The notes under the pieces were generated by a model that had not been told where the DNA came from, made no database searches, and was given only the letters and a program-made list of their open reading frames with translations. The position numbers and the translations under genes are program-made. DNA of 37,673 nt from Armatimonadota bacterium (lineage in GTDB: Bacteria > Armatimonadota > JAAZEB01): positions 1 to 37,673 of the forward strand of contig JAAZEB010000144.1 of the NCBI GenBank assembly GCA_012512505.1, in the 5' to 3' direction. How positions within the stretch are numbered: position 1 is the first letter of the stretch; every line of letters starts with the position of its first letter. Shown piece after piece: positions 1 through 37,673 of the stretch.

Positions 1-1
1 C

Positions 2-316
2 CTCCTCAGCAACGCGCTGAAGCACTCCCCCGCCGGCCAGCCGGTGGTGGTCGCCGCCGAGTGGCGGCCGGAGAGCGGCGACTGCCTCCTCTCCGTCACT
101 GATCGGGGTCAAGGCATTCCACCGGAGTACCACGAGCGGATCTTCGAAAAGTTCGGGCAGGTGGAGGCGAAGCAGTCGCGGCAGCGCGTCGGTTCCGGGT
201 TGGGGCTCACCTTCTGCCGGATGGCAGTGGAGGCGCACGGCGGGCGCATCTGGGTGGAGAGCGTCGTCGGCGAGTATACCCGCTTTCTCTTTACCTTGCC
301 GGTAGCCGGCAGCTAA
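2..316 (+). CDS. Histidine kinase, C-terminal ATPase domain (partial)
   Basis: The gene enters from the left edge and only its last ~104 codons are visible. They form the HATPase_c catalytic domain of a sensor histidine kinase. The N box is at the very start (LLSNALKHSP), followed by the G1 box (DRGQGIPPEYHERIFEKFG) and the G2 box (GSGLGLTFCRMAVEAHGG), the standard ATP-binding signature. The reading frame is open to base 2, so any internal start such as the GTG at 44 is not the true start. The dimerisation and sensor domains lie outside the window. The stop at 314-316 overlaps the end of the convergent receiver gene by 26 bases. The signal it senses cannot be judged. Confidence 0.9.
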   Translation, partial: LLSNALKHSPAGQPVVVAAEWRPESGDCLLSVTDRGQGIPPEYHERIFEKFGQVEAKQSRQRVGSGLGLTFCRMAVEAHGGRIWVESVVGEYTRFLFTLPVAGS

Positions 317-1028
317 GCCCGTCGGCATCCTCCCCGGGGTCCTGGGCAGAAGAGGCGTCGAGGTCTAGCATCGCCAGGCCCATGCGCGTCTGACAGGTGG
401 GGTTGGTCACGCGGTAGAGGCGCCGGATCACGTTGGCGATCTGCTCGCAGACATCGACCATCTTTGCTGCCCGCGCCGCCAGCTCCGGCTCGCGCTCGGC
501 GAGGGCGCCGGCCAGAAGCTCCGCCGTGCCGGTGATGACCTGCAGCGGGTTGTTCACCTCGTGGGCCAGTGTGCGCGTGGTCTGGATCACCATCGCCAAC
601 TGGATGTTACGGGTGCGCTCGGCCTCCAACTCGCGCTGCTGGCGCTGGATCTCCAGACAGCGAGCAATCACCGAGGGAAGCACCCGCGCGTAGTCCAGCG
701 TCTTCATCACGTAGTCGGCGGCCCCCTGCTTCATCGCCGCGACGGCGACGCCCTCGTCCCCATAGCCGGTCATCACCACCGGCAGCGTTTTCGGCTGCAG
801 TTGGCGCACCTGTCGCAGCGCGGCGATCCCGTCCATGCCGGGCATCTTGTAGTCCAGAATGACCGCGTCGAACTCCTGGGTGCGCATGAGAGCCAGGCAC
901 TCGTCGCCGGAACGCGCACAGGTGACCTGGGCATTCGCCAGGCCGCGCTCCAAGTTCACGCGGCACAGATCCAACTGGTCGGGATCGTCATCCACCAGAA
1001 GCAGACGCACCGTTGCCGTCTCAGGCAT
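291..1028 (-). CDS. Response regulator receiver fused to a His-phosphoacceptor (DHp) domain, no ATPase domain
   Basis: This 245-residue protein has an N-terminal CheY-like receiver (about 5-125). It shows the acidic cluster D13-D15, the phosphoacceptor D59 in VILDYKMPGMDG, T87 and K109. A helical linker (126-145) follows, then a HisKA-type H box, TRTLAHEVNNPLQ, with H156. The usual N, G1 and G2 boxes of the kinase catalytic domain are absent. The last ~40 residues are low in recognisable features. Such an arrangement cannot autophosphorylate by itself and may act as a phosphotransfer partner or be served by another kinase (inference). It lies 118 bases downstream of the single-domain regulator on the same strand. 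A 6-bp hairpin (1077-1092, CACCGC/GCGGTG) sits in that gap. Its 3' end overlaps the convergent kinase gene. Confidence 0.88.
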   Translation of the reverse strand: MPETATVRLLLVDDDPDQLDLCRVNLERGLANAQVTCARSGDECLALMRTQEFDAVILDYKMPGMDGIAALRQVRQLQPKTLPVVMTGYGDEGVAVAAMKQGAADYVMKTLDYARVLPSVIARCLEIQRQQRELEAERTRNIQLAMVIQTTRTLAHEVNNPLQVITGTAELLAGALAEREPELAARAAKMVDVCEQIANVIRRLYRVTNPTCQTRMGLAMLDLDASSAQDPGEDADGLSCRLPAR

Positions 1029-1146
1029 CTCACCCTACTCCCGCGCCCCGGTGTTGCTAGGGAGCTATCCGTGAACCACCGCACTCGCGGTGCAGCTTAC
1101 CGGGCCACCGCCCGGCAGGATCTCCAGTTTGCTCGTTGACCCGTCT

Positions 1147-1593
1147 TCAGGATCGCCTGATCTGGTTGGTGCCGCACCAGTAGGCCCCAATCGCCTGCAG
1201 CTTGCGCGACAGGTCCTCGAACTGGCCCGGCTTCACCACGTAACTGTTGGCCCCCAGCGCGTAGCACTCGGCCACATCCGCCTGGTCGTTCGAGGTCGTC
1301 AGCATCACCACCGGGGTGGCGCGCAGCGCGTCGCGGGCACGCAGCCGGCGCAGCACCTCCTTGCCGCTTACCTTGGGCAAATGCATGTCCAGCAAGATCA
1401 ACTCTGGCGGGTGGGCCACGCCGTCGCCGGATGCAGCCCCCTCGGTGAGGTAGCGCAGCGCCTCCTCCCCGTCACGCAGCCACACCACGCTGCGCGGGGC
1501 AACGTCACCCAGGGCCGACTGCACCAGCAGCGCGTGGTCCTCGTTGTCTTCAATCAGCAGCGTCTTCCCCGTGGCATCCATCGTCGTGCCCAT
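1147..1593 (-). CDS. Single-domain response regulator (CheY-like)
   Basis: This is a stand-alone receiver of about 148 residues of the type found after bacteriophytochrome-like kinases. It has LLIEDNEDHALLVQSAL at the start, phosphoacceptor Asp in LILLDMHLPKVSGKEVL, then VVMLTTSND and the conserved lysine in NSYVVKPGQF. There is no output domain, so it probably relays phosphate or acts by protein contact. The start overlaps the 3' end of the upstream histidine kinase gene by about 44 bases, which implies translational coupling and a shared mRNA. Two starts are possible. The ATG at 1593 has an AAGGA almost touching it, while the ATG at 1581 (MDATGKTLLIED) has the same AAGGA about 14 bases away. 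The second gives a family-typical N-terminus of 144 residues. Confidence 0.9.
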   Translation of the reverse strand: MGTTMDATGKTLLIEDNEDHALLVQSALGDVAPRSVVWLRDGEEALRYLTEGAASGDGVAHPPELILLDMHLPKVSGKEVLRRLRARDALRATPVVMLTTSNDQADVAECYALGANSYVVKPGQFEDLSRKLQAIGAYWCGTNQIRRS

Positions 1594-3685
1594 CTTCCTT
1601 ACCCGGCGCCAGGAAGTGAACCGTGCATCCCTGACCGACCGCCGACTCAAGCCACACCCGTCCGCCCCACATCTCCACCGCCTTCTTGACGATCGCCAGT
1701 CCAATCCCGGTGCCGTCGATCTCCTCCGGCCGGTCGTGAACCCGCTGGAAGATCTCGAACGCCTTGTCGTGGTATTCCGGCGCGATGCCGATGCCGTTGT
1801 CGCGCACATAGAGGTGAGCGTACTCCCCCTCGGCCTCGCCGCCGACCACGATCCGGGGCGCCGGGTTGTCTCCCATGAACTTGGTGGCGTTGGCCAGGAG
1901 GTTCTCCAGCACCTGACGCAGGGCGGTCGGGTCGGCGTAGACCACCGGCAGCGGCTCGGCCACCTCCACGGTGATGCCGCGTGCTTCCAGCCGGGCGCGC
2001 CAATCCTCCAGGATCTCCGCCACCACGGCGCCGGGGTCGATCTGTGTCCGCGCCAGGTGCCGTCCCACGCGCGAGAACCGCAGCAGGTCGCTAATCAACC
2101 GCTCCATGCGCACGGTGTTCACGTTCAGGCGCCGCAGCAGGTGGCGGCCGGCGTCGTCCAGTACCTGGCCGTAGCCGGTGCTCAGCAGCCCCAGGAGACC
2201 ATGCACAGAGACGAGTGGCGCCCGCAAGTCGTGGGAGACGGTGTAGACGAACGCTTCCAGCTCGCGGTTCTTGGCTTGCAGCAGGGCCCGGTGGGCGGCC
2301 TCTTGCTCCGCGCGGCGCTTCTCGTCGGTGATGTCGCGCGCCAGCACCACCAGGCGCGGTTGGCCCTCCGGACCGCCCGGAATTGGCGCGCTGGTGAGTG
2401 CTACCGGCACCTCGCCGCCCTCCCGGTGGCGCCAGCGCGCCTTCCCCTGGGTGAGGGCGCCCAGATCGGGGGCCAGCGGTCCCACCGTCAGGTCAGCTAG
2501 GCTGCGGCCGACCACCGCGTCCGGCTCATAGCCGAGGATGGTCATCACCGCGCGGTTGGCGTAGCGGATGCGGCCGTCGGTATCGGCTACCAGCACGCAC
2601 TCGCCGATGTGGTCCAGGGCATAGGCCAGCTCGCGCACCTGAGTGTGCAGGCGCGCGTTGTAGATCATCAGCGCCACCTGACCGACCAGCAGGTCCGCCG
2701 TCAGCGCCAGCTCCGTGCTGCGCGCGCTCTCGCTCCGCTCCTCGTGCTGGCGGTCGGCGAAAAGCATGGCGCCAAGCACTTCCCCCTTGGCGATGATCGG
2801 TGCCGCCAGGCACACCTGGCCCGGGCGCAGCGGCAGGCGATCGCTGTCCAGGGCGGTGCCCGGACAAGCGCGGGCGGCCTGCACCCGCCGCGTCTGCACC
2901 GCCCGGCCGCAAAGGCCAGTGCCGTGGTCCATGGGGAGCACGGTGCCCAGCAGGTCGGCGGCATGCTCGCCCCAGGCGGCACGGCAGACCAACTGCTGGT
3001 TTTCGTCGAGGAGACGGATGAGCACGCTCTCCACGCCCATCAGGCGGGCGCCCTCCTCACAGGCCACTCGCAGCACCTCATCGAGGTTGAGGGTCGCGGT
3101 GACCGACCGGGTCACCGCCGCCAGGGTGAAGCCGAAATCAATGGTGTCGTTCGCCTCGCTGACCACGCGGCGCTCGTACTCGCTGGTGGCGGCGCGGGCA
3201 GCCCCCAGGGCGCACTCGGCCACCACCTCCGCCGCCGCCACCAGCCGGCTCACGTCGCCGCCGGCATGGAGCACCACCAGTGGCCACACCACCTGGTGAA
3301 AGCAGCCCAACGACATCTGAAGCTGCTCTAGCGAGAGGAGACGGAACAACCCGGCCTGGGCAACCGCCCGGGCAGCCTCCGCCAGCGGGGCCTCATCCTG
3401 GCTCCGCAGGTGGTGAACGTACGCCGGGGCGAAGCTGTGGATCGCCGCCGCCACGGCCCGGCGCTGCTCCGGCGTCAGTTGCTCGACACGCCCGAGGGCA
3501 GCCGTCTCCCAGCGCTCGATCAAGCCGGGCAGGCGCGCGGCGATCAGGTCGGCCAGGGTGTCGGGCACCACGACAGGGTCGTCCAGCAAGCGCAGCGGGG
3601 AGGGTGGCACGGGAGGTGTGGGTGGCTTGCCGCGCCGGGCGCTGGCCTCGCTGCCGGTCGGGTCAGTGATCAGGTCCTTCCACAT
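1550..3685 (-). CDS. Cytosolic sensor histidine kinase (RsbRD-like / GAF / PAS / HisKA / HATPase_c)
   Basis: This is a 711-residue soluble hybrid-free kinase with no membrane segment. Its domains appear in this order. A Pro-rich leader is followed by a helical domain resembling RsbRD_N (about 40-170). A GAF domain spans about 195-345, with a GTGLCGRAVQ-type loop and a GEVLGAMLFADR strand. A PAS domain (about 352-460) ends in the typical LARDITDEKRR. A HisKA domain carries the H box YTVSHDLRAPLVSVHGLLGL (H near 486). An ATPase domain has the N box ENLLANATKFM, G1 RDNGIGIAPEYH and G2 GTGIGLAIVKKAVEMWGG. The ATG at 3685 has a weak GAGAG upstream. The overlap with the next receiver gene marks that protein as its likely partner. 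The GAF and PAS ligands cannot be read from sequence; no haem- or bilin-binding cysteine was obvious. Confidence 0.93.
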   Translation of the reverse strand: MWKDLITDPTGSEASARRGKPPTPPVPPSPLRLLDDPVVVPDTLADLIAARLPGLIERWETAALGRVEQLTPEQRRAVAAAIHSFAPAYVHHLRSQDEAPLAEAARAVAQAGLFRLLSLEQLQMSLGCFHQVVWPLVVLHAGGDVSRLVAAAEVVAECALGAARAATSEYERRVVSEANDTIDFGFTLAAVTRSVTATLNLDEVLRVACEEGARLMGVESVLIRLLDENQQLVCRAAWGEHAADLLGTVLPMDHGTGLCGRAVQTRRVQAARACPGTALDSDRLPLRPGQVCLAAPIIAKGEVLGAMLFADRQHEERSESARSTELALTADLLVGQVALMIYNARLHTQVRELAYALDHIGECVLVADTDGRIRYANRAVMTILGYEPDAVVGRSLADLTVGPLAPDLGALTQGKARWRHREGGEVPVALTSAPIPGGPEGQPRLVVLARDITDEKRRAEQEAAHRALLQAKNRELEAFVYTVSHDLRAPLVSVHGLLGLLSTGYGQVLDDAGRHLLRRLNVNTVRMERLISDLLRFSRVGRHLARTQIDPGAVVAEILEDWRARLEARGITVEVAEPLPVVYADPTALRQVLENLLANATKFMGDNPAPRIVVGGEAEGEYAHLYVRDNGIGIAPEYHDKAFEIFQRVHDRPEEIDGTGIGLAIVKKAVEMWGGRVWLESAVGQGCTVHFLAPGKEDGHDDGCHGEDAAD

Positions 3686-3767
3686 TGATATGCTCTCGTC
3701 GTGCTATCGCTCGGGGGTGCCGTCTGTCACTGACTTCATCGGCGCAAGCCTCTCCGCCCTTTAAGGC

Positions 3768-3796
3768 GATGCTTTTGCGGGTAGGGGAGAAGCATC
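3768..3796 (-). terminator. Hairpin downstream of the GNAT-fusion gene
   Basis: GATGCTT (3768-3774) pairs with AAGCATC (3790-3796), giving a 7-bp stem in the 173-base gap between the end of the 3859-5688 gene and the start of the kinase gene at 3685. It lies about 60 bases after the upstream stop codon. There is no T-run, so a terminator role is only suggested. I saw no convincing promoter in this gap. Confidence 0.25.
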
Positions 3797-3858
3797 TGCG
3801 CGATAGACGGTGAGCAAACGCGGTACGCTGGTAGGGGTGGTCGCCTCGCCGGGGTGGT

Positions 3859-5688
3859 TCAGGGCGCGGTTTGCGCTCGCTGCTCGCGCAGCACATCCAG
3901 CCAGCCGCGCACCTGCTCGGCGATTGCTCCGCGCGCCCAGGTCTGCCAGACGCGGTCGATGGTGAAGCCCTGGAAGGCAGGCGACTGTGCCATCAGGGTG
4001 TGAACCCGCGTCACCAGGGCATCGAAGTGGCGCTCCCTGCCGTCCAGGTAGCGCGCCAGGAGGAACAGAATGCGGACGCCATCCAGCAGCGGGCGCACCC
4101 GGTCGCCAGGATCCGCCGGCAGCGCCTCCAGGCCCTCGCGGGCATCCGCCAGGTCGCCCGTGTGGCCCGTCTCCCACCAGGCATCCAACGCCCACACGGC
4201 GCGCGCGAACTCGAAGGCGTCGGCGGTGCGGCTGTAGAGGCGGCCGCCCAGGTCGCGCAGGATCTCGTGGTTTGCCCGGGCGGGGGAAAGGAGCTTCTGC
4301 AGCAAGACAAAATCGGTCGTGAACTGAATCGCGGGCAGGGTGCGCTGGGCCAGGATCCCCCCGGCCGATAGGCTGTGGGCCACCAGGCGGTCGATCTGTC
4401 GCAGGCGCGGGCGCGGCAGCAGCGCCTGACCACACACGGCGCCGTCGGCTTCGAGGTGTGGCTCGTAGACCACGGCGGCCAGCCCCTTCGCCCGAAGGCG
4501 GGCGTGCAGTTCGCTGCTGCCCGGCGCCACCAGGGCGAACTCCCCATCGGGAACGGCGGCGAGGATCGCCTCCGGCAGCTCCGGGCCGATGCGGCGTTCT
4601 AGCTCCGGAACCGCCGACAGGTCCAGCAGCAAGGGGCAGCGGCCGGCAAGCAGCTCCTGGTAGTCGCTGATTGCCTCTTGGGCCACGCGGGCATAGTCGC
4701 GACAGCGGGCGCAGGCGCAGAACGCGGGGCCGGCGATCCCGAGGACGAACCCGTCGGCGCCGTCGGCCAGGGCATCCATCAGGAACGCCGCAAACGGCTT
4801 GACGACCGTGCGCGCCCGGCTCCAGCAGAACGCCTGTCCGTGCGAGCCAACCTCCACCGCCTGCAGCTCCGGGTGCCGGTGCCACATGGCGGGGGGAACT
4901 CCGTTCAGCGGGAAGCCGAGGTAGACCTTCAGCCCCTTTTCCCGGGCGTGCTCGAACGCCTGGCGCAGCACCCCATAGCGCCAGCCATGAGGCACGGTGG
5001 TCGGCTCGGTAGGATGGTAGTAGTGCGCCGGCCACACCGGCACGTAGAGGAGGTTGGCCCCGGCGTCGTGCAGGAAGTCGATGTAGGCCATCCACTCGTC
5101 GGCGGTCCAGGTGTCGAGGGTGAGGCGGGAGAGGCCCCGGGGCACGGGGTTTAGGCACACGCCGCGGCGGTCCACCGCGGTGGTGGTGGCGGCGAACTCC
5201 AGGCGCATGGCGTGCTGCTTGCCGCCATCGGCATCGCCGACGATGCGGAACCCGAGCTTGGCATAGAGGTGGATCGCCCGGGTATTTACCTTGTAGACGG
5301 TGAGCTGGAGGCCGCTCTTCCCCTGCCCGCGTGCCTCCTCGATCAGCGTCTCCATCAGCAGCCGGCCCAGCCCCTGGTTCTGGTAGCGGTCGGCCACGGC
5401 GATACCAACCAGCGGATAGCGCGGGTCGGTCACCCCCGCTTCGCTGAAGTAGGCGTAGGCGACGATCTCATCCGAATCGGCTTCCACCAGCACCCGGCGG
5501 GTAGAGCGCCCGCCCTGGGTGTCGTAGGTGGCGCGACGGGCGTCCTCGCGGGTGAACTCGTGGGGGCGGAAGAGGCGGCGGGACTGGGGAGAGAGACCGG
5601 CCATGAAAGAGAGCAGCCGGTCGGTATCGGTGGTGCGCATCGGCCGGAGGAACAGCTCCTGCCCGTCCCGGGTCACACTCCTGATCAT
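3859..5688 (-). CDS. GNAT acetyltransferase fused to a glycosidase-like TIM-barrel domain
   Basis: This 609-residue protein has two halves. Residues about 10-170 are a GNAT N-acetyltransferase. The acetyl-CoA site (VGIAVADRYQNQGLGRLLME) is clear, and VYKVNTRAIHLYAKLGFRIVG follows the family pattern. Residues about 178-430 look like a family of uncharacterised glycoside-hydrolase-like barrels. They include strand/helix blocks such as DEWMAYIDFLHDAGANLLYV, a KGLKVYLGFPLNG strand, and a C-x-C-x2-C motif (CACARC, near 323) like that seen in other barrel glycosidases. The remaining 180 residues are helical. No signal peptide is present, so it is cytosolic. The ATG at 5688 has GGAG about 11 bases upstream and AGAGG adjacent. 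A strong promoter lies just upstream. Function is unknown; one idea is acetylation of a sugar or protein bound by the barrel (inference). Confidence 0.85.
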   Translation of the reverse strand: MIRSVTRDGQELFLRPMRTTDTDRLLSFMAGLSPQSRRLFRPHEFTREDARRATYDTQGGRSTRRVLVEADSDEIVAYAYFSEAGVTDPRYPLVGIAVADRYQNQGLGRLLMETLIEEARGQGKSGLQLTVYKVNTRAIHLYAKLGFRIVGDADGGKQHAMRLEFAATTTAVDRRGVCLNPVPRGLSRLTLDTWTADEWMAYIDFLHDAGANLLYVPVWPAHYYHPTEPTTVPHGWRYGVLRQAFEHAREKGLKVYLGFPLNGVPPAMWHRHPELQAVEVGSHGQAFCWSRARTVVKPFAAFLMDALADGADGFVLGIAGPAFCACARCRDYARVAQEAISDYQELLAGRCPLLLDLSAVPELERRIGPELPEAILAAVPDGEFALVAPGSSELHARLRAKGLAAVVYEPHLEADGAVCGQALLPRPRLRQIDRLVAHSLSAGGILAQRTLPAIQFTTDFVLLQKLLSPARANHEILRDLGGRLYSRTADAFEFARAVWALDAWWETGHTGDLADAREGLEALPADPGDRVRPLLDGVRILFLLARYLDGRERHFDALVTRVHTLMAQSPAFQGFTIDRVWQTWARGAIAEQVRGWLDVLREQRAQTAP

Positions 5689-5719
5689 CCTCTGTGTCTC
5701 TCCCCAATGGCCAGGGTCC

Positions 5720-5757
5720 TGACGGGGGCATTATACCGCACGGTCCTACCCCCGTCA
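5720..5757. promoter_or_regulatory. Inverted repeat bracketing the promoter (possible operator)
   Basis: TGACGGGGG (5720-5728) and CCCCCGTCA (5749-5757) form a perfect 9-bp inverted repeat with a 20-base centre. One arm covers the -35 hexamer and the other lies at the expected start site, with the -10 in between. This spacing suits a repressor dimer or looped contact. No regulator gene adjoins it, so the binding protein is unknown. Confidence 0.45.
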
Positions 5758-5758
5758 A
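5730..5758 (-). promoter_or_regulatory. Sigma-70-type promoter for the GNAT-fusion gene
   Basis: On the minus strand, TTGACG (5758-5753), a 17-base spacer and a perfect TATAAT (5735-5730) form a near-consensus promoter. Transcription would begin near 5723, giving a leader of about 35 bases before the ATG at 5688. Confidence 0.85.
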
Positions 5759-5831
5759 GGCAAAGCGCTGGCAGTCGGCCGGCATCGCGGCGCATGTGCA
5801 CTCCAAGCCCTGGGAGAGCGCATGCATGGAG

Positions 5832-5861
5832 TTAACGCGTGCGGGGAGGGGGTGCGATAAT
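5832..5861 (+). promoter_or_regulatory. Sigma-70-type promoter for the small HEAT-like gene
   Basis: TTAACG (5832-5837), an 18-base spacer and GATAAT (5856-5861) precede the gene starting at 5889. The start site would lie near 5868, leaving a ~20-base leader that holds the AGGAG ribosome binding site. It diverges from the promoter at 5730-5758. Confidence 0.65.
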
Positions 5862-5888
5862 GTGGTGGCCTTGCTGAGGAGAAGGGCG

Positions 5889-6497
5889 ATGGCTAAGGGG
5901 TACCTATGGGTGGTCGCGGGCATCACCCTGGTGGCCGGGCTTGGCGTGCGTAGTCTGCGAACCGAGATGGCGCTTAGGGGCCTGACGAGGGCCGCGCACA
6001 GGCGTGATCCCTCCCTGGCACCCGCCGAGAAGGCCGCCATGGTCCAGCGCCGCCTGCAGTTCTGCCGGCTGTGGCAGGCCCGGCATGAACGCTACATCGC
6101 CAGCGAGATCATCCCATACCTGGGTGATCCACACTATCGGATCCGCACCCGCGCGGTGGTTGCGCTCGGGCGGCTTGAGGAGGCGGACGGTGAGGCGCCT
6201 CTCGTTGCCTTCCTTGCCGGCAAGCATTTGGACGAGGATCTAGGCGGAGTCCCACGTGTCAGCGTGGACCTGGCCCTGGCGCGAATCCGCGCCAGGGGCC
6301 TCAGCGGGAGGGCCAAGGGCGAGGCGATAGCCGCTGGTGCGGGGTTGTCTTTTGCTCAGGTCGTGCGCCTATCGAACCGCGTCAACAACACCGCCCGGGC
6401 GTTCACCAAGGGAAGCCCTGGCGATCTCATCGTAGATGAGATGGTGGACGTGCTCTACTGCATCTCGGACGGTAAGGTCGCTCCCTGGTGCCCGTAA
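5889..6497 (+). CDS. Membrane-anchored small protein with a HEAT-like repeat
   Basis: This 202-residue protein begins MAKGYLWVVAGITLVAGLGV, one N-terminal membrane segment (about 6-20) that probably anchors it with the rest outside. A stretch at about 77-110 (IIPYLGDPHYRIRTRAVVAL) has the pattern of a HEAT repeat and hints at a protein-binding scaffold. The start is the ATG at 5889, supported by AGGAG seven bases upstream and a promoter at 5832-5861; longer in-frame starts lie upstream of that promoter. The stop at 6495-6497 may be premature: later in the same frame, at about 6705-6821, a protein-like segment appears. The function is unknown. It stands alone, divergent from the GNAT-fusion gene and convergent with the hydrolase at 6863. 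Confidence 0.7.
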   Translation: MAKGYLWVVAGITLVAGLGVRSLRTEMALRGLTRAAHRRDPSLAPAEKAAMVQRRLQFCRLWQARHERYIASEIIPYLGDPHYRIRTRAVVALGRLEEADGEAPLVAFLAGKHLDEDLGGVPRVSVDLALARIRARGLSGRAKGEAIAAGAGLSFAQVVRLSNRVNNTARAFTKGSPGDLIVDEMVDVLYCISDGKVAPWCP

Positions 6498-6862
6498 GCC
6501 GCCCAGGGAGAGCGCTCTGCTGGGCCACCGGGTGCTGCCGGCGCAGCCTTGCCGCACTCGGCTCGCCGCACTGCGGCATCCCCATGGCGTCTGCAAAGGC
6601 CATGCCGACTGCGTGGGCCTGCGCCGGCGCGTGCAGCGAGGCGGCCAGGCGGTGCAGGTCCGGGCTCCACCGACGAGTGTCAACTCCTACACCGCAAGTT
6701 GCGCCCGGAGAAGGCGTTCTACAGCACGTGGGCGGGCAGCCCCTCCGAGGCGGAGGAGCTCCTCCGGTGGTTCATGGCGAACCCTGAGGATGTATGGGAG
6801 TGTGGGGGCATGGAGGGGTGAAGCCGGCGCCCACACGCCCATACCCCCATACTCCCGGGAGC
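6498..6862 (+). other. Gene-free stretch with a possible coding remnant
   Basis: This 365-base stretch has no complete gene I trust. In the frame of the upstream HEAT-like gene, beyond its stop, bases about 6705-6821 read as a plausible protein tail (AFYSTWAGSPSEAEELLRWF followed by MANPEDVWECGG). The ~200 bases between look non-coding in every frame. It could be a decayed or frameshifted C-terminal part, a remnant of another gene, or chance. The last part holds the inverted repeat at 6796-6856. Confidence 0.3.
6796..6856. terminator. Long imperfect hairpin between convergent genes
   Basis: An 18-base arm (6796-6813, GGGAGTGTGGGGGCATGG) pairs with 6839-6856 (CCATACCCCCATACTCCC), with one G-U pair and one mismatch. 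It lies a few bases past the stop of the hydrolase gene at 6863 and after the plus-strand gene, where a two-way terminator is expected. No T-run follows on either strand. It might instead be a dispersed repeat. Confidence 0.45.
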
Positions 6863-7762
6863 TCACTTCGCCGCGAGGTACTGGTCAAACCACTCGGCGA
6901 GGAGGGTGAGATCCTGCCCCAGCGTCGGCCAACCGTGGCCCTGCCCCGCGCGGGTCACCAGGCGGCAAGGCACCTTCAGCGCCTCCAGGCGTTGGATGAA
7001 CCGCTTTGACTGCTGGATCGGCACCAGTTCGTCGGCATCGCCGTGGAGGATGAGGGTGGGGGGCATGTTGGCGGTCACGTAGGTGATCGGCGAGGTCTCG
7101 CGGGCCACCCGTGCCAGTGCCGCCGGCTCGTCGGGGACCGCCCCAAAGGCGGCACGGTACGGCTTCAGCATCTCCAGCGGGATCGCGTTCACCCCCTCGG
7201 TGCCGTAGTTGAGGAAGTCGGTGGGTGGGAAGAAGCAGGCCACCGCCTGCACCTTGCTGCTGACGCGCTCGACCGGGTCCTCGGCGTTCGGGTCACCGTC
7301 GCGGCCGCGGGCGCCCTGCATCAGTGACAGGTGTCCGCCCGCGCTCGCCCCGGCGATCCCCAAACGCTCCGGGTCCACCCCGTACTCCCGCGCGTGGTAG
7401 CGCACGAAGCGCGTCGCCCGCTCGACATCCTGGAGGATCTCCGGGATGGAGTACTTTGGCTGACTGCCGTGGACGACGGCGAACACCGTCTGCCCGCGCT
7501 CCAGGAACGGCCGGGCGAGCGCCTCGTTGATCGCGTCGTGGGAGGAGACCCACCCGCCGCTGACCATGAAGAGGACGCCGATGCCGCTCGGCTGCGCTGG
7601 CCGGAACACGTCCAAGGTGAGGACCACGCCATGCTTGCGCCCGTAGATGACATCACGGACGCGGGTGATAGCGGCCTCCCCGGCGCCGGCTTCCGGCGCG
7701 AGCACCCCCAGTGCCAGGCAGGTTGTTGCCAGGAGGGTCAACCCCAGCATCCATCGGTGCAT
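6863..7762 (-). CDS. Secreted alpha/beta hydrolase (esterase/lipase-like)
   Basis: This 299-residue protein starts with a signal peptide (MHRWMLGLTLLATTCLALGV, then an Ala-rich cleavage region near residue 28). The mature part is an alpha/beta hydrolase of the BD-FAE/carboxylesterase type. The nucleophile elbow is GASAGG (GxSxG), the acid is in LILHGDADELVP, and the histidine is in GQGHGW. This gives a complete Ser-Asp-His triad. It probably deacylates or de-esterifies a small or carbohydrate-linked substrate outside the cytoplasm (inference). The ATG at 7762 has AAAGGAG seven bases upstream, and the signal peptide fits this start rather than the longer frame. It is last in a same-strand set with DUF4434 and Gfo/Idh genes, 136 bases after the former. 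Confidence 0.9.
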   Translation of the reverse strand: MHRWMLGLTLLATTCLALGVLAPEAGAGEAAITRVRDVIYGRKHGVVLTLDVFRPAQPSGIGVLFMVSGGWVSSHDAINEALARPFLERGQTVFAVVHGSQPKYSIPEILQDVERATRFVRYHAREYGVDPERLGIAGASAGGHLSLMQGARGRDGDPNAEDPVERVSSKVQAVACFFPPTDFLNYGTEGVNAIPLEMLKPYRAAFGAVPDEPAALARVARETSPITYVTANMPPTLILHGDADELVPIQQSKRFIQRLEALKVPCRLVTRAGQGHGWPTLGQDLTLLAEWFDQYLAAK

Positions 7763-7898
7763 GGCTCCGCTCCTTTCGTGGCGCCCATGCCTCGCCCCCG
7801 CCACCGGCCGGCCGAAGTGGTCGCGGTTGCCTCAGGCCACACCAGCAGGCGAACGGGGCAGCGCGCAGGGCGCCGTGCGGTGGTTCGCTGACAGCTTC

Positions 7899-8858
7899 TC
7901 AGCCCTCCTGCGCCAACCAGGCCTGGTAGTCTCGGTAGAGATGGATCGTATCCGGGTGGCCGGCGAAGGCGCGGCTATCGGGCGGGTTCATCAGGCCCGG
8001 GTACTGGTAGCAGAGGATCTTCGCCACGTAAGGCGTCACGTTCTCCAGTTGCCGCGTCACGCGCTCAATCGGCGCCGGCACCAGCGGGCTGGCGTAAACC
8101 TGGTCCTCGAAGTCAAACACCTCCACGTCGGCCCACAGCGGCACGCCGGCCGCGTCGTGCAGCTTGCGCAGGGTGGCATAGAACGCCGGCACCTCCTCCA
8201 CGGTTGACTTGCGCACGCCCACCTCGTCCTGGTAGGCCACGGCATCCACCTGCAGCTCGCGCAGTTGCTGCACCAGGCGGTCGTCTTCCCGAACGGAGCG
8301 AGTGCCATACGGCGCGATCAGAATCGGCTTGCCGGGCAGCGTGGCGCGGCAGTAGTCGCCCAGCTTCACGGTGAACTCGACGTGCGGCTGCGGGTAGAGG
8401 CCCTGGATCGGCGCCTCGTAGGGCAGGTACCAGCCGTAGAAGCCAGGGTGGTCGCCATAGCGATCCGCCAGTTCGGCTGCCAGCTCCTGATGCCACTGGA
8501 GGAAGGGCGCCTCCAGCGAGATTTCGCCGATGCTGGTGGCGTGGTAGCCCAATGCGACAAACACCCGCATCGCCCGGTCCGCGGCGGCATCGAGCACGGC
8601 GCGTACCGGATCAAGGCAGGCGATCTCCCAGCGCTTCTCCGAGACCCGCGAGGGATAGAAGGAGCGCCCGTGCAGCGTCGTCGACATGATCACGATCGTG
8701 TCCATGCCCAGGGCGGCCATCTCGGCCACTTTGGCGTGCCACTGATCGCAGGTGAAAGCTGCCGTCTGGTCGTTCCAGTAATGGCCATCCCAGGGGTTTT
8801 GGTGCCGGAAATCCAGCCACGACCCGGTGATCCGCTCGGGGCGCTCCTTCGTCCGCAT
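7899..8858 (-). CDS. DUF4434 family glycosidase-like protein
   Basis: This 319-residue protein matches the DUF4434 pattern of a TIM-barrel domain related to glycoside hydrolases. ITGSWLDFRHQNPWDGHYWN opens the fold. HAKVAEMAALGMDTIVIMST is the first strand-helix unit. YGWYLPYEAP carries a candidate acidic residue. PGKPILIAPYGTRS and AVAYQDEVGVR are later strands. No signal peptide is visible, so it appears cytosolic. The ATG at 8858 has AGAGG seven bases upstream and starts MRTKERPERITG; the frame is open further upstream but that part has no family features. It sits between the Gfo/Idh oxidoreductase (101-base gap) and the secreted hydrolase, suggesting a shared role in sugar turnover. Its substrate is not predictable. 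Confidence 0.85.
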   Translation of the reverse strand: MRTKERPERITGSWLDFRHQNPWDGHYWNDQTAAFTCDQWHAKVAEMAALGMDTIVIMSTTLHGRSFYPSRVSEKRWEIACLDPVRAVLDAAADRAMRVFVALGYHATSIGEISLEAPFLQWHQELAAELADRYGDHPGFYGWYLPYEAPIQGLYPQPHVEFTVKLGDYCRATLPGKPILIAPYGTRSVREDDRLVQQLRELQVDAVAYQDEVGVRKSTVEEVPAFYATLRKLHDAAGVPLWADVEVFDFEDQVYASPLVPAPIERVTRQLENVTPYVAKILCYQYPGLMNPPDSRAFAGHPDTIHLYRDYQAWLAQEG

Positions 8859-8959
8859 GCCTGTTCCTCTCAACCTGCCCCGCGCTGGCGGCGCGGGCCG
8901 GCGTATCGACCGCATCGTACCCATCCGCCGTAGGCGAGGACGAGTGCTTTCCGGGATCT

Positions 8960-10099
8960 CTACTTCACGTTCGGATCGGTCACCCGCTGTGCGACCACGC
9001 GCTCCTTGGCGCGGGAGGTGGCGACCAGCTCCGCCAGCAGCTCCTCGTACTCGTCGCGGTCCAGCGGCAGCTCCACCGTCTTGCCGCGCTTGCCGGAGAG
9101 GATGATCGCGTTGGAGAGCTCCAGCTCGCGAATCCCTTCCTCGCCGGGCGCCAGGAGCGGCTCGCCGTAGAGGATTGCCCGGGCAAAGGCGCGGGTAATG
9201 GTAGCGTGGCTGGCGGGCATCTCGGGAACCTCCAGCTCGACCGGCTCGCTGGCGGGCGCCTTCCACATCTCGGTGCTGTTCACGGTGAACACGCGCACCG
9301 GCGGCACGCACCGCGAGATGCGGAGGCCGTGCTCGTCGACCACGATCTTGCCGCGGTCGCCGCAGATCTCCATGCGGCTGACGCCCGGGGCTTCATTGAC
9401 GCTACAGTAGAGGTAGCCATGTGCGCCGTTGGGATACTCCAGCAGCGCAAACGCCTCGTCTTCCACCTCAATGTCGTGCAGCCGCGTGCGCACCTGGGCG
9501 GTCACCTTCGCCGGCATTCCGGCCAGCCAGGTGAAGAGGTCCAGGTTGTGCGGCGCTTGGTTGAGCAGCACCCCACCGCCTTCGCCGGCCCACGTGGCCC
9601 GCCAGGTAGCCGAGTCGTAGTAGGCCTGGCTGCGGTACCAGCCCATCGTCAGGCTGGTGCGGTAGATCTCGCCGATGATGCCCTCGTCGATGGCCTTGCG
9701 CGCCAGGCGGTACTCCTTCTGTGAGCGCATCTGGAACATCACGCCGAACTGCACGCCTGTCTCCCGCGCCGTCGCGATCATCGCGTCGGCCGCCTTCACG
9801 GTGACGGCAATCGGCTTCTCTGAGAGGACGTGGATGCCTTTGCGCATCGCCTCGATGGCGATTGGCGGGTGGAAGTAGTGCGGCGTGGCGATGATGACGG
9901 CATCCACCAGACCGCTCTCCAGCAGTTCCGTGTGGGTGGCAAACGCGGGCACCTCGTACTGCGCCGCCAACCGCTCGCGCAGCTCCGCGTCGATATCGCA
10001 GATGGCGGTGAGCTGTGCTTCCTCGATGCTGGCCTGCATCTGGAGGTGGCCCTGGCCCATGCCGCCCGTGCCGATGATCCCAAAGCGTACCTTCTCCAC
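8960..10099 (-). CDS. Gfo/Idh/MocA family oxidoreductase
   Basis: This 379-residue NAD(P)-dependent sugar dehydrogenase-like enzyme has an N-terminal Rossmann fold with FGIIGTGGMGQGH. The family motif SEKPIAV supplies the catalytic lysine region near residue 98. The C-terminal alpha/beta domain includes GGVLLNQAPHNLDLFTWLAG, where the histidine is the usual second active-site residue. Members oxidise or epimerise inositols, glucosides and related sugars. The start is a GTG at 10099, chosen because GGAGG lies eight bases upstream and the Rossmann strand follows at once. It is the first gene of the 10099-6863 set and its upstream side is the repeat-filled region. The exact substrate is unknown. 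Confidence 0.92.
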   Translation of the reverse strand: MEKVRFGIIGTGGMGQGHLQMQASIEEAQLTAICDIDAELRERLAAQYEVPAFATHTELLESGLVDAVIIATPHYFHPPIAIEAMRKGIHVLSEKPIAVTVKAADAMIATARETGVQFGVMFQMRSQKEYRLARKAIDEGIIGEIYRTSLTMGWYRSQAYYDSATWRATWAGEGGGVLLNQAPHNLDLFTWLAGMPAKVTAQVRTRLHDIEVEDEAFALLEYPNGAHGYLYCSVNEAPGVSRMEICGDRGKIVVDEHGLRISRCVPPVRVFTVNSTEMWKAPASEPVELEVPEMPASHATITRAFARAILYGEPLLAPGEEGIRELELSNAIILSGKRGKTVELPLDRDEYEELLAELVATSRAKERVVAQRVTDPNVK

Positions 10100-10157
10100 G
10101 GTAGAACCCTCCCCGCACTCCGTTCGACACGCGCCCATGGCAACCTGCCAGAAGCAA

Positions 10158-10517
10158 GAGGTGGCAAGAGGTGGTAGGTGAGAGGTGGTAGGTGAGAGGT
10201 GGTAGGTGGCGGGTGTCAGGTGGCGGGTGGCGGTGCTGCTCGGGGGAGAGATCCTTCGCTTCGCTCAGGATGACAGATTCGCAGGTGGGTGCCCAGAACC
10301 CGCCTGTAGGGCAACGGTTACCAGGTGTCCGGTGTCAGGTGGTGCGGGAGCCCTGCTCTCCGCCAAGCGACCGGGGACCAGAGTGAGCGCCGGCCGGTCG
10401 GAGCGCCGACGTCTCGTCGGCCAACTTATCGAGAACGAGCACGACGGCCTAACACCTGACACCTGTCACCTAACACCTACCACCTCTCACCTGACACCTG
10501 ACACCTGACACCTGTCA
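10158..10517. repeat. Composite intergenic repeat (AGGTG-type arrays, hairpins)
   Basis: This fills most of the gene-free stretch 10100-10658. The left part (10158-10236) is made of AGGTGGT/AGGTGAG units. A short copy lies at 10322-10342. The right part (10449-10517) has the same units inverted (CACCTGACACCTG...). A 19-base word, AGGTGAGAGGTGGTAGGTG, occurs twice on the left (10176-10194, 10190-10208) and once inverted on the right (10474-10492). Between them lie a GATCCTTCGCTTCGCTCAGG block (10250-10269) and a perfect hairpin GCCGAC-gtctc-GTCGGC (10405-10421). There are no unique spacers, so this is not CRISPR, and no transposase is present. Bases 10518-10658 hold only the leader of the DAHP synthase gene; no clear promoter was seen. 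Confidence 0.85.
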
Positions 10518-10658
10518 GCGGAACGGGCCGGGCCGCGCGCCGGTCCTGAGGCGTGTGCTGGCAGGAGAGGCAATCCTCCAGGCGAAACGAGAGGGTATGG
10601 CTGGTTGCCCAATCACGCCACCCCGCCTGCGGCCGGCCATCACAGGAGAGCATACTGA

Positions 10659-11702
10659 ATGGTCATCATTATGGAGACCGGGGCTGCCCCGGAAGATATC
10701 AGCGCCGTGACCGACGCCATCACCCTGGAGGGCTTGACGCCGTTTGAGAACCCCGGCGTGGAGCGCAAGGTGATCGCCGTCCTGGGGGTGATCGACGCCC
10801 AGAAGATCCGGCTGATGGACAAGTTCCAGAACATGCCGGGTGTCGAGCGGGTGACGCTGATCTCGGACCCCTATAAGCTGCCCTCACGCCAGTGCCACCC
10901 TAAAGACTCCACCTTTGAGGTGTGCGGCGTGCCAATCGGCGGCCCGCTGCTGACCATTATCGCCGGCCCGTGCAGCATCGAGAGCAAGGAGCAGGCGCTG
11001 GAGACGGCGCACGCGGTGAAGGCGGCCGGGGCGACCCTGCTGCGCGGCGGCGCCTTCAAGCCGCGCTCCTCGCCCTACGCCTTCCAGGGTCTGGGCGAGG
11101 AAGGGCTGCGAATCCTCGCGGAGTGCCGGGAGGCCACCGGCCTGCCCATCGTCACCGAGGTGGTGGATCCACACGACGTGGGCATCGTCTGCCAGTACGC
11201 CGACGTGCTTCAGATCGGGGCGCGCAACATGCAGAACTACCGCCTGCTGCAGCGCGTTGGCCAATCGCGCACGCCGGTGCTGCTCAAGCGCGGCATGGGC
11301 GTCCGCATCCGCGAGATGCTGATGGCCGCCGAGTACATCATGGTCGAGGGCAACCACCAGGTGATCCTCTGCGAGCGGGGGATCATCACCTTTGAAGACT
11401 CCACCCGCTTCACCACCGACATCAACGCCATCCCGGTGCTCAAGCACTTGAGCCACCTGCCGGTGGTGCTCGACCCGAGCCACGCCACCGGCTCGGCACG
11501 CTACGTGGGCCCGGTGGCGAAGGCCGGCATCGCCGCCGGCGCCGACGGGCTGATCATGGAGGTCCACCCTCAGCCGGGCGAGGCGCTTTCCGATGGACCC
11601 CAATCGCTGAAGCCGGAAGCGTTTGCCCAGCTCATGGGCGAGCTGCGGCGGGTGGCCGCCGCCGTGGACCGCGTGTGCCCGCCCGACCAGCCCGCGCGGT
11701 AG
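10659..11702 (+). CDS. aroF: 3-deoxy-7-phosphoheptulonate (DAHP) synthase, type I-beta
   Basis: This enzyme condenses phosphoenolpyruvate and erythrose 4-phosphate in the first step of the shikimate pathway. The 347-residue protein has the small N-terminal ferredoxin-like domain of the I-beta class (1-70, [14 protein letters not shown] at its end). The core barrel follows, with AGPCSIES (metal-binding Cys), [35 protein letters not shown] and [12 protein letters not shown], all family signatures. The ATG at 10659 has AGGAG ten bases upstream. A small PAS protein gene starts 17 bases after its stop and is likely co-transcribed. The N-terminal domain is the usual site of aromatic amino acid or prephenate feedback in this class, but the effector cannot be told. 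Confidence 0.97.
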
Positions 11703-11718
11703 CCTGGAGGGAACTGCC

Positions 11719-12066
11719 GTGTCTGCACTCACTGCCTGGATTGAGGAGCTGCCTGCCGCGGTGACCGTCACCGCGGCGGACGGCACCATCCTGGCGATGA
11801 ACGCGCGCGCTCGGGAAGCCTATGCCGCTGGCGGCGGCGACGCGCTCATCGGCACCAACGTGCTCGACTGCCACCCGGAACCATCGCGCACGGTCGCGGC
11901 GGGCCTCTACGAGCGTCAGTCGGCCAACCACTACCTGGTAACCCAGGAGGGGCACACGCGCGTCGTCCACCAGGTACCTTGGTACCGCGGCGGCGTTTTC
12001 GCCGGCATCGTGGAGCTGGTGTTCTCGATCCCCGGCCCCCTCCCGCACCACGATCGCGACGCCTGA
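11719..12066 (+). CDS. Small stand-alone PAS-domain protein
   Basis: This 115-residue protein is a single PAS fold: a helix (AWIEELPAAVTVT), AADGTILAMNARAREAY, then LIGTNVLDCHPEPSR. That Cys-His-Pro motif is typical of the PAS_10 subgroup found in DUF438 proteins. QVPWYRGGVFAGIVELVFSI closes the sheet. There is no effector domain. The GTG at 11719 is chosen because GGAGG lies eight bases upstream; it follows the DAHP synthase stop by 16 bases, so the two are probably one operon. A sensory or ligand-binding role tied to aromatic synthesis is possible but unproven. Confidence 0.85.
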   Translation: MSALTAWIEELPAAVTVTAADGTILAMNARAREAYAAGGGDALIGTNVLDCHPEPSRTVAAGLYERQSANHYLVTQEGHTRVVHQVPWYRGGVFAGIVELVFSIPGPLPHHDRDA

Positions 12067-12079
12067 GCCACACGGCCGT

Positions 12080-12721
12080 CTACGCCGGCGCCAGGTCGGG
12101 GCAGGGAGGGGCGAGCTCCTTCACCCGCCGGTAGTGCCGACCCACCAGGATCAGGGCCTGCCGCAGGCGTTCCTGGTTCTCGGGGGCGTTCAGCCAGGTG
12201 CTGGCGCCCGAGGGATGGGGGAGGGGAAGGTAGGTACGGCCCTCCGCCTCGAACTCCTGCCCCACCGCCTGGCGCAGCGGCATCTTCCCCAGGAAACGCT
12301 CAATCGCCATCTGACCAACCAGCAGCACCAGCAGCGGGTCGACCAGGGCAAACTCGCGCGCCAGGAACGGCGCGCACAGCGCCAGCTCCTCGCGCGACGG
12401 GCGGCGGTCTCCCGTGCCGCGGCCATCCTTGCCCGGGTAGCAGCGCGTCATCGCGCAGAAGTAGACCTCGTCGCGAATCCGCGCGCGGGGGAAGCCGGCA
12501 CGCTCTAGCCAGGTGAAGAGACGCTTCCCCGCCGGCCCGCAGAAGGGAACTGCCTCCTCCGCCTCGGTGACGCCCGGCGCCTGCCCCACCAGCAGGATCC
12601 GGGCATCGAGCGCCCCTCCCAGCACCGGGCGCGGTCGGATCGGGTAGCCGCGCTCCGCGCACGCCCGGCACGCCCGGATCTCTGCCCGCACCTTTTCCAG
12701 CTCTTCACGCCGTGTCATCAT
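12080..12721 (-). CDS. Uracil-DNA glycosylase, family 4-like
   Basis: This 213-residue base-excision repair enzyme removes uracil from DNA. Motif A is GQAPGVTEAEEAVPFCGPAG and motif B is LPHPSGASTWLN, with the catalytic-loop HPS. Cysteines C18 and C21 near the N-terminus, plus two more in CYPGK and LALCAPF, fit the four ligands of the iron-sulfur cluster of family 4 enzymes. The glutamate usual in motif A (GEAPG) is a glutamine here, so substrate range may differ. Two adjacent ATG codons (12721, 12718) open the gene; neither has a strong ribosome binding site. It converges with the PAS gene, 13 bases apart, and diverges from the promoter at 12780. Confidence 0.92.
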   Translation of the reverse strand: MMTRREELEKVRAEIRACRACAERGYPIRPRPVLGGALDARILLVGQAPGVTEAEEAVPFCGPAGKRLFTWLERAGFPRARIRDEVYFCAMTRCYPGKDGRGTGDRRPSREELALCAPFLAREFALVDPLLVLLVGQMAIERFLGKMPLRQAVGQEFEAEGRTYLPLPHPSGASTWLNAPENQERLRQALILVGRHYRRVKELAPPCPDLAPA

Positions 12722-12779
12722 GGAACCCAGGACACCGCGGCGCGCTGCCGGTTCGCCGCTCTGCCGCGCCGCATCGTTC

Positions 12780-12809
12780 TTGACAGCCGCTTGGCTGCTG
12801 TGCTAGACT
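12780..12809 (+). promoter_or_regulatory. Sigma-70-type promoter for the second Gfo/Idh gene
   Basis: A consensus TTGACA (12780-12785), an 18-base spacer and TAGACT (12804-12809) lie upstream of the gene at 12929. Transcription would start near 12816, leaving a leader of about 110 bases. Confidence 0.75.
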
Positions 12810-12823
12810 CTCCTTATCATGGG

Positions 12824-12839
12824 CTGCCCGGTAGGGCAG
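12824..12839 (+). promoter_or_regulatory. Hairpin at the 5' end of the leader RNA
   Basis: CTGCCC-ggta-GGGCAG is a perfect 6-bp stem with a 4-base loop, about ten bases into the predicted transcript from 12816. It could protect the 5' end or take part in control. I matched it to no known riboswitch. Confidence 0.35.
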
Positions 12840-12928
12840 GCGTTGGCCGGGAGCCCGGTGCCGCGGGGCTTCCACAGTTGCGCTCCGCAGCCTCTATTCC
12901 GCTCGCTCTGCCACGAAAGGAACACGCC

Positions 12929-13945
12929 ATGAATATCGGCCTGGTGGGTCTTGGGTTCATGGGGGTCACCCATTACCGCGCGATTAAGCGCATTGACGGC
13001 GCCCGCGTTACCGCCCTCTGTGAGGCGAATGAGAAGCGGCTTGGCGGCGATTGGACGGATGTCCAGGGCAACATCGGCGGCTCCGGTGGCGTCGAGGATG
13101 TCAGCGGCATCAACAAGTACACCCGCCTCGAGGATTTCCTCAAGGATCCCGACGTGGAGTTGGTGGATATCTGCCTGCCCACGCCGTTCCACCGCGACGC
13201 GGCCATCCAGGCGATGGAAGCCGGCAAGCACGTCCTCGTCGAGAAACCGATTGCCCTCACGGTGGCCGATGCCGACGCGATGGTGGAGACCTCGCGGCGC
13301 ACCGGCCGCAAGCTGATGGTGGCGCAGGTGCTGCGCTTCTTCCCCGAGTTCGCCTACCTGAAGCAGCTCGTCGATTCCGGAGAGCGCGGCGCCCTCCTCG
13401 GCGTCCACCTGAAGCGCATCATCGCCCGACCGAAGTGGTCCACCGGCGGCTGGCTCTCCGACCCGAAGCAGACCGGTGGCGTGGCCCTCGACCTGCATAT
13501 CCACGACTCCGACTTCGTGCGCTACCTGTGCGGGATGCCGGATTCGGTGCAGTCTACCGGCGTGATCCAGGGCGAGGATGAGGTCACCTACATGGCGACC
13601 CTCTATCGCTACGACAACCGCAACGTGGCCGTCAGCGCCGCCAGCGGCGCCGTTGCCGCCGACAGCGCCAAGTTCGAGCAGGGCTACGATGCCTACTTCG
13701 AGAAGGGCACGCTCCGCTTCAACTCGATTGATGAGGTGCCCCTGACACTGTTCACCGACGAAGGCAAGCAGAAGGTGGACCTGCCGGACGTGGATGGCTG
13801 GCAGGAAGAGATCACCTACGCGGTGCGCTGCCTTGAGGCCGGCCGCGAGCCGGAGATCATCTCCGGGGCGTCCGCGCGCGATTCGCTCTACCTCTGCTTG
13901 AAGGAGTTGGACGCGGTGCGTGCCGGCGCGCCGGTGCGGCTGTAG
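12929..13945 (+). CDS. Gfo/Idh/MocA family oxidoreductase
   Basis: This 338-residue dehydrogenase is distinct from the one at 8960. It has the Rossmann start MNIGLVGLGFMGVTHYRAIK, the catalytic-lysine motif VEKPIALTVADADAMVE, and the C-terminal domain with GGVALDLHIHDSDFVRYLCG, which places two histidines in the active-site region. It likely acts on a sugar or cyclitol with NAD(P). The ATG at 12929 has AAAGGA seven bases upstream and follows a good promoter with a ~110-base leader. It appears to be a single-gene unit: the next gene, serS, lies 275 bases on with its own leader hairpins. Confidence 0.93.
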   Translation: MNIGLVGLGFMGVTHYRAIKRIDGARVTALCEANEKRLGGDWTDVQGNIGGSGGVEDVSGINKYTRLEDFLKDPDVELVDICLPTPFHRDAAIQAMEAGKHVLVEKPIALTVADADAMVETSRRTGRKLMVAQVLRFFPEFAYLKQLVDSGERGALLGVHLKRIIARPKWSTGGWLSDPKQTGGVALDLHIHDSDFVRYLCGMPDSVQSTGVIQGEDEVTYMATLYRYDNRNVAVSAASGAVAADSAKFEQGYDAYFEKGTLRFNSIDEVPLTLFTDEGKQKVDLPDVDGWQEEITYAVRCLEAGREPEIISGASARDSLYLCLKELDAVRAGAPVRL

Positions 13946-14016
13946 TCACCCGCTTGGTATGCGGCGGTTCCTCACTCCGCCCCCGACGGCGCTGAGGAGC
14001 CTCCGCAGTGGTGAAT

Positions 14017-14050
14017 GACACGCCGTCGGTCGTCCGGCCGGCGGCGTGTC
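14017..14050 (+). terminator. GC-rich hairpin after the Gfo/Idh gene
   Basis: GACACGCCG (14017-14025) pairs perfectly with CGGCGTGTC (14042-14050). It sits 72 bases after the stop codon. It lacks a T-run, so it may be a weak terminator or part of the serS leader. Confidence 0.4.
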
Positions 14051-14120
14051 TGCTGTACGCCAGGCCGGCGCCCACCGCTTCGGTCCGCGGATGGGGAGGT
14101 CCCGGGCACAGGAACGGGGG

Positions 14121-14152
14121 CCTGGTGGGCCGAACCAGTGTTTTTGACCAGG
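14121..14152 (+). promoter_or_regulatory. Alternative hairpins in the serS leader (attenuator-like)
   Basis: CCTGGT at 14121-14126 can pair with ACCAG at 14134-14138, a stem followed at once by TGTTTTTG as in an intrinsic terminator. It can also pair with ACCAGG at 14147-14152 across those T's. The two pairings exclude each other. The element lies 70-100 bases before the serS start. The T-box core sequence was looked for and is absent, so the trigger is unknown. It might simply be the terminator of the gene before. Confidence 0.4.
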
Positions 14153-14220
14153 CGGCGGCGGTCGTCAATGGCGCGACGGCATTGATGTTGCTTTGTTGAT
14201 TGCCTGGGGGAGGAGTGAGG

Positions 14221-15474
14221 ATGCTGGATCCGAAGTGGATACGCGAGCACCCGGAGGAGGTGCGGCAGAACATCGCGCGCCGACGGGCGCCGGTCGATCT
14301 GGATGCTTTCCTGGCGCTGGACCAGCGCCGCAGCGAGTTGCTGCAGCGGGTGGAGGCCCTGCGCGCCGAGCGCAAGGCCGGCTCGAAGGGAAAACCGACG
14401 CCCGAGCAGCGCGAGCACCTGCGCTCCCTTGGCGACAAGATCGGCCAGCTTGAGGACGAGCTGAGCGCCACCGAGGCGGATTGGCGGCACCTCCTGGAGC
14501 AGATCCCGAACCTCACCCACCCCGACGTGCCCGAGGGCGGCGAGGAGGACTACCGCGTCCTCGCGGTGGTCGGCGAGCCGACGCAGTTCCCCTTCGTGCC
14601 GAAAGATCACGTGGACCTCGCCGAAGCGGCCGACTTGATCGACTTCAAGCACGCGGCCGCGGTGGCCGGGTCTGGCTTCTACTACCTCAAGGGGGAGCTG
14701 GTAGCCCTGGACCTGGCGCTGGTGCAGTATGCCCTCCGCCAGGTGGTCCAAGAGGGCTTCATCCCGATGGCCACGCCCGACCTGGCACGCCAGGAGGTGC
14801 TGAAGGGGATTGGCTTCAACCCCAAAGGCCCGGAGAAGCAGATCTACAACGTGGAGGAGAGCGACCTGTCGCTGATCGCCACCGCCGAGATCACCCTGGG
14901 CGGCTACCACATGGATGAGATCCTCGCCGAGGATGCCCTGCCGAAGTGCTATGCCGGGTTTTCCCACTGCTTCCGCACCGAGGCGGGCGCCTATGGGCGG
15001 GAAAGCCGCGGCCTCTACCGCGTCCACCAGTTCAGCAAGCTGGAGATGTTCGTCTTCTGCCGCCCGGAGGACTCCGACGCCTGGCACGACCGCCTGCGCA
15101 GCATTGAGGAGCGGATCTTCCAGGGCCTGGGCATCCCCTATCGCGTGATCGACACCGCCGCCGGCGACCTGGGCGCGCCGGCCTACCGCAAGTTCGACCT
15201 GGAAGCGTGGCTACCCGGCCGCGGCAAGTACGGCGAGATCACCTCCACCTCCAACACCACCGACTTCCAGTCGCGCCGGCTGAACATCCGCTTCCGGCGG
15301 GAGGGCAGCGGCAAGCTGGAGTTTGTCCACACGCTGAACGGCACGGCGATCGCCACCAGCCGGGCAATCCTGGCCATCCTGGAGAACTACCAGGATGAAG
15401 ACGGCAGCATCCGCGTGCCGGAGGTGCTTCAGCCCTACATGGGGATCGAGGTCATCCCCGGCCCCGGCGCGTAG
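14221..15474 (+). CDS. serS: Seryl-tRNA synthetase
   Basis: This enzyme charges tRNA-Ser (and tRNA-Sec where present) with serine. The 417-residue length is normal. The N-terminal coiled-coil arm that grips the tRNA long variable loop spans about 27-100 (helical, rich in Arg and Glu). The class II core follows, with motif 2 in CFRTEAGAYGRESRGLYRVH and motif 3 in NGTAIATSRAILAILENYQ. The typical C-terminus IRVPEVLQPYMG is present. The ATG at 14221 has GGAGGAG five bases upstream. It is monocistronic by position: the gene beyond is convergent, and a hairpin sits at the junction. The 275-base leader contains possible regulatory hairpins. Confidence 0.98.
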   Translation: MLDPKWIREHPEEVRQNIARRRAPVDLDAFLALDQRRSELLQRVEALRAERKAGSKGKPTPEQREHLRSLGDKIGQLEDELSATEADWRHLLEQIPNLTHPDVPEGGEEDYRVLAVVGEPTQFPFVPKDHVDLAEAADLIDFKHAAAVAGSGFYYLKGELVALDLALVQYALRQVVQEGFIPMATPDLARQEVLKGIGFNPKGPEKQIYNVEESDLSLIATAEITLGGYHMDEILAEDALPKCYAGFSHCFRTEAGAYGRESRGLYRVHQFSKLEMFVFCRPEDSDAWHDRLRSIEERIFQGLGIPYRVIDTAAGDLGAPAYRKFDLEAWLPGRGKYGEITSTSNTTDFQSRRLNIRFRREGSGKLEFVHTLNGTAIATSRAILAILENYQDEDGSIRVPEVLQPYMGIEVIPGPGA

Positions 15475-15489
15475 CGGTCACGCGACCAG

Positions 15490-15507
15490 GGTAGCGGTCA
15501 TGCTACC
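15490..15507. terminator. Hairpin at the serS/pseudopilin junction
   Basis: GGTAGC-ggtcat-GCTACC forms a 6-bp stem between the two convergent stops and includes the TAG of the pseudopilin gene. The word GTAGCGGTCA is repeated twenty bases apart (15471, 15491). It could serve both genes, but no T-run is seen. Confidence 0.35.
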
Positions 15508-16261
15508 AGAGCGGCGTCTCGTAAAGCATCGTCTTTGCTTCGGCGCTGTTGGTCTTGTAGTATTCGGCGTGGCCGTCGCAGAAGACGACGTTGAAGCCCC
15601 GCTGGTGGCGCTCCTGGGGGGGCCGGTTCTGCCAGCTCGCCGGGGTGCCGTTGAAGAAGCCGTCGTCGGTGCTGTCGTAGACCTGCCCGGTGGCAACCGA
15701 GCCCTCCTCGGCGAAGAGGAAGACGCCGGCCGTGTTGCGGATGCGGCTCAGCCTGTAAGCGCGGTAGAGGCAGCCGGTGGTGCCGATCGTCGCGCCGGCC
15801 GGGTAAACCGGCGTGCCATAATAGAGGCGCCAGTTCACCGCGTAGCTGTTGCCGGAGTAGTGGCCTAGTTCGTCGTCGGGGCACACGTAGAGGCTTGCCT
15901 TCTCGCCGGTGTAGGGCCACAGGGCACCCCACTCGGGCCGAAACCGCCGGCCAATCGGGTTGGTGCCGCTGCTGTCTGGCTCGTAGTACATCCAGCCGCC
16001 GGTGCCGGAGGGGTTGGTGTAGCCCAGCGGGCCATCGAAGGCCCCTGGGAGGCGGTCGCCATAGTCGCGGCTGTAGAGAATGGCGGCCTGGCCGAGTTGG
16101 CGCAGGTTGTTCAGGCACGTCGAGCGCCGGGCTACCCCTCGCGCGTGCCCCAACACCGGCAGCAGGATGGCGGTCAGCACGGCGATGATCGCGATCACCG
16201 TCAGTAGTTCCACGAGCGTGAAGCCGCTCGGGCAGCGTGCGGCACGCGGTGCTCTCTCCAT
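15503..16261 (-). CDS. Type II secretion/type IV pilin-like protein (DUF1559-type pseudopilin)
   Basis: This 252-residue protein has a short basic leader and the prepilin peptidase site [20 protein letters not shown], followed by the hydrophobic N-terminal helix of pilins. After cleavage at G|F, the phenylalanine would be methylated. The globular part ends with [17 protein letters not shown]. This is the DG-containing C-terminal motif common in the expanded pseudopilin families of Planctomycetes, Verrucomicrobia and Armatimonadota. Such proteins are numerous in these phyla and their exact role is unclear. The ATG at 16261 sits close to the leader motif. It follows the giant glycosidase-like gene on the same strand by 99 bases, so it may be co-transcribed, but no secretion machinery genes are nearby. 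Confidence 0.93.
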
Positions 16262-16360
16262 CGTCTACTCCTCAGGTGGCACCCTCAACCGGGGCGGGGG
16301 CCGGTCGCGGGGGTCACTCACGCACTTGGACTCCGCCGGCGCCCCTGAGTTGCAAGATTG

Positions 16361-19300
16361 CTACCAGAGGAGCTTCACGTCCGCGAGGTAGAGGCGTCCC
16401 TTGCCGCTGGCGCCGGTGGCGAGGCCGATGGCCACCTGGGCGAGACGATCCGCGTCGAGGCGTTCGTTCGGATCGCTCGACCAGCCGGGCAGCGTGAAGC
16501 GAGACAGGGGGAGGGTGTGGGTGCGGAACCGGTCGGGGGAGGGGGGCAGCCCCTCAGGCACCCAATAGGAGGCGCCTCCCTCCTCGACCACCATCACGTT
16601 CAGCGGGGGGAAGTTGGCGGGCATGGCGGTGCGGTAGGTGACCTGCACGGCGCGCACGCTGGCTGTCGGGCGCTTCCCCACCGCCACCTGGGCCCAGTTG
16701 TAGTTGTATTTCTCGGGGGAGAAGGCAAACGCCAACACTGCCGCGGGCGTTCCCTCGGGGCCGGCGGTCTCCTCCACCCACACGGTGGTCGGCGAATGGC
16801 CCGCTCCACTGGCCGACCATTCGCCGTCGCCCCCGGTGCCCTGACCCAGGCTCAGCGGCACGGCGGCCGGCACGGCTCCGGGAGCCGGCCGGGCAGCCCC
16901 AGACCGGGGCGCGGGGGCCGCCCGCGGTGGCGCCGCCGGCTTGGGGCGCCGCCCGTAGACCTTGTCGGTGCGCACCTGCACTGAAAACGTGCGGGCGCTG
17001 CCCGGTGCCACCCCAAAGGCGATGGCGTTGCGCCCCGGCTTCAGAGTGGGCATCGTTCCCCGCGGCTTCACCGAGCGCTGCCGCACGCCGTCCGGCCCAT
17101 ACACCGCGCAGTCGTCCGGGCCGCGATAGACCAGGCGCTCGCCTGGCGCCAGCGTCACCGGGAAGAGGATCCGGGTGCCCCGCAGCGAGAGCGACGGATG
17201 GCGCAGCACCTGCGGGTCGCGCAGGGCGCGGATCTCATCGATGCGGCAGGAGACCGTCTTGCCGGCGGGGAGGTTGTTGTAGTAGAGGATCAGATACTCG
17301 ATCTTCGACAGATCCAGCTCCGCCCCGGCCAGGGGGAACTCCACGTACTTCCAGCCGGTGAAGCCGATGCCGGTCCTCAGGTCATGCCAGGCGCCAGTGG
17401 TATCGCGGAGCTGCACATAGAGCGTCTCGCCGAGGCCATCGCCGTGCAGCAGGAAGCCGATGTGCGTGCAGGCGGAGAGGTCCAGCGGCGGGGAAAAGCG
17501 CTTGCCGCGCGCCGACCACCCGCCGTCCCGCTCGCTGGTGGCGGTATAGCGGGCGCTGGCCTTGCCGACCTTAACCACCTCGCGGTCTAGCTCCAGACGG
17601 TGGGTGACACCCGGGGCGGTTGGCACGCCTTTGAGGGGCCCGCTCTCCACGTACTGTAGGTAGCGGTTCCGGGGGGTATCGGCGAACCCGCGCAGGTCCT
17701 CGAACGACTCCAGGACGATCGCGCCGGGCGCGTTGTAGAGCGAGCCGGAGGCGCCCAGGGAATCCACGCGGATCTCCGCCTCCAGCGTGGCTCCCTTGGG
17801 GTAGGGACGGCAGAGGACGCTCCAGCGGTTCTGCACACCATCGATGGCGCGCACGGTTCGCGGCGGCACCTCCTCCCGGTCCAGCAGCTCCCAACGCACC
17901 TGTTCCGGCGGGTTGGTGCCGCGCAGCGGCTTGCCCCGGGTGATCACGGTGACGTAGGCGCGCGGGTTGGCGCCCTCCGGCCCTTCACACGTCAGGCTCA
18001 CCTCGTTTTCGCCCGGGTTCGCCACTGGCGCCGCGCCTTGCGGCTTCACCTCGGCAATCAACTCGCCCTGGGGACCATACAGCTTGCAGTCGGTGGGCGA
18101 GCGGAACTCCAGCACCTGGCCGCTCTCGATCTCCACCGGGAAGGTGATCGTCTGTCCGTTGATCGTCACGGCCGGGTTGCGCAGCTTCCCCTTCACCAGC
18201 GGCAGCGCCTGGATTGGCGAGAGGTAGGTGCGCACCGGCTCGTCCTTCGGCAGGTTATTGAGGTAAAGGCTCAGCGTCTGGATGTTGCCGCGGCTCACCA
18301 GCTCCCGGTAGTTGGCGTAGACGTTGCCGTAGGGCCATCCGTACTCGGCCCAGCGCCCTCCTTCTGGCTCCACCAGCTCGAAGTAGCGCCAGCCCGTGAA
18401 GTTCACGTCGATGTAGTGGTCGGCAATCCCGTGGGTGAGGTGGTGGGGGCTGGCCAACTGCAGGTTGAGCACCTCCCCCTTGCCATCACCGTAGACCCAC
18501 ACCCCCAGGGCCGGGTGTTTGCTGAGGTCCAGGGTGGGCGTGAAGGTGCGGCTCACGCGCGCCCAGGAGTCTCTGGGCGTGTCGCGCGTGCTCTGGGCGG
18601 TCAGGCAGCCGCTGGCGGGGCCCACCTTCAGGAGCTCGGCGGATGGGCTCAAGGAGTGGGTGACCCCTTGCTGCGCGCCGGGGGCGCCGAACTCGTCCGG
18701 CCGGCTCCAGTCGGCCAGGGTGATGTTACCGGGGGCGTCGTAGGGGCCGGCGGACATCAGCGCCTCGATGCGGAGCTGCACCGGCTGCCGCTCGAAGCGG
18801 TTGACGCTCTTCCAGGCGTTGCTCCAGCCGTCCATGCCGAGCACCTTGTGGCGGTCGTAGACGATCGGGCGGAACTGCCACTCTCCGTCTTCGCCCTGGA
18901 ACAAGGTGTACTCGTCGCCCAGCACGGCCAACTTGGCCTTCACCGCGTCGTTGAAGTAGTTGGCATGGCGGAGGGTTTCGTACTGCCGCACGATCGCCGC
19001 CAGGCGTGGCAGCGCCGGGATCTGATCCACGGTGTCGGGGTCGATGCCCATGATGGAGAAGCCGGTATCGGTGGCCAGTGCCTTGGCGCAGAGGTACTCG
19101 ATGTCGTCGGCGTAAGTCGGCTCGCCATCAGGGCCGCTCCACGTCTTGAACGCCCACCAGCCGAGGTGACCGGGCAAGAACATGCGGCGGCATTGGTCGT
19201 TCGACAGGCAGTGCTGGTCGATGAACCGCTTGTGGCTGCGGACCGGGTGGTCCCAGGCGTTCAAGCGCGAGCGCACGAACCAGAGGTGATGGTGGAACGT

Positions 19301-20749
19301 GCTCGCCTCCATGATCGTCGGCTTCTTCAGCCGCTTCCAGATCTCGAAGACGAACTTCGACTCGTAGTGCCACGACCACTCGGGGCCGGCAATGGCATCG
19401 CCGCCATCGAGGGCATCGAGGTAGATCATGTCGAAGCCGCACTCGTTGGCGGCCTCCGCCGTCTTGGCCGCCACTTCCTCGAACAGCTTCGAGTCGCCGT
19501 CCGGCACGAACAGCCCGAAGCACTCGCGCAGGTGATGCACCTTCGCGCCCTTGGCGTGGGGAGCCACCTTCGTGCCGTAGGCGCCGCGGGTGCAGCCGGT
19601 GAAGGCGTAGGGAGCCTCTTTCTGGACGCCGCTGTAGATGATCAGCTCGTCGTCGATCTGCAGCGTCACGCTGTTGCGCACGAAGAAGCCGGTGATCGCC
19701 GACATCTTCTCCGTGCTCTCCACCACGGGCACTGTTTGCGCCTCGGTGTCCAGCGCCTCCGCCAGGGTGAAGGTCGCGTCTTTGCCCAGCTCCGGGTGCG
19801 GCACCGGTGTGACCCAGGGCGTCCTCTTGTCGATGAAGCAGGCGTAGGTGTGCAGGCCGGCCAGGATCCCGGCCGCGTGCAGTTTGTCGATGACCGCCTT
19901 CAGGCTCTTGAAGCCGTGGGGATAGGTTTCCGGGTTCGGCAGGCAGTCGCCGAAGCGGAAGGAGGTGCCGCCGTGGAAGTCGATCTGGGTGATCCCGAGC
20001 TGCTTGGCGACGCGGATCCACTCGTCCACCTTCTCTTCAGACAGACCGCTGAAGTTGAAGAGGTAGGAGCCGCGGTTGTTGCGCGAGTCCCAGCCCCAAG
20101 GGCCGCCAACGGGGGAGTGAGGCAGATCGGGGGACGCGAGCACGGCCTCCTGAAGCACCGTGCGCATCACCGCCGGCGGGCAGGCCACCAGCGCCACCTT
20201 GGCGCCGGCAAACCCGGTGCGCGGGTAGCACGCCGCCCAGAGGTGCCCCACCGGGCGCGGGATCTCAGTCACCCTCGTCCGCAGGTTCAGCGCCAGGGCA
20301 CAGGCGGCGAACGGTTCCTCAGGCGCCCCCTTTAGCGTGAGCGGCACGTTGCCGAAGACCAGCTCCTCCACGCCCTCGCCGGCCACCGACTCCACCTCCA
20401 GGGTGAAGTAACGTTTCTCGGCGCGGGCCCGCAGCACAGCGGTGGCCTCCGCGCCGGCAAAGTGGATCGTCAGCCGCCCATTGAGGAACGTGGCGGCGGT
20501 GGCCGGGAACTCCTGGCCGCCCTTGCGCACGCGGGCACAGGGCGCCTGGGCATCGCGGATGTAGTCGATGCCGGTCTTCCGGTCGATGAAATGCTGGCTG
20601 GCACCGTCGCTCCCGACAACGTAGCGAGCGTACTCGTTCTCCAGGACCATCCCCACCTCCGCGGGTGCCGCAGCGGCGCCCGTCACCACGGCGCCCAGCC
20701 CCAAAACCCCGGCCAGATACGCCGGCAGCGCGTGACTGCAGAATGGCAT
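16361..20749 (-). CDS. Giant secreted glycosidase-like protein with duplicated binding modules
   Basis: This 1462-residue protein starts with a signal peptide (MPFCSHALPAYLAGVLGLGA, Ala-rich cleavage region near 28). A beta-rich N-terminal domain (30-225) precedes a TIM-barrel-like region (about 233-585) with KQLGITQIDFHGGTSFRFGD, GILAGLHTYACF and CGFDMIYLDALDGG. The barrel carries an inserted beta unit (VTLQIDDELIIYSG ... FTGCTRGAYGT). Then come two copies of a [CBM11-like + small beta-sandwich] module (about 690-940 and 1020-1263), a Pro/Ala linker (1263-1300), and a third CBM11-like domain to the end. Asp residues of DFHGG and YLDALDGG are candidate catalytic residues, but no named GH family could be assigned. 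The ATG at 20749 has GGGAG close upstream. It follows truB by 151 bases on the same strand; nothing shows it belongs to that operon. Confidence 0.9.
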   Translation of the reverse strand: MPFCSHALPAYLAGVLGLGAVVTGAAAAPAEVGMVLENEYARYVVGSDGASQHFIDRKTGIDYIRDAQAPCARVRKGGQEFPATAATFLNGRLTIHFAGAEATAVLRARAEKRYFTLEVESVAGEGVEELVFGNVPLTLKGAPEEPFAACALALNLRTRVTEIPRPVGHLWAACYPRTGFAGAKVALVACPPAVMRTVLQEAVLASPDLPHSPVGGPWGWDSRNNRGSYLFNFSGLSEEKVDEWIRVAKQLGITQIDFHGGTSFRFGDCLPNPETYPHGFKSLKAVIDKLHAAGILAGLHTYACFIDKRTPWVTPVPHPELGKDATFTLAEALDTEAQTVPVVESTEKMSAITGFFVRNSVTLQIDDELIIYSGVQKEAPYAFTGCTRGAYGTKVAPHAKGAKVHHLRECFGLFVPDGDSKLFEEVAAKTAEAANECGFDMIYLDALDGGDAIAGPEWSWHYESKFVFEIWKRLKKPTIMEASTFHHHLWFVRSRLNAWDHPVRSHKRFIDQHCLSNDQCRRMFLPGHLGWWAFKTWSGPDGEPTYADDIEYLCAKALATDTGFSIMGIDPDTVDQIPALPRLAAIVRQYETLRHANYFNDAVKAKLAVLGDEYTLFQGEDGEWQFRPIVYDRHKVLGMDGWSNAWKSVNRFERQPVQLRIEALMSAGPYDAPGNITLADWSRPDEFGAPGAQQGVTHSLSPSAELLKVGPASGCLTAQSTRDTPRDSWARVSRTFTPTLDLSKHPALGVWVYGDGKGEVLNLQLASPHHLTHGIADHYIDVNFTGWRYFELVEPEGGRWAEYGWPYGNVYANYRELVSRGNIQTLSLYLNNLPKDEPVRTYLSPIQALPLVKGKLRNPAVTINGQTITFPVEIESGQVLEFRSPTDCKLYGPQGELIAEVKPQGAAPVANPGENEVSLTCEGPEGANPRAYVTVITRGKPLRGTNPPEQVRWELLDREEVPPRTVRAIDGVQNRWSVLCRPYPKGATLEAEIRVDSLGASGSLYNAPGAIVLESFEDLRGFADTPRNRYLQYVESGPLKGVPTAPGVTHRLELDREVVKVGKASARYTATSERDGGWSARGKRFSPPLDLSACTHIGFLLHGDGLGETLYVQLRDTTGAWHDLRTGIGFTGWKYVEFPLAGAELDLSKIEYLILYYNNLPAGKTVSCRIDEIRALRDPQVLRHPSLSLRGTRILFPVTLAPGERLVYRGPDDCAVYGPDGVRQRSVKPRGTMPTLKPGRNAIAFGVAPGSARTFSVQVRTDKVYGRRPKPAAPPRAAPAPRSGAARPAPGAVPAAVPLSLGQGTGGDGEWSASGAGHSPTTVWVEETAGPEGTPAAVLAFAFSPEKYNYNWAQVAVGKRPTASVRAVQVTYRTAMPANFPPLNVMVVEEGGASYWVPEGLPPSPDRFRTHTLPLSRFTLPGWSSDPNERLDADRLAQVAIGLATGASGKGRLYLADVKLLW

Positions 20750-20900
20750 GGCTCTCCCTCGTCTCGATGGTGCACGGCTCCCGTGCCGCCGGGAGGCGCG
20801 CCGTCGGTGGTGCTGGCGTAGGTAGGGCTCCCGCGGCGTGCCCCGCCGTGTTGGGGGAGGCTTCGTCATCCGCGGGGCTGGCTCCTCCCGCCCCCGTGGC

Positions 20901-21827
20901 TCAGAGGACCTTCTGGGGTTGCAGGCACCAGCCGGTGGCGGTACGCTCGCGTCGGCCGATGCCAATCAGCTCGCCCTCAGGACTCTCAATGCGGACTGGC
21001 GAGGCTGACTCATCTCCAGGCGCGGGCACAGTCACCGCGTTACCGTGTCGCACTCGCGCCAGATCCGCGCCGGTGATGACCACGCCCGGCAGGTGGGCGA
21101 CCGCCGCGCTTGCCGGCAGCAGCAGCCGTCGCAGAGGGCTGGCGGCCGGGTCACTTTCCCACTCGGCAGCGGCGGCCAGCGCCTCCAGCGTCACCGCGTC
21201 CTCGATGCGGAAGGGACCCACCCGCGTGCGGGTGAGCGCCGCCAGGTGGGCGGGCAGCTCCAGCGCCGCGCCGATGTCGGCGGCCAGGGTGCGGATGTAG
21301 GTGCCCTTGGAGCAGACCACGCGCAGCCGGGCGCGGGCGGTCGCCCCCGGCGTGAACGCCAGCAGCTCCAGAGCATGGATGACCACCTCGCGTGGCGCGC
21401 GCTCGACCTCTTCGCCGCGGCGGGCCAACTCGTAGAGGCGCTTGCCCTCGTGGTGGACGGCGGAGTACATTGGGGGAACCTGGAGAATGGGACCGGTGAA
21501 GCGAGGGAGTACCGCCTCCAGCGCCGCGCGGTGGAGCGCCGACGCATCGGCCGTGGCAGTCACCTCGCCGGTGGCATCAAGAGTGGTGGTGGCAATGCCG
21601 AACAGGCAGTCGGCGACGTACTCCTTGTCGGCGTCGGCGGTGTATTCGATCAGGCGAGTGGCAGTGCCGAGGAAGAGCACGAGAACGCCCTCTGCCGCCG
21701 GGTCGAGCGTGCCGGCATGGCCGATGCGCCGGGTGCGCAGCAGGCGCCGCACCCGCGCCACCACGTCGTGCGAGGTTGGCCCTACCGGCTTGCGGATGTT
21801 CAGCACGCCGCTCAGACCTTCAGCCAT
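20901..21827 (-). CDS. truB: tRNA pseudouridine(55) synthase
   Basis: This enzyme makes pseudouridine at position 55 in the T-loop of tRNAs. The 308-residue protein has the family start GVLNIRKPVGPTSHDVVARV and the catalytic motif GHAGTLDPAAEGVLVLFLG, whose Asp is the nucleophile. YSAVHHEGKRLYELARRG and CSKGTYIRTLAADIG follow as expected. A C-terminal PUA-like segment (VVITGADLARVRHGNAV) closes it. The ATG at 21827 is preferred over a TTG one codon earlier, with TGAGG four bases upstream. It is the last gene of the nusA-truB operon, 68 bases after nrnA. In many bacteria ribF and rpsO follow; here the giant glycosidase-like gene does. Confidence 0.97.
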   Translation of the reverse strand: MAEGLSGVLNIRKPVGPTSHDVVARVRRLLRTRRIGHAGTLDPAAEGVLVLFLGTATRLIEYTADADKEYVADCLFGIATTTLDATGEVTATADASALHRAALEAVLPRFTGPILQVPPMYSAVHHEGKRLYELARRGEEVERAPREVVIHALELLAFTPGATARARLRVVCSKGTYIRTLAADIGAALELPAHLAALTRTRVGPFRIEDAVTLEALAAAAEWESDPAASPLRRLLLPASAAVAHLPGVVITGADLARVRHGNAVTVPAPGDESASPVRIESPEGELIGIGRRERTATGWCLQPQKVL

Positions 21828-21895
21828 CAAACCTCAGCCTTCTCCACCATGTTCGGCGCAACAAGACCGGCTGCCAGGCGTGCGCCTGGAGCCCC

Positions 21896-22897
21896 TCAGG
21901 GGTTGGGTGCCTCCCGGCCGTCGCCGCCCGGCGCGGGGGCGCGGTGGAGTGCCGCGCGCGCCTCGTCCAGGAGGCGGCGCTCGGCCGTGGCGAGCGGCAG
22001 CGGCAGCGTGCAGCCCGCCGCCACGCGGTGGCCCCCGCCGCCGAACACCCGCGCCACCGCCGCCACGTCCACCGGCTCGCGCGAGCGCAGCGAGACCCGC
22101 ACCTTGCCGTTCACCTCCCGCAGGAGGATCGCTACCCGCACCCCGGCGATGGCACGCAGGTGGTTGACGATCCCCTCCGTCTCGGCATCCGTTGCGGCCG
22201 CCTGCTGGAAGTCCTCCGCGGTGAGGCGGCCCCAGGCGATCTGGCCGTCATCGCTCAGCTTGAGCGACGCCAGGGCCCGCCCCAGGAGCAGCGTGGCGGC
22301 GCGGCTGCGCGTCTCGTAGACGTGGTCGGCGATGCGGAACGGATCGGCGCCGCAATCGACCAGTTCGGCGGCAATGCGCAGGCAGCGCGCGGTGGTGTTG
22401 GCGAAGCGGAAGGAGCCGGTGTCGGTCATCAGCGCCACATAGAGGTTGGTGGCCACGTCCGCGGTGATCGGCAACGCCAGCAGCCGCAGCAGCCCGAAGA
22501 CCAACTCGCCGGTGGCGGCCGCGGTGGGGTCCACGACCACGATGTCGCCGAAGCGGTCGGTGCCGGTGTGGTGGTCGATCTCGATCACCTGGGCCGCCCG
22601 GCGCACGGCGGGGGCGGCCGACCCCATCCGGCTCTCGCCGTCGCAGTCCAGGGCGGCAGCGACATCGTAGTCGCCTTCGGGCACGGAGCGCTGGAACTGG
22701 TGGGAGCCTGGCAGGAAGTGATAGGGGAGGGGCACCTCGTCGGGAGAGACGAGGGTCACCTTCTTGCCGGCGTGCTGCAGGGCCAGGCCAAGAGCGAGGG
22801 CACTGCCCATCGTGTCGCCATCAGGGTTGACATGGCAGGCGAGGAGCACGCGCCCCGCGGCGCGCAGCGCCTCAGCCGCCCTGACTACCGGGTCCAT
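21896..22897 (-). CDS. nrnA: DHH/DHHA1 phosphoesterase (NrnA-like oligoribonuclease/pAp phosphatase)
   Basis: This 333-residue enzyme hydrolyses short RNA oligomers and 3'-phosphoadenosine 5'-phosphate in the NrnA family. Metal-binding motifs are present in order: CHVNPDGDTMGSALALG, AALDCDGE, IEIDHHTGTDRFG (DHH) and ALMTDTGSFRFANT. The C-terminal DHHA1 domain has RVFGGGGHRVAAGCTL. The ATG at 22897 overlaps the end of rbfA by 26 bases, with GAGGAGG just upstream, so translation is coupled. Its place after rbfA and before truB is conserved in many bacteria. Whether it acts mainly on nanoRNA or pAp cannot be decided. Confidence 0.95.
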   Translation of the reverse strand: MDPVVRAAEALRAAGRVLLACHVNPDGDTMGSALALGLALQHAGKKVTLVSPDEVPLPYHFLPGSHQFQRSVPEGDYDVAAALDCDGESRMGSAAPAVRRAAQVIEIDHHTGTDRFGDIVVVDPTAAATGELVFGLLRLLALPITADVATNLYVALMTDTGSFRFANTTARCLRIAAELVDCGADPFRIADHVYETRSRAATLLLGRALASLKLSDDGQIAWGRLTAEDFQQAAATDAETEGIVNHLRAIAGVRVAILLREVNGKVRVSLRSREPVDVAAVARVFGGGGHRVAAGCTLPLPLATAERRLLDEARAALHRAPAPGGDGREAPNP

Positions 22898-23261
22898 TGC
22901 CCTCCTCGCCTTGTTTTGCCTCAGCTTCCAGCTCGTGCAGCAACTCCAGCACCCGCGCGCCCCGCTCAAAGGAACGGTCCAGCTTGAAGGTGAGTTCCGG
23001 GATCACCCGCAGATCCACGCGCCGGCCCAGCAGGCCGCGGATGTACTTGGCGGCGCGCTGCAGGGCGGCGATGCTCTCCCTGGCCTGCTCCGGCTCGCCC
23101 AACACGCTGATGAAGACGCGGGCATCCCGCAGGTCCGGGGTCACCTCCACGTCGGTCACGGTGACAAAGCCAAGGCGGGGGTCGCTCACTTCCCGCTGCA
23201 GGATCTGGCTCACCTCTGCCTTGATCAGCTCCGCCACCCGGCGCTGGCGCGTGGTCGCCAT
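22872..23261 (-). CDS. rbfA: Ribosome-binding factor A
   Basis: This 129-residue protein helps mature the 30S subunit and its 16S rRNA 5' end. It has the KH-like fold of the family: RQRRVAELIKAEVSQILQRE, then VSDPRLGFVTVTDVEVTPDL, and ARVFISVLG. LRVIPELTFKLDRSFERG follows before an acidic tail. The ATG at 23261 lies two bases after the ylxP stop. The gene is placed as usual after infB and ylxP. Confidence 0.96.
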   Translation of the reverse strand: MATTRQRRVAELIKAEVSQILQREVSDPRLGFVTVTDVEVTPDLRDARVFISVLGEPEQARESIAALQRAAKYIRGLLGRRVDLRVIPELTFKLDRSFERGARVLELLHELEAEAKQGEEGNGPGSQGG

Positions 23262-23263
23262 CT

Positions 23264-23545
23264 TCAGAGAATCTCCATCTCATAGTCGATGATCGACGCG
23301 CGCGGGTCGCCCCGCACGGCGTCCATCACCTTGTCCAGCACCCGGTTCACGAACTGGGTATCGGTGCCTACCGTGGCGACGCCGAGGTTGGCCCGCCGCC
23401 ACACCTGTGGGTCATCCACCTCGGCCACCGCGACGTTGAACTTGTTGCGCAGGTGTTCCACCAGGCTCTTCACCACCTGCCGCCGCTCTTTGAGCGAGTT
23501 GCTGCCCGGGATCATCAGCTCGATCCGGACCACCCCGATGATCAT
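23264..23545 (-). CDS. ylxP: DUF503 family protein (YlxP-like)
   Basis: This 93-residue protein of unknown role is commonly found between infB and rbfA. The whole sequence fits the family: MIIGVVRIELMIPGSNSLKE, then RRQVVKSLVEHLRNKFNVAV and VAEVDDPQVWRRANLGVATV. It is a small ferredoxin-like fold. The ATG at 23545 has GGGGAG three bases upstream. A 168-base gap with a strong hairpin separates it from infB, whereas it is only two bases from rbfA. Confidence 0.95.
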   Translation of the reverse strand: MIIGVVRIELMIPGSNSLKERRQVVKSLVEHLRNKFNVAVAEVDDPQVWRRANLGVATVGTDTQFVNRVLDKVMDAVRGDPRASIIDYEMEIL

Positions 23546-23681
23546 GCACTCCCCAACCGCCCGACGCCGGGCGGGTCCGCGGCTTCATCCTTCCCCGTCG
23601 CGCCGCCGCCGATGCCTCTTCAAGGCGCGCAACCCCGGCCGACAAGGCGGACCGGGGTCGCGCGCGAACCGCCAACGGATC

Positions 23682-23707
23682 GGTTGCCGCGCCAGCGCGC
23701 GGCAACC
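23682..23707 (-). terminator. Perfect 11-bp hairpin after infB
   Basis: GGTTGCCGCGC (23682-23692) and GCGCGGCAACC (23697-23707) form a perfect stem with a 4-base loop seven bases beyond the infB stop. No T-run follows on the minus strand, so it may be a processing or stability signal that sets infB apart from ylxP-rbfA rather than a full terminator. The rest of the 168-base gap shows no gene. Confidence 0.45.
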
Positions 23708-23713
23708 CTCTCA

Positions 23714-25813
23714 TTAGGCCCGGTGGACCTCCTCGGTGACGAACGACTGGATCTGGTCGCCTTCCTGGAAGTCGTCGAAGCCGTCGAGCACGATCCCGCA
23801 CTCGAAGCCGGCGGCCATCTCGCGCACATCCTCTTTGATGTGGCGCAGCGAGCTGAGGCGTCCCTTGAAGATCTCCTGGCCGCCGCGCAGCACGCGCACC
23901 TCGGAGCCGCGCTGGACACGTCCATCGGTGACCATGCAGCCGGCGATGATGCCCCGCGGCGAGCGGAACGTTGCCCGCACCTCGGCCGTGCCCAGGACGC
24001 GCTCGGCGTAGACCGGCGCCAGCATGCCCTTCATGGCCGCCTTCACGTCATCGATCAACTCGTAGATGACGTTATACACGCGAACATCGATGCCATCCTC
24101 TTCGGCCAGGCGCCGCGCCTTGGGGTCGACCCGGGTGTTGAAGCCGATCACCACCGCGTTGGAGGCACTGGCCAGCATGATGTCCGACTCGCCGATCGTG
24201 CCCACGCCGGCGTGCAGTACCTCGAGGGAGACTTCCTCCGCCTCGGCTTTCAGCTTGTTCAGCGACTCGCGCAGCACTTCCACGGAGCCTTGCACATCCG
24301 CCTTCAGGATGATGTTCAGCTCCTTGACCTCTCCGGCCTCCAGTTGCTTGAAGAGGTCTTGCAGCGAGACGCGCGCCTTCACCTCGGCGGTGCGCTGCTC
24401 GCGCATGGCATCGAGCCGGCTCTGGGTCAGGTCGCGGGCTTCGCGCTCGTCCTTGACCACCTCGATGCGGTCTCCGGCCATCGGCGCCGCGTTCAGGCCG
24501 ATGATCTCCACCGGGGTCGCCGGCCCCGCCTTGTTCACCCGGCGGCCGCGGTCATCCATCATGGCGCGAACCCGCCCCCAGGCGGTGTTGGCGACCACGA
24601 TGTCGCCGGTCTTGAGGGTGCCTTCCTGCACGAGCACGGTGGCAACGGGGCCACGCCCCTTCTCAATCTGGGCCTCGATCACGGTGCCGGCCACGGCGGC
24701 CGCCGGATCGGCGCGCAGCTCCTCCATCTCGGCCACCAGGGCGATCATCTCCAACAGGTCGTCCACGCCGAGCTTTTCCCGGGCGGAAAGCTCCACCACG
24801 ATGGTGTCGCCGCCCCACTGCTCCGGCACCAGGCCCTGCTCCATGAGCTGCTGCTTGGTCCGCTCGACGTTGGCGTCCTCTTTATCAATTTTGTTGATCG
24901 CCACGATGATCGGCACCTTGGCCGCGCGGGCGTGGTTGATCGCCTCAATCGTCTGCGGCATCACCCCGTCGTCGGCGGCAACCACTAGGATCACGATATC
25001 GGTCACCTGGGCCCCGCGCGCCCGCATCTGGGTAAACGCCTCGTGGCCGGGGGTGTCGATGAAGGTGATGCGCTTGGTGCCATCCTGCGCCTGCACCTCC
25101 GTCTGGTAGGCACCGATGTGCTGGGTGATGCCGCCAAACTCCTGCGAGACGACATCGGTGCGACGGATCGCGTCGAGGAGGGTGGTCTTGCCGTGATCGA
25201 CGTGCCCGAGGATGGTGACCACCGGCGGGCGCGGCTGCAGCGGCCGGGAGACGAGCCGGCGCTGCACGGTAGCGCGGCGCTGGACCGGGGCGGCCGGCTC
25301 CGGGGCAGTCTGGGCAGCCACCACCTTGTAGCCGTACTGCTTGGCCACCTTGGCCGCCACGTCGCGGTTCAGGCTCTGGGTCACCGTGGCCAGGTGGCCC
25401 ATCGACACCAGGCGGGTGATCACGTCGGCGGCCTGCGTCTTGAGGCGGTCGGCCAGTTCGCGCACGGTGATGCTGTCGCCCAGTTCGATTTCCTTGGGCT
25501 CCAACTTCGGTTCGGGCGGCGCGGCCGGAGTCGGGGCTGGGGCCGGGGCCGGTGGCGTAGGTTCTCCTGCCGGGGCGCGCTTGGCCGGGGCGGCCGGGCG
25601 CTTCTGTGGGGCCGGAGGGGTTGCCGGAGTAGCAGCGGCGCGTGCCGCCTCCTTGCTGAGGATCAGCTTGCGCAGCGAGCGCGTGGTTGCATCGTCAAGC
25701 GTGACCCCCTGGTAGTTCCGCAGGTGAATGCCCATCTCCGTTAGGGCCGCCAACACCTCGGTGGGCTTCACGCTCAGTTCTTTTGCGATATCGACTATTC
25801 TGTTTGCAGCCAA
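23714..25813 (-). CDS. infB: Translation initiation factor IF-2
   Basis: This GTPase brings initiator tRNA to the ribosome. The 699-residue protein has a first IF2_N domain (1-52, [20 protein letters not shown]), an Ala/Pro-rich linker (55-100), and a second IF2_N-like region (108-160). The G domain begins near 200: [18 protein letters not shown], then DTPGHEAF and NKIDKED. Domains II-IV follow and close with [20 protein letters not shown]. The start is a TTG at 25813: an in-frame stop lies at 25834-25832 and there is no ATG or GTG between, so the start is well fixed. The AGGGGGTGG ribosome binding site is six bases upstream and can be paired away (see 25820-25854). Confidence 0.97.
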
Positions 25814-25819
25814 AGAAAA

Positions 25820-25854
25820 CCACCCCCTGATTCATCACACCTGCAGCGGGGTGG
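25820..25854 (-). promoter_or_regulatory. Hairpin able to hide the infB ribosome binding site
   Basis: In the mRNA, CCACCCC (25854-25848) can pair with GGGGTGG (25826-25820), which is the Shine-Dalgarno sequence of infB. The loop is 21 bases. With the TTG start, this suggests control at the level of translation, but no ligand or protein can be named. The other ~90 bases of the rnpM-infB gap show nothing clear. Confidence 0.45.
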
Positions 25855-25944
25855 CTAGATGGTCAGGATTCCATAGGCGAAACCCTCCCTGTACATCGTA
25901 CCGGCGGGCGACCCACCTGCGGGAGATGGACCGTCCGATCGTGC

Positions 25945-26217
25945 CTAACCATCGAGCCACTGCTCCACTTGCTCAACCACCTCTTCCGGGACCATGGTGC
26001 GCAAGGTCCTCGCCAATCGTCTCTTCTTCACTGCCTGCTCGAAGCACTCGCGCTTCGGACAAAGGTAGGCGCCCCGCCCAGCCGCTTTCCCGGTGCGGTC
26101 GATCTGCACTTGCCCGTCCGGGGTGCGCACCACCCGGAGCAACTCCTGGCGCGGCCGCTCTTGTTGGCAGCCGACGCAGGTCCGAATCGGGATCTTGCGC
26201 GGGGTCGCTTCCGGCAT
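25945..26217 (-). CDS. rnpM: RNase P modulator RnpM (YlxR, DUF448)
   Basis: This 90-residue basic RNA-binding protein lies between nusA and infB as in many bacteria. RTCVGCQQERPRQELLRVVR holds the first Cys pair, GKAAGRGAYLCPKRECFEQA the second, and KKRRLARTL follows. It is known in Bacillus as a regulator of RNase P. The ATG at 26217 (MPEATPRKIPIRTC) with AGGTG six bases upstream is preferred to a GTG six codons earlier that has no ribosome binding site. Confidence 0.95.
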   Translation of the reverse strand: MPEATPRKIPIRTCVGCQQERPRQELLRVVRTPDGQVQIDRTGKAAGRGAYLCPKRECFEQAVKKRRLARTLRTMVPEEVVEQVEQWLDG

Positions 26218-26264
26218 CCGCTTCACCTGGCACACCCCAGCGGCCGCGGCAGCGCCTGCCCCGG

Positions 26265-27368
26265 CTACTCCACGTCATCCTCCGGGGCGGCGCTCGCCTC
26301 CGGCTCCTCGGCCTCAGCCGCCTGCTCAGCCGCTAGGCGCGCCTCGTCACGGATGTCAATCTTCCAGCCCACTAGCCGGGCGGCCAGCCGCACGTTCTGG
26401 CCCTCCTTGCCGATCGCCAGCGAGAGCTGGCTGCTGGGCACGATCACCAGGATCGACTTGCGCTCGGCGTCAGTAATACGCACCGAGGTTGGCTTGGCCG
26501 GACTGAGCGCCGCCCGGACGTACTCCCGGATGTCCTCACTCCAGCGGACCACGTCGATCTTCTCGTTGTACAGCTCCTGCACCACGCTTTGCACGCGCGA
26601 GCCGCGCGGACCGACGCAGGCGCCCACCGGGTCCACCTTCTCCTCGGTGGAGGCGACGGCGATCTTCGAGCGCGCCCCTGCCTCCCGCGCCACCGACTTG
26701 ATCTCGACGATGCCGTCGGCGATCTCCGGCACCTCCATCTCGAACAGCCGGCGCAGCAAGTTCGGGTGGGTGCGCGAGACGATCACCATCGGGCTTTTCG
26801 CTGCCTTGCGCACGTCCAGGATGTAGACGCGAATGCGGTCGCCAAAGCGGTACGGTTCGCCCTGTACCTGCTCCTTGGGCGGCAGCAGTGCCTCGACCTT
26901 GCCGAGGTTGACGTAGACGTTGCGGCCCTCGCGCCACTGCACGATGCCGGAAACCACCTCGCCGACCCGGTTCTTGTACTCGTCGTAGACGGTATCGCGC
27001 TCCGCCTCGCGGATGCGCTGCAGCACCACCTGCTTCGCCGTCTGCGCGGCGATGCGCCCGAAGTTGTCGGGGGTTACCTCGACCTCAACCACATCGCCCA
27101 CCTGCGCGTCGGGCTTCTGCTTGCGTGCCTGGTCCAGGCCGATCTCGTTGACCGGGTCTTCCACCTTGTCAACCACCTGGCGTTCGGCGAAAACCATCAC
27201 GCTGGGCCGGTTCGGGTCAATCACCACGCGCACGCTGCCGGTGCCCCCGTAATCCTTCTTGTAGGCAGAGACAAGGGCATCCTCGATCGTAGGCAGGAGT
27301 CGGTCGAGAGGGATCTCCTTCTCTTTTTCTACTTGCCGTAGTGCGTGTATGAACTCGGCACTAATCAT
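26265..27368 (-). CDS. nusA: Transcription termination/antitermination factor NusA
   Basis: This 367-residue RNA polymerase-associated factor starts MISAEFIHALRQVEKEKEIP and has ALVSAYKKDYG in the N-terminal domain. The S1 domain (about 130-200) includes GEVVSGIVQWREGRNVYVNL. The KH pair includes ACVGPRGSRVQSVVQELYNE and LSLAIGKEGQNVRLAARLVG. A short acidic tail (EAEEPEASAAPEDDVE) ends it, with no long repeat region as in E. coli. The ATG at 27368 has GGAGG six bases upstream; an in-frame GTG at 27422 is less likely. It is the first gene of the operon. The rimP gene that usually precedes nusA is absent. Confidence 0.97.
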   Translation of the reverse strand: MISAEFIHALRQVEKEKEIPLDRLLPTIEDALVSAYKKDYGGTGSVRVVIDPNRPSVMVFAERQVVDKVEDPVNEIGLDQARKQKPDAQVGDVVEVEVTPDNFGRIAAQTAKQVVLQRIREAERDTVYDEYKNRVGEVVSGIVQWREGRNVYVNLGKVEALLPPKEQVQGEPYRFGDRIRVYILDVRKAAKSPMVIVSRTHPNLLRRLFEMEVPEIADGIVEIKSVAREAGARSKIAVASTEEKVDPVGACVGPRGSRVQSVVQELYNEKIDVVRWSEDIREYVRAALSPAKPTSVRITDAERKSILVIVPSSQLSLAIGKEGQNVRLAARLVGWKIDIRDEARLAAEQAAEAEEPEASAAPEDDVE

Positions 27369-27450
27369 CCAAAGCCTCCGACTCGCGTGCTCCCGACGCT
27401 CGCGCCCACTTCCAACAGCCACAAAGCGCGATAACAGCCTCCTCTAAAAC

Positions 27451-27478
27451 TGAAGAGTGGGAATCCTCCCACTCTTCA
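27451..27478 (-). terminator. 12-bp hairpin with GTTTTAG in the nusA leader (attenuator-like)
   Basis: TGAAGAGTGGGA pairs perfectly with TCCCACTCTTCA across a 4-base loop. On the minus strand it is followed by GTTTTAG. It lies about 25 bases after the predicted transcription start and about 80 before the nusA ATG. It resembles a leaky terminator that could let NusA control its own operon (inference). Confidence 0.6.
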
Positions 27479-27507
27479 CAACGCCCAATGCGGTATGATC
27501 TGAGGGC

Positions 27508-27536
27508 ATTATAGCATACACCCCTGCCTTTTGCAA
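27508..27536 (-). promoter_or_regulatory. Strong promoter of the nusA-truB operon
   Basis: On the minus strand, TTGCAA (27536-27531), a 17-base spacer and a perfect TATAAT (27513-27508) occur, with TG one base before the -10 (extended -10). Transcription would start near 27501. Confidence 0.85.
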
Positions 27537-27587
27537 GCGCGGCGGAACCCTGGCGGCCGCCCCGGGCCGGTCCCACGGCCCCGGAAT

Positions 27588-27702
27588 GGCCGTCAACCAC
27601 CGCGCGTCGCGGCTCGGCGCCGTCACCACCACCGCGGTGAATGCCGAATGGCACTGAATTCGCGCGCCCCCGCGCAGAGCTGCCGCGCGGTGGTTGACGG
27701 CC
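27588..27702. repeat. 19-bp inverted repeat upstream of the phosphatase gene
   Basis: GGCCGTCAACCACCGCGCG (27588-27606) is repeated exactly as its complement at 27684-27702. The right arm contains the -35 hexamer of the plus-strand promoter at 27694. A 12-base direct repeat, CCCTGGCGGCCG, occurs at 27548 and again at 27705. It may be a two-site operator or a decayed mobile-element remnant; no gene lies inside. With the nusA promoter and hairpin, this accounts for most of the 376-base gap 27369-27744. Confidence 0.7.
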
Positions 27703-27723
27703 GGCCCTGGCGGCCGGTAGAAT
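27694..27723 (+). promoter_or_regulatory. Sigma-70-type promoter for the phosphatase gene
   Basis: TTGACG (27694-27699), an 18-base spacer and TAGAAT (27718-27723) precede the ATG at 27745. The leader would be only about 15 bases. The -35 lies within an arm of the inverted repeat. Confidence 0.65.
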
Positions 27724-27744
27724 GAAACCGGGAAAGGGGGAAGG

Positions 27745-28878
27745 ATGCGCTTCCTATTCGTCGCGATCCTCAGCCTGTGGCTGGTCAGCGGCCCGGTGCC
27801 CGGGCAGCCGGCGCCCGCCCGCGTCCAGATCACCCGCGGGCCTTACCTGCAGCTTGCCACGGAGACCTCGGTGCAGATCCTGTGGCGCACCGATCGGCCA
27901 GCCACCTGCCGTGTCGAGTATGGCACCGATGGCTACTCGCGCAGCGCGGGCAGCGCGCGGGCGGTGACCCGGCACCGGGTGGGCCTCACCGGCCTGCAGC
28001 CTGGCACGCGCTACCGCTACCGCATTCGCTGTGGTGGGCAGGTGCTGCGGCAGGGGGTCTCCTTCACCACGAGCAAGCCGGCGGGCAAGCCGTTTCGCTT
28101 TGCCGTCTTCGGCGACTCCGGCAGCGGCGAGCCGGGGCAGCAGCGCCTGGCCGCTCGCATCGCCGCGGCCAGCCCTGATCTAATCCTGCACACCGGTGAC
28201 ATCGTCTACCCCCGCGGTGCCGAAGCAGGCTACGACTCACGCTTCTTTCAGCCCTACCGGGCGCTGTTGGCGCAGGTGGTGCTGTGGCCGGTTCCAGGCA
28301 ACCACGACCGCTTGAGCAACAGGGGCGGTCCTTACCGGTCCAACTTCGTTCTCCCCCGCAATGGCCCGGCCGGAGTTACGCCAGAGCACTGTTACTCATT
28401 CGACTATGGCGACGCCCACTTCGTGGCCCTCGACAGCAACCTGAGCGATGGAGAGTTAGCCGGCCGCGTGGTGCCCTGGCTGCGGCGCGACCTGGCCGGC
28501 ACGCAGCGGCGCTGGCGGTTTGCCTTCTTCCACCATCCCCCGTACTCAGCCGGCCTGCACGGCGGCAGCGCCCGCGTCCGCCGCCTCCTGGTGCCGGCGC
28601 TGTCTCAGGGCGCCGTCGATGTCGTCTTCAACGGGCACGACCACACCTACGAGCGCACCCACCCGGTGGGCGGGATCACCTACATCGTCACCGGCGCGGG
28701 CGGCGCCGGGCTCTACCGGCAGAAGCACCCGCACCAGCACACCGCGCGCTTCTACAACCGTGCCTACTCTTTCACTCTGGTGGAAGTGAACGGCCGCCAC
28801 CTGCGCCTGCGCCAGATCGCCGCCGACGGCACCGTGGTCGACCAGGCCGCCTGGCAGAAGCCAGCGGCCAGCGAGTAA
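27745..28878 (+). CDS. Secreted purple-acid-phosphatase-like metallophosphoesterase
   Basis: This 377-residue protein has a signal peptide (MRFLFVAILSLWLVSGPVPG). A fibronectin-III-like N-terminal domain (about 28-112, ITRGPYLQLATETSVQILWR) of the purple acid phosphatase type comes next. The catalytic domain follows, with the five metal-binding blocks in order: FGDSGSG, ILHTGDIVYPRG, VPGNHDR, FFHHPPYSAG and FNGHDHTYERT. It probably releases phosphate from organic esters outside the cell. The ATG at 27745 has a GGGGGAAGG run just upstream and a promoter at 27694. It converges with the PhyH gene nine bases beyond its stop. The substrate is unknown. Confidence 0.95.
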   Translation: MRFLFVAILSLWLVSGPVPGQPAPARVQITRGPYLQLATETSVQILWRTDRPATCRVEYGTDGYSRSAGSARAVTRHRVGLTGLQPGTRYRYRIRCGGQVLRQGVSFTTSKPAGKPFRFAVFGDSGSGEPGQQRLAARIAAASPDLILHTGDIVYPRGAEAGYDSRFFQPYRALLAQVVLWPVPGNHDRLSNRGGPYRSNFVLPRNGPAGVTPEHCYSFDYGDAHFVALDSNLSDGELAGRVVPWLRRDLAGTQRRWRFAFFHHPPYSAGLHGGSARVRRLLVPALSQGAVDVVFNGHDHTYERTHPVGGITYIVTGAGGAGLYRQKHPHQHTARFYNRAYSFTLVEVNGRHLRLRQIAADGTVVDQAAWQKPAASE

Positions 28879-28887
28879 CCGCCACCC

Positions 28888-29691
28888 TCACGCCGGCCGG
28901 GGGGCAGTCCAGTTGCCGTAAACGTCGAGGGCCACGCCCTCGACCGGGGGGCGCACGCCGCGCACCAGCAGGCCGGGCCGCCCCATCGCCTGGCCACCAA
29001 GCTGGCGGTTGCGCGGGTTGCGGTAGCCAAGGCGCACGAAGCGGCGCCAGCGGTTGGTGCGGTTCAGCGCGGAGCCGTGGATGGTGTGGATGCTGAACAG
29101 GACCACATCGCCGGCATTCCCGGGGCAAGAGACAGCGTCCTCGATCCGATAGCGGTCCGGGGGCAGGTGGGGGGAACCCTCACGGATGTGCTCTAGTGGC
29201 CCCAGCTTGTGGCTTCCGGCCAGGAACTTGAGGCAGCCGTTCTGCTCATCGGCGCCGTCCACGTGAACGATGGCGTCCAGGTAGAGGGCGTTCTCGTGGG
29301 GGTAGAACGGGTAGTCCTGGTGCATCGGGAAGGGCGTGCCGTACTCCGGCGCCTTGGCGTGCAGCGTGGAGTGGTGCAGCTCCACCTCCGGCCCGATCAG
29401 GGCGGCGATTGCCTCTACCAGGCGCGGTTGGTGCACCGCCCGTGCCCACGCCGCCGAGAAGCACTGCAGCTCGTGCATCGCCATGAGCTGCGCCCGCTTC
29501 TCCTCTTCCTCGGAGAGGTACTGCTGGTCCTTGCGCCAGGGCCCCTGCCAGCCAGGCCCAGGCGTGCCGAACGCCTCCATCACCGCATTCAGTTCGTTCG
29601 AGAGCGCGTCCACCTCTCCCGGGCTGAACACCCCCTCCAGCCGCAGGAAGCCGTTCGTGTTGAAGAACTCCACCTCTGCCGGTGAAAGCAT
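28888..29691 (-). CDS. Phytanoyl-CoA dioxygenase (PhyH) family protein
   Basis: This 267-residue Fe(II)/2-oxoglutarate-dependent oxygenase has the double-stranded beta-helix signatures. FPMHQDYPFYPHENAL supplies the H-x-D of the iron triad, LYLDAIVHVDGADEQNGCLK follows, then FLAGSHKLG. VLFSIHTIHGSALNRTNRWR holds the distal His and the Arg that binds 2-oxoglutarate. Members hydroxylate varied small molecules, so the substrate is not predictable. The ATG at 29691 (MLSPAEVEFFNTNGFL) fits the family N-terminus; a GGGGG run lies nine bases upstream. A 140-base gap with a hairpin separates it from the tRNA nucleotidyltransferase gene on the same strand. Confidence 0.93.
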   Translation of the reverse strand: MLSPAEVEFFNTNGFLRLEGVFSPGEVDALSNELNAVMEAFGTPGPGWQGPWRKDQQYLSEEEEKRAQLMAMHELQCFSAAWARAVHQPRLVEAIAALIGPEVELHHSTLHAKAPEYGTPFPMHQDYPFYPHENALYLDAIVHVDGADEQNGCLKFLAGSHKLGPLEHIREGSPHLPPDRYRIEDAVSCPGNAGDVVLFSIHTIHGSALNRTNRWRRFVRLGYRNPRNRQLGGQAMGRPGLLVRGVRPPVEGVALDVYGNWTAPRPA

Positions 29692-29778
29692 CGTCAGCAA
29701 CCCCCGTCTCGGGCGCGCCGGCACGCCCGGGCCGGATGCTCCCGGGCGCGGCGAGGTTGCGGCGGTTTCGCCTCTGGA

Positions 29779-29797
29779 GGGGGAACACGACGTTCCC
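29779..29797 (-). terminator. Hairpin after the tRNA nucleotidyltransferase gene
   Basis: GGGGAAC-acgac-GTTCCCC is a perfect 7-bp stem about 35 bases beyond the stop at 29832. No T-run follows. It may end the 37053-29832 transcript before the dioxygenase gene. Confidence 0.35.
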
Positions 29798-29831
29798 CGG
29801 GCAGGTTCCAGAACAGGCTGGCAGTGGGAGG

Positions 29832-31316
29832 CTACGGCGACCCGGGAGCCTCGCCCGCGGACGGGGGAGCCGCTGCCGCCCGGTGCTGTGCCAGGTGCTG
29901 GCGCGCCAGCGCCACTGCCTCGTCGCGGGTGGCAACCTCGCCCACGGCAACGGCCTCGCGCAGCGCGTCGAGGATGGCGCCCAGCTCCGGGCCTTGCTTC
30001 AGGCCCAGGGCGCGCATCAGGCCGCGGCCGTCCACCGGGAGCACCGGGTGGGCCACGCGGCTACCGGTGAAGTAGAGGCGCAGCATCTCCACCACGAAAC
30101 GGCGGTGCCGGGCGATCTGCGCTTCCGCCGCCCACGGCCCGCGCGCCGCCAGGCGGTCGGCCAGCGAAAGGAGCAGCGTCTCCACTGCCGCGTTGCCGGT
30201 ATCGCGGAAGAAGCGATAGCGGCTGCGATCGCTGGGCGGAACTTCGTGCGAGAGGAAGCCGGGCCACAGGTGCGCGCGCACGGCCAGGGCAACGCTCTTC
30301 GCCTCGCGGGTGCTGAGGCGCAGGCGCTGGCAGATCGTCCGGGCGACCACCGCGCCCTCTTCGTCGTGGCCGCGGAAGGAGATCACTCCCTCGGGGGTGA
30401 GGGTGCGCGTCTGCGGCTTCGCCACGTCGTGGAGGAGCGCGGTCAACCGGAACAGTGCCCGGCGCGAGCGGGGGGGGCAGGCGATCTCCTCCAGCAACGC
30501 GCCGGCCGGCGTGCGTACGTCCTCCGGCAGCTCCTCGCCGCCGAGGATGAGATCGCCTTGCCGCAGCACCTCGAGGGTGTGCTCCCACGCATCCAGGTGG
30601 TGGTTCGGGTTCTGCTCCACCCCCTTCAGCGCGTCTAGCTCCGGCAAGATGGGGGAGAGGAGACCGAGCACGTCGAGGCGGCGCACCGAGGCGGCCGGCT
30701 CCGGCAGCGTCAGGAGGGCGAACAGCTCGTCGCGCACGCGCTCGGCGGCGGCCTGGGCCAGCAGCGGGGCTGCCGCCGGCATCAGTGCCTCCGTTTCTGG
30801 CGCGAGGGTGAAGCCAACCGCCGCGCCGATGCGTACCGCCCGCAGCAAGCGCACCGGGTCGGTCTCGAAGATGTCCGGGCGCACGTGCCGGATGCGCCGC
30901 GCCCGTAAGTCCTCGCGACCGCCCGCGGGATCGATCAGCGACTCCAGAAGCCGGTCGGGAGAGAAGGGGAGGGGGAGGGCCATCGCGTTGATGGTGAAGT
31001 CGCGCCGCAGCAGGTCCTCCGCGAGGGAACCGACCAGGGGGAGCACGTCGATCCAAACGCCGCCGCCGTTTTGCCGGGGCACGACGCGGTAGGCGCGCAT
31101 CTCGGGATGCATGACGAACGGCGCGCCGCCGGTGCGGCGGGCGATGCGCTCGGCCAGGCGGCGCGGGTTGCCGTCGGTGGCCAGGTCCAGGTCCTTGATC
31201 GGCCGGTCGAGCAGCAGGTCGCGCACGCACCCGCCCACCAGGTAGACGTGCTCCCCCTCGCGGGGCGCTTCATTCACCACCTTCAACAACCGCGTCATCC
31301 CCTGGTTACTGGTCAC
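29832..31316 (-). CDS. cca: tRNA nucleotidyltransferase / poly(A) polymerase family, with HD domain
   Basis: This enzyme adds CCA (or part of it) to tRNA 3' ends. The 494-residue protein starts with the class II nucleotidyltransferase head: YLVGGCVRDLLLDRPIKDLD, with both catalytic Asp residues. RRDFTINAMALPL and ETDPVRLLRAVRIGA follow, then the neck/body helices. An HD phosphohydrolase domain in the C-terminal half shows ALLHDVAKPQTRTL. The proposed start is a GTG at 31316, with GGTGG three bases upstream, overlapping the kinase gene by 11 bases. An ATG at 31298 (MTRLLKVVNEAP) is an alternative with no ribosome binding site. Whether it makes full CCA or only adds A cannot be told from the sequence alone. 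Confidence 0.94.
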   Translation of the reverse strand: MTSNQGMTRLLKVVNEAPREGEHVYLVGGCVRDLLLDRPIKDLDLATDGNPRRLAERIARRTGGAPFVMHPEMRAYRVVPRQNGGGVWIDVLPLVGSLAEDLLRRDFTINAMALPLPFSPDRLLESLIDPAGGREDLRARRIRHVRPDIFETDPVRLLRAVRIGAAVGFTLAPETEALMPAAAPLLAQAAAERVRDELFALLTLPEPAASVRRLDVLGLLSPILPELDALKGVEQNPNHHLDAWEHTLEVLRQGDLILGGEELPEDVRTPAGALLEEIACPPRSRRALFRLTALLHDVAKPQTRTLTPEGVISFRGHDEEGAVVARTICQRLRLSTREAKSVALAVRAHLWPGFLSHEVPPSDRSRYRFFRDTGNAAVETLLLSLADRLAARGPWAAEAQIARHRRFVVEMLRLYFTGSRVAHPVLPVDGRGLMRALGLKQGPELGAILDALREAVAVGEVATRDEAVALARQHLAQHRAAAAPPSAGEAPGSP

Positions 31317-32262
31317 CGACCACCTTAGTCACCCCTGCCTCCTTCAGCGCGAACAACACCGCTCCCCAGGCCGGACGCACCGGCGCCACCGAGAGGGATG
31401 CGTGCGGGCAGACCGCGCCGATCTGCTCGCGCAGCGGCGCCAGGATCCGCTCGCCAGCGTGGAAGACACCGCCGGCGGCCACCACCGGAAAGCGCTCCTG
31501 GCACATCCCCAACCGCGCCGCGGCGGTGGTCGCCAGCAGCGCCAGCTCGTTGGCGGCGGCGGCAAGGATGGCGGCAGCCACGCCATCGCCTGCCTCGGCG
31601 GCCTGGGAAACGAGCGGCGCCAGCGCCGCCATGCCGGCCTTCCCCAGGCGATCCGTCTGGTGGGCGATCGCCACCAACTCCTCGGGGCGGGCTACCCCGA
31701 ACGCCGCGGGGATCGTCGTCGCCAGCATCGTCTCCGCCTCCCGGCCGTCGGCGCTGCGCAGGGCGGCCTGAGCGGCGCGCAGGCCGATCCAGTAGGCGCT
31801 CCCCTCATCGCCGAGGAGGTGGCCCCAGCCGCCGGCCCGCACGGTGCTCCCCGCGGCGTCGCGGCCAAAGGCAATCGAGCCGGTGCCGGCAATCAAGGCG
31901 ATGCCCGGGCCGTCACCCACGGCGCTTTGCAGGGCGGCGGCCACGTCCGGCTCCAGGCGAATGTGGATCGGCTCCGGGAAGAGGGAGCGGAACAGCTCCG
32001 GCGTGAAGTCAGGCACCCGGCCGGGCCAGAAGCCGGCGATGGCCAGGCACACCGCCCGCAGGTCCTCCACCGTGCGCCCGGCCGCCTGCAGCGCCTCCGA
32101 CAGGCACTCTTGCAGCGCGGCCTGTACCGCCGCGCGCTCGGTTGCCAGCAGGTTGGCGCCGCGCGCCGTGCCCCGGCCGAGTACCTGCCCCTGCAGGTCG
32201 GCCACCCAGCATTCGGTCTTGGTGCCGCCCCCATCCACGCCGGCCACCACCGCCCGCTCCAT
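31306..32262 (-). CDS. BadF/BadG-type sugar kinase (N-acetylglucosamine kinase-like)
   Basis: This 318-residue ATP-dependent kinase of the ASKHA fold has phosphate-1 loop VAGVDGGGTKTECWVAD, the phosphate-2 loop IALIAGTGSIAFGRD and WGHLLGDEGSAYWIGLRAAQ. A late glycine-rich VVAAGGVFHAGERIL sits near the adenosine site. Relatives phosphorylate N-acetylglucosamine or glucosamine. The ATG at 32262 has AGGAG six bases upstream. It lies 18 bases after the GHL10-type gene and overlaps the cca start, so the three are probably one transcript. The pairing with a secreted glycosidase-like protein suggests uptake and activation of released amino sugar (inference). Confidence 0.93.
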   Translation of the reverse strand: MERAVVAGVDGGGTKTECWVADLQGQVLGRGTARGANLLATERAAVQAALQECLSEALQAAGRTVEDLRAVCLAIAGFWPGRVPDFTPELFRSLFPEPIHIRLEPDVAAALQSAVGDGPGIALIAGTGSIAFGRDAAGSTVRAGGWGHLLGDEGSAYWIGLRAAQAALRSADGREAETMLATTIPAAFGVARPEELVAIAHQTDRLGKAGMAALAPLVSQAAEAGDGVAAAILAAAANELALLATTAAARLGMCQERFPVVAAGGVFHAGERILAPLREQIGAVCPHASLSVAPVRPAWGAVLFALKEAGVTKVVGDQ

Positions 32263-32280
32263 CGCTTGCTCCTCGCCTTC

Positions 32281-34695
32281 CTACGGCAGCGCGGCGGCGC
32301 GGCGGAAGGAGCCGCGCGCTAGGTCGGTCGCCCAACGGTTGCAGACCGGGCCGGCGGCGTTGAAGAGGACGCCAGCGGCGCCTTCCTCCTGCAAGGCGCT
32401 GATCATCGTCATCGCGTGCCGCGCCGTCCGGATCCGCGCCGTATCCACCACCGGGAGCACGGCGATCCTGGGCGCCAGGCGGCTGACCCGCACCGCCGCT
32501 TTGCGCGCCTGCGCCGGCTCCGCCGTGTGCGTCTCGATGCAGACGCCGTTGAACCAGCCCGCCTGTGTCCAGGCGCGCCAGTCGGCGACGGTGTCGGTGC
32601 GCGGGTCCACCGTGGGGGCGCTGATGCTGATGTAGATGCGTCGGTTTGGCTGCTGGGTGCGCAGGTCGCGCTGCACGCGCCGCACCAGGGTTGTCACCCG
32701 CTCGCGCCGCCAGCGCAGCCACTCACGCTCCCACTCGCCGCGCAACTGCTCCGCCTGGGGGTTGCGGCCGGTGTCGGCCCGGAAGAGCGCGACGCAGGTG
32801 CGGCAGTAGCAGACATCACGCGCGCCCTCATAATCCACGCCGCTCAGCAGAATCCCCTGCAGGCCCGGGTCGCCCGCCGCTTTGCGGATGCCCGCGCAGA
32901 TCGCTTCGCGCGCTTCGGGCTGTGACGGGCAGATCCAGTGCTGACCGCCCGCGACGAGCCGGCTTCCCTTGCGGGTGAGCGCCGCCCGCGCCGGCTGGGC
33001 GCTGAGAACCCCCGTTTTGCCACCAACGGCGCCGCCGGAGAGGAGCGAAACCCAGCCGTAGACGGCAATCCCGCGCGCTGGCGCCTCGGCCAGCAGCGAC
33101 ACTAGTGGGTCATGACCCTTGAAGCGCGGGTCCTGGTTCGGGCCGGCCGCCAGCGTCAGGCCGGCGGAGTAGACCTCTGGGAAAACGGCGTTCACTCCGG
33201 CGGCGGCCAGGCGGTCCAGCAGTTGGCCGATGGCAGTGCGCGATGCCGGGAGCGCGGCGCGTGGGAGCAGCACGCCACGCACCTCGCTGGTGCGGCAGGG
33301 GAAGCGCAGCAGTGCCACCCGCTCGGCGGCATCCAGCGCCTCGCGGATCACCGCCAGAGTGTCGGCCGACAACGGCGGCAAGGGGGCCGCGGGTGCCAAC
33401 TCAACCCCGGGGATGGCCGGCGAGGCAGACCCCGGCTCGGTGAGCGCCAAGGCGCCCGCAGGCGGGGCGCCGTTCCCTTGCGCTTCGATGACCGGCACTA
33501 CCTGCGCGGCGTTTGGGGCTGCCGCCGGGGGAGCGGCCGGAACCTGCGAGGCCAACTGCACCGCGGCCGCTGCTTTCTGTTCGGCGGCGGCCAGCAGCGT
33601 CGCCGCCTCCGGGTCGGTGCTGGTCGCCGCGATCCGCTTTGCCTCGGCGAGGGTGACCTCCAGTTCGGCCAGCGGCAGGCGCCCGGGGTCGGCGCCGGCG
33701 GCCGGCAAGAGGATCCCGATCGCGTTGGCCAACAGGCGCAGCATCTGGCGCGAGCGCGGCGCCGCCGTCAGCACGTTGGGGGCAAAGTAGATGCAGCGCG
33801 GCGCCGTGAGGATCGCCGGCGAGCGGGTGTCCTGGGCGCCGCCGGCTGGATCTTGCGAGACCCACACCGCCGCCACCTTGGCGCCCGCCAGCGGTTCCAC
33901 CAGGGGCGTGGCGCGATAATCCACGTCCAGGAAAGCAGGCAGCCCGCGGAAGAGCGGCGATCCATCGTTCCCGCGCAGGTAGGCGTTGCCGTCGGCGCTC
34001 CAGCCGGTGACGCGCATCTGCAGCGGCTCGAGCAGGCGGTAGCTGGGGAACGCCGCCTGCCGCCGGGGGGCAACGGCAGCCCCCCAGGAACTGGCGATCA
34101 GGCGCCCGCCGCGGCCCACGAAGTCGCGCACGAACGCCGCGCCGGTCACCGTCAGCGGCTGTTCCAGGTTCACCAGCAGGAGCCCGTAGGCATCCAGGCT
34201 GCCGGTGTCCACCTGCTCCGTGGTGACCAGGCGGGCATCATAGCCGGCCCGCTGCAGCAGCAGCGTCAGCTCCGGCAGGCCCACCACGCCCACCACCCGC
34301 GGCACCGCCGGCGCCGCCGGCTCAAGGGGTATGGCAGTGGTCGCGCCCTCTTCCGGCACCGGAGCCTCGCCGGCCGGCGGCGCTGGCACCTCCCCCTCGG
34401 GCGTGGCAGCGGGCGCCTCCTCTACCGGCACCGGGTCGGCCGGCTCCTGCCCCTGTGCCCAGCGCGCACCCCCGCTCCCCAAGAGCGCGAGGAGCAGGCA
34501 CAGCCCGAAGCCAAGGGCCCCCCTGGCCCCCCCTGGCCCCCCCGACCTCGGGGGGGTGGAGGAAGAAGAGGCACCCACGAGCCCCCCCGATTCCGAGGGG
34601 GAGGTGGTTCCCCTAAGCCCCCCCGATTTCGGGGGGGTGGGGGGGGCCGAAAGACCGAGACGGTTCGCAATCCAGGTTGGCAAAGCAACTTTCAT
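32281..34695 (-). CDS. Secreted GHL10/DUF187-type glycosidase-like protein
   Basis: This is an 804-residue protein. Residues 1-16 (MKVALPTWIANRLG...) are basic/polar. Three Gly/Pro/Ser units coded by REP-like palindromes follow (17-58), then a hydrophobic core (60-73, ALGFGLCLLLALLG) with a likely cleavage after WA80. A Pro/Ala/Glu linker leads to a flavodoxin-like domain (about 130-350; LDAYGLLLVNLEQPL, GGRLIASSWGAAV). An Ala-rich helical stretch comes next. The C-terminal barrel (about 470-800) has RGVLLPRAALPAS, LAAAGVNAVFPEVYS and GIAVYGWVSLLSGG, as in glycosyl hydrolase-like family 10, plus a C-x-C-x2-C motif (CYCRTC, near 628). The ATG at 34695 has GGTGAG seven bases upstream. Function is inferred only from fold. 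Confidence 0.82.
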   Translation of the reverse strand: MKVALPTWIANRLGLSAPPTPPKSGGLRGTTSPSESGGLVGASSSSTPPRSGGPGGARGALGFGLCLLLALLGSGGARWAQGQEPADPVPVEEAPAATPEGEVPAPPAGEAPVPEEGATTAIPLEPAAPAVPRVVGVVGLPELTLLLQRAGYDARLVTTEQVDTGSLDAYGLLLVNLEQPLTVTGAAFVRDFVGRGGRLIASSWGAAVAPRRQAAFPSYRLLEPLQMRVTGWSADGNAYLRGNDGSPLFRGLPAFLDVDYRATPLVEPLAGAKVAAVWVSQDPAGGAQDTRSPAILTAPRCIYFAPNVLTAAPRSRQMLRLLANAIGILLPAAGADPGRLPLAELEVTLAEAKRIAATSTDPEAATLLAAAEQKAAAAVQLASQVPAAPPAAAPNAAQVVPVIEAQGNGAPPAGALALTEPGSASPAIPGVELAPAAPLPPLSADTLAVIREALDAAERVALLRFPCRTSEVRGVLLPRAALPASRTAIGQLLDRLAAAGVNAVFPEVYSAGLTLAAGPNQDPRFKGHDPLVSLLAEAPARGIAVYGWVSLLSGGAVGGKTGVLSAQPARAALTRKGSRLVAGGQHWICPSQPEAREAICAGIRKAAGDPGLQGILLSGVDYEGARDVCYCRTCVALFRADTGRNPQAEQLRGEWEREWLRWRRERVTTLVRRVQRDLRTQQPNRRIYISISAPTVDPRTDTVADWRAWTQAGWFNGVCIETHTAEPAQARKAAVRVSRLAPRIAVLPVVDTARIRTARHAMTMISALQEEGAAGVLFNAAGPVCNRWATDLARGSFRRAAALP
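34537..34637. repeat. Three REP-like palindromes within the signal-peptide coding region
   Basis: Near-perfect C7-GA...TC-G7 palindromes occur at 34537-34556 and 34618-34637, with a degenerate one at 34582-34601. Starts are 45 and 36 bases apart, both multiples of three, so all three are read in one frame as P-x-x-S-G-G (Ser at 24, 36 and 51 of the protein). Runs of CCCCCTGG flank the first. The look is that of a dispersed intergenic repeat family, here within a gene. Confidence 0.85.
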
Positions 34696-34744
34696 TGATC
34701 TACTCACCCACGTTACCGATAGTCCGCCCCGGCCGTGCGCGCGT

Positions 34745-35512
34745 TCACGGCCGGCGGGCGACAAAGTAGAGCCGGTCGCTGTCCGGGTGTGGCGGGCGGA
34801 AGGAGTAGGCCTCGTACACCGCGAGGGTCTCGAAGCCCGCGCGCGCCAACCAGTCCAGCAACTCTTGCTCCGTGTAAGCCCGCTCGTGGTGAACCTCGGT
34901 GAAGTGCTGCACACGCCCCTGCTCGCGCACCCAGAAGTCCATCACCACCTCGGCGATGCCGGTCTCCGCGTTGTAGCTGCTGCGCCAGTCGTAGCGCACC
35001 GGCGCATCGGGATCGAGGCAGTGCTGGGTAAACAGGTTCTCCCGCAGGGCGTAGATTGTGTTCACGTCAAAGATGTAGTGGCCCCCGGGGTGCAGCACCT
35101 GATAGGCCGACGCAAACGCCTGCTGCACGTCGTCTGGCGACAGCAGGTAGTTCAGGCTGTCGTAGAGGCACACCGCCAGGTCGTACCGCTCCGGTAGCGA
35201 CAGGCAGCGCATGTCGCCCTGGAAGAAGGGGATGTCGCGGCGGTAGCGGCAGGCCTTGCGGCGGGCAATCGCCAGCATCGGCGCGGAGAGGTCCACCCCG
35301 GCAACCTCATAGCCCCGGTCGGCCAGGGCGAAGGTGACGTTGCCGGTGCCGCAGGCGATGTCGAGCACGGTGCGCGGGGAGGCGCGCACCTGCTTCAGCA
35401 GCTTCTCCACGTAATCCACCCAGCGGCGGTAGGGCACGCCCGCCATCAGCTCATCGTAGGCCCGGGCCACCTCGGTGAACTGGGGGTGCCGCTCGGCTTG
35501 GGAACCGCTCAT
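34745..35512 (-). CDS. Class I SAM-dependent methyltransferase
   Basis: This 255-residue protein has motif I TVLDIACGTGNVTFALADRG, the acidic VAGVDLSAPMLAIARRKACR (motif II region) and FFQGDMRCLSLPERYDLAVC. A C-terminal beta-rich part (VRYDWRSSYNAETGIAEVVM) shows the pattern of the methyltransferase-25 type. It may methylate a small molecule; the target is unknown. Its ATG at 35512 overlaps the xylulokinase stop by four bases (ATGA), so translation is coupled. The GHL10-type gene follows 49 bases later. Confidence 0.92.
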   Translation of the reverse strand: MSGSQAERHPQFTEVARAYDELMAGVPYRRWVDYVEKLLKQVRASPRTVLDIACGTGNVTFALADRGYEVAGVDLSAPMLAIARRKACRYRRDIPFFQGDMRCLSLPERYDLAVCLYDSLNYLLSPDDVQQAFASAYQVLHPGGHYIFDVNTIYALRENLFTQHCLDPDAPVRYDWRSSYNAETGIAEVVMDFWVREQGRVQHFTEVHHERAYTEQELLDWLARAGFETLAVYEAYSFRPPHPDSDRLYFVARRP

Positions 35513-37053
35513 GCGCCTACTTCCCGCACGACGGCCGCCGTATCGGCAAACAGCCCTTGAAGCTGCCGGTAGAGCGCCTGATAAAGGGCATGGTAGCGGT
35601 CGTAGGCCGCCACCTGCGCCGGGTCGGGCGGGGGTGTGACCTGACTGGCGGCGACGGCGCAGGCACAGGCTTCCGGCACCGAGGGGTAGACGCCAATCCC
35701 CACGCCGGCCAGCAGCGCCACGCCGAGCGCCGGCCCCTCCTCGGCCGCCGCCTGAGAAAGCGGCATCCCCAGCATCGCCGCCAGGATCTCGCGCCAGAGG
35801 CGGCTGCGGGCGCCGCCGCCGGCAACGCGCACCTCCCCGATCGGCACCCCCAGCTCGCGCAGGATGTCGAACGAATCGCGCAGGCCGAAAGAGACCCCCT
35901 CGATCACGGCGCGGGCCAGGTGGCGGTGGTCGTGGCGCAGGCTCAAGCCGAAGAAGACGCCGCGCGCGTTGGGGTCCGGGTAGGGGGTGCGCTCGCCGGT
36001 GAGATAGGGGAGGAAGAGGAGCCCCTCCGCGCCCAGCGGCGCCTGGGCGGCCTCGTCGGTGATCACCTCGTAGGGATCCACGCCCAGGCGGCGGGCAACG
36101 GCCACCTCCGGCTCCGCCAGGGTGTCGCGGTACCAGCGCAGGGAGCCGCCAGCGCTGAGCATCACGCCCATCACGTGCCACTTGCCGGGCACGGCGTGAC
36201 AGAAGGTGTGCGTGCGCAGTTGGGGGTCCATCACCGGCTCGTCGGCGTAGGCGAAAACCACCCCCGAGGTGCCCAGGGCGATCGAGACCGCCCCCGGCGA
36301 GACGATGCCGTTGCCGACGGCGCCGGCCGCCTGGTCGCCCCCGCCGCCCACCACCGGCGTGCCGGCTTTGAGGCCGGTCTCGGCCGCGGCGGCGGCACTG
36401 ACGCGCCCGCTCACCTCTGGCGACTCATACACCTTCGGCAGCCAGCTCGTGGGGATCTCCAGCGCGTCGAGGATCTCTCCAGACCACTGCCGCCGGGGCA
36501 CGTCAAACAGGGCGGTGCCGGAGGCATCGGAGACCTCGGTGGCGAACTCGCCGGTGAGCCGGAAGCGGAGGTAATCCTTGGGCAGCAGCACCTTGCGCAC
36601 GCGGGCGTAGGTCTCCGGCTCGTGCTCCTTCAGCCAGACGATCTTCGGCGCGGTGAAGCCGGTGAGCACCCGGTTGCAGGTGATCCGCACCACGTTCTCG
36701 GCGCCGACGTGCGCGGTGATCGTCTCGCACTGGGCGGCGGTGCGTTGGTCGCACCAGAGGATCGCCGGGCGCAGCACCTGGTGCGCCTCGTCGAGGAAGA
36801 CGGAGCCATGCATCTGCCCGGAGAGGCCGATGGCGCTGATCTGCTCTGGCGCGAGCGAGGCACGCTGGCAGGCGGCGCGCACTGCCGCCCCGGTGGCACG
36901 CCACCAATCGGCGGGATCTTGCTCGGCCCAGCCCGGCCGCGGGGTGGCGAGCGGGTAGTCCACCGTCGCGGACCCTAGCGTGCGCCCATCTTCGCGGATC
37001 ACCAGCGCCTTGGTGCCGCTGGTGCCGACATCGATGCCCAACAGGTATGCCAT
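35509..37053 (-). CDS. xylB: Xylulokinase (FGGY family)
   Basis: This enzyme phosphorylates D-xylulose to xylulose 5-phosphate, feeding the pentose phosphate pathway. The 514-residue length is normal. It has YLLGIDVGTSGTKALVIRED (ATP loop), AIGLSGQMHGSVFLDEAHQV, TEVSDASGTALFDV and GGGGDQAAGAVGNG with the catalytic Asp. LPYLTGERTPYPDPNARGVF and RVAGGGARSRLWREILAAML follow, all fitting xylulokinase within the FGGY family. The ATG at 37053 has GGGAGG seven bases upstream; the frame is open for 118 more codons but that part is repeat DNA. It heads the minus-strand run. No xylose isomerase is seen in the window, and no clear promoter. Confidence 0.95.
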   Translation of the reverse strand: MAYLLGIDVGTSGTKALVIREDGRTLGSATVDYPLATPRPGWAEQDPADWWRATGAAVRAACQRASLAPEQISAIGLSGQMHGSVFLDEAHQVLRPAILWCDQRTAAQCETITAHVGAENVVRITCNRVLTGFTAPKIVWLKEHEPETYARVRKVLLPKDYLRFRLTGEFATEVSDASGTALFDVPRRQWSGEILDALEIPTSWLPKVYESPEVSGRVSAAAAAETGLKAGTPVVGGGGDQAAGAVGNGIVSPGAVSIALGTSGVVFAYADEPVMDPQLRTHTFCHAVPGKWHVMGVMLSAGGSLRWYRDTLAEPEVAVARRLGVDPYEVITDEAAQAPLGAEGLLFLPYLTGERTPYPDPNARGVFFGLSLRHDHRHLARAVIEGVSFGLRDSFDILRELGVPIGEVRVAGGGARSRLWREILAAMLGMPLSQAAAEEGPALGVALLAGVGIGVYPSVPEACACAVAASQVTPPPDPAQVAAYDRYHALYQALYRQLQGLFADTAAVVREVGA

Positions 37054-37154
37054 TTGGCTCCCTCCCCAACCCGGCAAGGTAATAAGACCACGGATACTTT
37101 CGGGGTAGGCCCCCGCCGTTCCTCCCCCGGCGGCGGCACGCGGATGGCCGGCGG

Positions 37155-37168
37155 GCCGATGTATCGGC
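37155..37168. repeat. Short perfect hairpin (GCCGAT-gt-ATCGGC)
   Basis: This is the first of a series of small stems upstream of xylB. Further ones are GGCGT/ACGCC just after it and TGCCC-gac-GGGCA near 37220. Together with the arrays beyond they make the whole stretch 37054-37673 gene-free and repeat-rich. Confidence 0.6.
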
Positions 37169-37264
37169 GTTGGGAGACGCCTCCTATGCCGACGGGCCTT
37201 CTCCATTGGGGATGCCCCCATGCCCGACGGGCACCCAGGACGGGTGGCAAAAGACCATTTCCCG

Positions 37265-37500
37265 GGTAGAGCAGCGGAGCGCCGCAGCGATGCGGCTGCC
37301 CGGCAGAGGCCCGATTGCTCGGGCACTCCGATCAGTTGCCTGGGAGAGCAACGGAGCGCCACAGCAATGCGGCCTCCCAGACCGCCGAAGCCCGATTGCT
37401 CGGGCACTCCGGCCAGTTGCCTGGGAGAGCAACGGAGCGCCGCAGCGATGCGGCTACCCGGCTTGCCGGCGCATCGGGGTCGGAGATGCCTACCCTGAAA
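37265..37500. repeat. Tandem ~80-bp repeat, nearly three copies
   Basis: The word CGGAGCGCC recurs at 37275, 37352 and 37433, so the period is 77 then 81 bases. Units share GAGAGCAACGGAGCGCC, a CAGCRATGCGGC block, and in the first two a hairpin GCCCGA-ttgc-TCGGGC (37309-37324 and 37390-37405) followed by GCACTCCG. The third copy loses this hairpin. All copies run in one direction with no unique spacers. No protein-like reading was found. Confidence 0.85.
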
Positions 37501-37547
37501 ATAACCCTTTTGCGGCCGGCCTAACTTCCCGAGCGGCGGCGCCTCCT

Positions 37548-37673
37548 CACCCCGAAGGGGTGGAACAACTTAGCCCTGGGTTCCGAACCCTGGGAGAACC
37601 CGCCCGTGCCCAACCCCAAAACACTGAAAGGGTTTCACAACGGGGGTTCCCCGGTCCAACCCATTCAGGGGTA
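37548..37673. repeat. REP-like hairpin block at the right edge
   Basis: CACCCC-gaa-GGGGTG (37548-37562) is followed by CCtGGGTT-ccg-AACCCtGG, a stem with a T-T mismatch (37575-37593). Further G-run/C-run stretches continue to the end. The pattern is that of dispersed intergenic repeats and is cut by the window edge. No gene is seen. Confidence 0.6.

Follow-up and report, generated by a model that had tools for sequence, protein, structure and literature searches.

Probable Insertion of a Dispersed REP-Like Array in the Signal-Peptide Region of a GHL10-Family Gene from an Armatimonadota Genome

Introduction

Palindromic repeats that lie in frame within proteins are best known from Rickettsia. 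RPEs, with a length of approximately 150 bp, were found in ORFs in nearly half of the cases (Ogata et al. 2000, as reviewed in PMC10969869). The REP survey (PMC3733652) describes the GTAG and CGTC super-families, BIMEs and intragenic REP copies in several other bacteria, together with the caution that many "NH2-terminal" REPs are really extragenic, the start of the gene having been miscalled. The window analysed here, a stretch of 37,673 nucleotides (contig JAAZEB010000144.1) from an Armatimonadota genome (G000), holds a gene in which three palindromes separate the start codon from the hydrophobic part of the signal peptide, and raises the question of whether a spreading repeat has invaded a coding region and is translated there. 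It is very probable that the locus carries a lineage-specific, REP-like, non-autonomous array, built as an inverted pair and inserted near the 5' end of the coding sequence for a secreted GHL10-family protein.

The Array and Its Host Gene

Direct reading placed the whole array at 34516..34648 (no strand assigned), a length of 133 bp that comprises an outer arm GGCCCCCC from 34516, three palindromes and an outer arm GGGGGGCC ending at 34648. It forms codons ~17–60, in frame, of the GHL10-family protein encoded on the minus strand. The palindromes P1 (CCCCCCCGACCTCGGGGGGG, 34537..34556), P2 (CCCCCCCGATTCCGAGGGGG, 34582..34601) and P3 (CCCCCCCGATTTCGGGGGGG, 34618..34637), likewise without assigned strand, are translated on the minus strand as TPPRSGG, SPSESGG and TPPKSGG, and come third, second and first in reading order, respectively. 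The initial annotation had placed three C7/G7 palindromes at 34537–34637, where they are indeed present; the C7/G7 form was confirmed for P1 and P3 and is wrong for P2, which is imperfect (C7-GATTCCGA-G5). The centres are 45 and 36 bp apart, the frame-keeping spacing that had been claimed, and the minus-strand translation through the array reads MKVALPTWIANRLGLSA[PPTPPKSGGLRGTTSPSESGGLVGASSSSTPPRSGGPGGARG]ALGFGLCLLLALLGSGGARWAQGQ. Five matches to CCCCCCGATTTCGGGGGG (≤3 mismatches) were counted locally, against 0.13 (sd 0.44) in shuffled sequence. The outer-arm anatomy was also seen in dispersed arrays, and the proposal of repeats inserted in a coding region is retained with one correction, namely that the array is a single element with inverted ends and not three independent units.

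The host gene (32281..34695, minus strand) encodes a secreted protein of 804 aa of the GHL10 family (PF02638), with an ATG at 34695 preceded by an SD-like GGTGAG. Within its signal peptide, the hydrophobic core and the likely region of cleavage, ALGFGLCLLLALLGSGGARWAQGQ (34448..34518, minus strand), were located by a Kyte–Doolittle scan and by an AQG motif that aligned with G002. The Kyte–Doolittle maximum, at ALGFGLCLLLALL, was 2.67, similar to the values of 2.72 and 2.71 for two orthologues, and the n-region measured 59 residues versus 32 in each orthologue. These orthologues (L017 and L018) come from two genomes of the same family, G001 and G002, with identities of 58% and 54%, respectively. 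The Pro/Ser/Gly stretch is missing from both in the alignment, the opposite of what had been named as evidence against invasion (homologues that all carry it); this comparison covers same-family genomes at those identities, and the N-termini of the three proteins align poorly, so that any dating of the event or reconstruction of the original n-region would be tentative. A SAM methyltransferase gene lies upstream (34745..35512, minus strand) and is conserved upstream of both orthologues, whose starts overlap the methyltransferase stop or sit within a few bases of it.

The in-frame starts ahead of the core are the ATG (34695), a TTG (codon 5) and a GTG (codon 40; 34576..34578, minus strand, by direct reading), which lies between P2 and P1 and is the only start downstream of the ATG and TTG yet upstream of the core. 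No ATG, GTG or TTG was found in frame between the array and the core, so that an intact signal peptide would imply translation of the final palindrome in reading order at the very least, and a true start downstream of all the repeats, the other contrary case that had been foreseen, did not come to light. Translation from the ATG would yield peptides such as SGGLRGTTSPSESGGLVGASSSSTPPR from residues 2–39. The codon-usage gene caller put the start beyond the signal peptide, which shows that codon bias is weak in the 5' stretch.

Two more genes carry an array in the n-region of a signal peptide. In a DUF4838/GH2-type protein (L090:6924), the sequence reads MGIRKRVSGPAT[array]RGAALLALFLLLAPASA and all start codons ahead of the core sit upstream of the array, so synthesis of the signal peptide would entail translation of the whole array. 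In the second (L107), two palindromes enclose the ATG, and the n-region contains the last one. The arrangement in L107 is consistent with a different reading of the window gene, in which translation would begin at the GTG at 34578, only the last palindrome would be coding and the array would be mostly 5'-untranslated, its first two palindromes forming an mRNA hairpin. The G-run just upstream of this GTG and the caution about miscalled starts (PMC3733652) argue in the same direction, but one palindrome would still be coding, the ATG has the better SD-like motif and it lies ~50 bp from the methyltransferase stop, nearer as in the relatives, compared with ~170 bp for the GTG. Full translation of an array also appears to occur in L090:6924, which lacks a start between array and core; this case, along with the lack of such a start in the window, answers the caution in part. 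A GTG start is thus considered unlikely, and the evidence favours translation from the ATG at 34695, the normal-looking start of the initial annotation, and hence through the full array.

Copies across the Genome and within Other Genes

The pattern CCCCCCGANNTCGGGGGG was found at 209 sites with ≤1 mismatch in the 5.66-Mb genome, versus 1 for the reversed pattern, and the palindrome at ≤2 mismatches gave 278 sites versus 10 in the control. With ≤1 mismatch, the copies in the same-family genomes numbered 0 (G001) and 3 (G002), and two distant genomes of the phylum held 24 and 8. The latter, G012 (mostly CCCCCCGAAGCCGGGGGG) and G029 (CCCCCCGAAATCGGGGGG), belong to other families, and their copies may be relatives of the repeat, either independent or acquired by transfer. 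PF01797 genes are present in G012. In 1.5 Mb of sampled sequence, 225 palindromes were counted, compared with 11 in the reversed sequence, and they formed 69 arrays. Of these, 57 were intergenic, 9 lay wholly in called genes, in frame, and 3 overlapped genes, the genes having been called by a codon-usage script whose individual starts are uncertain. The dispersal of a mostly intergenic repeat, its near-absence from the same-family genomes and the orthologues that lack the stretch all support the repeat invasion originally proposed.

The same reading applies to further genes, carB and hypF among them, and to the two n-regions described above. In CarB, the translated array lies in the linker before the second half of the protein, and in HypF in the linker before the YrdC-like domain; in both, relatives are without the insert and the site is a variable linker. 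Another translated array was found in the bait-region domain of an alpha-2-macroglobulin (A2M), and further in-frame arrays in URO-D-like, heparinase-like, N6/N4 methyltransferase (N6_N4_Mtase) and FAD-linked oxidase proteins. The FAD oxidase (L078) has the palindrome in a linker that varies across all three genomes. Its G002 orthologue (L208) bears a different repeat-like insert, GGRRQEAGCRMQEVGSNGLRITDYSLP..., in the linker before VALFVDTFVNHN, as if different repeats had invaded this linker in different lineages. A second short repeat-like stretch, gcgaatcgcgaattgcgaatcgcgga (NRELRIADL), lies beside the carB array (L114, ~13560–13600) and is missing in G001.

Other repeats were observed as well. 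At 37253–37454 the window holds a tandem repeat (~81 bp × 2.6) of a second dispersed family (core GCCCGATNGCTCGGGCACTCCGG), which is present in many other stretches of G000. The cca gene of G002 (L018; tRNA nucleotidyltransferase, residues QMYYSIIHYRIMCSTCR) holds an A+T-rich repeat-like stretch, apparently an in-frame insert, which also occurs near the gene and is missing in G001.

Unit Structure and Genomic Position

The unit can be written as [GGCCCCCC-n3]-CCCCCC-RANNYY-GGGGGG-spacer; 42 bp is the spacing seen most often. Left units face right and right units face left: the order A...B was found in 37 arrays and the reverse order in 1, the arrays beyond those 38 having a single orientation only. 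The stem pair adjacent to the loop covaries (G-C 131, A-T 67, G-T 4 and A-C 3), whereas one position further inward the counts are not those of a pair (A-T 99, A-C 51, G-T 46 and G-C 0), which suggests a hairpin whose loop has four bases; both the A...B order and the covariation were counted over related copies, so the events are not independent. The palindromes are stop-free in all frames. Spacings divisible by 3 made up 7/8 of those in genes versus 49/90 of the intergenic ones, a difference in the expected direction, from a sample too small to carry weight. A frame preference within genes (C6/G6 copies in frames 0 and 2, none in 1) was dropped as a rule, as L090:6924 reads frame 1.

Most of the arrays lie just downstream of stop codons, at 16–40 bp, and they are depleted in promoter gaps. 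The distance to a 3' end was ≤40 bp in 39/58 cases, with stop-codon distances peaking at 16–30 bp, and 2/39 arrays lay in divergent, promoter-bearing gaps versus 162/664 of all gaps ≥60 bp. Such clustering, the covarying stem pair and the fold predicted for the window array as RNA (a single long hairpin, z −3.34) would also suit functional RNA elements, that is, mRNA stabilisers or terminators, with the window copy as an operon regulatory hairpin and no chance insertion. Nevertheless, the Rfam search gave no match, no clear T-run followed the hairpins in the arrays read, the carB and hypF copies would break these genes if they were terminators, and a regulatory role fits poorly with the scarcity of the repeat in the same family. 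The functional-RNA explanation is accordingly regarded as improbable, even more so than a GTG start.

For 21/69 arrays, versus 1.7 expected, the end of a stretch was no more than 150 bp away; they break the assembly, and the copy counts are therefore lower bounds. The same figure would allow for a false join of two repeat-bearing contig ends in the window, but G001 and G002 have the same methyltransferase neighbour and the reading frame continues straight into the orthologous signal peptide, which makes an assembly artefact very improbable. The notion that the protein itself evolved a low-complexity linker of Pro, Ser and Gly, its palindromic look owed to G+C-rich codons, draws on the 68.5% G+C of the genome and on the C and G runs that Pro and Gly codons yield, and is scarcely credible in view of the orthologues without the stretch, the excess over both reversed controls and the position of most copies outside genes.

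Comparison with Known Repeat Families

Several traits given for REPs in PMC3733652 were found here: a short extragenic stem-loop with a copy number in the hundreds, an arrangement in inverted dimers and clusters, complementary stem changes, a location just past the ends of genes and in gaps that separate unidirectional or convergent ones, and some intragenic in-frame copies, which for REPs encode 20–80 residues. In contrast, the 5' flank of the stem is CTGG, CCGG, CCAG or CTGA (26, 22, 13 and 8 of 173 unit flanks, respectively), and the GTAG or CGTC tag of REPs was absent beside the stem among the 25 commonest of these flanks. The stem itself differs in being C6/G6, with an ANNY loop and a second C/G outer arm, and Armatimonadota are not among the host phyla named in the available part of that survey. 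In a search of open-licence papers, no account of repeats like these in Armatimonadota came up.

REPINs, mobilised by RAYT (PMC3116915), resemble the element in their basic form of an inverted REP-like pair and in their high copy number within a single lineage, but differ in that no Y1/RAYT transposase (Y1_Tnp, PF01797) was detected in G000 (0 matches in an assembly that is 97% complete, where a gap is possible); PF01797 matches were present in 16/21 genomes searched. Given the missing tag and the lack of a RAYT match, the element was not filed as a REP or a REPIN. RPEs, as described in PMC10969869, share the in-frame insertion in unrelated conserved genes, such as carB and hypF here, and the translation as an extra segment; the present units differ in their length (~42 bp, in arrays), their composition and their mostly intergenic position. 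MITEs have terminal inverted repeats that match an autonomous transposon, and a target-site duplication; here the outer arms (GGCCCCCC...GGGGGGCC) are inverted, and a target duplication, like the exact insertion point, would need close relatives to be read. No autonomous partner or transposase was recognisable among the genes between neighbouring arrays. Two type II pseudopilin-like genes (L112, 10699–11374; L133, 497–1211) each have arrays on both sides. The element works like a REP/BIME and, as the RPEs are, is tolerated in frame in proteins.

Proposed Origin and Significance

According to the insertion model, one array (the inverted pair A...B) would have landed in the GHL10 gene, after the start codon and ahead of the codons for the hydrophobic core. 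Since no frame of the palindromes holds a stop codon and the length of the array preserves the reading frame, the insert would be read through, probably from the ATG at 34695, as a flexible PPxSGG-rich stretch, lengthening the n-region to ~59 residues and leaving the core and the cleavage site intact. The effect on the protein would presumably be close to neutral. Elsewhere in the genome the element is tolerated chiefly just past stop codons and at times in protein linkers and other n-regions, and it may have spread by transposition-like insertion followed by growth through local tandem duplication. More tentatively, and with a fairly low probability, it could represent a tag-less REP-like element spread by some enzyme other than RAYT, with a stop-free palindrome fit for genes and with n-regions and interdomain linkers as recurrent landing places; if this is true, the repeat repeatedly supplies new translated segments to conserved proteins. 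The case presents the spread of an in-frame repeat in an Armatimonadota genome of 68% G+C, without the tags and the transposase by which REPs are defined, and the inserts in several n-regions and enzyme linkers allow a direct test of how well export signals and linkers tolerate such an invasion.
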